DNA of 64,000 nt from Gemmatimonadota bacterium. GTDB taxonomy: Bacteria > Gemmatimonadota > Gemmatimonadetes > Gemmatimonadales > GWC2-71-9. Location of the stretch: the NCBI GenBank assembly GCA_040388535.1, contig JAZKBR010000004.1, forward strand, positions 310,001 through 374,000. Direction: 5' to 3'. Position 1 is the stretch's first letter; every line of letters starts with the position of its first letter. Position numbers and translations under genes: made by a program. The notes beneath the pieces were generated by a model. The model was not told the DNA's origin. It did no database searches and saw nothing but the letters and a program-made list of their open reading frames with translations. This document shows positions 1-64,000 of this stretch, one piece after another.

Positions 1-287
1 TTGCAGGTGTCCGCGAACTCGGCGTTCTCGGCGAGGAAGCCGTAACCCGGATGAATCGCGTCGGCACCGGTGACTTCGGCCGCCGCGATCAGGTTCGGGA
101 TCCGGAGGTACGAGAGCCGCCCCTGCGGCGGCCCGATGCAGACATCGTCGTCGGCGAAGCGCACGTGCAGCGATTCTCGATCGGCCTCGCTGTACACCGC
201 CACGGTCTTCACGCCGAGTTCGTGACAGGCGCGAATGACACGCAGCGCGATTTCACCGCGATTGGCAATCATCACTTTGCGAAACAT
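1..287 (-). CDS. accC: Biotin carboxylase subunit of acetyl-CoA carboxylase, N-terminal part only
   Basis: This is the first 95 codons of biotin carboxylase, cut off by the window edge. The product carboxylates the biotin on BCCP with ATP and bicarbonate, the first half-reaction of fatty-acid synthesis. The visible part begins [20 protein letters not shown] and contains the family stretches VYSEADRE and [14 protein letters not shown], all typical of the N-terminal biotin-carboxylase domain. The ATG at 287-285 overlaps the pilT stop by one base (TGATG), so the two are translationally coupled. accB is two genes upstream rather than adjacent. Identity is secure; completeness cannot be judged from this window. 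Confidence 0.96.
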
Positions 288-1465
288 CAGGGTGTGCTCG
301 AGCCGGGAAGTTCGAAGGTGCGATCGGAGGACGCGCTCACGCCGGAGACGCGCAAGGCGAATTCGTTCGGGTGCGTCGCGTGGAAGACCGCTTCGTCATA
401 GGTGATCACGCCGTCCTGGAACCAGCGCATCAGCGACTGGTCGAACGACTGCATGCCGTAGGTCACACCGCCGGCCGCGATCAGGTCGGGAATATTGAGC
501 GCCTTCTGCGTGTCGCGAATGTTGTCGGCAACGGCCGCCGTGTTCACGAGGACTTCGGCCGCGGGAACTCGTCCCTTGCCATCGGCACGCGGCACCAGGC
601 GCAGCGACACCACGGCTGCCAGCGCCGTCGACAGCAGCATCCGGATTTCATTGTGCTGGTGCGGCGGGTAGAACGACAGCACGCGCGAGATGGTCTGCGT
701 CGCGTCGGTCGTGTGGATCGTCGTGAGCACGAGGTGACCCGTGTCGGCCGCCTTGAGCGCGGTATCCATCGTTTCCATGTCGCGAATTTCGCCGATCAGG
801 ATCACGTCCGGATCCTGACGCAGTACGTGCCGGAGCGCTCCGGAGAACGACATGGTGTCATTCCCCACTTCGCGCTGCGAGACGTTGGCGAGTTGATCGC
901 GATGCAGGAACTCGATCGGATCCTCGATCGTGATGATGTTCACGCGACGTAGCCGGTTCACGTGATCGATCATCGCCGCGAGCGCGGTGGACTTGCCCGA
1001 ACCGGTGATGCCGGTCACCAGCACGAGGCCGCGCGGGCGGAGAGCGATCTCCTCGAGCACCGGCGGCAGCAACAGATCGCGAATGTTGCGGACTTCGTAC
1101 GGGATCGCGCGGAACGCGAAGGAGATGGTGCCGCGCTGGTGATAGACATTGGTACGGAAGCGGCCGATCCCCGGAACGCCGATGCCGAAGTCGGCTTCCT
1201 TCGTCTCGGCAAAGTCGCGCAATTGCCGCGGGGTCATCAGGGTCTCGGCGAGCGCCTTCAACTCCTCGGGGCGCATCGGCGGCATCGGCAGCAGCAGCAA
1301 CTGCCCGTTGACCCGCACAGTCGGCGGCCGGCCGGCCTTCAGCAGCAGGTCCGAGGCGCCGCGCTGGACCATATGCACGATCGCCTGGCGGAAATGGAAT
1401 CCCGCGGCGGTGCCTTCGCCCGTGACAACATCCGAGCCAGGAGACTCGAGATGGTCCTCAGCCAT
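287..1465 (-). CDS. pilT: PilT-type twitching/retraction ATPase
   Basis: A 392-residue hexameric secretion ATPase of the PilT family, expected to power type IV pilus retraction at the inner membrane. Visible motifs are the Walker [10 protein letters not shown], the Asp box/Walker [13 protein letters not shown], the His box [10 protein letters not shown], and an N-terminal PilT-specific region ([20 protein letters not shown]). The C-terminal part carries NIRDTQKA where the AIRNLIRE-type retraction motif is expected. An upstream ATG exists at 1519, but the start at 1465 is preferred. It overlaps the accB stop in ATGGCTGA and gives a normal N-terminus (MAEDHLES). The gene sits between accB and accC, which is unusual. 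No pilin or PilB/PilC gene is in the window. Confidence 0.93.
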
Positions 1466-1985
1466 TCGGATCCACGCGGAACAGCACCTGGCCGTACTCG
1501 ATCGGCGAGGAGTCATCAACGCAGACTTCGCGGACGATGCCGCTCACTTCGGCTTCGATCTCGTTCATGATCTTCATGGCCTCGATGATGCAGACCGTCT
1601 GCCCGGGCGACACGCGCGTCCCGACCCGGACATACGGCTCGGCGCCCGGTTCGGGCTGGGCGTAGAAGGTCCCCACCATCGGCGAACGGACTTCCTTCAG
1701 CACGACAGCCGGGGCAGCGGGTGCCGCCTCGACGGCGGGCGCGGCGGCAGCCGGCACCACGACCTGCTGGGGCATGGCCGGGGCGGCCATCATCGGCGTG
1801 CCCGCGGCGCCAGTCCGGGTGATGATCACACCGGTGCCGAAGAGTCCCTTCATCTCGATGGAGCCGATCTCCGGCTGTTCGCGTAGCAACTGCGCCAGGC
1901 GACGAACATCCTTGAAGTCGATCCCCTTCGAACCGGGAAGCTGTTCCATGGCGCGAGCGAGCTCCTGCATTTCATCTGGATTCAT
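1458..1985 (-). CDS. accB: Biotin carboxyl carrier protein of acetyl-CoA carboxylase
   Basis: A 175-residue BCCP, the biotin-bearing carrier of acetyl-CoA carboxylase. An N-terminal helical region (residues 1-50) is followed by an Ala/Pro-rich flexible linker (about 60-95). The C-terminal biotinyl domain carries the biotinylation site EAMKIMNEI, in which the Lys receives biotin, and the thumb-like PMVGTFYAQPEPGAEPYV region. The ATG at 1985 overlaps the efp stop in ATGA, and the 3' end overlaps pilT by 8 bases. Together with aroQ, pepP and efp this is the gene order known from Bacillus subtilis (yqhS-yqhT-efp-accB-accC), here interrupted by pilT. Confidence 0.97.
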   Translation of the reverse strand: MNPDEMQELARAMEQLPGSKGIDFKDVRRLAQLLREQPEIGSIEMKGLFGTGVIITRTGAAGTPMMAAPAMPQQVVVPAAAAPAVEAAPAAPAVVLKEVRSPMVGTFYAQPEPGAEPYVRVGTRVSPGQTVCIIEAMKIMNEIEAEVSGIVREVCVDDSSPIEYGQVLFRVDPNG

Positions 1986-2548
1986 ACGCGAGTCAGGTAT
2001 TTGTCTTCGCGCCGATCGACGCGAATAAGGGTGCCCTGTTCGATGAAGAGCGGGACCTGGACCACGGCGCCGGTTTCGAGCTTGGCCGCCTTGGTCCCAC
2101 CAGTCGCCGTATCACCACGAATGCCCGGGTCGGTCTCGACGATCTCGAGCTCCACGAAGTTCGGGAGCTCGATCAGGATGACCTGCTCATCATGCACCAG
2201 GCCGGTGCACTCCATCCCTTCCTTCAGGTACTTCATCTGGTCGGCCCCGATCAACTCCGCTGTCAGCGGGATGTCGTCGAAGCTCTGCAGATCCATGAAA
2301 TGGAAATTCTCGCCATCGCGGTAGGAGTAGGTCATGGGCCGATGCGTCAGGTCCACGGTCTCGAATCGCTCCCCCGAGGGAAAGGTCCGTTCGAGCACGG
2401 CGCCGGTCCGCACGTTCCGCATCTTGGTGCGGACGAACGCGCTCCCCTTCCCCGGCTTCACGTGCTGGAAGTAGGTGATCTGCATCAACTTGCCGTCGAG
2501 GTCAAGCACCAGCCCATTACGGATGTCTGCCGTATTCGCCACGCCCAC
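1982..2548 (-). CDS. efp: Translation elongation factor P
   Basis: A 188-residue EF-P, which binds ribosomes stalled at polyproline stretches and stimulates peptide bond formation. The N-terminal KOW-like domain carries the loop KPGKGSAF with Lys34 at the position that is modified in many bacteria. Two OB-fold domains follow, ending in the typical GTLIRVDRREDKYLTRV-like tail. No EpmA/EpmB-type modification gene is visible here. The start is six bases after the pepP stop. Length and sequence match the family throughout. Confidence 0.97.
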   Translation of the reverse strand: MGVANTADIRNGLVLDLDGKLMQITYFQHVKPGKGSAFVRTKMRNVRTGAVLERTFPSGERFETVDLTHRPMTYSYRDGENFHFMDLQSFDDIPLTAELIGADQMKYLKEGMECTGLVHDEQVILIELPNFVELEIVETDPGIRGDTATGGTKAAKLETGAVVQVPLFIEQGTLIRVDRREDKYLTRV

Positions 2549-2554
2549 TCCTGC

Positions 2555-3643
2555 TCAAGCTTCGAGTTCGATGAGTTCTGTGCGCCCGTCGGTGAGGAGG
2601 ACGGGACCGCTGGCGGAGAGCCAGACGTCGTCCTCAAGTCGCACCCCACCCCAACCCGGAAGATAGATCCCCGGCTCGACTGTCACCACCGCTCCGACCG
2701 GAAGGAGCCCCTCGGCCGTCTGCGCAAGCCGTGGTCCTTCATGGACTTCCAGTCCGAGTCCATGGCCGAGCGAGTGGCCGAACGCCTCGCCGTAGCCGCG
2801 TGCCGCGATCAGGTCGCGCGCCAGGGCATCCGCCTCGGTGCCGGTCATCCCGGCCCGTACCCCCTCCCGGGCCCGCCGCTGCGATTCCTCGACCAGATCA
2901 TAGACGGTGAGCTGGCGCTCGTCGGCCCTCGCCCCCACCACGACGGTCCTGGTGATGTCGGCACAGTACCCCTCGAGCTGGGCTCCGAAGTCGATCAGGA
3001 GGAACTCCCCCCGTCCGATGACTCGCTCCGAGGTCCGGGCATGGGGCAGCGCGGACCGGGGCCCCGAGGCCACAATGGTCGGGAACGGGTGCCACTCGCT
3101 CCCGCGGCGTCGCAGAGCCGACTCGAGCCGGGCGGCCACGTCAATCTCCCGCTCACCCACTCTGACCGTGTGGAGGACTTCCGCGAGCGCCTCAAGCGCC
3201 AGGGCGCCAGCGGCACGGATCGCGGCAACCTCGGATTCGTCCTTCACCTGACGGAGCCGCTCGGCGGTATCGGTGAGGGGGACAACCCGCGCCGCCGTAA
3301 GTGCGCTGATGCGTTCGGCCTCGCGAACCGTGACCACCCCCGCCTCGATCCCCAGAGTATCGGGCGCTTCCCGCGCGAGCACGCGAGCCAGCCGGTCCCA
3401 GACGTTGCGCCGATCGACGAGGACTTCGGCGGCAGCTCCGACTTCGTCCGGGGCCTGGGTAGCGTAGCGAAAATCGGTGACCAGGGTGATCGCGGCAGGC
3501 GAAACCACCACCAGGGCGGCCGACCCCGAAAAGCCGGTGAGCCAGCGGACGTTGGGAAGGTGGGTCAGCAGCAGGGCGTCAACGCCGCTCGCTTCGCAGG
3601 CGGCGCGCAGCGCGGCGGCCCTGGCGGGTCTGAAGTCAGCCAT
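2555..3643 (-). CDS. pepP: Xaa-Pro aminopeptidase (M24B), PepP/YqhT type
   Basis: A 362-residue metallopeptidase that removes N-terminal residues preceding proline. It has a creatinase N-terminal domain (residues 1-125) and a pita-bread catalytic domain with the dinuclear metal ligands: Asp in LLIDFGAQ, Asp in [10 protein letters not shown], His in [16 protein letters not shown], Glu in TVEPGIYLP and a final Glu in VRLEDDV. The frame is open up to 3688. The ATG at 3643 is preferred because it gives MADFRPAR and overlaps the aroQ stop in ATGGCTGA, as at the accB-pilT junction. It lies in the conserved aroQ-pepP-efp-accB order. Confidence 0.93.
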
Positions 3644-4076
3644 CGCGAAGGGCAGCGACGAGCGCTTCGAGCGCGAGCAGATAGCCACGAGGGCCGAACC
3701 CGGAGATCAGCCCGAGGGCGAGGTCGGCGGTCATCGAGTGATGCCGGAAGTTCTCGCGCTTGAGCAGGTTCGACAGATGCACCTCGACGAAGGGCGAAGG
3801 CACCGCCAGAAACGCGTCGCGAATGGCAACCGAGGTATGGCTGTAGCCGCCGAGATTGATGACTGCACCATCGGCCCGAGCGGGCAGTTGCTGGACCAGT
3901 TCCACCAGCTCTCCCTCGTGGTTGCTCTGCACCCATTCGAGCGTCACCCCCAGGGATACCGCCCGATCGCGAACCAGTCGCTCCAGGTCCGCGAGCGTCC
4001 CGGAGCCGTAGGTCGCCGGCTCGCGGGTACCGAGCAGATTGAGGTTCGGGCCGTTGAGCACCATGACCCGGGTCAT
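3636..4076 (-). CDS. aroQ: Type II 3-dehydroquinate dehydratase
   Basis: A 146-residue type II dehydroquinase of the shikimate pathway, converting 3-dehydroquinate to 3-dehydroshikimate. The N-terminus carries [17 protein letters not shown] with the catalytic Tyr. Later come the substrate-binding [16 protein letters not shown] segment and EVHLSN with the catalytic His. The usual NPAAYTHTS stretch reads NLGGYSHTS, a mild variation. An upstream ATG at 4226 would add about 50 Arg-rich residues that look like out-of-frame TPR sequence. The ATG at 4076 overlaps the preceding gene's stop in ATGA and gives the standard length. Confidence 0.95.
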
Positions 4077-4813
4077 CTGGGAAGTCCCTTGAGCCACGAC
4101 TGGAAGGCCGCGAAATCGGCGAGATCGTCGGGGTGGTTCGCCGTCGGGTTCGCCTTGTAGAAGGCGTCGTACGCGGTGCCGTACCCCTCGCTCGGGGGCG
4201 TCACCGCCGCGAGTCCGGCGAGCCACTCCTGTAACGAGCGGCCGCCGCTCACGGCCGCGTCGTAGGGGCGGGGGCGGCGGGTCTCGGCCTCAGCCGCGAT
4301 CCGGTCGCGGCGAGCGCGGAGATCGGCATTCTCAGGATCGCGGTCGAGCAACGCACTATAGACCTCGGATGCCCGCTCGAGGTGACCCTGACGATGGTAG
4401 AGCACCGCCAGCGACTCAGTCAGCAACGGATCGGATTCGACCGAGGGGGGTTCATCGTCGGTGAAGAAGAGTTCGTCGGATTCCTGAACTTCCGCGGCCG
4501 GCTCGTCGACCGACAAGTCATCAAAGAGCTCCAGCGCCCGCAGGACGACCGGGTTCCCGGGATCACTTGCCAGACCGTCGCGCAGGGCACGTTGGGCCCC
4601 CTCACCATCACCCTGATCAAGCCGGATGCGGGAGAGGACGATCAATCCAGGGACGTTACCCGGCTGGGCCGCCAGCCCCTGAAGCGCAACGGTGGCCGCT
4701 GCGGCATGATCGCCGCGCTTTCGGAGTCCTTCCGCGAGGGCCGCGAACGGGGCCTGGTCTGGCGATTCACGCCAGAGCCGGGACAGTTCATCCAGCGAGA
4801 AGGACTCGGACAT
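4073..4813 (-). CDS. TPR-repeat protein of unknown function heading the aroQ-acc operon
   Basis: A 246-residue cytoplasmic protein with no signal peptide or membrane segment. Helical repeats of TPR type are visible at about residues 20-95 ([41 protein letters not shown]) and 130-170 ([22 protein letters not shown]). They are separated by a very acidic segment ([21 protein letters not shown]). The C-terminus resembles a short SLQEWL...FQSWLKGL motif. It is the first gene of the aroQ-pepP-efp-accB-pilT-accC operon. A scaffold role is possible, but no specific function can be read from the sequence. Confidence 0.8.
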
Positions 4814-4851
4814 AGGCTCTGGGACGCGGGCAGGAGGGGACGGGATCGCAA

Positions 4852-4880
4852 CACTACCCCCCGCCGAGCCCTGGTGTCAA
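4852..4880 (-). promoter_or_regulatory. Sigma70-type promoter for the TPR-aroQ-pepP-efp-accB-pilT-accC operon
   Basis: On the minus strand a perfect TTGACA (4880-4875) is followed after exactly 17 bases by TAGTGT (4857-4852). This predicts a start near 4845 and a leader of about 32 bases before the ATG at 4813. The -35 box matches the consensus fully, and the -10 box keeps the TA---T positions. It is divergent from the ppiD promoter. Confidence 0.55.
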
Positions 4881-4914
4881 CCGCCACCGAGTCGGCCGGA
4901 AGTCAGTCAACGCC

Positions 4915-4943
4915 TTGAGGTTCGGGCGCCAGAGGCCTAGGTT
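4915..4943 (+). promoter_or_regulatory. Possible sigma70-type promoter for the ppiD-like gene
   Basis: TTGAGG (4915-4920), a 17-base spacer and TAGGTT (4938-4943) lie about 45 bases before the chosen start of the foldase gene. The boxes are moderate matches only. The spacing and the divergent layout are what support the call. Confidence 0.35.
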
Positions 4944-4986
4944 TCCGGGCTATGTCTCACCTAGTCCGGAGCCGGTTGAACAGCCT

Positions 4987-6840
4987 ATGATGCAAGCCTT
5001 CCGTAACGCCGCGAAGCCGGTGGTCTACCTCATCACGATCACCTTCCTCGCCTGGCTCATCGTCGACTTGAGCGGGATCACCGGCAACGGTGGCATCCTG
5101 ACCAAGACCAACGTGGGCTCCATCAACGGCACGACCGTCGATGCCCGGATCTATCAGCAGGCCGTCCAGCAGGCGATCACGCAGCGCCAGCAGGAGACCG
5201 GCAAGTCGCTCGGGCTCGAGGAGACCGAACAGGTCCGCAACGAGGTCTGGGACCAGTTTGTTGCGAACGCCGTCATCACCGACCAGATCGACAAGCGGCA
5301 CATCACGGTGAATTCCGACGAGATTGCCGACGCGATCCGGAATGTTCCGCCGCAGGAGGTCCAGACCATGCCGGACTTCCAGACTGGTGGCAAGTTCGAC
5401 ATGACGAAGTACCAGCGCTGGCTCGCGTCGCCGGTCGGTCAACAGGCCGTGCCGGTCCTCGAGGCGCGTTACCGCGGTGAAATTCTCCAGAACAAGTTGC
5501 TGCGGAATGTCACGGCAGATGTCTACCTCTCGGATGCATCGCTCTGGGAGCGTTACCAGGATCAGCACGAGCAGGTCAAGATCTCCCTCACGGCCATCAT
5601 CGCCCGGAATGCGGTCCCGGACAGCGCGGTGACGGTGACGCCAGCCGAAGCGGAGACGTACTACAACGCGCACAAGGACGAGTTCAAGCGTCCGAGGACC
5701 GCGTATCTGTCGTTCGTGGCCGTCCCGCGTCGGATCGATGCGAGCGACTCTGCCGCCGCACTGGCCCGAGCGAAAGCGGCCCGCGCGGAGATCGTATCGG
5801 GCACTCCATTTGCCGAAGTGGCCAAGCGTGAGTCGTCCGACACCATCAGCTCGCGCGCTGGCGGTGACCTCGGCGAATTCGCCAAGGGGTCGATGACCGC
5901 TCCGTTCGACAAGGCCGTCTTCTCGATGCCGCTCAACACGGTCTCCGAACCCTTGCTCACCGATTTCGGTTACCACGTCATCGAAGTCACCAAGCGAACG
6001 GCCGACAAGGCGACAGCGCGGCACGTGCTCATTCCGATTGAACTGGCCGGCGCACACCGCGACCTCGTCGATCGCCAGGCCGATTCGCTCGAGCGTCTCG
6101 CTGCCGAACATCTTGATCCCGCTGCGCTCGACACCGCCGCGCGTTCGCTGAAGCTGCCGATCGGTCAGTCCGGGCCGGTGCAGGAGGGCACGCGGGTGCT
6201 CCTCGGCACCTACGTCATTCCCGACGCGGGCGTGTGGGCGTTCCAGGCGAAAGTCGGCGAGACCTCGCCGGTGATCGATGGCGACGCGGCGTTCTATGTC
6301 TTCCGCGTCGACTCGTTGCTCGAGGCCGGCACGCCGCCGCTCGCCAACGTGATGCGTGGCGTCATGACGGTCGTAGCGGACCAGAAGAAGGAAGCCAAGG
6401 CCAAGGCCATCGGCGACGAACTGACCCGTCGCCTCACCACCGGTCTCTCGCTTCCTGAGGCCTCCAAGGCGCTCGGACTGCCGAACCGCGAGTTCCCGCT
6501 CTTCTCGCGCGTGAATCCGCCGATCACCGTGCCCCAACTCATCGGCGCGTCATTCGCCATGCCGAAGGGAAAGCCGAGCCCGGTGATCACTTCTCCCGAT
6601 GGGCTCTACGTCATCGAGGTGCTGGAGAAAGTGCCGGCTGACTCGGCGCAATTCCTCAAGGACAAGGATCAGATCCGCGCCGACATGATCCGTGCCGCAC
6701 GACAGGAGCGCGTGCGTCAGTACATGGCGGCACTCCGTTCCGCCGCGAAGATCAAGGACGAGCGCGCCGGGCTGCAGCGGACGAATGCACAGGCCGAAGC
6801 CACCGCCGCCGCCCAGCAGACCGGGAAGGCCAAGCGCTAG
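4987..6840 (+). CDS. ppiD: Membrane-anchored peptidyl-prolyl isomerase/chaperone, PpiD-SurA type
   Basis: A 617-residue periplasmic folding factor. One N-terminal membrane anchor (about residues 10-28, VVYLITITFLAWLIVDLSGI) is followed by a SurA-N-like chaperone region, in which NGTTVDARIYQQAVQQAI is typical. A parvulin rotamase domain follows at about residues 225-350 (EFKRPRTAYLSFVAVP through DFGYHVIEVT), with further SurA-like helices to the C-terminus. The reading frame is open from 4915, but the ATG pair at 4987/4990 puts the membrane segment at the right distance. It is likely to act on outer-membrane proteins emerging from Sec, in line with the BamD, LptD and SecA genes in this window. 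It ends at a strong hairpin shared with the convergent tatA operon. Confidence 0.85.
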   Translation: MMQAFRNAAKPVVYLITITFLAWLIVDLSGITGNGGILTKTNVGSINGTTVDARIYQQAVQQAITQRQQETGKSLGLEETEQVRNEVWDQFVANAVITDQIDKRHITVNSDEIADAIRNVPPQEVQTMPDFQTGGKFDMTKYQRWLASPVGQQAVPVLEARYRGEILQNKLLRNVTADVYLSDASLWERYQDQHEQVKISLTAIIARNAVPDSAVTVTPAEAETYYNAHKDEFKRPRTAYLSFVAVPRRIDASDSAAALARAKAARAEIVSGTPFAEVAKRESSDTISSRAGGDLGEFAKGSMTAPFDKAVFSMPLNTVSEPLLTDFGYHVIEVTKRTADKATARHVLIPIELAGAHRDLVDRQADSLERLAAEHLDPAALDTAARSLKLPIGQSGPVQEGTRVLLGTYVIPDAGVWAFQAKVGETSPVIDGDAAFYVFRVDSLLEAGTPPLANVMRGVMTVVADQKKEAKAKAIGDELTRRLTTGLSLPEASKALGLPNREFPLFSRVNPPITVPQLIGASFAMPKGKPSPVITSPDGLYVIEVLEKVPADSAQFLKDKDQIRADMIRAARQERVRQYMAALRSAAKIKDERAGLQRTNAQAEATAAAQQTGKAKR

Positions 6841-6869
6841 GCTGAACCACCGCCAGACACGTACGCAAG

Positions 6870-6899
6870 ACGGGCGCCCGAGTGATCTCGGGCGCCCGT
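6870..6899. terminator. Bidirectional hairpin terminator between ppiD and tatA
   Basis: A perfect 13-bp stem, ACGGGCGCCCGAG pairing with CTCGGGCGCCCGT, closes a TGAT tetraloop. It lies between two convergent genes, 29 bases after the ppiD stop and 24 bases from the tatA stop. The flanks are only weakly T-rich, so factor-independent efficiency is uncertain. Confidence 0.75.
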
Positions 6900-6923
6900 T
6901 CTGCATCTACGCTGCAGGCGAAC

Positions 6924-7184
6924 TTACTGCGAGAGGCGCTTCGGCTCACCACTGGTGGGTGCCGCGCCAGGTGTCGTGCCGCGGTCGCCGTCGAGCAGAC
7001 CCTTGGTGTTCCGGTCGCTATCGGGCGGATTGAGGACGGCGTCCTGGGTATCGGTGAGCGATCGCTTGAACTCACGGATCCCCTTCCCCATCGACGAGCC
7101 GATTTCAGGGAGTCGCTTCGCTCCGAAGACGAGCAAGGCCACCACCAGCAGGATCATGATTTCGCTAAAGCCAAGATTTGGCAT
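6924..7184 (-). CDS. tatA: Sec-independent protein translocase subunit TatA/E
   Basis: An 86-residue TatA-family pore subunit for export of folded proteins. The N-terminal transmembrane helix (about residues 5-20, FSEIMILLVVALLVFG) is followed by the hinge and amphipathic helix motif FGAKRLPEIGSSMGKGIREFK, then a polar, disordered tail. It is last in an operon with a DUF4321-like protein, polyprenyl diphosphate synthase and a TPR protein. The tatC partner lies about 4 kb away, fused to lptD. I see no separate tatB. Confidence 0.93.
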   Translation of the reverse strand: MPNLGFSEIMILLVVALLVFGAKRLPEIGSSMGKGIREFKRSLTDTQDAVLNPPDSDRNTKGLLDGDRGTTPGAAPTSGEPKRLSQ

Positions 7185-7197
7185 GGCTGACTCCAGT

Positions 7198-7470
7198 TCA
7201 GAAGAGCGAGCGCGCGGCGTAATACGCCACCGCGACGCCGAGCAGACTCAACAGGGTGACGTGCATCCCCAGTGGCCCAAGCGTGAAGGATACCACGAGG
7301 AGATTGACCGACACAGGGCCCAGCGTCGGGGTCACTGCGAAGGTAAAAAACGACCGGGCGGCGCTTTCAGGGAGAAATCGCTCCAGGAGGGCCGCCAGGA
7401 AGCCGCCAAGGACAAAGCCGAACACCAGCATCCCGACGTAGAAACCCCCGCGCTTCGGTGAGGCAGCCAT
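7198..7470 (-). CDS. Small two-helix membrane protein, DUF4321-like
   Basis: A 90-residue protein with hydrophobic helices at about residues 10-28 (FYVGMLVFGFVLGGFLAALL) and 65-88 (LGPLGMHVTLLSLLGVAVAYYA). Between them is a segment VTPTLGPVSVNLLVVSFTLG that resembles the DUF4321 family (small conserved membrane proteins of unknown function). Its ATG overlaps the polyprenyl synthase stop by one base (TGATG), and tatA follows after 13 bases. The family assignment is from memory of the pattern and should be treated as likely rather than proven. Confidence 0.72.
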   Translation of the reverse strand: MAASPKRGGFYVGMLVFGFVLGGFLAALLERFLPESAARSFFTFAVTPTLGPVSVNLLVVSFTLGPLGMHVTLLSLLGVAVAYYAARSLF

Positions 7471-8462
7471 CAGCGTCTCCGGTCGAGGACGAAGCCCAGG
7501 GCCGATCGAAGGGTCTCGCGCGCCGGTGACTCCGGTAGTTCCGCGAGGTCGTCCTCGGCCTGCGACATCAGCCGCTGGGCGCGTTCACGGGCGTATTCCA
7601 GTCCGCCGTGGGCCGCAACCGCGGCGATCACCGCGGCGATGGCATCGGGATCCGGGTCGGGATCCCCCATCAGCCCTTCGAGCGCGGCGCGTTCCCCAGG
7701 GGAGAGGTGCGGCAGGGCATGGATCAGCGGGAGGGTCACCTTGTGCTCGTGGAGATCGAGCCCGGAAGGCTTCCCGGTCGTCGTCTGGTCCGCAGTGTAG
7801 TCGAGCAGGTCATCGGTGATCTGGAACGCCATCCCGAGCTTCTCTCCGAAGCGGGCTAGCGCCTGTCGCTGCGCAACGGGTGCGGCGATCGCCCCGACTT
7901 CACAGGCGCCCGACATCAGTGACGCCGTCTTGGCCCGGATCAGCAAGTCGTACTGCTCCTCGCTGAAGTCGAGTGGATCGTGCGCAAGCAGCTGGCGCAT
8001 CTCGCCGACGGTCATCTCCGTCGTCACGCGAGAGAGGATCCGCAACGCATCGAGGTCACCGAGACGAACCAGCTCCACAACTGCGCGCGAGTAGAGGAAG
8101 TCGCCCATGATCACCGACACCTGATGCGAGAACAGGGCGTTGATCGTCGGCATCCCGCGTCGAAGCGTGGAGTGGTCGACCGAGTCGTCGTGCACCAGTG
8201 TGGCGAGGTGGATCAGTTCGAGCACCGCGGCGAGCGTCGCGGCTCGCGGTGTCGGACCGCCGGTGGCCTGGTCGGCCAGTAGCACCAGTGTCGGACGGAA
8301 CATCTTCCCGCGCATCCGGAGCAGGTGCTGGTTGACCTCGCCGATGAGCGGAAAATCATCCTCGATCATCCGGCGCATCTCGCCCTCGACCTGATCGAGA
8401 CGCATCCCGACCGGGCGCTGGAGATCCGCGAGAGTCACCGCGCCGAGCTGCGGCGCGGTCAC
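7470..8462 (-). CDS. Long-chain all-trans polyprenyl diphosphate synthase (IspB/HepT-like)
   Basis: A 330-residue trans-prenyltransferase that condenses isopentenyl diphosphate units, probably giving the side chain of a respiratory quinone. Both aspartate-rich motifs are present, DDSVD (residues 92-96) and DDLLD (217-221), with GKMFRP upstream as the diphosphate-binding region. Small residues (HLATLV) before the first motif agree with a long-chain product, but chain length cannot be fixed by eye. The start is GTG at 8462, overlapping the TPR-gene stop in GTGA. It is co-transcribed with the DUF4321-like gene and tatA. Confidence 0.9.
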   Translation of the reverse strand: MTAPQLGAVTLADLQRPVGMRLDQVEGEMRRMIEDDFPLIGEVNQHLLRMRGKMFRPTLVLLADQATGGPTPRAATLAAVLELIHLATLVHDDSVDHSTLRRGMPTINALFSHQVSVIMGDFLYSRAVVELVRLGDLDALRILSRVTTEMTVGEMRQLLAHDPLDFSEEQYDLLIRAKTASLMSGACEVGAIAAPVAQRQALARFGEKLGMAFQITDDLLDYTADQTTTGKPSGLDLHEHKVTLPLIHALPHLSPGERAALEGLMGDPDPDPDAIAAVIAAVAAHGGLEYARERAQRLMSQAEDDLAELPESPARETLRSALGFVLDRRR

Positions 8463-10357
8463 GACGAACCGCTGGCGAGATGGGTCAGACGCTCGGCCAC
8501 GTCGTGGAACCCGACATCAACGGCCAGCACGCGCTCGTAGCAGTTGCGGGCATCAGCATTCTTCCCCTGCGCTTCTTGCGCCCGGCCGAGCCAGTAGAGG
8601 ACACCGATCTTCTCGGCGTCGTCCTCGGGGCCGCGCTCCACGGCGCGCAGCACAGCCTCGGCGACCGCCGGCCGACCCTGATCGTAGAACGTCTCGCCAA
8701 GCGCCTCCGATGTCCGGAGCCGCGCGGCTGGTGAACGGAGCGCCTTCTGGAATTCGCCGATTGCTTCGTCGAGCAGCCCCATCTCCTTGAACGCGATCCC
8801 GAGGTCGTAGTGGGCCTGGTGATCTTCGATCGGGAGGTTCTGATCCAGTGCCCGCTTGAATTCCGCGAGTGCCTCGCGGAAGGTCTCATCTTCATCCGGC
8901 GAGATCGCAGTTGTCTCGGTGCGCATCCGGGTGGAGCGCGGGCCGGCATCCTCGTTCATCATCGCCGCAAAATCGATGAAGCCGTCGGCCGTCTGTTCGC
9001 TTGGCGCATCGGGGTGCATCGCGCGGAGCGCTGCGCGGGCGCGTTCGTGGTACTCATCGAGTTCGAGCACCCGGCGATAGACCGCCACTGCCTTGTCGGT
9101 GCTTCCTTCGCGAACAAAGGCATCGCCGAGTTCCACGTACGACTCGCAAAGCCGTGGCCCATCCTTCATCTGCGAAGCAACTTCCACGCGCGCCTGATAG
9201 CGATTGATGGAGTTCGGCTCGGCCTGCACGAGTTCGGTCGACACTTGCCAGGCATGAAGCCATTCGGCGCGCTCCTGATACCCCGCGAGCGCTGCTTCGA
9301 GCCGCGCGATACCGCCTGCGCGATCGCCGTGCTCCAGCAACGCGTGGCCCGTGACCCGCTGCCCCAGCGGATCGTCGAGGGTCACGCCTTCGGGTAGCGC
9401 GGGCATCGCTGGGGTCGCTGGAGCGTCGGTCGCTCCCTCGGTCTCCAGAAAGACCAGCGGCGCGCCGCCTTCGGGCGCGGCGTCCGGTGACATGTCGAGC
9501 GAGATCGTGTCGGCCGCAGGCGGTGGCTCGAACGAGGTGACCTCGAGACCATCGATGCGGCCCTGCGCGCCGGCAGCCGCCGCCGTGAGCCCGACATCCA
9601 CCAGGCCATCGAGCAGGACGGTTGTGGGCGCAGGCGCGTCAGGATCGGCTTGCATGGTGGACTGCTCGAGCCCCTCAAGCTGGCTCACCTCGGGCGGGCG
9701 CTCGAACTCGATCTGCTCGACGAGGGTCGGGTCGATCGCGTGATCGGTAACCGGCCCCGGTATCGATTCGGATGCGCGCTCGAGCCGAAGGTCGGTGTCA
9801 ATGAAGACCAGGCCCCGGCCTTGCTCGACGCTGGTCCCCCCCGGCGATGCAACTTCCTCGGGGGCGTGGTCGCGTCCGAGCAGTTCGTCTACCAGTCCCT
9901 GGAGGTCACGCCAGCTGGAGAACTCGGCGGCGAAGGCATCGACCGCCGATTTCGCAGCATCCCCCTGCCCCGCGCGCTCCATCCGCTCGAGATAGGTGCT
10001 GAGCTGATGGCGCACGTCGTAGAGGACCCGCTTGCGTGCCTGATAGCGGGCCAGCTCAAGGTGAGTGCGGATGCGGTCGGGGTCGAGGCGGAGAATCTTG
10101 CCGCAGAGCGCGATGGCGTTATTGAAGAACCCCTGCTCGCCATAACGCGCGGCGGCCTGGTCCCACGCGTCACACGCGGCGGTATGGTCGCCGGCCTTGT
10201 GCTCGAGATCGCCGATGCGGTTGTAGAGGGAAGGATCAGCGCCTTCGGTCCCCCCTTCTGCCTCGCGGATGGCCTGGCGATAAAGCTCGATCGCCGCCCG
10301 CCATTCTTCGCGCTGTTCGTGCTGGCGCGCGGCGACTTTGAGCTTGTCAAGCGTCAT
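8459..10357 (-). CDS. Large TPR-repeat protein
   Basis: A 632-residue soluble protein with TPR-like helix pairs in the N-terminal 130 residues (EEWRAAIELYRQAIREAEG, HTAACDAWDQAAARYGEQG) and in the C-terminal half (about 330-620: STDKAVAVYRRVLELDEYHE, LLDEAIGEFQKALRSPAA, AQEAQGKNADARNCYERVLA). The two are joined by a long low-complexity, acidic and Ala/Pro-rich middle (about 160-320). It has no signal peptide. It heads the polyprenyl synthase-DUF4321-tatA operon. A scaffold or assembly role is plausible, but no partner can be named. Confidence 0.82.
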   Translation of the reverse strand: MTLDKLKVAARQHEQREEWRAAIELYRQAIREAEGGTEGADPSLYNRIGDLEHKAGDHTAACDAWDQAAARYGEQGFFNNAIALCGKILRLDPDRIRTHLELARYQARKRVLYDVRHQLSTYLERMERAGQGDAAKSAVDAFAAEFSSWRDLQGLVDELLGRDHAPEEVASPGGTSVEQGRGLVFIDTDLRLERASESIPGPVTDHAIDPTLVEQIEFERPPEVSQLEGLEQSTMQADPDAPAPTTVLLDGLVDVGLTAAAAGAQGRIDGLEVTSFEPPPAADTISLDMSPDAAPEGGAPLVFLETEGATDAPATPAMPALPEGVTLDDPLGQRVTGHALLEHGDRAGGIARLEAALAGYQERAEWLHAWQVSTELVQAEPNSINRYQARVEVASQMKDGPRLCESYVELGDAFVREGSTDKAVAVYRRVLELDEYHERARAALRAMHPDAPSEQTADGFIDFAAMMNEDAGPRSTRMRTETTAISPDEDETFREALAEFKRALDQNLPIEDHQAHYDLGIAFKEMGLLDEAIGEFQKALRSPAARLRTSEALGETFYDQGRPAVAEAVLRAVERGPEDDAEKIGVLYWLGRAQEAQGKNADARNCYERVLAVDVGFHDVAERLTHLASGSS

Positions 10358-10425
10358 GGCCGACCAGGGGTTGGGGGTGGCTCAAGTATCGATAGGACTT
10401 GAGGTTCTAAGTGTAGGCCGGGCCC

Positions 10426-10446
10426 CGGTCAGGGGCAAGCTGACCG
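10426..10446 (-). terminator. Possible hairpin terminator after the lipoprotein gene
   Basis: A 7-bp stem, CGGTCAG (10426-10432) with CTGACCG (10440-10446), lies about 45 bases after the stop of the lipoprotein gene in GC-rich flanks. No T-run follows, so this is only a tentative call. Confidence 0.35.
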
Positions 10447-10489
10447 AGGCCGGGGCGACCCGGAACACGTCCCCCAAAGTATCGACCGA

Positions 10490-11338
10490 TTACTCCCAAT
10501 TCACCCGGATGAGCTCCGGATTTCCCGGATCGTTCTGGAAAGCCCAGTCGAGGAGCACGAAGCCGGCACCGACGGAGACGACCCGCAGGGCGCCAAAGCG
10601 CTTGAAGCCATCGGCGCCCGTCATCTGCACCACGTAGCCCCACCCCGCGATCGCCTCGACGCCGGTCCGACCAAATCCGGTGAGCGGCGCCACATCGATG
10701 TCGTGCAGCGAGCCGACCGGCGTCTGGCCGTAGACCGTGATCTCGGTGCCAGCACGTTGCGGCACCAGGAAAAAGCGACCGCTCGCGTCACGCTGCAGCA
10801 CGAGGTCGACATCGGCGGCCCCGCTCATCACCGAGCCGAGTTCCGACCGGACTGCGTTCCCGTTGCCATCGAGGTCGCGCCAGAACCGGAAGCCGGCCCG
10901 AGTGTCGTCCGCCTGCCTTGCGTAGAGGGCCACGCTGGTCGACTCGAAGCGGGGCGTGTCCTCGCGGATGGGCGAGCGAGCCGATTCAATACCCTCGACA
11001 CTTTCGGCCGTCACAGAGAAGCAGCGCGGGCCACCGTTGTTCAAGGCGCCGGCCACGAAATCATTCGCCACCGTCGTTCCTTCCACCGACCACGGAGTCA
11101 GGCAGAGATCCCGATCGAGATCGTAGGGTGCCGAGTAGACGCGGTAGAGACGGAACCGACCCGGCGAGGCGCGGTACGGTTCATCGCTCCAGTGCAGCGC
11201 TATGCCGCCATCGAGGGAGGTGCTGGTGAGCGACGCGGGCTGTGGCAGCGCGCCGTCGTCGGGAAGGGTAAAGATGTTCTGGCAGCCAGCGAGCCAGGGA
11301 AGGATGAGTGCCTTGAGCAGCAACGAGCGAAACGACAT
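10490..11338 (-). CDS. Putative lipoprotein with beta-rich (fibronectin-like) domain, function unknown
   Basis: A 282-residue secreted protein. A signal peptide ends in the lipobox LAGC (MSFRSLLLKALILPWLAGCQ), so it should be lipidated by Lgt/Lsp and held at a membrane face. After this, a stretch with LTSTSLDGGIALHWSD, FRLYRVYSAP and CFSVTAESVEGIES looks like a fibronectin type III-like fold. The C-terminal part repeats short beta segments (GYVVQMTGADGFKRFGALRVVSV). I prefer the ATG at 11338 over 11350 because it gives a clean signal peptide. It follows the tatC-lptD gene after a structured 131-base gap. No enzyme motif is visible. Confidence 0.75.
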   Translation of the reverse strand: MSFRSLLLKALILPWLAGCQNIFTLPDDGALPQPASLTSTSLDGGIALHWSDEPYRASPGRFRLYRVYSAPYDLDRDLCLTPWSVEGTTVANDFVAGALNNGGPRCFSVTAESVEGIESARSPIREDTPRFESTSVALYARQADDTRAGFRFWRDLDGNGNAVRSELGSVMSGAADVDLVLQRDASGRFFLVPQRAGTEITVYGQTPVGSLHDIDVAPLTGFGRTGVEAIAGWGYVVQMTGADGFKRFGALRVVSVGAGFVLLDWAFQNDPGNPELIRVNWE

Positions 11339-11375
11339 GAGCAGCTCCACGCGAGTGAGTTGCGAAGAGCATTGG

Positions 11376-11430
11376 CAGGGCGCATGCCGCCGGAATCAGC
11401 GTTTCTGCCGTGAAACGGCAGGGTGCCCTG
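11376..11430 (-). other. Multi-stem leader structure upstream of the lipoprotein gene
   Basis: On the minus strand CAGGGC (11430-11425) can pair with GCCCTG (11381-11376). This encloses a perfect 7-bp hairpin CTGCCGT/ACGGCAG (plus coordinates 11405-11411 and 11415-11421) and a GC-rich CCGGCGGCATGCGCC element. The structure lies between the tatC-lptD stop and the lipoprotein start on the same strand, so it could be a terminator, an attenuator or a regulatory leader. It does not match a riboswitch class I can name. Confidence 0.35.
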
Positions 11431-11469
11431 ACCCGATGAGAGGACAGGGGCGTCCCGATCCGGGGACAC

Positions 11470-14400
11470 TCAGCGCGGCTTGAGGGTCGTCTGGTTGTAG
11501 TCGAACTTGACGTCGGGGAGCGGCTTGAGGGTCACCGTGAAGAAGAAGGCAAAGTTGCCGGTCGCGGTCTTGGAGAAATCGAACGACGCCATCCAGTCGT
11601 GCAGGTCACGCTGCAGCCGGATCACCTGCGACTCGAACTTGGAGTCGGTGATGTTGTACTGGGTTTGCCAGGAGACGCTCCAGTAACGGGTGGGCGAGAA
11701 GGAGGTGCTGAGACCGAGGTTACTGTGGTTTCCCGAGACCAGGTTGGTAGGCGGGAAGAAGATGTCGTTGGGGTCGGTGCTCACCGAGCCCACCGTGGTG
11801 CCCGTGGGGCGACGACGCTGCAGCGAGTAATTCAGGTTCGCGGTAAAGCCGCGTCCGGCCCCGGTCGCGTAAGCATCGGTGTTGGAAAATGCGCCGGGCC
11901 GGAAGCGTCGCGACGCCGGGCTCATGTAACTCGGCGGAGGCGTGGTCGTATCGCGCACGTCCCGCGGGTCGCGCTTCTTCGCCAGCCCGAAAAAGCCGGC
12001 GATCGAGCGGAATGTGCCACCATCGAGGGACATGCTCGCATTCACATTCGAGAGAAACGGCGCGAACTTCGCCGTGTCGGTCCCAACCTGCCCTTCCCAG
12101 AGGTCGTGGGTGAGCGAGACGTTCAGGCCGCGGACGAGATCGCTCTGGAAGGTGTTCGTCACGGCGGCCGTGGTCCAGCCGCTTCGCCCGGGGAGCTTCG
12201 CCTGTTCGAAGTCGTAGGCCACCGGCGTGGTGCCCCAGTTGAGCAGCGTCTTCTTCGGCAGGTTCGTGTCGTCACTCGTGGTATCACCCGGGGCAGGCTT
12301 CATCTTCGCGACGTACGTCTGATTGAGACTCACCGACGCGGTCAGCGTGGGCGGAGTCTCGAGTGGCAATGAGATCCCGCCGCTCCCGGAGACCGCGCGA
12401 GCATAGTCCTCGGAAAGCTTTGCCTTCGGCGAGTATTGAAGATTCATCAGCGGGTTGATGCTGGCACGGAATCGCTGCACCGGTCCGATTCCACCGAGAA
12501 ACCCGAACAGGGTGGGGGTCGACGCGAGGGAAAGCTGCAGTTTCTTCCCCTGCTGCACCCACTGGCCATTGGTGGCGGTATTGCGCACCATCAGCGGGCC
12601 ACTCGTGATGTTCGTGATGCCGAGCGTCGGCGTCACCTTGAACGTGCCCTGGAGCAGGAGCGGCAGGTTGATTCCGGTGGTCCAGTCGAAGGAGCTCAGG
12701 AAATCACCGTTCCGGACCGTGCTTACGCTCACGGAGTCCAGCGGATCCGCGGTGGAGAGGTCGGGGACCCGCTGCGTCACAGTGCGGCGCTGCGACGCCT
12801 GCATGTCGGTGAGCGTCAGGTTGTTGCTCCAGTTGAACGTCCCGAAACGGATCGGCGTCCCGATGGTGACGTTCGTCGTCCGCCGGTGCCCGAGGCTCGA
12901 GAGCGTGTCGAGCCGGCCGTTGTTCGCAAGAATTTCGGTGAAGGGAGTCTTCTGCTCCAGATCATTCGAGAGCGAAAAGGTCGGGCTCCACGAGACATGC
13001 TGTCCGAACTCGAAGGCTCGCGGTGAGATGGTGAGCGAGGGCAAGGTCATCCGGACCTGCCCGTCACTGATCGTCTGGCTCCGCGTGGCACCGAGGTTGG
13101 TATTTCCCCAGCTGAAGCGCTTCGCGAGGTTCAGCTGGCTGGTGATGTTCTGCGTCGACAGCAGCGGGTCGACGGTGTTCCCCTGCAACACCGAGCTGTT
13201 CCCGACGTAGTTGAGCCCGAAGCGGAGCGACGTGGTGTTGTTGAACTGCTGGTCGTGACTCCAGCGGATGTTCGTGCTCCCACCGCCCAGGCTCTGCTGT
13301 TCCTTGTCAATGGCGAAGTCACCCGTGACGAACCGGTCACGCCAGCGATACCGGAACTGCGACCCGTAACGCATATACCGGTTGGCGTACCAGTCCATAT
13401 GCGCGGTGAGGTCGATGTAGTCGTTGGGCGCCCAGTAATAGCCGATGTTGGTGACCTGGCGGTTGTAAGTCCGCGACGGTCGCACAATGTCGTTGAAACC
13501 GAAGTTGGGAATCAGGATCCCCGAGCGGCGGCCAACCTTGGTGTCCTGGAAGAGGAACGGCATCCAGACAATCGGCACATCGCGGATGTAGAGCACCGCC
13601 GGGCGCGCCACGAGCACCGATTGCGACACCCACTTCACCTGCCCTGACTGGAAGTGATAGTGTGGCTCGGCCAGGTCGCACGAGGTGAACTCGCTGTGCG
13701 CCGCATAGAGTCGTTTGCCGGTGGAGTCCACCGCCAGGTTGCCGCGCAGGAACCAGTTCGCGCCGGCGTCATCGAAGGTGGTCGTCGCCTCACCGATGAC
13801 CCCGCGTTCGTGGCAGGTGTCGAACTTCATCGTCCGACCCACCAGGATCTTCCCCTTCCCCTCCGGGTCTTCGAACATCCGCGGCTCGCCCTTCGCCGAC
13901 AGCTCGCACCGCGCATCGCTGTAGATGATTTCGTTGGCCTCGAGCACACTGGTATCGCGCACCGTGGCTGCGTGTCCGCCGAGGAAGAGGCCCTCGTCGC
14001 CCGGCAGCAGCGTGGCCGAGTCGCCCCGGAATCGGGTAACAGCAAAGCCCTCCCGCTTGAGGAGGGCCTGCATCACCGAGTCGGGCTCGAGAAACTTGTA
14101 CTTCGGTTTGGTCGGGATTCCGAGTCGCTTTGCGGTCGACGAGTCGATGGCCCGGGCGCCCAGTCCTGGCGTCACCTTGGCACGTCCGGTGTCGGCGGAC
14201 GGGGGCCGGAATGGCGGGTTCTGGGCGTGCAACTCTCTCGGCCCCCCCGCCAGCATCGTGAAGAGCACCAGCGCGCCGGCGATCTGGGCGGCCTTCTTCC
14301 GGCGCCGCTGCACCACAAAGGCGCCGAGCACACCGAGCTCATACAACGCAATCAGCAGCGCCGAGCAGACGATCATCGACAGGACGTCGGTGCCCGGCGA

Positions 14401-15024
14401 GAGAATCGCCCCGGCGATGCAGTTGAGCAGGACGGCATAGCGCCGGAAGCCGCTGAAGCGCTTCGCATCCATGACCCCGACCCAGGAGAGGAGGGTCATG
14501 ATCAACGGCAGTTCGAATGAGATGCCGACCGCAAGGATCACCTGAATCACGAACGAGAAATATTCGGCGAAAGTGATCTGGTTCACGAAATCGTTGCTGA
14601 CGGTGAGCAGGAACTTCAGCGAGAGCGGAACGCCGTAGATCCAGCCGAGCCAGCTGCCGAACAGGAAGAGCACCAGCCCGAGGCCGAGCGCCGGGATCAT
14701 CGCCTTTTTCTCGCGGTCGTAAAGTGCCGGCGAGAGGAAGGCCCACAACTGGTAGATGATGACCGGCGATGCCAGCACGAGCCCGAGCACGACGCCGAGC
14801 TTCAGGATCACCATCACCTGTTCGGTCGGCGCGAGGATGGTGAGTTTCCCGCCGGGCAGGTACGGGGCGATCGGCGCCTTGAGATAACCGATGGCGTTGT
14901 AGCTGGTCACCACCCAGAGGCCGATGCCGACGCCAACGAAGACCGCGATGAGCGCGCGGATGATACGCCCGCGAAGTTCCTCGAGGTGATCGAGGAACGG
15001 CATCTCGCCGGCAGGATTATCCAT
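11470..15024 (-). CDS. In-frame TatC-LptD fusion: Tat translocase subunit joined to LPS-assembly outer-membrane protein
   Basis: One uninterrupted 1184-codon gene. Residues 1-238 are a complete TatC: FLDHLEELRGRI at the N-terminus, six membrane spans, the conserved Pro/Glu region SFELPLIMTLLSWVGV, SPGTDV and the final ALYELGV helix. A basic stretch (RRRKK, 240-244) and hydrophobic core (248-260) ending LHAQ then form a Sec-type signal peptide, with likely cleavage after Ala267. Residues 268-1184 are LptD-like. There is an OstA-type beta-jellyroll region (about 330-460, with FTSCDLAEPHYHFQSGQVK), the LYIRDVPIVWMPFLF and GRRSGILIPNFGF motifs, and a long beta-barrel. LptD inserts lipopolysaccharide or a related glycolipid in the outer membrane. 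All three LptD cysteines lie in the N-terminal part (C373, C404, C449), so E. coli-style interdomain disulfides are absent. It is last in the tol-pal operon, eight bases after cpoB. Internal initiation at a GTG near codons 237-238 is an alternative route to separate LptD. Confidence 0.88.
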   Translation of the reverse strand: MDNPAGEMPFLDHLEELRGRIIRALIAVFVGVGIGLWVVTSYNAIGYLKAPIAPYLPGGKLTILAPTEQVMVILKLGVVLGLVLASPVIIYQLWAFLSPALYDREKKAMIPALGLGLVLFLFGSWLGWIYGVPLSLKFLLTVSNDFVNQITFAEYFSFVIQVILAVGISFELPLIMTLLSWVGVMDAKRFSGFRRYAVLLNCIAGAILSPGTDVLSMIVCSALLIALYELGVLGAFVVQRRRKKAAQIAGALVLFTMLAGGPRELHAQNPPFRPPSADTGRAKVTPGLGARAIDSSTAKRLGIPTKPKYKFLEPDSVMQALLKREGFAVTRFRGDSATLLPGDEGLFLGGHAATVRDTSVLEANEIIYSDARCELSAKGEPRMFEDPEGKGKILVGRTMKFDTCHERGVIGEATTTFDDAGANWFLRGNLAVDSTGKRLYAAHSEFTSCDLAEPHYHFQSGQVKWVSQSVLVARPAVLYIRDVPIVWMPFLFQDTKVGRRSGILIPNFGFNDIVRPSRTYNRQVTNIGYYWAPNDYIDLTAHMDWYANRYMRYGSQFRYRWRDRFVTGDFAIDKEQQSLGGGSTNIRWSHDQQFNNTTSLRFGLNYVGNSSVLQGNTVDPLLSTQNITSQLNLAKRFSWGNTNLGATRSQTISDGQVRMTLPSLTISPRAFEFGQHVSWSPTFSLSNDLEQKTPFTEILANNGRLDTLSSLGHRRTTNVTIGTPIRFGTFNWSNNLTLTDMQASQRRTVTQRVPDLSTADPLDSVSVSTVRNGDFLSSFDWTTGINLPLLLQGTFKVTPTLGITNITSGPLMVRNTATNGQWVQQGKKLQLSLASTPTLFGFLGGIGPVQRFRASINPLMNLQYSPKAKLSEDYARAVSGSGGISLPLETPPTLTASVSLNQTYVAKMKPAPGDTTSDDTNLPKKTLLNWGTTPVAYDFEQAKLPGRSGWTTAAVTNTFQSDLVRGLNVSLTHDLWEGQVGTDTAKFAPFLSNVNASMSLDGGTFRSIAGFFGLAKKRDPRDVRDTTTPPPSYMSPASRRFRPGAFSNTDAYATGAGRGFTANLNYSLQRRRPTGTTVGSVSTDPNDIFFPPTNLVSGNHSNLGLSTSFSPTRYWSVSWQTQYNITDSKFESQVIRLQRDLHDWMASFDFSKTATGNFAFFFTVTLKPLPDVKFDYNQTTLKPR

Positions 15025-15032
15025 CGATGTGG

Positions 15033-15812
15033 CTACGGAAGGGCGCGCAACGCGTCGCGGGCAAGCTTCGCCTCATCGCTCTGCGGGTAGCGATCGATCA
15101 CTTGCTGGTAGTAGGCCTTCGCAGCCGCCCGATCGGCGCGGCGTTCGGACAGCTTGCCGAGCTTGAAGAGCGCCGTCGGGGCCCGCGACGAGGTCGCGTA
15201 CTTGCTCACGACTTCGCTGTAGTACACCCGCGCCGAGTCCGGCTGCGCCGGATCGAAGGTGTCGGCAATGCCATATGTCGCATCGGGAGCGTACGACGAG
15301 GTGGGATAGAGCTCCAGCAGGCGCCGGAAGCCGAGTCGCGCCGACATCATCGCACCCTGCTGACTCTGCCCGCGCGCGGCCGAGTAGATGGCGTCGGCGG
15401 AGGGCTGGTTGATCGGTGCCTGACCAGCGGCCGGGCGCGTCGTGTCGCCGGGCGCTGGAGGAGGCGCCGGCGTCTCGGCACCCCGCACCTCAAGCTGGTT
15501 ACGCAAGTCGCTCAGGCGGCGCTGGCTCTGCCCCGAGAGCTCCTGCAGCACCAGCAGCGAGCGACGGACTTCAGTGAACTCGGCCATGTTGTCGCGACCG
15601 CTTCGTGCGAGCGCGCTCGACAGCGCGACGAGGGAGTCCATCCCGCGCTGCTGCATGGCAATGATCCGGGTCAGTTCGGCGGCGCGCGCCGAATCGGCAC
15701 GCGCCTGGGTCCGTTCGAGCACAGACACCTGCGTCTCGACGCGCCGCACCTGCCCCGGCGTGGCACACGCCGCTCCGAGGAGCAGCAGCGGCATCGCGAC
15801 GCGGGCCCGCAT
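15033..15812 (-). CDS. cpoB: CpoB/YbgF-type Tol-Pal associated protein
   Basis: A 259-residue periplasmic protein. It begins with a signal peptide and a possible lipobox (LLLLGAACATPG), followed by a coiled-coil region (about 20-110, VSVLERTQARADSARAAELTR) and a Pro-rich linker. Three TPR-like repeats follow at the C-terminus (AIYSAARGQSQQGAMMSARLG, ARVYYSEVVSKYATSSRAP, AAKAYYQQVIDRYPQSDEAK). In E. coli CpoB trimerises through the coiled coil and links Tol to peptidoglycan synthesis. Most homologues are soluble, so lipidation here would be a variation. Its ATG overlaps the pal stop by one base. Confidence 0.87.
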   Translation of the reverse strand: MRARVAMPLLLLGAACATPGQVRRVETQVSVLERTQARADSARAAELTRIIAMQQRGMDSLVALSSALARSGRDNMAEFTEVRRSLLVLQELSGQSQRRLSDLRNQLEVRGAETPAPPPAPGDTTRPAAGQAPINQPSADAIYSAARGQSQQGAMMSARLGFRRLLELYPTSSYAPDATYGIADTFDPAQPDSARVYYSEVVSKYATSSRAPTALFKLGKLSERRADRAAAKAYYQQVIDRYPQSDEAKLARDALRALP

Positions 15813-16387
15813 CAGCGCGGTGCCACCAGCGACTGCGCGCCGGCGATCGGCTCGAACTCGTCGCGACGGTTCTTGGCATACGCCGCTTCGTTCGAGGACG
15901 GGTCGATCGGCACTTCACGGCCAAGTGAGGCGACTTCGATGCGCGATGCGTCGACGCCGAGGCGGACGAGGTAATCCTTCGCGGCAACGGAGCGCTTCAT
16001 GCCGAGGGCGAGGTTGTACTCGTCGGAGCCGCGCTCGTCGGCGTGACCGGTGACGCGAATGCGCAGCGCCGGGTTGGCCTTGAGGATCGCGGCCTTGCGA
16101 TCAAGTCGGCCAGTATCGTCAGCGCCGATCGTGAATTCGTTGTAGTCGAAGTGAATCGTCTCGGCGATCTGGTTCACGAGGCCGGCACGCTCGGCTTCCT
16201 TCCGTGCGGCCTCGGCCCGGGCGATCGAGTCAGCATTCGAACGCGGCACGGTGGCGGTGGTGGTCGGCGACGATGGCGCCGAGCTCGGCACCGGTGCCGG
16301 CGCTACGGTGGGTTCAGCCTTCTTGCCACAGGCTCCGACGACGGTCGCCAGCCCGAACAGGGCAACGACGAGGGCACGTTGAGTCAT
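15812..16387 (-). CDS. pal: Peptidoglycan-associated lipoprotein Pal
   Basis: A 191-residue lipoprotein of the outer membrane that binds peptidoglycan and TolB. The signal peptide ends in a lipobox (VVGACGKK). A Pro/Ser/Thr-rich spacer follows, then an OmpA-like domain (about 85-175) with IHFDYNEFTIGADD, the peptidoglycan-binding Asp/Arg region VTGHADERGSDEYNLALGMKR and the closing NRRDEF. The start at 16387 has a strong ribosome-binding site (GGAGGAC) and is preferred to an ATG at 16492. Confidence 0.95.
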   Translation of the reverse strand: MTQRALVVALFGLATVVGACGKKAEPTVAPAPVPSSAPSSPTTTATVPRSNADSIARAEAARKEAERAGLVNQIAETIHFDYNEFTIGADDTGRLDRKAAILKANPALRIRVTGHADERGSDEYNLALGMKRSVAAKDYLVRLGVDASRIEVASLGREVPIDPSSNEAAYAKNRRDEFEPIAGAQSLVAPR

Positions 16388-16400
16388 GCGGTCCTCCACT

Positions 16401-17720
16401 TCAAGGGTTAGTGCCGCGCAATATAGGCGACCAGGCGGGATATCGGGCGCCCCCCGGGGTCGGCAATTGGCGCGAAGTTGCGGTTTCCACATCGAGGATC
16501 CAGAGCTGGTCTCGGCCGGTCCGATTCGACTTGAAAATCAGGTGCCTGGAATCAGGCGCCCAGCTGGGGTCCTCGTTCTGACGACCGCTCGAGGTCAGCT
16601 GCTTGGGCGGTCTGCCGGTGCCGATCTGGTAGACAAAGACCTGGCGCCCACCGGCCGCGTCTCGACCGAAGGCAATCGAGGTCCCATCGGGCGACCAGTC
16701 CGGGGCGTAGGAGGCCCCCGTCTCACCGCCATCGAACGGCACCAGCACAGCCTGGTCGGTGCCGTCGGCGTCCATCGCATAAATCTGCGGCGAACCGGCT
16801 CGCGTCGACATGAAGGCGATCCGCCGCCCATCTGGCGAATACGACGGCGTCACATTGTCGGCGAGCTTGCCGTTGGTGGTGAGCTTGTGGGCGCAGCACA
16901 TCCGCGGCACGTCGGCCTCGAAGAGGTCGGCCCCATCCTCGGCGGAGCGTCCGAACACGACCTTGCTGCCGTCGGGTGAGAACGAGGCACCAACGTTGTT
17001 GCCCGACACCGTGGTCGGCACCGTCACCCGGGTTCCAGTCGCCAGCGACTGGATGATGAGCGCGCCGACATAATCCTTGATCTCGGTATAGGCGATCCGG
17101 GTGCCATCCGGCGCCCAGGTTGGCGAAATCACGAGACCACCGGGGCGCGTGACCCGGACCAGATTCTGGCCATCGGAATCGACTCGCCAGACGCCGTTGT
17201 CCTTCTTGGTTCCCGCATCTTCCGCCTTGAAAAGCATCCGCGTGGCCGCAATCCCGACGCCACCAGTGATCCAGGTCACGACCTCGTCACTCACCCGATG
17301 AATCGCCAATCGGCTCTCACCCGCTGCCCCGGGGTCGAGTGGCCGGATGCCCTGTTGGCGCACCTGCCCTGCCCCGATGTCGTGCAGCTTGACCTCGACT
17401 CCAGCGCCCGCGCGTTGCAACTCGACCGCCCATGCGACACCGAGAGGCTTGAGCGTCGCGGGGACGAGCGCACCGCTGAGCCGGGCAAGCGAGTCGGGGA
17501 GAAACGCCATCTCGAACCGGTCCGAGAACCCCAGGTCGCGCTCGATCACTCGTCGCACCGAATCGAGACCAGCGCCAGCCATCACCAGGACACCTGGACG
17601 TGCGCCAGCAGTGTAGTTGATGCCGAGGCGAATCCGTTCGATGTCCTGAGCATCCGCCCGGGAGGCGGTCATGGCGGCCACCGCGGAGATGAGGACAATT
17701 CCTGCCCGACACTTCCGCAT
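16401..17720 (-). CDS. tolB: Tol-Pal system periplasmic beta-propeller protein TolB
   Basis: A 439-residue periplasmic protein with a cleavable signal (MRKCRAGIVLISAVAAM...SRADAQ). The N-terminal TolB domain (about 30-165) is followed by a six-bladed propeller of WD40/PD40-like repeats recognisable as SPTWAPDGTRIAYTE, GASFSPDGSKVVFGR, TPSYSPDGRRIAFMS, APDWSPDGTSIAFGR and DPSWAPDSRHLIFKS. TolB binds Pal and colicin-type or TolA partners. The ATG at 17720 overlaps the stop of the TonB/TolA-like gene (TGATG). Pal follows after 13 bases. Confidence 0.95.
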   Translation of the reverse strand: MRKCRAGIVLISAVAAMTASRADAQDIERIRLGINYTAGARPGVLVMAGAGLDSVRRVIERDLGFSDRFEMAFLPDSLARLSGALVPATLKPLGVAWAVELQRAGAGVEVKLHDIGAGQVRQQGIRPLDPGAAGESRLAIHRVSDEVVTWITGGVGIAATRMLFKAEDAGTKKDNGVWRVDSDGQNLVRVTRPGGLVISPTWAPDGTRIAYTEIKDYVGALIIQSLATGTRVTVPTTVSGNNVGASFSPDGSKVVFGRSAEDGADLFEADVPRMCCAHKLTTNGKLADNVTPSYSPDGRRIAFMSTRAGSPQIYAMDADGTDQAVLVPFDGGETGASYAPDWSPDGTSIAFGRDAAGGRQVFVYQIGTGRPPKQLTSSGRQNEDPSWAPDSRHLIFKSNRTGRDQLWILDVETATSRQLPTPGGARYPAWSPILRGTNP

Positions 17721-18396
17721 CACGGCCGCCGCGTTGGAGCGAAATAGAAGGAGATCGGCAACTCGTCGCCGACGAAGCCCGATGGCAGCGGCCCGAACGC
17801 CCTCGCACGGCCGGAGAGTTCCACTGCGCCGAGCGCATTGAGATCGAAGTCGTCGCGTCCCGAGCTCACCGCGATCGCGGGATCCTTGACGGAGCCATCT
17901 CGAAGAATCACGAACGACACCTCGGCGTGCAGATTGGTCCCGACCAGCGGCTGACGCCACCGGAGATAGATCTGATTGGTGATGTTCCTGAGATATTCCG
18001 GAAACGGAAACTGCATTCCGGCCTGACTCAGGGTTACTACGTCCCGGCCCGTACTCGGTGTCGTATTCGGAATCGGGGTCACCGGCGCTTTGGTCACAGG
18101 CACCTTGTCCTCGACTTTCACCTGATTCGCAGGCTTCGGCTTCACCGGTTCGGGTTTGACCTTTTGCTTCGGCGGCAGGATCGGCGCGGTTTCCGCCTCG
18201 GCCACCGGAGTCGCCTCGGCAGCTGCGCGTCGCGGGGTCTCTTGCGGTGCCGGAGCGGCGATCAGTTCTACGGCATAGACGACTGGCGACGGAGCCGGCG
18301 CACGCTGAGCGAAGAGCACGAGTGCCACGACGACGAGGCCATGCACAGCAAGCGTCCCGGTGAGTCCGGCTGGACGTGTCGAGGCGCGCACGGCGG

Positions 18397-18400
<4 letters not shown>
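17720..18400 (-). CDS. TonB/TolA-like energy-transducing protein of the Tol operon
   Basis: A 226-residue protein. One N-terminal membrane anchor (about 12-31, LTGTLAVHGLVVVALVLFAQ) is followed by a Pro/Lys/Ala-rich linker (about 50-110, with PPKQKVKPEPVKPKPANQ). The C-terminal TonB/TolA-type domain (about 120-220) contains FPEYLRNITNQIYLRWRQP and EVSFVILRDGSVKDPAI. It occupies the tolA slot between tolR and tolB and probably transmits TolQR energy to TolB-Pal. It lacks the long Ala/Lys-rich helix of E. coli TolA and looks more like a short TonB. Its ATG overlaps the tolR stop in ATGA. Confidence 0.88.
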
Positions 18401-18825
<425 letters not shown>

Positions 18826-18826
18826 G

Positions 18827-19531
18827 CTACAACTTCCCCTCGCGCCCCATTGCGCCGATCGTTTCCTGGGCCAGGCGCTCGAGTTCGCCTTCGAACCGCT
18901 CGGTCCGTGACGTGAAGATGTTGTAGGCCACCACGGCAGGGATCGCGGCACCAAGGCCGGCAGCGGTCGCGATCAGTGCATCGGCAATGCCGGGGGCCAC
19001 GGCCGCGAGATTGCTGCTCCCTGCCACACTCAGCCCGTTGAACGACTTCATGATGCCGAGCACGGTGCCGAAGAGGCCGAGCAGCGGCGCGGTGCTTCCG
19101 ATGGTGGCGAGCCAGGGGATCATCCGACCAGCCTGATCGGCTTCCTCGCGAACCCTGGTGTCGAGCGTCATGGTGAGGGCTTCGAGCTGCGTGAGCGAGA
19201 GCCCGGTACGCGAGACATTGGCCCGCTCCATCGCGCCGTGCAGGTCTGCGATGAACGAGGTCGATGTCTGCACGATATCGGCGTAGGGTGAGTCGCCGAG
19301 CCGGGTCACCGCCTGCGCCCGATCATCTGTGCTGCGGCTGCGGGCGACGGCAGCGTCGAACGCCTTGCGCGCGCTGCGGAGGCGACGGAACTCCCACCAC
19401 TTCGCGCCAATGACGTACCACGAGATGAGCGAGCAGAGGGCACAGATCACGAGCACGACGCTCGTTTCCGTGCTCGCATTGAGCACCAGCTGGATGAGCC
19501 CGGGAACCGACGCCCCGGCGGTCTGTTCCAT
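18827..19531 (-). CDS. tolQ: TolQ/ExbB-type proton-channel subunit
   Basis: A 234-residue inner-membrane protein with three helices: about 24-42, 137-160 (LATIGSTAPLLGLFGTVLGI) and 177-200 (IADALIATAAGLGAAIPAVVAYN). The GSTAPLLGLFGTV and AGLGAAIPA stretches are the MotA/TolQ/ExbB signature that forms the proton pathway with TolR. The stop is two bases before the tolR GTG. The ATG overlaps the epimerase stop by one base. Confidence 0.95.
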   Translation of the reverse strand: MEQTAGASVPGLIQLVLNASTETSVVLVICALCSLISWYVIGAKWWEFRRLRSARKAFDAAVARSRSTDDRAQAVTRLGDSPYADIVQTSTSFIADLHGAMERANVSRTGLSLTQLEALTMTLDTRVREEADQAGRMIPWLATIGSTAPLLGLFGTVLGIMKSFNGLSVAGSSNLAAVAPGIADALIATAAGLGAAIPAVVAYNIFTSRTERFEGELERLAQETIGAMGREGKL

Positions 19532-20481
19532 CAGCGGACCGTCCCTTCAAACCAGCCGGCCAGCGCCTTCATTCCTTCGTCGAAAGTGACCTGGGGTGTC
19601 CAGCCGAGTTCGCCCTTGGCCTTCGAAATATCGAGGCATGATCGGAAGAGCTCGCCAGGACGGGCCGACGCATATTCGATGACAGGCGCCTTGCCGATGG
19701 CGCGTCCGACGTGGGCTGCGAGTTCGTTCACGCTGGTCTCCGTCCCGGTGCCGATGTTGAAGGCGGGGACGTCGAGACGATCGCCGCGCGACACAGGCGC
19801 GCTGCCGGCGAGCAGATTGGCGCGCGCGACGTCACGCACGAAGACATAGTCGCGGGTCTGCTTGCCATCGCCGAAGATGGTGAACGGCTTGTCGGCGAGC
19901 AGCCGCGAGACGAAGATCGACACGACGCCCGCTTCCGATGCCGGGTCCTGTCGCGGACCGTAGACATTGGCATAACGGAGCGCGACGCCCTCGAAGCCGT
20001 GGAGCTGACCAAGCACGCGCAGGTAGTGTTCGCCCGCGAGCTTGCTCACGCCGTACGGTGAGATGGGGAGGTTTGCGGTGGGTTCGGGAGTCGGCAGTAC
20101 CGATGGATCGCCATAGACCACGCCACCACTCGACGCGAACACGACGCGCTTCACCTTGCCGTCGACAACGCCGGAGAGAATGTTCGCGAAACCGACGAGG
20201 TTGATCGAGGCGTCGAGGGCCGGCTCATCGACGGAGACGCGCACATCGATTTGTGCGGCCTGATGCACGACGACATCGAACTTGCCGGACGCCACTGTCT
20301 CGCGAGCCTCGGCCGATCGGACGTCTGCGACCACCAGCCTGGCCGCCGACGGCACCTGCTCGCGCTTTCCTCGCGAGAGATCGTCGAGGCAAGTCACCGA
20401 CCAGCCTGCAGCGAGGTAGGCCTCGGCAATGTGGGACCCGATGAAGCCGGCACCACCCGTGATCAGGACCGATCCACTCAT
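19531..20481 (-). CDS. NAD-dependent sugar-nucleotide epimerase (GalE-like, extended SDR)
   Basis: A 316-residue extended short-chain dehydrogenase. It has the NAD-binding GGAGFIGSHIAEAY, catalytic Ser region FASSGGVVYG, active YxxxK in SPYGVSK, and YANVYGPRQDP. The best family match is a UDP-glucose or UDP-GlcNAc 4-epimerase, supplying UDP-galactose-type sugars to surface glycans; the exact substrate cannot be set by eye. It is the first gene of the tol-pal-tatC::lptD operon, which is unusual. Its leader contains a strong GC hairpin. Confidence 0.85.
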   Translation of the reverse strand: MSGSVLITGGAGFIGSHIAEAYLAAGWSVTCLDDLSRGKREQVPSAARLVVADVRSAEARETVASGKFDVVVHQAAQIDVRVSVDEPALDASINLVGFANILSGVVDGKVKRVVFASSGGVVYGDPSVLPTPEPTANLPISPYGVSKLAGEHYLRVLGQLHGFEGVALRYANVYGPRQDPASEAGVVSIFVSRLLADKPFTIFGDGKQTRDYVFVRDVARANLLAGSAPVSRGDRLDVPAFNIGTGTETSVNELAAHVGRAIGKAPVIEYASARPGELFRSCLDISKAKGELGWTPQVTFDEGMKALAGWFEGTVR

Positions 20482-20494
20482 GCGCGCTCTCCGC

Positions 20495-20517
20495 GGCGAG
20501 CGCCCGAGGCGCCCGCC
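20495..20517 (-). other. GC-rich hairpin in the leader of the galE-tol operon
   Basis: GGCGAGCGCC (20495-20504) and GGCGCCCGCC (20508-20517) form a 10-bp stem with one G-U pair and a CGA loop. It sits 14 bases before the ATG of the epimerase gene. It may be a second terminator for the upstream gene or a leader element affecting ribosome access. No T-run follows it. Confidence 0.4.
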
Positions 20518-20550
20518 GTTTGAGGTGTCAGTGCGATATGAGGGAAGATA

Positions 20551-20567
20551 GCGGGGCGAGGCCCCGC
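20551..20567 (-). terminator. Hairpin terminator after the secreted-protein gene
   Basis: GCGGGGC (20551-20557) and GCCCCGC (20561-20567) form a 7-bp stem with a three-base loop. It lies three bases after the stop of the minus-strand gene 20571-21356 and is followed on that strand by TATCTT. The position and the partial T-tract favour a terminator. Confidence 0.55.
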
Positions 20568-20570
20568 GAT

Positions 20571-21356
20571 TCAGTTGGGAAGGGTCGCGACGCGCACCAC
20601 GGGGGTCCCCGGGGCAATATCGGGCGAGACGATCCGGACCAGGGTGATCGAGGAGTGCTTCTCATTCACGGCCACGACCTGACCGGTGGCCATCAACTCA
20701 TCAATCTGGTCGGGCGCGTTGAGGCGACGAGCAGGCGCCCGACGCACCTCGACGAAATCACCCATCCGGATCCCGGCGGCTCGGCCCGCGTCCATGAAGA
20801 TGATATCGCCCGGCTGGAGCAGTTCGCGCTGCTCACGGGGCGCGATCATCGAGGCGGCGGGGCCGTTGATCTTGACCGGCTGAACCATGCCGGGATTCTT
20901 CACCGGCTCGAGCGGCAGGGTCACCTGGCCGTCCCGGATCGGGCCATAGATGGCGAGGACCTCGCCAAGGGTCTGACCGTTATCGATGCTGCGGATCCGT
21001 GCGAGCCCGGTCGGCGTCACCACCTCGCCCCACCCCTTCGGCCCCGGGCGATGGACGGCGAGAACCACGGTGTCGCCCTTGGCGTAGGAGGCCCCTGCCG
21101 GAGGCCGGATCGAAATCATCGTCCCAAGCGCGATGATGGCACCGCCGGCCGCAGAACGAATCTGCGGCGGAGTGACCGCCCCGAGCACCTGGCCGTAGGG
21201 GAGTAGTCGCATTTCACTGAGGAAGCCAGCCGAATACGACTGACCGACCCGCATTGGCGCGTAGGGGACCGCGTCGGCTTCGGCCCGCACAATCCCTTCC
21301 TGGGCAGCAAGGGGGGCAACGCCGAGAGCGATGAGGACAGCCAGGGTAGAGCGCAT
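20571..21356 (-). CDS. Secreted protein of unknown function
   Basis: A 261-residue protein with a clear Sec signal (MRSTLAVLIALGVAPLAAQ) and no further membrane segments. The mature part is beta-rich, with short conserved-looking turns such as YGQVLGAVTPPQI, YAKGDTVVLAVHRPG, QPGDIIFMDAGRAAGIRMGD and SSITLVRIVSPDIAPG. Similar blocks occur in LysM-type envelope proteins of other phyla, but no LysM motif is visible, so I assign no domain. It is apparently a single-gene unit with its own hairpin terminator. A TAGAAT box (21425-21420) lies about 65 bases upstream. The ATG at 21356 is preferred to 21401 because it gives the signal peptide. Confidence 0.78.
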   Translation of the reverse strand: MRSTLAVLIALGVAPLAAQEGIVRAEADAVPYAPMRVGQSYSAGFLSEMRLLPYGQVLGAVTPPQIRSAAGGAIIALGTMISIRPPAGASYAKGDTVVLAVHRPGPKGWGEVVTPTGLARIRSIDNGQTLGEVLAIYGPIRDGQVTLPLEPVKNPGMVQPVKINGPAASMIAPREQRELLQPGDIIFMDAGRAAGIRMGDFVEVRRAPARRLNAPDQIDELMATGQVVAVNEKHSSITLVRIVSPDIAPGTPVVRVATLPN

Positions 21357-21583
21357 GGGTTGGGTCTCCGCGAGCGGTGTAGAACCGTATCTGCACCACA
21401 ATTCGTGCCAGACAGCCGTATTCTAACTAGTCCACGCAGTATCGACCGCTCACCCCGGTCACCCCAAGGGATACCCGGCGCGGAGGCCACGCCAGACCGG
21501 AGGAATGTCCGACGCCGCAGGTCCAGCAAGAATGGGAAGATCGCGGCAATTCGCCGGGGGGGACCCAGCTCCGCAAAAAGGAA

Positions 21584-21611
21584 CAGCCAGCCGGATGACT
21601 CCGGCTGGCTG
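21584..21611 (-). terminator. Intrinsic terminator downstream of ssb
   Basis: A perfect 12-bp stem, CAGCCAGCCGGA (21584-21595) with TCCGGCTGGCTG (21600-21611), has a four-base loop. On the minus strand it is followed by TTCCTTTTTG. It begins 24 bases after the ssb stop. This is the clearest factor-independent terminator in the window. Confidence 0.88.
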
Positions 21612-21634
21612 GCAATGACGGCGCAGGGCGGGCC

Positions 21635-22132
21635 TCAGAAGGGCAGGTCGTCATCCTCGGCGTCGAGCGCCTCCGGGAAGGAGTCGAAGGACTCGTCCTT
21701 CTTCTCGCCACCCTTGGCGGCTGGCGCCGCCGCACGAGCACTCCCGCCGCCCCAATTGCCGCCACCACCCTCGCTTCCCTCACCCTTGCCGGAGAGGAGA
21801 ATCAGCTCGCGACCATTGATCTCGGTGGAGTAGCGCGTCTGCCCTTCCTTGTCCTGCCAGGTGCGGTATTCGATCTCGCCCTCGACGTAGAGCTTGTCGC
21901 CCTTCTTGCAATAGCGCTCGATGATGTCGGCGAGCTGCTGGCCGTTCTTGGCATTCCAGAAGACGATGCGGTGCCAGGCGGTCTTCTCCTGCTTGCTGCC
22001 GTCGGCCCCTTTCCACTGGCGACCGGTCGCCAGCGAGACCGTCGCGACGCGCCCCCCGTTGGAGGTGCTGCGCACTTCGGGATCGGCGCCGAGGTTGCCG
22101 ATGAGGATGACCTTGTTGAGACTCTTGCTCAT
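21635..22132 (-). CDS. ssb: Single-stranded DNA-binding protein
   Basis: A 165-residue SSB protecting single-stranded DNA in replication, recombination and repair. The OB-fold (about 1-110) begins MSKSLNKVILIGNLGADPE and has the WHRIVFWNAKNGQQLADI and KLYVEGEIEYRTWQD segments. A Gly-rich linker leads to the acidic tip DAEDDDLPF, the docking site for partner proteins. The ATG at 22132 has GGAG six bases upstream; the ATG at 22225 would add 31 unrelated residues. It is terminated by the hairpin at 21584-21611. Confidence 0.97.
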   Translation of the reverse strand: MSKSLNKVILIGNLGADPEVRSTSNGGRVATVSLATGRQWKGADGSKQEKTAWHRIVFWNAKNGQQLADIIERYCKKGDKLYVEGEIEYRTWQDKEGQTRYSTEINGRELILLSGKGEGSEGGGGNWGGGSARAAAPAAKGGEKKDESFDSFPEALDAEDDDLPF

Positions 22133-22224
22133 TGCGTACTCCGATGTCGGTCGAACGGTCTGTGGCACTGCGGTGGACAACGACAAGCTGGCCCGCGAGC
22201 CGCCGGTCGTCGGGCGAGGATTCA

Positions 22225-22704
22225 CTACGGCTCGGCACTCCGAAACGCGGACGGGGAAAGGTCGCGGCGGAGCACGAGGGCATCCTCAACAGGCCGACGA
22301 TAATAGCCCTTGCGGAGCCCGGCCGCGACAAAGCCGGCCTGCTGGTACATCTGCCGAGCGGCATCGTTGGACGCCCGGACCTCGAGCCAGACGGCGTGGG
22401 CTCCCCGCTGGACCATTGCGGTGAGCGCCGCCATCAGGAGGGCGCGTCCGATGCCGGCCCGCCGTCGTGCCGGATCGGTCGCGATCGTGAGGATCTCGCC
22501 CTCATCGACGATCACGCGACCGAGGACGTACCCCGCGATGCCGCCCTCGGGAAGTTCGGCCGTCAGCACCACAGCGCCGGGCCAGCTCAAGGCCTCACGC
22601 AGCTGCTCGGTCGTCCATGGATCGGAAAACGAGGCAATCTCGAGCTGCGCGAATGCCGCGATGTCAGCGGATGAGGCCGGGCGCAGGCGGCAAGGGCCGT
22701 CCAT
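22225..22704 (-). CDS. rimI: Ribosomal protein S18 alanine N-acetyltransferase, RimI-type GNAT
   Basis: A 159-residue GNAT acetyltransferase. The acetyl-CoA loop is TDPARRRAGIGRALL, and ASNDAARQMYQQAGFVAAG is the typical RimI C-terminal segment. It begins inside the 3' end of tsaB (41-base overlap). The rimI-tsaB-tsaE neighbourhood is common across bacteria and supports the RimI call over other GNATs. Confidence 0.9.
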   Translation of the reverse strand: MDGPCRLRPASSADIAAFAQLEIASFSDPWTTEQLREALSWPGAVVLTAELPEGGIAGYVLGRVIVDEGEILTIATDPARRRAGIGRALLMAALTAMVQRGAHAVWLEVRASNDAARQMYQQAGFVAAGLRKGYYRRPVEDALVLRRDLSPSAFRSAEP

Positions 22705-23386
22705 GCGTGCGCTCCCAGACTGCCTGTGCTTCGGCGGGGCGGCCGTACACCGGCTCCCACGTCGCGGAGTCTGTCACCAGAGTCGTGGCGCCATCGAGTT
22801 CACCCAGAGCGAGGAGCGTGCGCGCATCAGGCAGGGACGCTTCGCCACGAATCATTTCGCAATGCGTGACGGCAGCAATCGCTGCGACCAGCGTGTCTGG
22901 CACGGTGCCGACGACGACGTCGACCGCGCCAAAGAGTTCGACGAGCTGACCCGGCGCAACGGCGCGGGGCGAAGGACCCACCGGCACCACACCATCGGCG
23001 CCGATCCTCCAGCAACCGGCGTAGACATCGCCTCGCAGCGCATCGGAGAGTGCGAGCACGGTACTCCCACCCGCCGTCGTGTGGGCCGCAGCCCGGATGA
23101 GCAGCGACGGTGCGGTGCGCCAGGTGATCTGTCGCTCCCACGCCAGCGCCTTCGCCACCGTGCTCGTCACGCGCAACCCGGTAAACGAACCTGGGCCATC
23201 GCCGGTCAACAGCTGGGTTACCTCGCGCGGCGAGGCATCGACCTCGCCGAGCACTTCGTCGAGGAGCGAGAGGATCGCGTTGGCGTGCTGGCGCGAGCCA
23301 TCGAGGTGTCTATGCGCCACGTGCGAACCGTTCGTTGCCGCGACGGTGCATCGGTCGCTCGCCGTATCAAACGCGAGTGTGATCAT
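22664..23386 (-). CDS. tsaB: tRNA t6A synthesis protein TsaB
   Basis: A 240-residue ASKHA-fold protein. It works with TsaD, TsaE and TsaC to attach threonylcarbamoyl to A37 of ANN-decoding tRNAs. It shows the N-terminal DTASD, the TGDGPGSFTGLRV motif and LALSDALRGDVYAG. TsaB is catalytically inert and serves as a platform for TsaD. The ATG overlaps the tsaE stop in ATGA, and the 3' end overlaps rimI by 41 bases. Confidence 0.93.
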   Translation of the reverse strand: MITLAFDTASDRCTVAATNGSHVAHRHLDGSRQHANAILSLLDEVLGEVDASPREVTQLLTGDGPGSFTGLRVTSTVAKALAWERQITWRTAPSLLIRAAAHTTAGGSTVLALSDALRGDVYAGCWRIGADGVVPVGPSPRAVAPGQLVELFGAVDVVVGTVPDTLVAAIAAVTHCEMIRGEASLPDARTLLALGELDGATTLVTDSATWEPVYGRPAEAQAVWERTHGRPLPPAPGLIR

Positions 23387-23790
23387 GTGACCACGACACT
23401 GCGGAGATCATCGACGGTGTGATCCAGCTGGACCCTCGCGGTGGCAGGCGGCGCCCAGGCACCAGCGCGCTCGGGCCACTCGATCAGCAGCAGATCGGCC
23501 CCGGCGAGAGTCTCCCAGTCGAGATCCGCTGCCTGCTCCGGCGACCGAAGCCGGTAGCAATCGAGGTGATAGACTGCTCCCCGCGGCGATTCATAATGAT
23601 GCACCAGTGCGTAGGTGGGGGAGGTCGCCTCGCCGGCAATGCCGCGGCCGCGCGCAATAGCGCGGACCAGCGTCGTCTTCCCTGCCCCCAGTGGCCCCTG
23701 GAGCCAGACCACACTCCCGCTCGGCCAGGTGCGACCGAGGTGAACACCCAGCGCCTCGAGCGCGGTCTGGTCAACGATCTGGCTCCTCAC
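23383..23790 (-). CDS. tsaE: tRNA t6A synthesis ATPase TsaE
   Basis: A 135-residue P-loop protein. The Walker A is [13 protein letters not shown], followed by the TsaE signatures [19 protein letters not shown] and [11 protein letters not shown]. It powers turnover of the TsaBD complex. The start overlaps the uvrB stop in ATGA, and the 3' end overlaps tsaB in ATGA. Length is slightly shorter than the usual 150 or so residues but all motifs are present. Confidence 0.94.
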
Positions 23791-25829
23791 CGGCGCGCCG
23801 GCCGGAAGGAGCCGCGCTTGACGTTCGGCGCACCGACCGCGCGCAATTCGTTGAGCTGATCGCGCAACATCGCGGCGAGCTCGAACTCGAGGTTCGCCGC
23901 GGCCTGTCGCATCTGCTGCTCGAGGGCGGCAATCGCGGCGGCACGCTGCACTGGATCGTGCAGGTCGACGTGCGCGTTGGGATCCTTGCCTTTGCGCCGG
24001 GGCTCGACCTTTTCGGTCCGCTGATCGGCGACGTGAGTCGAGAGGCGTACTTCATCGAGCGACTTCACGATCGACATCGGCGTGATGCCGTGTTCGAGGT
24101 TGTGGGCGCGCTGGATGGTCCGGCGTCGATCCATCTCGCCGAGGGCCCGCTCCATCGATCCGGTGATGCGGTCAGCGTAGAGGATCGCCTTGCCATTCAC
24201 GTGACGTGCAGCGCGGCCGCACGTCTGGATCAGCGACCGGTCGGACCGGAGGAAGCCCTCATGGTCGGCGTCGAGAATGGCCACCAGCGAAACCTCGGGA
24301 AGATCGAGGCCTTCGCGCAGCAGGTTGATCCCCACCAGCACGTCGAACTCGCCCAGCCGCAGGCCGCGCAGGATCTCGACGCGCTCGATGGCATCGATAT
24401 CAGAGTGCAGGTAGCGCACCCGGATGCCGGCCTGCTGCAAGTAATCGGTGAGATCTTCGGCCATCCGCTTCGTGAGCGTGGTCACCAGCACGCGCTCGCG
24501 CTTCGCTTCCCGCAAGCGAATCTCGGCGAGCAGGTCGTCAACCTGGCCACGCACGGGACGAATCTGTACTTCGGGGTCGATGAGGCCGGTCGGCCGGATG
24601 ATCTGCTCGACGATCACCCCCTGACTCAACCGCAATTCCAGGTCGCCAGGGGTGGCCGAGACGTTCACCATCTGCGGCGAGAGCGCCATGAACTCATCGA
24701 AATGCAGCGGCCGGTTGTCGAGCGCCGAGGGCAAGCGGAAACCGTACTCCACCAGCGTGGTCTTGCGGGCGCGGTCACCATTGAACATGCCGCCAATCTG
24801 TGGCAGCGAGGCGTGCGACTCATCGACCACGACGAGAAAGTCTGCCGGGAAGTAGTCGATGAGGCAGGCCGGGCGTTCGCCGGTCTCCCGTCCCGAGAGA
24901 TGCTTGGAATAGTTCTCGATGCCGGCGCAGGTTCCCACTTCGAGCATCATCTCGATGTCGAAATTGGTGCGCCCTTCGAGCCGCTGTGCTTCGAGCAGCT
25001 TGCCCTGGGTCTTCAGTTCCCAGAGCCGGGCCGCAAGTTCCTCGCGAATGGCGACGACCGCGCGCTCGATCGTGGGGCGCTGGGTGACGAAGTGCTTCGC
25101 GGGATAGATGGCACAACGATCGAGCCCGGCAATCGTGTTGCCGCTGACGGGATGAAAGCGGGAGATTCGCTCGACCTGATCGCCCCAGAGCTCGATGCGC
25201 ACGCCCTGCTCGTCGTAGGCCGGAAAGATCTCGATGGTATCGCCGCGTACACGAAAGGTGCCCTGCTCGAAGGCGGCATCATTGCGCTGATACTGAATTC
25301 CCACCAGCTCACTGAGCAGCGCATCGCGACCGCGCGTCTCCCCCACCGAGACACTCAGCATCAGAGCGCGATAGGCGACGGGATCACCGAGGCCGTAGAT
25401 CGCCGAAACGGTCGAGACGATCACGACATCTTCCCGTTCCATCAGCGATGACGTGGCGCGCAGCCGGAGCGACTCGAGATCCTGGTTGATCGACGCGTCC
25501 TTCTCGATGTACACGTCGGTCGAGGGGACGTACGCCTCGGGCTGGTAGTAGTCGTAGTACGAGACGAAATACTCGACCGCGTTGGTCGGGAGGAACTGCT
25601 TCATCTCGCCGTAAAGCTGCGCGGCAAGGGTCTTGTTGTGGGAGAGAATGAGGGTCGGCTTGCCATAGTTGGCGATGGCGTGGGCCAGGGTCATCGTCTT
25701 GCCGCTGCCCGTGACGCCGAGAAGCGTCTGGTACTTGTCGCCACGAATGAGGCCGGCGGTCAGCTCCGCGATAGCGCGGGGCTGGTCACCAGCTGGCTCG
25801 AAGGGGGCGCGGACCTCGAAATGGGGCAT
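23787..25829 (-). CDS. uvrB: Excinuclease ABC subunit B
   Basis: A 680-residue helicase-like core of nucleotide excision repair, which loads on damage from UvrA and positions UvrC. It shows Walker A GVTGSGKT (about 39-46), the beta-hairpin region [20 protein letters not shown], the helicase motifs [12 protein letters not shown] and TCGRAARH, and a C-terminal UVR domain that binds UvrC (about 640-675, [21 protein letters not shown]). The reading frame is intact and full length. It heads the uvrB-tsaE-tsaB-rimI run. A -10-like box ends seven bases before the ATG, so the mRNA may be leaderless. Confidence 0.98.
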
Positions 25830-25835
25830 CCAGCC

Positions 25836-25841
25836 AATATA
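25836..25841 (-). promoter_or_regulatory. -10 box TATATT immediately upstream of uvrB
   Basis: TATATT on the minus strand ends seven bases before the uvrB ATG at 25829, which would place transcription initiation at or next to the start codon. The bases between the box and the ATG hold no clear ribosome-binding site. No good -35 box is seen at the expected position. Confidence 0.4.
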
Positions 25842-25873
25842 ACAGCGTGCTTCGGGGGATGTTCGGGATGACT

Positions 25874-25999
25874 ACGAGAAGGGAGAAGGGAGAAGGGAGA
25901 AGGGTGAGGGGTGAGGGGTGAGGGGTGAGGGGTGGAGGGTGAGGGGTCAGGGAGTGGGGGAAACAGGGCGGTTCCCCCTTCCCCATCACCCGTCACCCG

Positions 26000-26011
<12 letters not shown>
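25874..26011. repeat. G-rich heptad tandem repeat within an imperfect inverted repeat
   Basis: Plus-strand 25876-25952 holds eleven consecutive seven-base units: four GAGAAGG, four GTGAGGG, then GTGGAGG, GTGAGGG and GTCAGGG. The block is bounded by ACGAGAAGG (25874-25882) and its inverted copy CCTTCTCGT (26003-26011), the latter overlapping the end of the kinase gene. Between them lie further G- and C-runs that can pair imperfectly. The regular GGG spacing would allow G-quadruplex formation on the plus strand. Confidence 0.8.
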
Positions 26012-26982
<971 letters not shown>

Positions 26983-26986
<4 letters not shown>

Positions 26987-28722
26987 TGTCTCGCCGATGA
27001 AGGGGTGGGGATGGCTGCCGTGGCACGTTGTTGAGGGATGATGACGGCCCCGGGGGTCCTTGGCAATGCCCCCGTGCACTCCCCTGCCCCGAACTGTGGT
27101 ACCTGGACCGGTTGCGAACCACGCGGCAGGAACGTCAGGGTACGGGTGCCGGTGGAGTCCTTGATTCGAAGCGTCGCCGGCTTGCTGGCATCGTCGTTGA
27201 ACCAGCCCCAGCCCGCGAGGGCCATCCCCTCTTCGGCGCCAGCATTCGCCGCCGGGCCACCGGGAACGAGCCCGCGGACCACACGATCCTGAGTGGACTT
27301 CGCGGCATCGAAACCGAGGACGAAGGGCACGACGGTCGTGTCACGCACGACAATGCAGTTCCCGATCGCCCCGGCGACCAGGGGAATCATTTCCCCCTGA
27401 TCGATGTATCGGCCGATCGCCGATCGCACGAGCGGCCGCAGGTCTCGCGGAAGCACGCCGAGGACGAGGGAGTCCGTGAGGTCGGCACCACTTCGTCTGG
27501 ATGCACGATAGAGATCGCGCATCAGCCGGTCGAACTCATATCGCCCACCTGAGGCCGTCGCGAGCTCACCCTTCAAGTAGAGCGCCAACAGGTACCCCTG
27601 CAGGTACGGGAAGGTCCGGCGATCGGGATTGGCGTAGTAATCTGTCTCGATCTCGCGTCGGGTGGCTCCACGGGCGGGCGAGAGATAGTAGCGTCGCACC
27701 GTCGTGTTCACTCGCTCAAGCCAGGCGGAGTCGCTATAGGCCCCGGCTTCGTGGAAGAAGCGATCAGCGTAGTAATCCGTGACGCCCTCGGTGAACCATT
27801 TGTATCGTTCCTCTGGTCGGGCGGCCTTCATTCCCTGGCCGTTCCAGAGATGCATCAGTTCGTGCGCCGCGATCCGGCCGATCGCGGTCAGCGACGATGC
27901 GCTGTCTGCGAAAGCGACGAAGCCGCCGGTGAAGGCGGTTCCCCCCTGAGTTCCGCGCGAGGCGATGCGCGACAGTGTGACGAAGCCGCTGCCAGTTCCT
28001 TGATCCCCCCAGAACTTTCGCTCGATCTCCCAGACGCGATCCAGCAGGGTGATGAACGCCGAATCCGGGAAATTCCACTGGTCCTGAATCGCGATCCTGA
28101 AGCCTTTTCGTCGGGGGTTGGGTATCCGGAACCGGCCGGCCACAAAGGCCGCCTGACCGAGATTGGCAATCGTGGTTCGGCTCACGCTTCGTGCACCGCC
28201 GTATGAGGTCAGGATGCTCCAGTCGGCAGGAACGCCTGTCCAGGTCACGCGAACCACGACCGGTGTCGCAGCAGCCCACTCCGGAAAGATCAGTCCGTTG
28301 CCCCCGTTGAAAATCACTCGACTGGAGTCGACCACGGCCCGGAAATAGAGGGGCAATCGAAGGGGGCCGCTCCAGTCCTGCTGCACGCGATAGCGCAGCC
28401 GGACACTCGCGCGCGGGGGATGGGACACCGTAACAATGCCAGCGCTGTCGCTCACGACTCGCGCCGGTCGATCGACGGCGAGGTTGAGAATGCTCTTGTT
28501 CAGCGAGTCCTGCCCGGCCCAGCGGAATGGGGCCGTGAACCGCGTCGAGCCCGACGCGTTGCCACGCAGGGTGAGTTCGATTTCGAGTGCAGGCGGCGTA
28601 TCGCCGCTGCGGCTGATGCTGAATCGGTAGGCGAGGGTATCTCGTGCCGCCACGGCCGGGGTCACGGCGGCACCCGTCCATACAGACAATGCCAGCGCGC
28701 TATGCAACAGCAACATCTTCAC
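26983..28722 (-). CDS. M61-family (glycyl aminopeptidase-like) metallopeptidase with PDZ domain
   Basis: A 579-residue secreted peptidase with a signal peptide ending near TPAVAA. An N-terminal beta-sandwich region (30-215) precedes the thermolysin-like zinc site HELMH (residues 287-291), with the third ligand Glu312 in WFTEGVTDYYAD. The C-terminal domain (about 470-550) contains GLVPGGPAANAGAEEGMALAG, a PDZ-like segment. M61 enzymes cut N-terminal glycine or alanine or act as endopeptidases. It is translated just before the Ser/Thr kinase with a 4-base overlap, which suggests joint expression. Confidence 0.87.
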
Positions 28723-28806
28723 CCCGGTCAGTTCAGGCGGCGGACAACACCATAAGGTGTTGGATGCCCGAACTGGCCAGTTGGTTGTCAGCGCGAGGTA
28801 AGGCCT

Positions 28807-29217
28807 TCACCTCACGCCGAGCTTCTCCAGCAGTGCTCGATGCTTCGGGCTGACCGGCATGCACGACAACCGGCTGATCCGTACCAGCCCGAGGTCCGCG
28901 AGAGCCGGAACCCCCTTGATTGTCGCGAGGGTTACCGGGCTCTTGAGCGGACGAACGGGCATGACATCGACCACCACCAGCTTCGGGTCATCCAGCTTGG
29001 GATCCGGGTACGGCCCCTTGGCAATCTTCGCGATACCGACGATCGCCTTGCCGTCCCCGGAATGATAGATCAAGACCTCGTCTCCCTTGGCCATCGCGCG
29101 CAGGTGGATGAGCGCGGCGTTACTCGCAACGCCATCCCAGGTGGCGCGACCATCACGGACGAGGTCGCCCCAGCTGTAGGTACCGGGTTCGGTCTTCAGG
29201 ATCCAGGAAGCAGACAT
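28807..29217 (-). CDS. EVE-domain protein
   Basis: A 136-residue single-domain protein. It begins SASWILKTEPGTYSWGDL and continues with TWDGVASNAALIHLRAMAKGDEVLIYHSG, KAIVGIAKI and a C-terminal LVRISRLSCMPVSPKH, the features of the EVE fold. This fold belongs to the PUA superfamily and binds modified bases in DNA or RNA. It overlaps the histidine kinase stop by one base (TGATG) and closes an efflux and two-component operon. Its partner nucleic acid is unknown. Confidence 0.92.
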   Translation of the reverse strand: MSASWILKTEPGTYSWGDLVRDGRATWDGVASNAALIHLRAMAKGDEVLIYHSGDGKAIVGIAKIAKGPYPDPKLDDPKLVVVDVMPVRPLKSPVTLATIKGVPALADLGLVRISRLSCMPVSPKHRALLEKLGVR

Positions 29218-30617
29218 CAGAGGTTCATCCCCAGGGCAAGGAACAGGGTCAGCGCACGAACCGCGCGATAGGCACCGGACCGGAATGGCATCGCGCCGTC
29301 TCGCATCGGCGAGCCAAGTGGAAGCTGAACAATGGCTCGGCAGCCGGGGAGAGGCGACCGGTTTTCGAGTCGCACGGTGCCTCCGTGTGCTTCGGCGATG
29401 CGTCTCGAGAGTGCCAGGCCGATCCCCGACCCGCCCGGCTTGGTGGTATAGAATGGCACGAAGAGATTCGCGCTATCGGCGATACCGCTCCCTTCATCCT
29501 CGACCAGCACCTCGAGGTCGTCGCCTCGAATCATCCAGGTCACCGTGACCCCACCGGCGGTCCCGTCCACGGAATCGACCGCATTGCGCACCAGGTTGAT
29601 CAACAGCTGGTCGAGCTGGTCGGCATCAGCCGACACGACCTGTTCCGGTCCGGGCACCACCGTCACTCTCCGCCGGGGTTCGAGCGGAACCACGCGGCGA
29701 ACCCATTCCTCGACCCGCACCGGCGCGAGCACCGGCCGCGGCAGCCTTGCGAGCCGGGCGTAGGCGGCGATGAATCGCCCCAGGGAATCAGCGCGCTGTC
29801 CAATCACGTCAAGACCTTCGCGGAGATCCGCATCGCTCTCGGTCGTGTGCGCGCCGCGTTCGACAATCGATCGCAACGAACCTGCGAACGACCGGATCGG
29901 CGCCAGCGAGTTATTGATCTCGTGGGAGAGGACACGAATGAGGCGCTGCCATGCCTCGCGTTCTTCGGCTTGCAGGGCCCGGCTCACATCGGTGAGCAGG
30001 ACCAGGGTGTGCGGCCGGCCATCCTGGCGAAACGAACTTCGTCGCAGCTCCCAGCGGTTGGCGTAGGAGCCACGCTGATCCAGCACGCGCGGCGTTTCGC
30101 CCTCGAGACAATCCTCGAGACCCAGCTCCGATGCGTGTCGGCCCACGAGCCGCTCCGCCGGTTCATCGAGCAGGCGCTCGCCACCGCGATTCACCAGCAC
30201 GAGTGCGCCGCCAGCATCGAAAGTGAAGACCGCGGCATCGATCTCGGTCATCACCGTGCGCAGCAGCGCGGTCGCCTCGATCACCCCAAGCCGCTGCCCG
30301 CGCAACATCTCGGCGAGCGCGTTGGCTTCCTCGTAGAGCAGGCCCAGGTCATCATCCGGATCCGACGACCGGGCGCGGTGGGAGAAGTCGCCCTCGCGCA
30401 TCGCCGCGAGCAGGTTGGATACCGTCTGCAGCGGCCGGATGACGCGCTCGTGAAGCACCATCAGGCCGATACCGAGGGTACTGGCCACCACGAGCGTGCC
30501 GGTCCATTGCAATCGGCTGCTGTGCGGTTCGACCCAGAGGAGCACCAGCGCCGTCACGACGGCCGGAAGGGCGGCCCACGCCGCAATGGCGACGATGCGC
30601 CGGGGCTGCGAGGCCAT
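29217..30617 (-). CDS. NtrY-like membrane histidine kinase
   Basis: A 466-residue sensor kinase. Two membrane helices (about 8-30 and 38-56) with only a short external loop are followed by a HAMP-like segment (58-110) and a PAS domain (about 118-215). The HisKA phospho-acceptor is His232 (VLSHEINNSLAP). The HATPase domain has N box NLVRNAVDSVDG, EDEGSGI and GGSGIGLALSRR. The last 24 or so residues after the ATPase domain (RSGAYRAVRALTLFLALGMNL) are an unusual hydrophobic tail that runs into the EVE start. It is partnered with the NtrC-type regulator just upstream; stimulus unknown, probably envelope-related. Confidence 0.92.
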   Translation of the reverse strand: MASQPRRIVAIAAWAALPAVVTALVLLWVEPHSSRLQWTGTLVVASTLGIGLMVLHERVIRPLQTVSNLLAAMREGDFSHRARSSDPDDDLGLLYEEANALAEMLRGQRLGVIEATALLRTVMTEIDAAVFTFDAGGALVLVNRGGERLLDEPAERLVGRHASELGLEDCLEGETPRVLDQRGSYANRWELRRSSFRQDGRPHTLVLLTDVSRALQAEEREAWQRLIRVLSHEINNSLAPIRSFAGSLRSIVERGAHTTESDADLREGLDVIGQRADSLGRFIAAYARLARLPRPVLAPVRVEEWVRRVVPLEPRRRVTVVPGPEQVVSADADQLDQLLINLVRNAVDSVDGTAGGVTVTWMIRGDDLEVLVEDEGSGIADSANLFVPFYTTKPGGSGIGLALSRRIAEAHGGTVRLENRSPLPGCRAIVQLPLGSPMRDGAMPFRSGAYRAVRALTLFLALGMNL

Positions 30618-30622
30618 CGCGA

Positions 30623-31984
30623 TTACAGTCCGTACCGCTCCAGCCGGCGATACATCGCGCTACGGCTGAGCCCGAGCGCCTTCGCGGCTTCGGACACGTT
30701 GTTCCCGGTTCGCGCCAGCGCCTTCTGGATGAGGACGCGTTCGACATCCTCCAGCGTCATCTGATCGAGATGCGCGCTCCCCTCGCCGCCGGTACTCAAG
30801 CCGAGATCGCCGACCCGGATCTGATTGCTGTCGGCAAGAAGCACGGCGCGCTCCACCGTGTGGTCAAGCTCGCGAATGTTTCCGGGCCAGGCATATCCGA
30901 GCACTGCAGCCATCGCATCGGGATGGAAACCGCTAATCGCCTTGCGATAGCGCGCCGCATATTTCTCGAGGAAATGCGCGGCGAGTTGCGGAATATCCTC
31001 GCGCCGCTCGCGCAGTGCCGGGATCCGGATCTCGATGGTGTTCAGCCGGTAGAGCAGATCTTCGCGGAATCGGCCGGCCGAGACCTCGTTGCGAAGATCG
31101 GCATTGGTGGCGGAGAAGACCCGCACTTCGACCGTCTTCGTCTTGGAGGATCCGACCCGCTCGAACTCGCCGGTGTTCAGCACCCGGAGCAGCTTCGCCT
31201 GCTGCCCCTGGGTGATGTTGGCAATTTCGTCGAGAAAGAGAGTGCCCCGGTCGGCCAGCTCGAACCGGCCGATCCGATCGCTCTTGGCGTCAGTGAACGC
31301 CCCCTTGAGATGGCCGAAGAGCTCGCTCTCGAAGACGCCTTCGGAGAGGCCGCCCACGTTCACCGTGATCATCGGACGGCTGGCACGTGCGCTCGCCGCG
31401 TGGAGCCAGCGCGCGGCGATCTCCTTGCCGACGCCGTGCTCGCCGAGAATCAAGGCATTGGCGTCACTCGGTGCAACTCGCGCCATCAGTTTGGCGGTCG
31501 CGCGCATCGCCGGCGACTCGGTAACCAGGTCCGGCAGGCCTTCGCGCCGCAACGACTGATTCTCGCTTTCGAGTCGCTGGCTTCTACGAAGTGCCCGTCC
31601 GAGCTCGACCTGGGTGCGCAACAGCGCGACCAGACGATGGTTGTCCCAGGGCTTCTCGATGTAGTCACGGGCGCCGTGACGCATCGCCTCGACCGCACCT
31701 TCGACACTGCCGAACGCCGTCATCACGACCACCGGCAGCGCGGCGTCGAGGGACTGGATCCGCTGCAGCACATCGAGCCCTTCACGGCCCGACGTGGTGT
31801 CACGCGTGTAGTTGAGGTCCATCAGCAGGGCGTCGAAATCGCTCCGCTCGAGGGTGGCGAGCACGCCAGCGGGCGAGGTTGCCGTCTCGACGGCGAAGCC
31901 CTCGTTGCGGAGCAGCAGGCGCAGCGCCTGCAGGATGTCCGACTGGTCGTCGGCGACGAGGATGCGCGGCGCGGGGAGAGCCAT
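30623..31984 (-). CDS. NtrC-family sigma54-dependent response regulator
   Basis: A 453-residue regulator. The receiver domain (1-120) has phospho-acceptor Asp56 (LLMDLNYT) and Lys111 (EKPWD). The AAA+ domain (about 150-390) has Walker A GEHGVGKE (181-188), Walker B LFLDEI (249-254), and the sigma54-contact loop reading GAFTDA (228-233) instead of GAFTGA. A Fis-type helix-turn-helix lies at about 425-450 (NVSEAAKALGLSRSAMYRRLE). It probably activates its own operon from a sigma54 promoter; a near-match lies at 39733-39748. The kinase gene begins five bases downstream. Confidence 0.93.
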   Translation of the reverse strand: MALPAPRILVADDQSDILQALRLLLRNEGFAVETATSPAGVLATLERSDFDALLMDLNYTRDTTSGREGLDVLQRIQSLDAALPVVVMTAFGSVEGAVEAMRHGARDYIEKPWDNHRLVALLRTQVELGRALRRSQRLESENQSLRREGLPDLVTESPAMRATAKLMARVAPSDANALILGEHGVGKEIAARWLHAASARASRPMITVNVGGLSEGVFESELFGHLKGAFTDAKSDRIGRFELADRGTLFLDEIANITQGQQAKLLRVLNTGEFERVGSSKTKTVEVRVFSATNADLRNEVSAGRFREDLLYRLNTIEIRIPALRERREDIPQLAAHFLEKYAARYRKAISGFHPDAMAAVLGYAWPGNIRELDHTVERAVLLADSNQIRVGDLGLSTGGEGSAHLDQMTLEDVERVLIQKALARTGNNVSEAAKALGLSRSAMYRRLERYGL

Positions 31985-31997
31985 GGGTACCCGGAAT

Positions 31998-32663
31998 CTA
32001 CTCCGGGACCAGCCAGCCGTCCTTGAGGCGAATGATCCGGTTGCCGTACCGGGCGTTCTCCTCGGAATGGGTGACCTGAATCACCGTCGTGCCGGCCTGA
32101 TTGAGCGACCGGAAGAGTTCCATGATCTCGCGACCCTGCTCCGAGTGCAGGTTGCCGGTGGGTTCGTCGGCGAGCAGCAAGGTGGGCTTGGCAATCACGG
32201 CGCGCGCGACTGCAACGACCTGTTGCTGACCGCCGGAGAGCTGGCGCGGGAAGAGGTCCTTCTTCCCCACCATGTGAAAACGGTCGAGCGTGTCAGCCAC
32301 GATCGCCTGCCGCTCGCTGGATGGAATATTCCGGTAGCTCAGCGGCATGTCGAGATTCTCCGCCACGGTCAGTTCATCCAGCAAGTGGTACTGCTGAAAG
32401 ACGAACCCCACCGCCGAACGGGAGAGGGCGCTCCGAGCCTTCGGAGCGAGCGCATGCACCGGATCGTTGCCCAGCCAGTACTCGCCGGTGAAGTCGGCAT
32501 CGAGCATTCCAAGGATCGAGAGCAGGGTCGACTTCCCGGCGCCCGACGGCCCCATGATCGTCACGAATTCACCGGCGGCGATATTCAGCTCGATCCGACG
32601 CAACAGGAAGGTCGGCGAGGGCCGGGTAGGGATCGACTTCTCGAGGTTCACAACTCGGATCAC
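31998..32663 (-). CDS. MacB/LolD-type ABC transporter ATPase
   Basis: A 221-residue ATPase: Walker A GPSGAGKST, Q-loop VFQQYHLLDELTV, signature LSGGQQQ, Walker B LLLADEP, D-loop TGNLHS and H-loop VTHS. The size and MacB-like spacing indicate a partner for an FtsX-type permease, most likely the ADOP gene 52 bases upstream. GTG start at 32663. The regulator gene follows after 13 bases. Signature VVAVARA replaces the usual RVAIARA, a mild deviation. Confidence 0.9.
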   Translation of the reverse strand: MIRVVNLEKSIPTRPSPTFLLRRIELNIAAGEFVTIMGPSGAGKSTLLSILGMLDADFTGEYWLGNDPVHALAPKARSALSRSAVGFVFQQYHLLDELTVAENLDMPLSYRNIPSSERQAIVADTLDRFHMVGKKDLFPRQLSGGQQQVVAVARAVIAKPTLLLADEPTGNLHSEQGREIMELFRSLNQAGTTVIQVTHSEENARYGNRIIRLKDGWLVPE

Positions 32664-32715
32664 GAAAACTCCGCTGCGGCAGGATCAGGAAGGTGCCGAA
32701 AACTATCGTGCATGG

Positions 32716-35133
32716 TCACTCGATGCGCAGGACGGCCATCGGGTCGACTCTCGCAGCGCGCCGCGCCGGGATCCAGGCCGCGAACCACGCCGTGGCCAGC
32801 AGCACCGCCGCGGCGAATGCCAGCATCAGCGGATCGGCGGCATCGACCTCATAGAGCTGGCTCCGGAGAAACCGGGCCCCGAGGAGATAAACGAGAAGGC
32901 CGATCGCGGACCCGGCCAGCGTGGCGCCGAGCGCTCCACCGACGATCATTTGCACCACCGCGGTGGCACGGGCCCCAAGTGCCATCCGGATGCCGATTTC
33001 TCGCCGACGGCGCGAGACCCCCTGGGCGACCACACCATAGATCCCCAGCGAGGCGAGCAGCAAGGCAGTTGCACCGAAGATCCCCAGCAGCATGCCGAAC
33101 AGTCGCGGCTGCGATACCGACGCGCTGATGCCCGATGAAAGTCGACCAAGGTCACTCACCGGCATATCGGGATCGACCTGATGCACCGCATCGCGAAGTG
33201 CGCCAACGATGGCGAGTGGCTCGCCGCGCACCTTCGCGAAGACGTTGAATGATGACCGCGGAAAGATGGCAAGCGGGACATACGCCGCAGGTGCGGCCGG
33301 CTTGCCAAGTCCCTCGTGGTGCACATCACCGACCACGCCGACAATGACGCCCTCGGACGGACCGATCCGGAATCGCTGACCCACCGCGTCCTGACCCGGC
33401 CACCCCTGCTTCGCGAAGGCGAGACTCGCAACCACCGGGATCAGCGCGCGCGAACTGTCAGCGACGGTGAAGTCACGCCCGCTCAGCAGCGGAATGGAGA
33501 GGGCACCGAAATAGCCGGGGGTCACCATGTAGACCCCGGCTGCGGGAGAGAGGGTGTCCACCGCGCCGCTGGCGCGCACCACCTCCAACCCGTACGGCTC
33601 GCCACCTCCGGTGAGGGGGGTGCGCTTGCTGCCACCAACCGCGACAACACCTGGCACCTGAGCAATGCGCTCGAGCAGCGCGTGGCGGAACGGCTCGAAT
33701 GCGGTCGGTCCGGTAAATCGAGGCCCTTGCAAGGTCAGTCGCATCGTGGCGACGCCTTCCGCGCGGAAACCCGGATCGACGTGTGTGAGCTTCCAGAGCG
33801 AGGTCAGGGCCAGCACGGCGCCGCAGAGCAACAGCACCGCGAAACCACTCTCAGCCGCGAGCAGCCCGCTGGCGAGACGTCCGGAGCCGCTGCTCTGGCC
33901 ACGTCCTTCGCGCAGTGACGTGTCGGCGCCAGGGTTGGCGCTACGCAATGCCGGCAACACGCCGACCATCAGGAACGATGCCACTCCCGCGAGAACGGCA
34001 AAGCCGGCAACCACCGGATCGATCGCAATCTCGCTCGCCCGAGGCAGCGTCGCCGCGGCGAGCGACGAGAGGAACGGAACCCCGAGCCATGCCAGCAGGA
34101 GTCCGAGCGCTGCGGCCGCGAGGGCGAGCACCGCGCTCTCCAGGAGCAACTGCCCGAGCAACCTCCGCCGGGATGCACCAAGCGCCGCACGAATCGCGAG
34201 CTCACGCGTGCGCGACAGGCCGCGGGCGAGCATCAGGTGCGCCACGTTGACGCAGGCGATCAGCATCACCAGCCCAACCGCGATGAGCAGCGCGAGCAGC
34301 GGCGTCCGGACATCGCCCGTGAGAAAGTCGGTGAGCGGTTGCATGGCGGCCACACCCCAACCCTTGTTGCTCTCGAGGTAGCGCCGTTCGAGTCCTGAGA
34401 GGATATCGCCGACTTGCGCCCTGGCCGCGTCGGGGGTGACGCCGGGTGCGAGTCGCCCGATCACGTTGAGCCACCGGACCGGGCGGATATGAGGGACTTC
34501 AGCGTCGGTCATCAGGGAGAGCGGCAACCAGATCTGCGCTTCGGCGCTGGGGAAAGCGAACGCGGGCGGCATCACCCCGATCACGCGATACGGCGTGCCG
34601 TCGAGCCGAACCACTTTGCCAACGACGTCCCGATCGCCACCGAGTCGGCCGCGCCAGAAGGCGTCGCTGAGCACGACGACCTGGTTTTCTCCGGGCCGAT
34701 CGTCCTCAGGGCCGAAGGTTCGCCCGCGCAACGCGGTCGCCCCCAGGGTGCTGAACATTCGGCCGTCGACCATCGCCGCGGACACGTTGAGGGGCTCGCC
34801 GAAACCGGTGAGGTTCTTCGTCCCGAGGCCAGGCGCGTAGAAGTACGCCGAGACAGAACTGAGCCGGGAGGCGCCGGCGCGCAGGTCATCGAAGTCTTGC
34901 GGCGAGAACCCGCCGTAAACCGCGCCACGCTCGGCGCGCTGATGGCCGATCTGGACCAGCGCAATGGGCTGCTCGAACGGAAGTTCGCGAAGCAGCACCG
35001 CACGAACTACAGTGAAGATCGCGGTACTGGCGCCGATCCCCAGGGCGAGTGTCCACAGCGCGACGAGGGTGAATCCGGGGGTCCGCCAGAGTGAGCGCAC
35101 CGCCCGTCGCAGGTCCTGCCAGCCGTTCTGCAT
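32716..35133 (-). CDS. ADOP-type duplicated FtsX/MacB permease
   Basis: An 805-residue membrane protein with the two-half architecture of ADOP permeases. An N-terminal helix (VALWTLALGIGASTAIFTVV) is followed by a MacB periplasmic domain (about 50-260) and three helices (about 270-400). A second such unit has a periplasmic part at about 470-650 and helices in the last 150 residues. The C-terminal sequence ends ARRAARVDPMAVLRIE, the usual closing motif. A good ribosome-binding site (AGGAG) precedes the ATG. It probably moves a lipid, lipoprotein or peptide across the envelope by mechanotransmission. Confidence 0.92.
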   Translation of the reverse strand: MQNGWQDLRRAVRSLWRTPGFTLVALWTLALGIGASTAIFTVVRAVLLRELPFEQPIALVQIGHQRAERGAVYGGFSPQDFDDLRAGASRLSSVSAYFYAPGLGTKNLTGFGEPLNVSAAMVDGRMFSTLGATALRGRTFGPEDDRPGENQVVVLSDAFWRGRLGGDRDVVGKVVRLDGTPYRVIGVMPPAFAFPSAEAQIWLPLSLMTDAEVPHIRPVRWLNVIGRLAPGVTPDAARAQVGDILSGLERRYLESNKGWGVAAMQPLTDFLTGDVRTPLLALLIAVGLVMLIACVNVAHLMLARGLSRTRELAIRAALGASRRRLLGQLLLESAVLALAAAALGLLLAWLGVPFLSSLAAATLPRASEIAIDPVVAGFAVLAGVASFLMVGVLPALRSANPGADTSLREGRGQSSGSGRLASGLLAAESGFAVLLLCGAVLALTSLWKLTHVDPGFRAEGVATMRLTLQGPRFTGPTAFEPFRHALLERIAQVPGVVAVGGSKRTPLTGGGEPYGLEVVRASGAVDTLSPAAGVYMVTPGYFGALSIPLLSGRDFTVADSSRALIPVVASLAFAKQGWPGQDAVGQRFRIGPSEGVIVGVVGDVHHEGLGKPAAPAAYVPLAIFPRSSFNVFAKVRGEPLAIVGALRDAVHQVDPDMPVSDLGRLSSGISASVSQPRLFGMLLGIFGATALLLASLGIYGVVAQGVSRRRREIGIRMALGARATAVVQMIVGGALGATLAGSAIGLLVYLLGARFLRSQLYEVDAADPLMLAFAAAVLLATAWFAAWIPARRAARVDPMAVLRIE

Positions 35134-35175
35134 TGGTGCTCCTGCCCGACGATGCCGGGCGAGTGCCGGTATGAC

Positions 35176-37647
<2,472 letters not shown>

Positions 37648-37666
37648 CGGAGTGTCCTTCCGGCAA

Positions 37667-38377
37667 TCAGGCCGGTGAAAGTTCCAGCGCCTGATCCTCG
37701 ACCACGCGGCCGTCGAAGAGGTGAATCGAGCGATCCGCATGACGCTCATAGCGAGGATCGTGGGTCACCATGCAGATCGTGGCCCCTCCGCGATGCAGCT
37801 CCTGCAGCAGCTGCATCACCGACTCGCCGTTGGTGGAGTCGAGGTTACCGGTCGGTTCGTCAGCGAGAAGAATCAGCGGCTCGCCGGCGACGGCGCGTGC
37901 CACTGCAACACGCTGCTGCTGACCGCCCGAGAGCTGCGCCGGGTAGTGCTTCACGCGATGACTCATCCCTACCTTCTCGAGCGCCGCCATCACCCGCTGC
38001 TTGCGATCCGCCGGTGCCATGCCGCGGTAGGTCAGCGGCAGCTCGACATTCTCGTACACCGTGAGATCGCCGATCAGGTTGAAGGCCTGGAAGATGAAGC
38101 CGATCTCCCGGTTGCGGATCCGGGCACGATCCGACGGCGAGAGCTGCGCGACCGGCTTGTCATCGAGGTAGTACTCGCCGCCGGTCGGCGTGTCGAGCAG
38201 GCCGAGCAACGAGAGCAGCGTGGTCTTGCCGCAGCCGGACGGGCCGGAGATCGCGACGTACTCGCCGCGCTTGACGTCGAGATGGATCTCGGCCAGCGCG
38301 TGGGTTTCGACTTCGTCGGTGTAGAAGACCTTCTTGATGCCATCGAGTCGGATGAGCGACTGGCCTGGGGACGTCAC
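37667..38377 (-). CDS. MacB/LolD-type ABC transporter ATPase, first of the operon
   Basis: A 236-residue ATPase with Walker [11 protein letters not shown]-loop [13 protein letters not shown], signature [14 protein letters not shown], Walker [10 protein letters not shown]-loop TGNLDS and H-loop VTHDPRY. GTG start at 38377. It sits between the membrane-fusion protein and the first ADOP permease and is the natural motor for that permease. All catalytic residues are intact. Confidence 0.93.
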
Positions 38378-38427
38378 GTGGGCTCCGGATGTTGGCGTTC
38401 GGCTACGGGAAACGGACGGGTCACTGG

Positions 38428-39669
38428 CTACTTGATGCGCACGCGATCGACACCGTCGAATCGCGACATATCCGAGAGGATCACGATATCACCCGGCTTG
38501 AGCCCGCGGACGATCTCGACCGCATTCGCCGAGGTCCGGCCCAGGGTGACCTGCACTCGCTCGGCCTCCTTGCCATCAGGCGTGAGGCGGAAGAGCCCGA
38601 TGGTGCTGTTGGCCTGGCCATAGGTGGGCCGCCCGACATGCATCACCTTGCCGATCCGCTCGAGCTCGATGGTCCCATCGACGCTGAGGTCGGGGCGAGC
38701 GCCCTTGGGGAGCGAATCGGTGAGGGCGACATCCACGGTCACCGTCCCGCCGGTGGAGGACGGATCGATCCGTGAGACGCGTCCACGGACGAAACCGTTG
38801 CGCGTGTCGATCGAGGCGGTCTGCCCCACCGTCACATCACGGGCCTGGTTCTCCTGCACCCGCAGTACGGCCTTGAGCTTCTCCGGTTGCACCACCTTGG
38901 CAATCGTCGTCCCGCTGGTGGCGAACTGCCCTTCCTCGATCGGCATCTCCTGGAGCACGCCGGCGACGCCGGCCTTCACGACCATCGCGCCGACGAGGTT
39001 GTGCTGGTAATTCACCACTGCCTTGAGCCGCTCGACCTGTTCTTTCTGCACGGCCAGCTGCGACGGCATGTTCTCAGTGAGGATCTTGAGACGCTGCTGC
39101 TCGATGTCGAGTCGCTCGCGCAATTCGGTCGCGAGGTCGGTCACCTTGGCCAATTCGAACTTCGAGAGGAGCTCGGACGACATCGCCTGGGCGGCGTCGG
39201 CCTGCCGCTTCGCCTCGTTGTAGGTCGTCCGGGTGCTGGCCACGACGCCCACCTGGGAGAGGCGCTGGGTCTCGAGATTGCTCTTGAGTGACACCAACTG
39301 CGCCTCGGCATCGGTCAGCGAGCGTTCGGCCTGCAAGAGCTGGATCTCGACATCGGGATTGCTCAAGCGGAGCAGGACGGTCTCGGGCGTGACCCGGGCA
39401 CCCGGCTGCACCAGCTTGGCCTCGACGCGTCCCGGGGCGATGGCGGAGATGAAGCGGATCTGCTCCGGCACCAGCGAGCCCGGGGCGCGAATGTCCCTGA
39501 GCATGGGGCCTGAGACGACGGAATCGAGCTGCAGCGTCGGACGATCGACCGAAGGAGCCGCCGGCTTCATTCTGCTCACCGCGACCGTGGCGAGCACGAG
39601 GCCGAGCACCCCGACACCAATCAGGATTGGGCGCTTGCGATTGGGCTTCTTTTCGCGGGCTACGTCCAC
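38428..39669 (-). CDS. Membrane-fusion (HlyD/MacA-type) adaptor protein
   Basis: A 413-residue adaptor. One N-terminal membrane helix (about 14-31, PILIGVGVLGLVLATVAV) is followed by a lipoyl/barrel-sandwich half (SAIAPGRVEAKLVQPGARVTP), a coiled-coil hairpin (about 105-225) and the second lipoyl half (VVKAGVAGVLQEMPIEEGQFA). A beta-barrel and membrane-proximal domain ends DIVILSDMSRFDG. It links the inner-membrane permease to periplasmic or outer-membrane partners; no TolC-like gene is in the window. GTG start at 39669 with AAGGA upstream. It is first in an eight-gene operon. Confidence 0.9.
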   Translation of the reverse strand: MDVAREKKPNRKRPILIGVGVLGLVLATVAVSRMKPAAPSVDRPTLQLDSVVSGPMLRDIRAPGSLVPEQIRFISAIAPGRVEAKLVQPGARVTPETVLLRLSNPDVEIQLLQAERSLTDAEAQLVSLKSNLETQRLSQVGVVASTRTTYNEAKRQADAAQAMSSELLSKFELAKVTDLATELRERLDIEQQRLKILTENMPSQLAVQKEQVERLKAVVNYQHNLVGAMVVKAGVAGVLQEMPIEEGQFATSGTTIAKVVQPEKLKAVLRVQENQARDVTVGQTASIDTRNGFVRGRVSRIDPSSTGGTVTVDVALTDSLPKGARPDLSVDGTIELERIGKVMHVGRPTYGQANSTIGLFRLTPDGKEAERVQVTLGRTSANAVEIVRGLKPGDIVILSDMSRFDGVDRVRIK

Positions 39670-39732
39670 GGCTCATCCTTGCCAGAAGTCGGTTGACCCA
39701 TTGGAAAACTGGGGTCGGTCGAGCGAAGTAAG

Positions 39733-39748
39733 GGAAGAAGCGTGCCGG
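39733..39748 (-). promoter_or_regulatory. Candidate sigma54-like promoter for the efflux/two-component operon
   Basis: The minus strand reads CCGGCACGCTTCTTCC, with the -24 element GGCACG perfect. The -12 element is TTCC rather than the expected TTGC, at correct spacing. It lies about 65 bases before the GTG of the adaptor gene. A second place (GG then GC ten bases on, minus strand near 39817-39830) has the right spacing but a poor -24 box. The operon encodes an NtrC-type activator, which is what makes this worth noting. Confidence 0.3.
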
Positions 39749-39867
39749 GGAACAACCTGAGGACGACACTCTAAGTCATTGAGATACAACACCTTCTACA
39801 ACTGTGGTTCGGGGATCCTGCGAGCAAGTGTCCGATACTGGGATTGGGCGTCCCACGACCGGTCGAC

Positions 39868-42048
39868 TCAGCCCCCCTCCTGCGCCTCGCGCCGCTCGAC
39901 CGTGGAGACCCCCTTCACCTTCCTGATCGCCTTGAGGACCTTGGCGAGATGGGGGAGGTTGTCGACCTCGACCAGGATCGACCCGAAGGCGGTGCCGTCC
40001 TTGGAGTTGATCTCGGCGCCGCGGATGTTGGTGCCCGTCTGCGAAATCACCTGCATGATGTCGGCGTAGAGACCGCGCCGATCCTCCCCGTTGATCAGCA
40101 GCCGCACCGCGTAGGTCTCGCCAGTCTGCTCCTGCCAGTCGATCTCGACCCGTCGCCCCTGGTCGCCGAGGGTGAGGAGATTGGGACAATCGGCACGATG
40201 AATCGAGATGCCGCGCCCCTGGGTCACAAACCCCACCACCGGGTCGCCGGGCACCGGCTGGCAACACTGGGCATAGCGAACCATCAGGCCGTCGACGCCC
40301 TGAATCTTGATGCCGCGGCCGAGGCGGAGGCGATCGATCACCCGACCGAAGACGGTGGGTGGCTTCTCCTGCAACGCATCCGGCGCGAGATCGGGGAAGA
40401 GCGCCTTCATCACCTGCCCGACCGCGAGGTCGCCGCGGCCGAGTGAGACTTCGAGCGCCTCGCTATCGAGCAGGTTGAGCGCGACAGCGGCCGTCTGCAT
40501 CGCTTCGGGTACAGGCGCGGTGAGTCGGCGACGCTTGAGTTCCCGCGTGAGGATTTCCCGGCCCAACTGCAGCGAGACGGTCTCTTCCTCCTGCCTGATC
40601 CACTGCTTGATCTTGGCGCGGGCGCGACCGGTGCGAACATGACTCAGCCAGTCGCGGCTCGGCTTGGCATGGGGCGAGGTGAGCACTTCCACGGTGTCGC
40701 CGTTCTTGAGCTCCCGATGCAACGGAGCAATGCGACCGTTGACCTTCGCGCCAGAGGTATGCAGGCCGACGTCGGTGTGCACGTGGAAGGCGAAGTCGAT
40801 CGCGGTCGCGCCCTTGGGGAGCTGCTTGACGTCGCCTTGCGGCGTGAAGATGAAGATCTCGTCGTGATAGAGGTCGACCTTGAGGAACTCGAGAAAGTCC
40901 TCCGGCGACGCGCTCTCCTGCTGCAGTTCGAGGAGCTGCCGGAACCAGCCGAGCTGTCGGCCGACATCGTCCTCACCCTCTTCGACGGTCTTGTAGAGCC
41001 AGTGTGCGGCGATACCGTATTCGGCGGTGCGATGCATCTCCTGAGTGCGGATCTGGATTTCGAAGAGCTGGCCGCCGGGCCCGAAGATCGTGGTATGGAG
41101 TGACTGATAGCCGTTGCTCTTGGGGCTCGCGATGTAATCCTTGATCCGCTCCTGCACCGGCGTCCAGACGTGGTGAATAATGCCGAGCACGTGGTAGCAC
41201 TCCGGCACCGTGCGGACGATCACCCGCATCGCCATCAGGTCGTAGATCTCGTCGAACGGCTTGTTCCGCTTCCGCATCTTCTGATAGATCGACCAGAGAT
41301 GCTTCGGGCGGCCGCTGACATCGTACCACTCGATCCCGGCGCGCTTGAGTTCCTGCTCGAGCGGGCCGCGCATGCGCTGGATCATCTGTTCGCGCGCGGC
41401 CCGCTTGGCGGCGACCTGCTGTGCCAGCGCCTGATATTCCTCGGTCTCGAGGAACTTGAAGGCGAGGTCTTCGAGCTCGGCCTTGACGTTCGCCATGCCG
41501 AAGCGGTGCGCGAGCGGCGCATAGATCTCACGCGTCTCGGTCGCGATGCGCTGGCGTCGCTCCGGCGTCAGGTGCTCGAGCGTCCGCATGTTGTGGAGGC
41601 GATCGGCGAGCTTGATGATGATGACGCGGGCATCCTTGGCGACCGACAACAGCAGCTTGCGGTAGTTCTCCGATTGCTCTTCCACCGAGGACCGGAACGG
41701 AAGATGGGAAAGCTTGGTGAGCCCTTCCACCAACCCGGCCACTTCGTTGCCGAACTCGCGGGCGATGTCATCGGTGGTGAGGTCGGAGTCCTCGACCACA
41801 TCGTGGAGCAGCGCCGCGCAGATGGACGTAGTGTCGACAAGAAAGCCCGCGAGAATCGAGGCAACCGCGATCGAGTGCTCGACGAAGTCTTCCCCGCTCA
41901 TCCGTTTCTGCCCGCGGTGCGCGGCAGCGGAATAGCGGAGTGCCCGATCGATCAGGGCAATGTCGAGCCGCTCCGCGTGCTTCTCCAGAATCACGAAGAA
42001 GGCAGGCGAGAGATCGGTCAGCGAACTCGGCACGGCACCAGTCGTCAC
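39868..42048 (-). CDS. Bifunctional (p)ppGpp synthetase/hydrolase, RelA/SpoT family
   Basis: A 726-residue stringent-response enzyme. The N-terminal HD hydrolase domain (about 40-200) has the active HD pair in ALLHDVVEDSDL and KLADRLHNMRT. The synthetase domain (about 230-370) has YDLMAMRVIV and YQSLHTTIFGPGG. A TGS domain (about 395-460) and a C-terminal ACT domain (about 650-720) follow. The intact HD motif suggests a bifunctional enzyme able both to make and degrade (p)ppGpp. Its start overlaps the radC stop in ATGA. Confidence 0.94.
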   Translation of the reverse strand: MTTGAVPSSLTDLSPAFFVILEKHAERLDIALIDRALRYSAAAHRGQKRMSGEDFVEHSIAVASILAGFLVDTTSICAALLHDVVEDSDLTTDDIAREFGNEVAGLVEGLTKLSHLPFRSSVEEQSENYRKLLLSVAKDARVIIIKLADRLHNMRTLEHLTPERRQRIATETREIYAPLAHRFGMANVKAELEDLAFKFLETEEYQALAQQVAAKRAAREQMIQRMRGPLEQELKRAGIEWYDVSGRPKHLWSIYQKMRKRNKPFDEIYDLMAMRVIVRTVPECYHVLGIIHHVWTPVQERIKDYIASPKSNGYQSLHTTIFGPGGQLFEIQIRTQEMHRTAEYGIAAHWLYKTVEEGEDDVGRQLGWFRQLLELQQESASPEDFLEFLKVDLYHDEIFIFTPQGDVKQLPKGATAIDFAFHVHTDVGLHTSGAKVNGRIAPLHRELKNGDTVEVLTSPHAKPSRDWLSHVRTGRARAKIKQWIRQEEETVSLQLGREILTRELKRRRLTAPVPEAMQTAAVALNLLDSEALEVSLGRGDLAVGQVMKALFPDLAPDALQEKPPTVFGRVIDRLRLGRGIKIQGVDGLMVRYAQCCQPVPGDPVVGFVTQGRGISIHRADCPNLLTLGDQGRRVEIDWQEQTGETYAVRLLINGEDRRGLYADIMQVISQTGTNIRGAEINSKDGTAFGSILVEVDNLPHLAKVLKAIRKVKGVSTVERREAQEGG

Positions 42049-42752
42049 AGCAGCCCCGCAGTCGCGAAGGAGAGAAATCGGTCGCCGGCGACGATGACGT
42101 GATCGTAGACCGGTACATCGAGCAGTTGTCCTGCCGCCACCAGCTGGCGGGTCACGGCGCGGTCTTCGGCCGAGGGTGTCGGATCACCACTCGGGTGATT
42201 GTGCACCAGGATGATCCCGGCCGCTGCCTCGGCGATCGCGGCGCGAAAGACTTCGCGCGGGTGGACCAGCGAGCTGTCGAGCAAGCCACGCGTGACCAGC
42301 ACATCGCGAAGGACCCGCGAGCGGGTGTCGAGCGCCAGCAGATGGAACTCTTCGACCTCGAGGTCGCGCAACCGGTGCCCCACCACCCGGGCCACATCGG
42401 CCGGCTCGGCGATCCGCTCGAGCGCCGGGCGCCCTTCCTGACTGAGGCGCACCGCGAGCTCGAATGCCGCGAGCAACCGGGCCGCCTTGGCGGGCCCGAC
42501 CCCAGGTGTCCGCTGCAGCTCGGCAGCGGGGCGGGCGGCGAGGCGACGAAGCGTCCCGCCAGCGGGGGCAAGCAGCCTTGCTGCCACCGCCAGAGCGTCT
42601 TCCCGAGTATCACCTGTCCCTAGCAGGATGGCGAGAAGTTCCTGCGGCGTCAACGAGGAGGGGCCCAGCCGCCAGAGGCGCTCGCGGGGGCGGTCGGGGG
42701 GCGCAGCCGGAATGGACACTCGGGAACGATCGACCGAACCCGCTCTAGGCAC
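42045..42752 (-). CDS. radC: RadC-family protein with JAB metalloprotease-like domain
   Basis: A 235-residue RadC. An N-terminal helix-hairpin-helix part (about 30-100, LTPQELLAILLGTGD and RTPGVGPAKAARLLAAFELA) is followed by the MPN/JAB domain with the metal motif HNHPSGDPTPSAED. The cellular role is unsettled despite the name. GTG start at 42752; a second GTG at 42719 is possible. It overlaps relA/spoT by four bases. Upstream lies the divergent padR promoter region. Confidence 0.93.
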   Translation of the reverse strand: MPRAGSVDRSRVSIPAAPPDRPRERLWRLGPSSLTPQELLAILLGTGDTREDALAVAARLLAPAGGTLRRLAARPAAELQRTPGVGPAKAARLLAAFELAVRLSQEGRPALERIAEPADVARVVGHRLRDLEVEEFHLLALDTRSRVLRDVLVTRGLLDSSLVHPREVFRAAIAEAAAGIILVHNHPSGDPTPSAEDRAVTRQLVAAGQLLDVPVYDHVIVAGDRFLSFATAGLL

Positions 42753-42822
42753 GGGCCCGCATAGCGTTCATGGGTACAGAAAAGCGCGAACGGTTGATTG
42801 CAGACTTGCGGGAATAGACTAC

Positions 42823-42839
42823 CACTAACATTGTTAGTG
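42823..42839. promoter_or_regulatory. Palindromic operator upstream of padR
   Basis: A perfect inverted repeat, CACTAAC-ATT-GTTAGTG, lies 24 bases before the GTG start of padR and about 70 bases from the radC start. It stands out in a locally AT-richer segment. Such dyads in front of padR genes are typical auto-repression sites, so binding by the neighbouring PadR is the likely function. Confidence 0.7.
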
Positions 42840-42863
42840 TAAACTCATCCCGGAGCGAGTTCC

Positions 42864-43193
42864 GTGGCGAAGGATTCGGTGGGCGAATTCGAACATCAAC
42901 TCCTCCTCGCGGCGTTGCGCACGGCGCCCGACGCGTACACGGCGACGATCGTGATGGAGCTTGAGGCCTGCGCAGGCCGGACCGTCTCTCCCGCAGCGGT
43001 TCACATTGCGCTGGGGCGGCTCGAGGAACACGGGCTGATTGCGTCGGAGTTGCGCGACGGGGATGGCGCGACCGGTCGACGGCAGCGGCGGTATGTCTCT
43101 GTCACTCCGCACGGGCTCGCGGTGGTGCGCGCCGAGCGTGCGCGGCTCCTGCGGCTGTGGGCAGGGCTCGAACCGCTGCTGGAGAGGAACTGA
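42864..43193 (+). CDS. PadR-family transcriptional repressor
   Basis: A 109-residue winged-helix regulator with the core HQLLLAALRTAPDAYTATIVMELE and the wing region ALGRLEEHGLIASELRDGDG...GRRQRRYVSVTPHG. This is a short form without a long C-terminal coiled coil. GTG start at 42864 with GGAG eight bases upstream. The ADOP permease gene begins two bases after its stop, the common PadR-ADOP pairing in Acidobacteriota and relatives. It is probably autoregulated through the palindrome at 42823-42839. The effector is unknown. Confidence 0.93.
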   Translation: MAKDSVGEFEHQLLLAALRTAPDAYTATIVMELEACAGRTVSPAAVHIALGRLEEHGLIASELRDGDGATGRRQRRYVSVTPHGLAVVRAERARLLRLWAGLEPLLERN

Positions 43194-43194
43194 G

Positions 43195-45939
43195 ATGAGT
43201 GAGCTCCCCGCCCCGACGACCGACGCTCCATCCTTCTCCCGTCGGTTGCTGATTCTGTTGCTCAAGTTCTCCGGGTATGGTGCCGTCGTTCATGATCTCG
43301 AAGAGCTTTTCGTCCTTCGATCGCTTCGTGACGGCGCCCCTGCTGCGCGCCGGTGGTATCGGTGGCAATGCATTGCCACCCCGTTGCGCCTCGGCTGGTT
43401 CCGCTTCACAGGAAACCCGGGCCCTCGCCGATCGGTCCGGCCGAGCAGCCTCCCTCGAGCTGCGTCGCTGGTCGACGCCCTCGCGACGGACGGTCGGCGC
43501 GCCGCCCGGCGGCTGATCCGCCAGCCGGGGTACGCCATCGCCTCGGTATTGACCATTGGCATCGGTGTCGCCGCGATCGCTTCAGTGTACTCGATCGCGA
43601 ACTGGATGCTGCTGCGGCCGGTGCCCGCGGTCCGCGCGCCCCATGAGCTGGCGACGATTCAGCTCGAGGCCGCGGCGCCCTTCGGGCTGCCCATCTCGAA
43701 CCCGGACTATCTCGAGCTCAAGGGACGGCTGCGATCCGCCCCTGATCTCGCGGGTTATACCGCCCAGCAATTCAACCTGGCGTTCGATCCGGCAAGCGTC
43801 CCTGAGCGAACCGCTGGCGAGCTGGTGACGCCTGACTATTTCGCGACACTGGGCGTGGCCCTCGCGGCGGGCCGCGCGTTCGACGCAAGCAATGCGACCG
43901 CTGCCGGTGGTCTCGTCGCTGTGATCAGTGATCGACTCTGGCAGAAGTACTGGAATCGTTCACCAACTGCCATTGGGGCCCGCGTCACCATCAACGGCCA
44001 GCCCTTCACTGTCGTCGGAGTGACGCCCCGCAGCTTTCACGGCGCGGAACTGCCGGGCCGGGCCCAACTATGGGTGCCGGCTGGGGCTGCTCCGGCGCTT
44101 CTGCACAGCGCGGAGAAGCTGTCGGGTCCCATGGAGCAGCTCTGGCAGACCCTGATCGCCCGCATCCCAACGGCACAGGGACAACGCGCGGCAGAGGGCG
44201 AATTCAACCGACTGGTGGAGGAGATTCGCGGTCGCAAGGGACCGAGTTCGTTCCTCTCTCTGGCGTGGGGGTTCAAGGTTCACCCGGGTATCGGCCTGCA
44301 GCCGCTCGCGCGCGCATCCGTGCGCCACACACTGAACATTCTCCTCGTGTCATCCCTGCTCTTCCTGCTGCTCACCTGCGCCAATGTCAGCAACCTCGGC
44401 CTTACTCGCGCACTTTCCCTGAGCTCGGCCACTGCCGTGCAGCGCTTGCTCGGCGCGCCACTCGGGCGCGTCATTCGCGAACGTCTGGTCGAGACCACGA
44501 TCGTCGGCGTGCTTGGAAGCATCGTCGGGGTCGTACTCGGGGTGGCGGTTACCGGCCTCGTTCGTGGCGCGGGGGTCGCCGGCATCGAGCTGGACTATAC
44601 CGGCGTCATTGTCGACGGTGGCGTGGTCGCGACCACCGCCGTCGTTGCCATCTTTGCGGGTCTCCTCGCCGGACTGCTTCCGGCCCTCACGGTGCGTCGA
44701 TCCGACGGCTCCCAGCTCATCCGGGTTGCGCACCGACGAGACCGCCGCTCCAGTCGGATTCGACACGGCCTCGTCATTGCCCAGGTCGCGCTCTCGACCA
44801 CGCTGGTGGTCGGCTCAGGCCTGCTTGCTCGGACTCTGACCAAGCTGCGCCACATCGACCTCGGTTTTTCGGCGGCGAACGTGCTGGCGTTCACCCTCGA
44901 TCCCGAATCGCAGGGACTTTCCGAGCTCGAGACTGCGCAATTGATTGACCGACTGCTCGATCGTCTCCGGCAGGATCAGCGAGTCACTTCAGCGAGTATC
45001 TCGCACGCGCTCGGTGTGCTGAGTGATCAGTTCTACCTCGTTACAGTCTTCCCGCGCCCAGGAAGCACGAATGAGCGGGACCACATTGTAGCTCGCTCCC
45101 TCTCGGTCTCGCCTTCCTTTCTCCCAACGCTCGGGGTCGGCATGGTGGGACCCGGCTTTCCACCCGGATGGCTGCTCCCCGATTCAACTGCCGAGCAGGT
45201 CGGCGTCCTCAACGAAACCGCTCTCCATCAGCTGCTCCCGGGCATCGCCCCCGAGGCGGCCATCGGGCACATCGTGCAGCCGCTCCCTGGCACGAAGCCG
45301 ATCCGGGTTGTTGGCGTCGCGCGCGACGCGCGGCTCGCACACGTGACCAGTCCGACCGGGCCCTACATCTTCCGGCCATGGTCGCAAGGCTTCCACGACA
45401 AAGAGTTCACGGTGTACCTCCGCACCACGGTACCACCCGAGCAGATGGAAGGCGCAGTGCGCGACCTGGTTCGGCAGGTCGATCCCATGCTGCCAGTGTA
45501 TGCACTTCATTCGCTGGAGAGCCAGCTGGATGATCTCTTTGCGGAACAGCGGCTGGTGGCAACGCTCGGCTCCCTGCTCGGCGCCGTGGGAGTGATTCTC
45601 GCCGCGCTTGGGCTCTACGCCCTTCTCGGTCAGTCCGTGCTTGAGCGTCGCCGCGAAATCGGGATCAGACTGGCTCTCGGCGCGCGCCAGCAGACGGTCG
45701 TCGCATCGATCATTGGCGGTGGACTGGGGATGACAGCAGTAGGGATGGTCGCAGGGCTCGCGGGCGCCGCCTATCTGAGCAAGCTGATTGCGTCACGGCT
45801 CTTCGGGGTGGCACCGCTTGATCTCGCCACCTATGCTGGCGGCTCGGTACTGTTGCTGGTGGCCGCGCTCGGCGCCTGCGGCATTCCCGCCCGCCGCGCG
45901 TCGAAGGTAGAGATCGTGGAGGCGTTGCGGGCGGATTAG
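43195..45939 (+). CDS. PadR-linked ADOP-type FtsX/MacB permease
   Basis: A 914-residue duplicated permease. It has an extra N-terminal cytoplasmic segment of about 110 residues ([21 protein letters not shown] precedes the first helix) that is typical of the PadR-linked type. There are helices at about 115-135, a MacB periplasmic region, a helix block (about 380-520), a second periplasmic part and final helices ending ARRASKVEIVEALRAD. I chose the ATG at 43195, which follows GAGAGGAAC, over an ATG at 43039 inside padR. No ATPase gene is nearby, so it is an orphan permease. Its stop overlaps that of the convergent beta-propeller gene. Confidence 0.92.
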   Translation: MSELPAPTTDAPSFSRRLLILLLKFSGYGAVVHDLEELFVLRSLRDGAPAARRWYRWQCIATPLRLGWFRFTGNPGPRRSVRPSSLPRAASLVDALATDGRRAARRLIRQPGYAIASVLTIGIGVAAIASVYSIANWMLLRPVPAVRAPHELATIQLEAAAPFGLPISNPDYLELKGRLRSAPDLAGYTAQQFNLAFDPASVPERTAGELVTPDYFATLGVALAAGRAFDASNATAAGGLVAVISDRLWQKYWNRSPTAIGARVTINGQPFTVVGVTPRSFHGAELPGRAQLWVPAGAAPALLHSAEKLSGPMEQLWQTLIARIPTAQGQRAAEGEFNRLVEEIRGRKGPSSFLSLAWGFKVHPGIGLQPLARASVRHTLNILLVSSLLFLLLTCANVSNLGLTRALSLSSATAVQRLLGAPLGRVIRERLVETTIVGVLGSIVGVVLGVAVTGLVRGAGVAGIELDYTGVIVDGGVVATTAVVAIFAGLLAGLLPALTVRRSDGSQLIRVAHRRDRRSSRIRHGLVIAQVALSTTLVVGSGLLARTLTKLRHIDLGFSAANVLAFTLDPESQGLSELETAQLIDRLLDRLRQDQRVTSASISHALGVLSDQFYLVTVFPRPGSTNERDHIVARSLSVSPSFLPTLGVGMVGPGFPPGWLLPDSTAEQVGVLNETALHQLLPGIAPEAAIGHIVQPLPGTKPIRVVGVARDARLAHVTSPTGPYIFRPWSQGFHDKEFTVYLRTTVPPEQMEGAVRDLVRQVDPMLPVYALHSLESQLDDLFAEQRLVATLGSLLGAVGVILAALGLYALLGQSVLERRREIGIRLALGARQQTVVASIIGGGLGMTAVGMVAGLAGAAYLSKLIASRLFGVAPLDLATYAGGSVLLLVAALGACGIPARRASKVEIVEALRAD

Positions 45940-47177
45940 GGTGGCGCGCGCTTCAGGCGGTAAATGCGGACCTCGTTTTCGCTGTTGAGCTTGTCGACTC
46001 GCGCGAGCAGATAGTCGCGTCCGATCTCCAGTACATCCAGGTCAGCCGGCACCTCCACTTGCCCGAGGAGGACTCCATCGGGATCAAAGACCTCCCAGAG
46101 CGCTGGTTCACCGTCGAACGCCCAGTTCTTCGCCCAGATCAGACCAGCGGCATCCACGATCAACCCGGCAAAGGCGGGCCGGTTTGCGGGATACGGCAAC
46201 GTGCGAAACGCCTTCGCAAACACCGAGCGGACGATGGTGTCCGTTCTGGCCAATCGCACGGCCGTGAATCGACTGATATCCGCACCGGCGACGGGAATTG
46301 GCGAGCGGCGGATGCGAATGATCTTCCGGAGTGCGCCATCGAGCGAGCGGACCTCGACTTCATAGCGCTGCCCGTCCGCGTACAGCCAATCCGACCCACG
46401 AACCGCAAAGAGCCCGACTCTTCCAAACGGGCGGACATCCATTGCGGAAGGCCGACCAATGCCGTCGTTGACGATCGAATACTCCTGCCTCAGGGCCGGC
46501 ATGATGCGGGTCCACTTGCCGCTCGACGAGACCGCCATGACCGTAAGCGATTCCGTGACCAGCTGTTGCCGCCCATCACGCCAATTGTCGAATTGGTAAC
46601 CAATCAGGCGTCCGTCGGTGAGACTGCCGAACAGATCCCGGAACGCCCTCCCCTTGCCCATGGGGTGAGGGAGGTAGGGCGCCGGATTGAAGTGATCCCA
46701 GCGTCGCACGACGCCTTTCCGATCGAACTCGGTGTACCTCGCAAGAGCGCCGTCGTACAGCGCGACCGCGTCCTTGCCTACGGGGATGATGCGACCCATG
46801 TAATTGAACTGGCCAGCGGTCTCCCCGGGTCCACGCGCGCCGGTATGCCGCAGCAGCTTGCCGGTCGAGTCGAACCACGAGATCCTGAAGCGGGCCTGAT
46901 CGACGACCGCGACATCGCCGTTACCGAGACGCGCCGCAGTCGGCTTCACGTCGAGGAACTTCTCCTCGCGCGCTCCTGGGCCGCCGAGCACCAGGGACGG
47001 AATGGGCTCCACGACAATGCGTCGAGTGTCACCCCAGCTCCCCCGGACATTCTCCACGATCCGCACGCCGGCAGAATCGCGTACCCGTGGGCCTTGCGCG
47101 CTCGCCGTGAACGTCACGCCGAGGCTGGCCAGCCACACCGCGCCAACGAGTGCGCATCGGTATTCGCGACGCATCAT
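45936..47177 (-). CDS. Secreted 6-bladed beta-propeller protein
   Basis: A 413-residue exported protein with a signal peptide (EYRCALVGAVWLASLGVTFTASAQ). Propeller-type repeats follow, such as GNGDVAVVDQARFRISWFD, GRIIPVGKDAVALYDG and GLIVDAAGLIWAKNWAF. Similar NHL/6-bladed propeller proteins are abundant in Gemmatimonadota and Bacteroidota and are usually uncharacterised. Its stop and that of the convergent ADOP permease overlap (TTAG shared). The ATG pair at 47172-47177 overlaps the stop of the next gene upstream. Confidence 0.85.
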   Translation of the reverse strand: MMRREYRCALVGAVWLASLGVTFTASAQGPRVRDSAGVRIVENVRGSWGDTRRIVVEPIPSLVLGGPGAREEKFLDVKPTAARLGNGDVAVVDQARFRISWFDSTGKLLRHTGARGPGETAGQFNYMGRIIPVGKDAVALYDGALARYTEFDRKGVVRRWDHFNPAPYLPHPMGKGRAFRDLFGSLTDGRLIGYQFDNWRDGRQQLVTESLTVMAVSSSGKWTRIMPALRQEYSIVNDGIGRPSAMDVRPFGRVGLFAVRGSDWLYADGQRYEVEVRSLDGALRKIIRIRRSPIPVAGADISRFTAVRLARTDTIVRSVFAKAFRTLPYPANRPAFAGLIVDAAGLIWAKNWAFDGEPALWEVFDPDGVLLGQVEVPADLDVLEIGRDYLLARVDKLNSENEVRIYRLKRAPP

Positions 47178-48265
47178 TGCCCCCCAGCCGTCACGGGTGG
47201 CAGTCGGTAGCGATAGAGCCCCTTCCCCTCGCTGCCCGTGTACAGGATGGAGTCACCGGCCACGGCGAGGGTGCTGGCATCGCGATCGAGCCGCAGCACT
47301 TCGATCAGCTTGCCGCTCCAGTCGAAGACGTGAACGTGGAGCGCGAGCACGGGAATTCCGCCGCCTGGGGAACCGTCGGTTCGGTGACCGGCGAAGAGCG
47401 CGTACAGGTACTTCGGGGTCGCAGCACAGTCGGCGTAATGGCGCCAGATGTCGCCGCTATGCCACCGGCCGTCGGCACTTCGCCTGAACTCGCCATCGGA
47501 CGGGAACGGGACGGCCGCGTGCCCTACCAGCGTAGCCGTCGTGTCGAGGATATCGATCCGCCCCGCCCCGACGTACAGTGTCGCGAATCGACCCGCTTCA
47601 GGTGAAGCGCAGAGCAGGACGCCGGTGCCCACATTCCGCCGGGCCTCGATGTCGACCGAGTCCGCACCCGGCAGGGCCCCAGCGACTGTCGCGATGCGAG
47701 CGCCAGTGGTGTCGAACAGTGTGTAGCGGTTGGTGTCGAGGTCACCCACGCTCACGAGCCGATTTGCACCAAGCCAAATGCCGATCCAGCTCAAACCGTC
47801 GAAGCGCGCGGCGATGATTCGAGGCTTCGAATCGACGGTATCCGCGTACAGTCGGGTCATCCGACGCACCGAGCCGTCGAACACCCACGGCCCGTGAAGA
47901 TCGCCAGGCCGGACACTCATCATCGAGATCGAGACGAAATCGCCCGGGCCTTCGCCGCTGGCACCGTACGAGCGAAGCAGTGATCCGCGCTTGGTAGCGA
48001 CCACGTGGATGTAGGGGTCCCCCGACCGATCGCTGACCCAGAGCAGGTCACCGATCAGCCTCATCTGACCCGGGCGTCCGATCTTGTCGCTCTCGAGCAG
48101 CGGCGCTCCCGTGAGCACCACCGGATGCAGCGACGCGTCGGAGAACCGCACCAGCCCGGCGCTGTCGGTGACGGTCGCGGGGCCGGCCTCCGGCAACTTG
48201 CAACCCAGGGCAAGGACAATCGAGGTCAGGCCTATGAAGCGGAAAAGGCGGTGGGTGGGCGACAT
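47174..48265 (-). CDS. Beta-propeller lipoprotein
   Basis: A 363-residue protein with a signal peptide ending in the lipobox LALGC (FIGLTSIVLALGCKLPE), so it is a predicted lipoprotein. Repeats resembling six-bladed propellers are seen as GQMRLIGDLLWVSDRSGDP, LGANRLVSVGDLDTNRYTL and VFDWSGKLIEVLRLDRD. It overlaps the next propeller gene downstream in ATGA, so the two are co-translated. Function unknown; binding or sensing at the envelope is likely. Confidence 0.85.
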   Translation of the reverse strand: MSPTHRLFRFIGLTSIVLALGCKLPEAGPATVTDSAGLVRFSDASLHPVVLTGAPLLESDKIGRPGQMRLIGDLLWVSDRSGDPYIHVVATKRGSLLRSYGASGEGPGDFVSISMMSVRPGDLHGPWVFDGSVRRMTRLYADTVDSKPRIIAARFDGLSWIGIWLGANRLVSVGDLDTNRYTLFDTTGARIATVAGALPGADSVDIEARRNVGTGVLLCASPEAGRFATLYVGAGRIDILDTTATLVGHAAVPFPSDGEFRRSADGRWHSGDIWRHYADCAATPKYLYALFAGHRTDGSPGGGIPVLALHVHVFDWSGKLIEVLRLDRDASTLAVAGDSILYTGSEGKGLYRYRLPPVTAGGQ

Positions 48266-48406
48266 CCGGATCCCGGGGGAGGGTTACGACGGCTCGGCGA
48301 AGGCGACTCCCGAACATTACTCCCGGCCGCAATTCCCGCTACCCGTGGCGCGAAGCGCGTTGGGTCGGGCTGCAACGCTCAATGCTGCCCGATCATAGAA
48401 CGCAAC

Positions 48407-49537
48407 TCATTTGGGGATTGTGAATGCTGCCAGGACCGGGAAACCATCACGACTACCAAGGAGATAGAGGACTCGGCCATCGATCGCGAGGTCTCGAATT
48501 CCAATTCCCGTCTTTCCCTGAATGCGAAGGCTGTAACTGTAGCGGAGTGCCGGCATCGAATAGAAATCAATGCATCGCGATGCACAGCTCTTGCCACCGA
48601 ACCATACGTAGGCTGAGGTGCCATCGAATCCGGTGCGAAGGGAAAAAGGGATCGGGATGTCTGATGTATCTCGTATCTGGGCTGGGGGCTTGTACGCGCG
48701 TTGCTCCAGACGTTCCACAAACTTTCCAACGACAGGCGAGCTTTCCGGGTTGAGCGTCGCGATCCCATCCTCCGTTTTCTTCGAGGCCACGCAACCGTAT
48801 TTGTTGGCCGGCACGGAGGCGAGGTCAAGCGCGTGCGCCATCAAATTCGGCGAAGAAGGATCAAACGGGAATGGAAACCGATTCGTTACCCGGGAACCGA
48901 GCCGGACGGTGATTAGCGCACTACTCGGAGGTGCAGGCACGTATAGCAATACATCACCATTCGCGAAGGAGCAGAGCCCAGCGACGAACTGGCCCATCGG
49001 GACTGCCTGCTCTGCGGCGAGCGCCCCGTCAGTCGAAAAGAGATAGAGTCGGTGGGTGTCGTTGTCCGCAACGACGACTCCCTGCGGGTGCCAAGATGCA
49101 AGCGCCGGCGCGCGGAATTCACCGGGTCCGGACCCACGTTTCGAATACCGCCATATTGTCCTACCCGTCCGTGCATCCAGCCCAACTACAGCAGGACCCT
49201 GTGGGTCGGTCAGGAAGATGCGGCCGTTCGAGACGAGCATACGATTGGGGTCCAAAATCGTCGTGTCCGTCTCGCTGCCTCTTATCCAGAGCATGGACTT
49301 GTCGGAGAGTGTCAGATCCCTCACCGTCCGCTGAGCGATCGCGCCTTGTACCCACGCTGCGAGCGCGAGCAACAGCAACAAAAAGCAACTCCGCGTGTCA
49401 GGTAGGAGCGATGGGCGCAGCCGTCGTAGGGGAACCGGGGCGGAAGGGACAACACACCTGGGCGAACGAAGTAAGCGAGACTGGGGTGCGTCGGCTTGGC
49501 GTGGATACGCCACCAGCACCGTCAGGGGAACGGTCAT
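48407..49537 (-). CDS. Third beta-propeller protein with membrane anchor or late signal sequence
   Basis: A 376-residue protein. An unusually long Arg/Pro-rich N-terminus of about 50 residues precedes a hydrophobic segment (FLLLLLALAAWVQGAIAQ). Propeller-like repeats follow (SNGRIFLTDPQGPAVVGLD, HPQGVVVADNDTHRLYLF, LAIDGRVLYLLGSRDG). The ATG at 49537 has GGAG upstream; no other ATG, GTG or TTG start lies just before the hydrophobic segment. It has its own promoter-like boxes at 49586-49614 and is separated from the other two propeller genes by 141 bases. Confidence 0.8.
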   Translation of the reverse strand: MTVPLTVLVAYPRQADAPQSRLLRSPRCVVPSAPVPLRRLRPSLLPDTRSCFLLLLLALAAWVQGAIAQRTVRDLTLSDKSMLWIRGSETDTTILDPNRMLVSNGRIFLTDPQGPAVVGLDARTGRTIWRYSKRGSGPGEFRAPALASWHPQGVVVADNDTHRLYLFSTDGALAAEQAVPMGQFVAGLCSFANGDVLLYVPAPPSSALITVRLGSRVTNRFPFPFDPSSPNLMAHALDLASVPANKYGCVASKKTEDGIATLNPESSPVVGKFVERLEQRAYKPPAQIRDTSDIPIPFSLRTGFDGTSAYVWFGGKSCASRCIDFYSMPALRYSYSLRIQGKTGIGIRDLAIDGRVLYLLGSRDGFPVLAAFTIPK

Positions 49538-49585
49538 CGGTATGGCTCCGGGTTGCGAATCGCGGATTTGAGCCTCAGTGTCCTG

Positions 49586-49614
49586 ATCTTAGCGATGAAC
49601 TCCTCGGGATTCAA
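49586..49614 (-). promoter_or_regulatory. Sigma70-type promoter for the third beta-propeller gene
   Basis: Minus strand TTGAAT (49614-49609), a 17-base spacer and TAAGAT (49591-49586) lie about 49 bases before the ATG at 49537. Spacing is ideal and both boxes match four of six consensus bases. Confidence 0.4.
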
Positions 49615-49660
49615 TCAATTTCGTGCGTGACGGCGCACAATCAGAGGCCCGCGATGCGCC

Positions 49661-49693
49661 AAGGGCGCCAGATCTGAATGACCTGGCGCCCTT
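49661..49693 (-). terminator. Hairpin terminator downstream of secA
   Basis: AAGGGCGCCAG (49661-49671) and CTGGCGCCCTT (49683-49693) form a perfect 11-bp stem with an 11-base loop, 30 bases after the secA stop on the same strand. No long T-run follows. It may end the long sugar-bamD-secA operon. Confidence 0.65.
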
Positions 49694-49722
49694 CGCAATT
49701 GATCTCAGCCAACAGCCTCGCC

Positions 49723-52859
<3,137 letters not shown>

Positions 52860-52863
<4 letters not shown>

Positions 52864-53432
52864 CCTGCTTCGCTCCGATAAAGCTGTAACCCTGAAATAT
52901 AGTCGCCCACCCGCTCGGGGACCCATCCGGTGAGCGAGCGGCCCATGGCCACGCGCGACCGGATTTCGGTCGAGGAGAGCTCCATCACAGGGACCTGCAC
53001 GAGGGCATCGAACCCCTCGGGTGGAGACTCGCCACCACGAGCGAACACGGCCACGGTGGCCAGGGCACGAATGGAATCAGGCTCATGCCAGGCAGCGAAT
53101 CCGCGCGCGGCATCGGCGCCGAGCAGCAAGACAAGTTCCGCGCCAGAAAACTCTGCCAGAATCTCGCGCAGCGTGTCGACGGTGTAGGAGGGGCCCTCGC
53201 GGTCGAGTTCTCTGCCGTCGGCGACAAAGCCTGGCACCGAGGCCACGGCGAGCTCGACCATCCGGAGTCGCGCTTCTGCCGGCGCGCGATGACGTCCGAT
53301 CTTGAAGGGCTGCTGGGCCGCGACCACGAAGCGCACCTGATCGAGGTGCAGCTGTTCGCGGGCGAGTTGCGCGACGATCAGGTGCGCGTGGTGGATCGGA
53401 TCGAACGAGCCGCCGAGGATACCGATCCGCAC
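52860..53432 (-). CDS. nadD: Nicotinate-nucleotide adenylyltransferase
   Basis: A 190-residue enzyme of NAD synthesis joining nicotinate mononucleotide with ATP. The nucleotidyltransferase motif is [12 protein letters not shown] at the N-terminus, and the ISSTEIR-type motif reads [12 protein letters not shown] near the C-terminus. The full family length is present. Its stop overlaps the secA start, and it follows bamD after three bases. Confidence 0.95.
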
Positions 53433-53435
53433 GGG

Positions 53436-54245
53436 CTATTGCCCCGCAGGCTTCTCCGCCGCGGCGGCTGCTGGCAGAGGACAAGTCGCATCAAGGTGCG
53501 GCGACGTGGGGAATCGCTTCCGCATGATCGCACACGTTTCCCGCACATCTTCGGCGTACCCGATCGTCCGGTAGGTCTCGATCAGCTTGGTCATGACTTC
53601 CGGCGCAATGACGGCGCGCGGCCAGGTTGCGAGCAGGTCCTTGAGATAGAGGATCGCGGAATCGTAGGCCTTGAAGCGAAGGTAGAAAAGCGCGGCCTGG
53701 TAGCTCTTCACCGCGAAGCGTTCTTCAAGCCCGGTGATCTGCTCCTGTCCCGTCTTCGCCGCTGGTGACGCAGGATAGCGTGCGATCAGCTCCTGATAAG
53801 TGGCGATCGCGGTCTGGCCATAGGTGGCATCCAGTTCCGGCCGACGCCAGAGCGCCGAGTAGCTGTCACCGGCACGCAGCAGAGCAATCGGCGCCATCGA
53901 ATCGCCAGGGAACTCATCGGAAACCCGGCGGAATTCCCGTACCGCCTGGAGGTTGCTGTGCTCGCCTACCCGCGTCTCGGCGAGATAGAATCGTGCGAGA
54001 ATGGCGCGGTGATCGCCACTCGGCATTTCCAGCTGCATTCGCTCGAAGGCGGTACCGGCCTTCGACCACTTCTTCGCGGCGTACAGCCCCATCGCGCGCG
54101 ACCACATCGAGTCGAGCTGCGCCGGCGTTGCGGAGAGCCGCGAAAGCAGCGGGGTCGCCGTTGTTGACGGCTTCGCCTTCCCCTTCCCACAGGCAGTGGC
54201 GAGGACGAGCACCAGCGGCAGGACGAGGGGCAGCAAGCGACGCAT
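53436..54245 (-). CDS. bamD: Outer-membrane assembly lipoprotein BamD
   Basis: A 269-residue lipoprotein of the BAM complex that helps insert beta-barrels. The signal peptide ends in the lipobox LATAC (RRLLPLVLPLVLVLATACG). TPR-type repeats follow (LYAAKKWSKAGTAFERMQLEMP, ARFYLAETRVGEHSNLQAVREFRRV, LYLKDLLATWPRAVIAPEV). The ATG at 54245 overlaps the previous stop (TGATG) and is used instead of the much earlier ATG at 54485. Confidence 0.9.
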   Translation of the reverse strand: MRRLLPLVLPLVLVLATACGKGKAKPSTTATPLLSRLSATPAQLDSMWSRAMGLYAAKKWSKAGTAFERMQLEMPSGDHRAILARFYLAETRVGEHSNLQAVREFRRVSDEFPGDSMAPIALLRAGDSYSALWRRPELDATYGQTAIATYQELIARYPASPAAKTGQEQITGLEERFAVKSYQAALFYLRFKAYDSAILYLKDLLATWPRAVIAPEVMTKLIETYRTIGYAEDVRETCAIMRKRFPTSPHLDATCPLPAAAAAEKPAGQ

Positions 54246-55153
54246 CAAGGGCGGTCCGGGACGGCAACAGGGTGAACGGTCGAGTCGGCAGACTCCGCAG
54301 TTCGGAGTCGCTGGAGCGCGAGGATCGTAATCGAATCGGGCGCCACGCGCGCGGACGCCACCGTTTGCCACGCCAAAGTGGCAGAAAACGGGTCGCCCTG
54401 GCGGAGCCTGGCATCGCCGAAGCCGATGAGGGCACGACGTCCCACTGCCCCGGCCGGATCCCGCCGAGCCGAACGATCGAGCCACCGCTCGGCGTCGCCG
54501 ACCCGGTCGTCGTTCAGGGCGGAGAGGCCCAAGGTCAGCTCGCAGTCGGCAAGGAGGGTGGTTGCGCTTGCCCGGGCCGAATCGGCCGCCTCGCTGCGGC
54601 GGAGCACGCTTTCGAGCACCGGCACGGCCTCGATGCAGGTCCCCCGCTTGTGCTGCGCGAGACCGAGTGCCAGCAGGACCGAGTCGGCCGCAGACCGCCC
54701 GGAGACCGCAGCCAGGGCCACCGGCAATACCTGAACTGCCTCATCGGCGGGGAGATCCGAAACCAGGGCGAGCCGAAGCGCCATACGACCAAGTGGCCAG
54801 GACGGTGCCAGCTTCCGTAGGCCGAGGACCGCGCGAGCCAGCACGAGCGGTTCGCCGGCGCGCTCGGCACCCTGGGCGGCACGGGCGAGACCGGCCGCCG
54901 CCTCGCCAGCGCGCTCGGGGGCAGTGGTGCCCAGCTCGGTCCAGGCACGCACCGCCTCGAGCCGTTGCCCGGCGAGGAAGGCCGCATCGGCGTACTTGCC
55001 GAGCAGTTGCGGGGAGTTGCCAGCGGCCCGGTAGGACGTCACCGCGTCGAACCAGCGCCCCTCGTGCCAGGCAACATCACCAATGCGTTCCGGGTCGGGG
55101 GTGCGGGAGCCGCAGGCGGCGAGGAGCAGCAGCCCGAGCGACGAGATCTTCAC
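54245..55153 (-). CDS. Helical-repeat lipoprotein upstream of bamD
   Basis: A 302-residue predicted lipoprotein (signal ending [24 protein letters not shown]). The rest is Ala/Leu-rich helical repeats of TPR/Sel1-like character (GRWFDAVTSYRAAGN, GQRLEAVRAWTELGT, KRGTCIEAVPVLESVLRR, VGDAERWLDRSARRDP). It is co-translated with bamD (1-base overlap) and with the preceding TPR gene (ATGA). The position suggests a partner in outer-membrane assembly or glycan export, but there is no specific family match. Confidence 0.78.
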   Translation of the reverse strand: MKISSLGLLLLAACGSRTPDPERIGDVAWHEGRWFDAVTSYRAAGNSPQLLGKYADAAFLAGQRLEAVRAWTELGTTAPERAGEAAAGLARAAQGAERAGEPLVLARAVLGLRKLAPSWPLGRMALRLALVSDLPADEAVQVLPVALAAVSGRSAADSVLLALGLAQHKRGTCIEAVPVLESVLRRSEAADSARASATTLLADCELTLGLSALNDDRVGDAERWLDRSARRDPAGAVGRRALIGFGDARLRQGDPFSATLAWQTVASARVAPDSITILALQRLRTAESADSTVHPVAVPDRP

Positions 55154-55857
55154 TCCGGAATACGCTCCACCATGGCGAGGTAGGCGGCCACCCGTTCGAC
55201 GTCGGGGCGAACGTCCTGTGCCGCCCGCCAGATATCGCGGGCGCCAGCGGTGTCCCCTGCGAGATAGCGCGCCAGTCCGAGCTGCACCCTGGCATCGATC
55301 CAGTCAGGACGATCGCCAAGGATCTTCTCGAGTATCTCGCGCGCCTCAAGCGGATTCCCCACTTCGATCAGGAGTCGCGAGAGCCGGAGCCGGATGTCGA
55401 GGAAGGCTGGACCGAGGTCGACAGCGCGTCGGTATTCGCGAACCGCATCGGCGAGCAGCCCGCCATCGGCGTAGAGCTCGCCGAGATGCGCGTGTTCGTT
55501 GGCAAGCCGGGAGGCGAGGTGCGCCGGGACCCCAGCCACCGGTGGCCCTTCGGACGCAGCCGCTGCGGCGAACGCTGCGGCTGCTTCTTCGTTCCGCCCC
55601 ACCTGATTGAGCACGAGGCCACGATGCAGGTGCGCTTCGACATAGCGCCCATTGAGGGCGAGTGCCGAGTCGAAAGCCTCGAGCGCCTCATCGGGGCGGT
55701 CGAGCAACGACAGGGAGAGCCCCCGGAGGTGGTAGACATCGGCGTAGGCGCGACCGCTTCCCTCGACGTCGTCCAGGCAGAGCAGCGCGCCGTAGTAGTC
55801 GCGGTTCGCGAAACGCGCACGTGCGGTTTCGAGCAGACCGCCGGCGCTGAGCTTCAC
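55150..55857 (-). CDS. TPR-repeat protein
   Basis: A 235-residue soluble protein made almost wholly of TPRs ([93 protein letters not shown]). It has no signal peptide. It overlaps the UDP-xylose synthase stop in ATGA and the next lipoprotein start in ATGA, so it is part of a tightly coupled sugar/envelope operon. It may act as an assembly scaffold. Confidence 0.82.
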
Positions 55858-56786
55858 CCGACGACCTGGCGGAAGTAGGCGATGGTCTGTTCAAGTCCTT
55901 CGCGAAGCGGCACCTTGGGCTCCCACTGCAGGACGGCGCGCGCCACCGTCAGGTCGGGCTTGCGCACCTTCGGGTCATCCACCGGCAATTCCTTGTGTAC
56001 AATCTGCGACTTCGAACCGGTCAGCGCGAGGACCTGCTCGGCCAGTTCGAGCATCGTGAACTCGCCCGGGTTGCCGATGTTGGTCGGGTCGACCCGATCG
56101 GAGTGGAAGAGCCGGTAGATCCCTTCGACCAGATCGGAGTAGTAGCAGAACGAGCGCGACTGGAGGCCGTCGCCATAGACCGTGAGCGACTCGCCCTTGA
56201 GCGCCTGCACGATGAAGTTCGACACCACCCGACCGTCCTGCGGCCGCATCCGCGGACCGTAGGTGTTGAAGATCCGGACGATCCGGGTCTCGAGACCATG
56301 GTAGGTGTGGTACGCCATCGTGATCGCCTCGGCGAAGCGCTTCGCTTCGTCGTACACCCCGCGAGGTCCGACCGGATTCACGTTCCCCCAGTAGGTCTCC
56401 GGCTGCGGATGCACCAGCGGATCGCCATACACCTCCGACGTCGAGGCGAGGAAGAAGCGCGCCTTCTTGGCCTTGGCGAGTCCCAGGGCGTTGTGGGTGC
56501 CGAGCGAACCGACCTTGAGCGTCTGGATCGGCATCTCGAGGTAATCGATGGGCGAGGCCGGCGAGGCGAAGTGAAGCACGCCATCCACCTGACCATCCAC
56601 GAAGATGTACTGCGACACGTCGTGGCGAACGAAGCGGAAGCGATCGTTGCCCATCAGGTGCGCCAGATTCTCCGGACGCCCGGTGATGAAGTTGTCGACG
56701 CCCACCACTTCGTGGCCGTCGGCCAGAAAACGATCGGTCAGGTGCGACCCGAGGAAGCCGGCGGCTCCGGTAATCACCACGCGCAT
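55854..56786 (-). CDS. UDP-glucuronate decarboxylase (UDP-xylose synthase)
   Basis: A 310-residue extended SDR enzyme. It has the NAD-binding [10 protein letters not shown], the UXS-type [10 protein letters not shown], a YDEAKR active-site YxxxK, the [10 protein letters not shown] Ser/Thr region and [18 protein letters not shown]. It converts UDP-glucuronate to UDP-xylose. The gene just upstream makes UDP-glucuronate, so the pair forms a pathway. Its start overlaps that gene's stop by one base (TAATG). Confidence 0.92.
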
Positions 56787-58090
56787 TACGCGTCCTTCCG
56801 GCCGATGCCGGTGTAGCGGAATCCGAGCCGCGACATTCGCGCAGGCTCGTACAAGTTCCGGCCATCAACAATGACCGGCGTGCGGAGGACCTGCTTGATC
56901 CGCTCAAAGTCCGGATTGCGATAGACGAGCCACTCCGTGACAACTGCCAGCGCATCCGCGCCCGTGAGCGCGTCGTACGGATCGGTCGCAAAGGTCACCC
57001 GATCCTGCCAGAGCGCCCGCGCCACCTCCATCGCCTCCGGGTCATGCGCCCGGACGCTTGCCCCGGCCTCGAGCAGCGCATCGATCAGCGCCACGGCAGG
57101 ACTCTCCCGCATATCGTCGGTGCCGGCCTTGAACGCGAGCCCCCAGACCGCCACCGTGCGACCACTCAGGTCACCGAGCAGGCGTTGCAGCTTCTCGAAC
57201 ATCACCCGCTTCTGGCGCGCGTTCACCGCTTCGACCGCATCGAAGAGCGCTGGCGACATCCCTGCCCCGCGCGCCGTGTGCATCAGCGCCTTGACGTCCT
57301 TCGGGAAGCAGGAACCACCATAGCCCGGGCCCGGGAAGAGAAAGGCGTTTCCGATCCGGGTGTCGCTGCCGATTCCCTTGCGCACGGCAAAGACATCGGC
57401 GCCGACCAGTTCGCAGAGCTCGGCAATCTGATTCATGAACGAAATGCGGGTGGCCAGCATCGCATTCGCCGCGTACTTCGTCACCTCGGCCGACGGGATA
57501 TCCATGAACAGGATCGGCGAACCGGAGCGGACGTAGGGCGAATAGAGCTCCCGGAGCAGTTCTTCAGCACGGGGATCATCGGTGCCCAGCACGACGCGGT
57601 CGGGCTTCATGAAATCGTCGATCGCGGCCCCTTCCTTCAGGAACTCGGGATTCGAGGCCACGGCGAAGTCGCCCGTTGTGGCGGCACGGACCGCGGTGCG
57701 CACCTTCTCGGCTGTCCCCACCGGGACAGTGGATTTGGTGACGACCACCTTGAAGCGGTCGAGATGCTGACCGATCGTGTTGGCGACCGCCAGCACGTGT
57801 TGCAGGTCGGCCGAACCATCTTCGCCAGGTGGGGTTCCGACGGCGATGAAGACCACATCGCCATGCTCCACCGCAGCACCGAGATCGGTGGTAAAGCGCA
57901 GACGACCCTCGGCAGTATTCCGCTCGACGAGGGGCTGCAGCCCCGGTTCGTAGATCGGGAGCACCCCCTCGCGGAGGCGCGCAATCTTGCCGGCGTCCAC
58001 ATCCGCGCACACCACCTCGTTGCCCGTCTCCGCGAAGCAGGCCCCGGCTACGAGTCCGACGTAGCCGGACCCGATCACCGTTACTCGCAT
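56786..58090 (-). CDS. ugd: UDP-glucose 6-dehydrogenase
   Basis: A 434-residue NAD-dependent dehydrogenase that oxidises UDP-glucose to UDP-glucuronate. It has the nucleotide-binding [15 protein letters not shown], the [13 protein letters not shown] region, the [12 protein letters not shown] substrate site, and catalytic Cys in [12 protein letters not shown] at about residue 260. The ATG at 58090 overlaps the preceding stop (TGATG). An in-frame upstream ATG at 58636 lies inside the preceding dehydrogenase gene and is not used. It feeds the UDP-xylose synthase. Confidence 0.95.
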
Positions 58091-59376
58091 CAACCCACCT
58101 TCGCCATGATGTTCCGCGTGTCGACGACGAGCCGGGCGTTCCGCTTGACCAGAGCCCAGTCGATGCTCGCGTGGTCGGTCACGACCAGGACCGCGTCGGC
58201 ATTCTTGACAGCGGCTTCGGTGAGCGGAACCGACTTGTAGTCGTGACCGGCCTCGGAGAAGTGCGGCACATACGGATCGTGATACGACACGTCGGCACCA
58301 TACTGATGCAGCAGCCCGAGAATATCGAGCGCGGGACTCTCGCGGAGATCCTCGATGTCCTTCTTGTATGCGACGCCCATCACGAGCACCTTCGCGCCCT
58401 TGATCGCCTTCGCGTGGTCGTTCAGTTCTTCCATCAGCTTGCGGACCCAGAACAGCGGCATCTCGCTGTTGAGTTCGCCCGCAAGATCGATGAATCGCGT
58501 CTTGTAGTTCAGGCCGCGCATCTTCCACGCGAGATAGTGCGGGTCGATGGGGATGCAATGTCCGCCGAGTCCCGGGCCGGGGAGGAACTTCATGAAGCCG
58601 AAGGGCTTGGTCGCCGCCGCCTCGATGACTTCCCACACATCGACGCCGAGCTTGTCGCAGACAATCGCCATCTCGTTGACGAGCCCGATGTTGACACTGC
58701 GGAAAGTGTTTTCGAGCAGCTTCACGAGCTCGGCCGCCTCCGTGGTACTCACCGGCACCAGCGTGTCGATGGCCGGCGCATACATCGCGCAGGCGACCTT
58801 GTGACAGTCTGGGGTGATGCCCCCAACCACTTTCGGCGTGTTCCGGGTGCCATACTTGGGATTGCCCGGATCGACACGCTCCGGCGAGAAGGCGAGGAAG
58901 AAGTCCTCGCCGACCGTCAACCCCGTGCTCTCCAGCGCCGGCAGCATGATCTCCCGCGTGGTCCCGGGATACGTCGTGCTCTCGAGGATGATGACCTGGC
59001 CCCGGCGCAGCGTCGCCTTGATGGCTTCGGTTGCCGCGACGATGAACGAGACATCAGGGTCCTTGTACTTCGACAGCGGCGTCGGCACGCAGATCGAGAT
59101 TGCATCTGCCTCGCCCAGTCGCAGCGGGTCAGTGGTTGCCTCGAACAGATTCTTCGCACGAAGTTCGGCGACTTCGCTGCTGGCGATGTCCTTGATGTGC
59201 GACTGGCCGGCGTTCAGCCCATCGACCACGCGCTGCGTGATGTCGTAGCCTAGCACCTTGAAGCCGGCGCGGCCGAGTTCGACGGCGAGCGGGAGCCCGA
59301 CGTACCCGAGCCCGACGATTCCGAACGTGATGTCGCGCTTTTCGGCGCGGGCAATGAGGTCCTGGGCAAGCGTCAT
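58090..59376 (-). CDS. UDP-N-acetylglucosamine 6-dehydrogenase (WbpA-type)
   Basis: A 428-residue nucleotide-sugar dehydrogenase. It has [12 protein letters not shown] near the N-terminus, SPERVDPGN, active-site Cys in [12 protein letters not shown], and the late [20 protein letters not shown]. The GGHCIPIDP context is that of enzymes that oxidise UDP-GlcNAc or related sugars rather than UDP-glucose. With the next three genes it matches the Pseudomonas WbpA-WbpB-WbpE-WbpD route to UDP-2,3-diacetamido-2,3-dideoxyglucuronate. It starts six bases after the Gfo/Idh/MocA gene. Confidence 0.9.
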
Positions 59377-59381
59377 GGCAG

Positions 59382-60464
59382 TCAGTACTCCAGCGGCAAG
59401 GCGACCCGCCGCCCATCACGGGCAGCGAGGTACGTGGCGATCAGCAATTCGAGCGAATGGAGGCCCTCGCGGCCATCCGTGTCCGGCTGCGCGTTGCCGC
59501 GCAGTACTGCAAAAACGTTTTCGTAATAGCTGCGGTGACCGTGTCCGTAGACCGAGGTCGTGGCGTAGCTCGCATCGGTGACGGCGGCATCATCGGGATG
59601 CTCATCGGCAAACTCCCAATGATCGATCCGGTTCACGGCGACTCCGCCGAGGCGGACGGTACCGTGCTCCCCGAGGATGGTGATCGATCCTTCGAGATTC
59701 TTGGGGTAGGTCAGCATCGTGACGGCCATCGTCCCGAGCGCGCCGTTGCGCCACTTGATCGAGAGCACCCCGGAGTCTTCCACCTCGATGGTGCGCGCGA
59801 GCGTCGCCGTGTACGCCTGGACGCTCTCGACCGGCCCGACGAGCCAGTCGAGCAGGTCGACGTAGTGGCTGGCCTGGTTCATGAAGGCGCCGCCATCGAA
59901 CTCCCAGGTCCCGCGCCACGGTGCGCTGTCGTAGTACGATTGCGGCCGGCTCCAGAAGACGTTGACCGAGACCATGTAGATCCGGCCGAACCGACCCGCT
60001 TCGATCGCGCGCTTGAGCAGCTGTACGGTTGCATTGCGGCGATTCTGCTTCACCACGAAGAGATGACGATCGGCGCGGTCGCAGGCGGCCACCATCGCCT
60101 TGCCATCCGCCCACCGCGTCGCCATCGGTTTCTCGGTGACGACGTGTCGACCCGCGTCGGCACAGGCGATCGCCTGCGCGGCGTGCAGCCCGCTGGGCGT
60201 GGCCAGCACGATCAGGTCCGCGTCGGAGCCGGCCAGCAGGTCGTCCAGACTGCGGAACGCCTTGGCCCCGGTGCGTGCGGCCGCCCGCGACAGGGCATCC
60301 GGATCCGAATCGCAGACGGCAACGACCTCGCACTCACCCGCATGCGCCTCGAAGGCCTCGAAGTGGTTGCCGGCGATCCGCCCGCACCCGACCACGGCCA
60401 CGCGAATGCGCCGCCCGGCAATCGGCGCCGCACCGACCATCCGGGGCCGCGTGTGCAGGCTCAC
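59382..60464 (-). CDS. Gfo/Idh/MocA oxidoreductase, WbpB-like
   Basis: A 360-residue NAD-dependent dehydrogenase with Rossmann GCGRIAGNHFEAF, the EKPM motif (VVTEKPMATRW) and a catalytic-type GGAFMNQASHYVDLLDWL. In WbpA-D type pathways such an enzyme oxidises C3 of UDP-GlcNAc-uronate for the following aminotransferase. The exact substrate is inferred from the cluster. GTG start at 60464, overlapping the aminotransferase stop in GTGA; an ATG at 60440 is possible. Confidence 0.88.
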   Translation of the reverse strand: MSLHTRPRMVGAAPIAGRRIRVAVVGCGRIAGNHFEAFEAHAGECEVVAVCDSDPDALSRAAARTGAKAFRSLDDLLAGSDADLIVLATPSGLHAAQAIACADAGRHVVTEKPMATRWADGKAMVAACDRADRHLFVVKQNRRNATVQLLKRAIEAGRFGRIYMVSVNVFWSRPQSYYDSAPWRGTWEFDGGAFMNQASHYVDLLDWLVGPVESVQAYTATLARTIEVEDSGVLSIKWRNGALGTMAVTMLTYPKNLEGSITILGEHGTVRLGGVAVNRIDHWEFADEHPDDAAVTDASYATTSVYGHGHRSYYENVFAVLRGNAQPDTDGREGLHSLELLIATYLAARDGRRVALPLEY

Positions 60465-61576
60465 GCGTAGAACTCGCGAACACCCTGCACCACTTCATCG
60501 AGCTGGGCACGGGTCAGTTCGGAGTAGATCGGCAGCGAGAGCACGGACTGCATGGCAGCCTCAGTCACGGGGAGATCACCGAGCTTGTAGCCAAGATCCG
60601 CGAAGCAGGGCTGCAGGTGGAGCGGAAGCGGGTAATAGATGGCACAGCCGATCCCGCGCGCCTTGAGATGCGCCATCAGCTCGTCCCGCCGCTCCGCCTG
60701 GATGGTGTACTGGTGCCAGATGTGCTCGTTGGCCGATTCGACCACCGGAGGCACGACCTGCCCGATCTCTCCGAGCGCCTGCTCGTAGTACTCGGCATTG
60801 GCGCGGCGCGCGACGTTCCACTCCTGGAGGTGCCGCAACTTCACCAGCAACACGGCGGCCTGCAGCGAGTCGAGTCGGGAGTTGAAACCGACCTCATCGT
60901 GATGATACTGCTTGGCCCCGCCGTGCAGCCGGAGCCGGGCGAGCCGGGCGCCGAGCGCGTCGTCGTTCGTCAGCATCATCCCGCCATCACCCCATGCCCC
61001 GAGGTTCTTGGTCGGGAAGAAGGAGAGCGTGGCCACCGTGCCGAGCTGCCCGACCTGAATCCACTCGCCGTTCACCTTGCGGCGGGCGCCCACGGACTGC
61101 GCACCATCCTCGATCACTGCGAGGCTGTGCTTCGCGGCGATCGGAGCAATCTTCTCCATGGCCGCCATCTGCCCGAAGAGATGCACCACGACGATCGCCC
61201 TGGTTCGCGGGGTGATTGCCGCCTCGATGGCGGCCGGCGAGATGTTGAAAGTACCCGGCTCGATATCGACGAAGACCGGCGTGCCACCTGCGTTGTGGAT
61301 CGCTCCGGCAGTAGCAAAGAACGTGAAGGCGGGAGAGATGACCTCATCGCCGGGCTTCAGGTCGAGGGCCCGCAGTGGCAGGAGGAGCGCGTCGGTACCG
61401 CTGGCGCAGGCGACGCCGTGCTTGATCTGCATGAGGGAGGCGATCGCCTCCTCGAGCGCCGGAATCTCCGGCCCCATGATGAAGCCTTGCCGCTCGATCA
61501 CCGTGCGAAGCGCAGGCTCGATTTCATCCTTGATGAGCTGATACTGAGTGACAAGGTCGAGCAACGGTACCGGCAT
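60461..61576 (-). CDS. DegT/DnrJ/EryC1 sugar aminotransferase, WbpE-like
   Basis: A 371-residue PLP-dependent enzyme with SGTDALLLPLRALDLKPGDEV, Asp in VIEDGAQSVGA and the PLP Lys in FPTKNLGAWGDGG. It probably transaminates UDP-3-keto-GlcNAc-uronate. I use the ATG at 61576, which aligns with the family N-terminus (MPVPLLDLVTQY); a TTG at 61609 would add eleven residues. It lies in the middle of the four-gene WbpA/B/E/D-like set. Confidence 0.91.
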   Translation of the reverse strand: MPVPLLDLVTQYQLIKDEIEPALRTVIERQGFIMGPEIPALEEAIASLMQIKHGVACASGTDALLLPLRALDLKPGDEVISPAFTFFATAGAIHNAGGTPVFVDIEPGTFNISPAAIEAAITPRTRAIVVVHLFGQMAAMEKIAPIAAKHSLAVIEDGAQSVGARRKVNGEWIQVGQLGTVATLSFFPTKNLGAWGDGGMMLTNDDALGARLARLRLHGGAKQYHHDEVGFNSRLDSLQAAVLLVKLRHLQEWNVARRANAEYYEQALGEIGQVVPPVVESANEHIWHQYTIQAERRDELMAHLKARGIGCAIYYPLPLHLQPCFADLGYKLGDLPVTEAAMQSVLSLPIYSELTRAQLDEVVQGVREFYA

Positions 61577-61621
61577 GTCTGACCCGGGCGAAAGTGAGCT
61601 AACTATCAATGGCAGCGGAAG

Positions 61622-62212
61622 TTACCCCTGCCCTTCGGGCGAAGCAATCAGCGTCAGGACCCCGTCCCGCTCCAGGTAGCTGGTGCCGCAGGCAGTGCAC
61701 GTCGCGTGCCCCCCGGTCAGCCGGAGGCGTTCGCCGCAGCGACAGACCCAGCCGACCCGGCGGGCCGGGACGCCCACCATCAGCCCGAAGGCGGGGACAT
61801 CGCTCGTCACCACCGCCCCCGCCCCGATAAAGGCGTATTCGCCGAGCGTGGCGCCGCAGACGATGGTGGCGTTCGCGCCGATTGACGAGCCGCGGCGAAC
61901 CAGGGTCCGCCGGTACTCGTGCTTGCGGGAGACATGGCTGCGGGGGTTCAGGACGTTGGTGAAGACGCAACTCGGGCCGCAGAAGACGTCGTCTTCGAGC
62001 TCGACCCCTTCGTAAATCGAGACGTTGTTCTGGATCTTGACGTTGTTGCCGATCCGGGTCCCCGGCATCACCACCACGTTCTGACCGAGGGAACTCCGCT
62101 CCCCGACCACGGCACCTGCCATCACATGGCAGAAGTGCCAGATCTTGGTGCCTTCGCCGATGGTGGCGCCGTCATCGACATAACTCGACTCGTGTACGAA
62201 GAATCCCGCCAT
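61622..62212 (-). CDS. Left-handed beta-helix acetyltransferase with C-terminal zinc ribbon, WbpD-like
   Basis: A 196-residue hexapeptide-repeat enzyme. Beta-helix turns ([64 protein letters not shown]) and the WbpD-type [15 protein letters not shown] segment are visible. At the C-terminus CRCGERL and TCTACGTSY give four Cys typical of a small zinc ribbon, not usual in Pseudomonas WbpD. It probably acetylates the 3-amino group to complete UDP-GlcNAc(3NAc)A. It is the first gene of the long sugar-bamD-secA operon. Confidence 0.87.
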
Positions 62213-62257
62213 CCCAGCCCCCCGGAGCCGCGTGAGGCGGAAAGATAAGCGGGGGTG

Positions 62258-63907
62258 TCAGCCCAGGGTCGGCAGGAATCGCGGCGATCGGCGGAGCTGC
62301 GTCGCCTGTTCAAAGGCGTATGCGAGGCCGAGCAGGCGCGGTTCGGCCCAGGCGCGGCCGATGAAGGAGAGCCCGACCGGAAGCTCGTGGACCAGACCCA
62401 TTGGCACCGTGATACTGGGATATCCTGCGACGGCGGCGAACGAGGTGTTCCCGCCGGTGAAATGGTCGCCGTTGAGCAGGTCAGTCGTCCACGCGGGCTG
62501 GTTGGAGGGGAGCACGATCGCGTCCAGGCGGCCCCGGTTCATCGTGGCGTCGATCCCTTCGGTCCGGCTCTTCAGGAGACACCGGGCCCGGGCGTCAAGG
62601 TATTTCCGATCGGTGAGCGCGCCGACGCGCTGGGCCCGGATGAAGGTCTCCTGACCAAACCAGGGCATCTCGCGCTCCTTCTCTTGCTCGTTCCACGCAA
62701 TCAAGTCGGCGAGAGTACGAACGGGCGACCCCGCCCCGCGGGTCGCCAGATAGGCGTTGAGTCCCGCCTTGAATTCGTAGTCGAGCACGATCCCTTCCGC
62801 GGCGTCGAAAGTGCCGGCGGTCACCAGGTTGGCAGGATCGACGATGATCGCGCCGGCATCGCGCAGCGCACGGATCGCTTCATCGAATCGCTGATCGACC
62901 TCCGGATGGAAGCCGGCCAGGTTGCGGGCGACCCCGATGCGTGCGCCCTTGAGCGCTGCGGTGTCGAGTTGGCCCTGATAGTCGTCGCGGCTGTGCCCCT
63001 TGCTCGCAAGGGTTGCGCGGTCGCGCGGATCCACGCCGGTGAGTGCGCCGAGGAGTGCCGCGGCATCGGCGACTGAACGCGCCATCGGCCCCGCCGTATC
63101 CTGGCTCGCCGATATCGGGATGATTCCCGAACGGCCCCAGAGGCCCACCGTAGGCTTCACGCCAACCAATCCGCAGAGCGCCGATGGGCAAATAATCGAG
63201 CCGTCTGTCTCGGTGCCGATCCCGATCGTCGCGAAATCCGCCGCGATCGCCGCGCCCGTTCCCGACGATGAGCCGCAGGGGTTCCGGTCCAGGACGTACG
63301 GGTTGCGAGTCTGACCTCCGCGTCCGCTCCAGCCACTGGTGGCACGGGTTGACCGGAAGTTGGCCCATTCACTGAGGTTGGTCTTGCCGAGGAGTACGGC
63401 GCCAGCCAGGCGGAGCCGCTCGACAATGAACGCATCGCGGGGGGCGCTGCTCGTGGCCAGCGCCAGCGAGCCGGCGCTCGTCCGCATCCGGTCACCGGTA
63501 TCGATGTTGTCCTTGATGAGGATCGGAATCCCGTGCAGCGGACCAATGGAGCGGCCCGCGCGGTGTTCGGCGTCGGCACGGTCGGCGATGGCGAGCGCCT
63601 CGGGGTTGGCCTCGATGACGGCGTTGACCGCGGCACCTCGCCTGTCGAACGCCTCGATCCGGGCGAGGTAGCGCTCGGCAAGTCCACGCGCCGAGAGTTC
63701 GCCGCGCTGCATCATCGCGGAGAGTTCCGTCACACTTCGTTCGAAAAGCGGATCCGGTGCCGCGGCGATCTCGGACGGTAGTGGTATCGCCGTGAGGGGG
63801 TCACCGGGCGATTGCTGTCGGTCGAGCCCGAGCAGCGCCGCGCCACCGACAAGGGAGTGGGCGAGAAATGCCCGCCGCTCGATCGCAGGATCAGTTGACT
63901 GAGACAC
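62258..63907 (-). CDS. Amidase-signature family hydrolase with Tat-type signal
   Basis: A 549-residue enzyme. The amidase signature has the catalytic Lys in LIKDNIDTGD and the Ser-cisSer region GSSSGTGAAIAADFATIGIGTETDGSI. The N-terminus ERRAFLAHSLVGGAALLG resembles a twin-arginine signal, though the second Arg is followed by Ala rather than the usual residues. GTG start at 63907 with a strong ribosome-binding site (AGGAGG); an ATG at 63952 is less likely. Substrate unknown (acylamides or peptide amides). It is a separate unit, 45 bases before the acetyltransferase gene. Confidence 0.88.
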   Translation of the reverse strand: MSQSTDPAIERRAFLAHSLVGGAALLGLDRQQSPGDPLTAIPLPSEIAAAPDPLFERSVTELSAMMQRGELSARGLAERYLARIEAFDRRGAAVNAVIEANPEALAIADRADAEHRAGRSIGPLHGIPILIKDNIDTGDRMRTSAGSLALATSSAPRDAFIVERLRLAGAVLLGKTNLSEWANFRSTRATSGWSGRGGQTRNPYVLDRNPCGSSSGTGAAIAADFATIGIGTETDGSIICPSALCGLVGVKPTVGLWGRSGIIPISASQDTAGPMARSVADAAALLGALTGVDPRDRATLASKGHSRDDYQGQLDTAALKGARIGVARNLAGFHPEVDQRFDEAIRALRDAGAIIVDPANLVTAGTFDAAEGIVLDYEFKAGLNAYLATRGAGSPVRTLADLIAWNEQEKEREMPWFGQETFIRAQRVGALTDRKYLDARARCLLKSRTEGIDATMNRGRLDAIVLPSNQPAWTTDLLNGDHFTGGNTSFAAVAGYPSITVPMGLVHELPVGLSFIGRAWAEPRLLGLAYAFEQATQLRRSPRFLPTLG

Positions 63908-64000
63908 GCGCGCCTCCTGGCGTAGGCTACGGAACCCCACCGAGATGGTCACATCGGTTTCGTTCGAATTGTGTTAGAACCGCGTCAATACTGGGCGCGA

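Follow-up and report, generated by a model that had tools for sequence, protein, structure and literature searches.

Does a single reading frame in the window (the whole stretch of DNA analysed here, 64,000 nucleotides of a Gemmatimonadota contig) truly join TatC, of the inner-membrane Tat translocase, to the outer-membrane protein LptD, and, if it does, does the cell end up with one protein or with two? The answer is sought in the two halves of the frame, in its relatives across the phylum, in the short sequence at the junction, and in the competing accounts of how a functional LptD could be obtained from such a gene.

The frame and its two halves

The frame begins with ATG and reads from 15024 down to 11470, encoding 1184 amino acids; it had been reported in the initial annotation with no strand given, and it lies on the minus strand. 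Its parts are as follows.

11470..15024, minus strand: tatC::lptD, one gene of 1184 codons (continuous open frame, Pfam matches on both halves)
14311..15024, minus strand: TatC part, residues 1-238, a six-helix TatC core (PF00902/TIGR00945; 4hts/4b4a by sequence, 4hts by fold)
14224..14307, minus strand: predicted internal Sec signal peptide, residues 240-267, with RRRKK, a hydrophobic core and the c-region ELHA (layout conserved in 76 fused proteins)
14221..14226, minus strand: predicted signal peptidase I cleavage point, Ala267/Gln268 (invariant Q268, x-A/Q motif)
11473..14223, minus strand: LptD part, residues 268-1184, comprising linker, jellyroll and outer-membrane barrel (PF19838, 7omm/8h1r by profile, E. 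coli LptD by fold)
14089..14223, minus strand: linker after the signal peptide, about 45 residues, mostly disordered in the predicted structure

The TatC half matches Pfam PF00902 over residues 12-220 (E 1.5e-57; 195 bits, cut-off 25.1) and exceeds the cut-off of the NCBIfam equivalog TIGR00945 (185 bits against 132.7), and by sequence it also matches PDB entries 4hts and 4b4a. Within its signal-recognition region, FLSPALYxxEK, residues P99, A100, L101 and E105 are invariant in both alignments of relatives (A1 and A2); the glutamate of this motif is presumably the equivalent of Glu103 in E. coli. The LptD half matches LptD_2 (PF19838) over residues 472-871 (E 1.1e-31; 110.5 bits, cut-off 22.5), and a profile built on 40 relatives matches solved chains of both TatC and LptD, the latter being 7omm and 8h1r.

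An AlphaFold2 model of the fused protein, made from the same 40-relative alignment (mean pLDDT 76), superposes on TatC 4hts over residues 12-240 (Z 19.6, rmsd 3.1 Å, 224 residues aligned) and on E. coli LptD 9kn3 over residues ~294-1170 (Z 17.5, rmsd 6.0, 603 residues aligned), the LptD jellyroll and the large outer-membrane barrel beginning at about residue 294. Residues 256-293, which flank the proposed cut, are disordered (pLDDT below 50). Both assignments of the initial annotation, a complete TatC in residues 1-238 and LptD in residues 268-1184, are thus borne out by family match and by fold.

In its six-helix core and its invariant residues the first half resembles known TatC proteins (PF00902; 4b4a, 4hts, 9dzz), but it has no free C-terminus and runs into a signal helix and LptD. 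The second half likewise has the periplasmic jellyroll and outer-membrane barrel of known LptD (PF19838; E. coli 9kn3, Neisseria 7omm), yet lacks a start codon and an N-terminal signal peptide of its own and would be exported behind TatC. Since about 70 divergent genomes, with 40-58% identity to the window, keep a frame of some 1180 codons open, a chance open frame is excluded, and the gene is confirmed as a genuine fusion of TatC and LptD, both parts being complete.

Distribution and history of the fusion

The initial annotation had proposed looking for the same architecture across Gemmatimonadota. A search across the family, with the fused protein as query, covered 102 genomes, whose junctions were then inspected; the arrangement was readable in 81 genomes of the window's family, the others being broken by contig ends or having no match. 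The two genes are fused in one frame in 74 of these 81, spanning about 32 genera and many independent projects, and are not fused in the remaining seven. Six family members (G041, G120, G271, G400, G198, G405) have adjacent but separate tatC and lptD. In the family member G018 the two genes are separate and non-adjacent, on different contigs (L109, L110).

Among the genomes listed from a sample of the whole phylum (395 genomes), most members of the window's family have TatC frames of ~1180-1260 amino acids, and those of other families have frames of ~255-460. In the sister family (148 genomes sampled) two long frames were found, of 1436 amino acids in G028 and 1272 in G170, both from one genus; when read through, both proved to be tatC::lptD, which brings the fused proteins to 76, i.e. 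74 in the window's family and two in its sister. No fusion was seen in another family, f5, among 120 genomes with a match, and in a search of plasmids none of the matches listed covered more than 80% of the fused protein, coverage reaching 28% at most. Separate tatC and lptD genes in relatives had been put forward as grounds for rejecting the fusion; outgroups and a few family members do have them, yet with 74 fused genomes in the same family the fusion is not refuted. The named relatives are metagenome-assembled genomes of Gemmatimonadota (Gemmatimonadales), their isolate names suggesting groundwater, lake, peat and soil, among other sources; their records came from a contig scan with an alignment as query, a single-protein query having given no match.

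Most of the genomes examined that lack the fusion have lptD immediately behind tatC, usually with a 4-nt overlap (ATGA or GTGA) between the lptD start codon and the tatC stop. Such pairs in other Gemmatimonadota share with the fused gene the gene order, the protein families and the x-A/Q signal peptide of LptD, and differ from it in having two frames, a TatC stop and a start codon for LptD. The fusion probably arose when an adjacent pair with this overlap was brought into one frame.

In a tree built on TatC plus LptD of 87 loci, G028 and G170 group with each other (support 1.00) amid species of their genus with separate genes, and this nesting indicates that the second fusion was independent; the alignment of its junction is too divergent to place an indel. 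Within the window's family, the separate-gene G041 and G120 sit inside fused clades (support 1.00), whereas the remaining split members are placed less firmly, with G018 near the family base (support 0.55). The most economical history would have a single old fusion in the window's family, a second and recent one in the sister genus, and no more than five separations; either outcome would follow from a shift of frame at the 4-nt overlap. Conserved, gained at least twice and also undone, the fusion lets one follow, as in a natural experiment, the passage from overlapping genes of an operon to a fused gene.

The junction and its predicted internal signal peptide

Between the two halves the initial annotation had pointed to RRRKK, a hydrophobic core and LHA-Q, with Ala267 as the likely cleavage point. 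These elements are present, and their layout is that of the whole group: in 76 of 76 fused junctions the last TatC helix is followed by a basic stretch (RRRxRR type, at least three basic residues), a hydrophobic core and A/G/S-Q. Position -1 is Ala in 71 proteins, Gly in four and Ser in one (L068, read by eye), and position +1 is Gln in all 76. Position -3, scored in 75 proteins, is Leu in 40, Ala in 21 and Val in eight, counts which are approximate by one, as L053 was scored at an A-Q later than its likely site; it is L, A, V, G, S or T in nearly all and R in two of the 75. Gln268 is invariant in the alignments of 33 (A1) and 40 (A2) sequences, and the linker after it is variable.

Judged by its residues, the internal sequence 240-267 has what a type I signal peptide would call for, namely a basic n-region, a hydrophobic core and small or neutral residues at -1 and -3. 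Leucine at -3 is allowed in textbook type I sites, though it is not the commonest residue there, and L-x-A/Q is the ordinary signal-peptide pattern of the window's own genome: in 464 kb of it (400 kb of stretches plus the window), surveyed with a simple hydropathy filter, 14 of 31 signal-peptide-like N-termini have A-Q in the c-region, as against 9% of internal 16-mers, and in those 14 the commonest residue at -3 is L or A. Gln at +1 after predicted signal peptidase cleavage seems to be common in this Gemmatimonadota genome (L245-L264 and the window). The free LptDs of outgroups and of split family members, for their part, have an N-terminal signal peptide that mostly ends at x-A/Q.

A parallel is found in the Q-rule of Bacteroidetes, in which signal peptidase I leaves the +1 Gln as the new N-terminus, which is then cyclised; the rule is not general in phyla related to Bacteroidetes, and Gemmatimonadota are not mentioned (PMC5837995). 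The likeness lies in the Gln at +1 of the predicted signal peptidase I site in TatC-LptD. Given the conserved junction, the invariant Gln268, the A-Q pattern of the genome and this parallel, cleavage between Ala267 and Gln268 is the natural reading, and the cleavage point suggested earlier appears well chosen; the +1 Gln could also have been inherited from the ancestral free LptD and have persisted for another reason.

Probable processing of the precursor and its genomic setting

Quite probably, then, the product of tatC::lptD is one precursor that is processed into two separate proteins. The TatC half would insert in the inner membrane with its C-terminal end in the cytoplasm, where the basic stretch at that end would also serve as n-region for a Sec signal peptide; the helix that follows would engage SecYEG, so that the LptD chain is exported, and signal peptidase I would cut between residues 267 and 268, releasing LptD with an N-terminal Gln. 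The freed LptD would proceed to the BAM complex and the outer membrane, and TatC would retain the signal peptide as a seventh helix, unless it is trimmed later. It is assumed here that TatC works with this seventh helix, that LptD is essential in this organism, and that both products would be functional.

The nearest known case would appear to be FbcH of Bradyrhizobium japonicum, the cytochrome b/c1 precursor that is split by signal peptidase. In FbcH, too, the chain starts with an inner-membrane protein of several spans whose end lies in the cytoplasm, and continues through an internal signal peptide into a protein that is exported; but its two parts are subunits of one inner-membrane enzyme, whereas TatC and LptD serve unrelated machines in two different membranes, LptD being an outer-membrane barrel. 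By the standard of FbcH, a single frame with no independent start for the second protein, the case stands for the group and is not proven for the window.

It is the latter point that bears on a different, unlikely source of free LptD, namely an internal translation start near the end of tatC, with the fusion itself being a by-product or degraded. The ancestral 4-nt overlap is typical of translational coupling, many junctions contain GTG or ATG, and in 27 of 75 a Shine-Dalgarno-like energy of -5 or better is found; the other 48, however, have no start with such an energy, one locus (L098) has no ATG, GTG or TTG in its junction, and in four (L055, L056, L082, L146) the only starts lie in the hydrophobic core, within 18 residues of the cut and thus too late to provide a whole signal peptide. 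In the window, three GTG codons lie close to the end of the TatC part, and their Shine-Dalgarno energies are weak (-2.8 for the best). Furthermore, there is no stop between the parts, so translation begun at tatC must enter lptD. As a general route, an internal start is ruled out for at least five fused genomes, and it is weak in the window.

The initial annotation had left the choice between a polyprotein and an uncleaved tether, the whole chain coupling the Tat translocase to outer-membrane LptD by a linker that spans the periplasm. Comparative data favour the former, and the tether is very unlikely. The frame is continuous, a disordered linker follows the signal helix in the model, and the linker is somewhat longer in fused than in unfused proteins (median 50 and 41 residues, p 0.03, over all genomes, species not being independent). 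Against this, split LptDs of the same family have linkers of 52, 63 and 66 residues, and one of 15; some 45 residues fully stretched would reach about 150 Å by my own estimate, which is short for a periplasm; and a tether is at odds with an invariant x-A/Q site and with the repeated loss of the fusion in the 87-locus tree. A cleaved polyprotein is preferred because the +1 Gln is invariant, the site is typical of the genome, the fusion has been gained and lost more than once, and the linker is of ordinary length. A lengthening of the linker to act as a tether is likewise rejected, most split members within the family having equally long ones. There is a slender chance that cleavage is slow or partial, and that a transient TatC-LptD bridge couples Tat export to outer-membrane glycolipid insertion. 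That a missing base in the seven-G run at about 14243-14249, within the junction, hides a true stop is scarcely conceivable, for 74 genomes from many independent projects have the same in-frame junction, with conserved amino acids on both sides.

With a cleaved polyprotein, TatC would carry one helix more than usual, the internal signal peptide would have to function behind six membrane spans, and an inner-membrane and an outer-membrane protein would always be synthesised 1:1. Very few bacterial polyproteins are known to be cut by signal peptidase, and a literature search on TatC-LptD fusions and bacterial polyproteins gave nothing directly relevant, in keeping with the initial annotation, which knew of no such single-chain protein; TatC-LptD is apparently a rare and undescribed one. 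Its interest lies in the joining of two unrelated envelope machines in an arrangement which is conserved family-wide, has at least two origins and has been reversed several times. Under automatic annotation the gene may be named after one half only, and surveys may miss the other.

In the genome, which is 98% complete, tatC::lptD is the sole match to TatC and the sole match to LptD_2; a second tatC or lptD that might supply the free proteins was sought genome-wide, and none was found. Two sets of neighbours concern the envelope.

6924..7184, minus strand: tatA, the only TatA/B/E match in the genome, downstream of tatC::lptD and in the same direction
15033..19531, minus strand: upstream genes for TolQ-like, TolR-like, TonB/TolA-like, TolB-like propeller, OmpA-like Pal and TPR (CpoB/YbgF-like) proteins

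Between the end of the TPR gene and tatC::lptD lie 8 nt. The stretch 6924-19531 on the minus strand forms an envelope gene cluster in which the tol/pal-like genes, tatC::lptD and tatA all run in one direction, and which also holds lipoprotein-like, TPR and polyprenyl synthetase genes. The genome also has two signal peptidase I genes and LptF/LptG, and their presence, like that of tatA, speaks for the processed precursor. A permease of the LptF/LptG family (L268, 445-2847, minus strand) has a proline-rich insertion of about 200 residues that splits its Pfam match.
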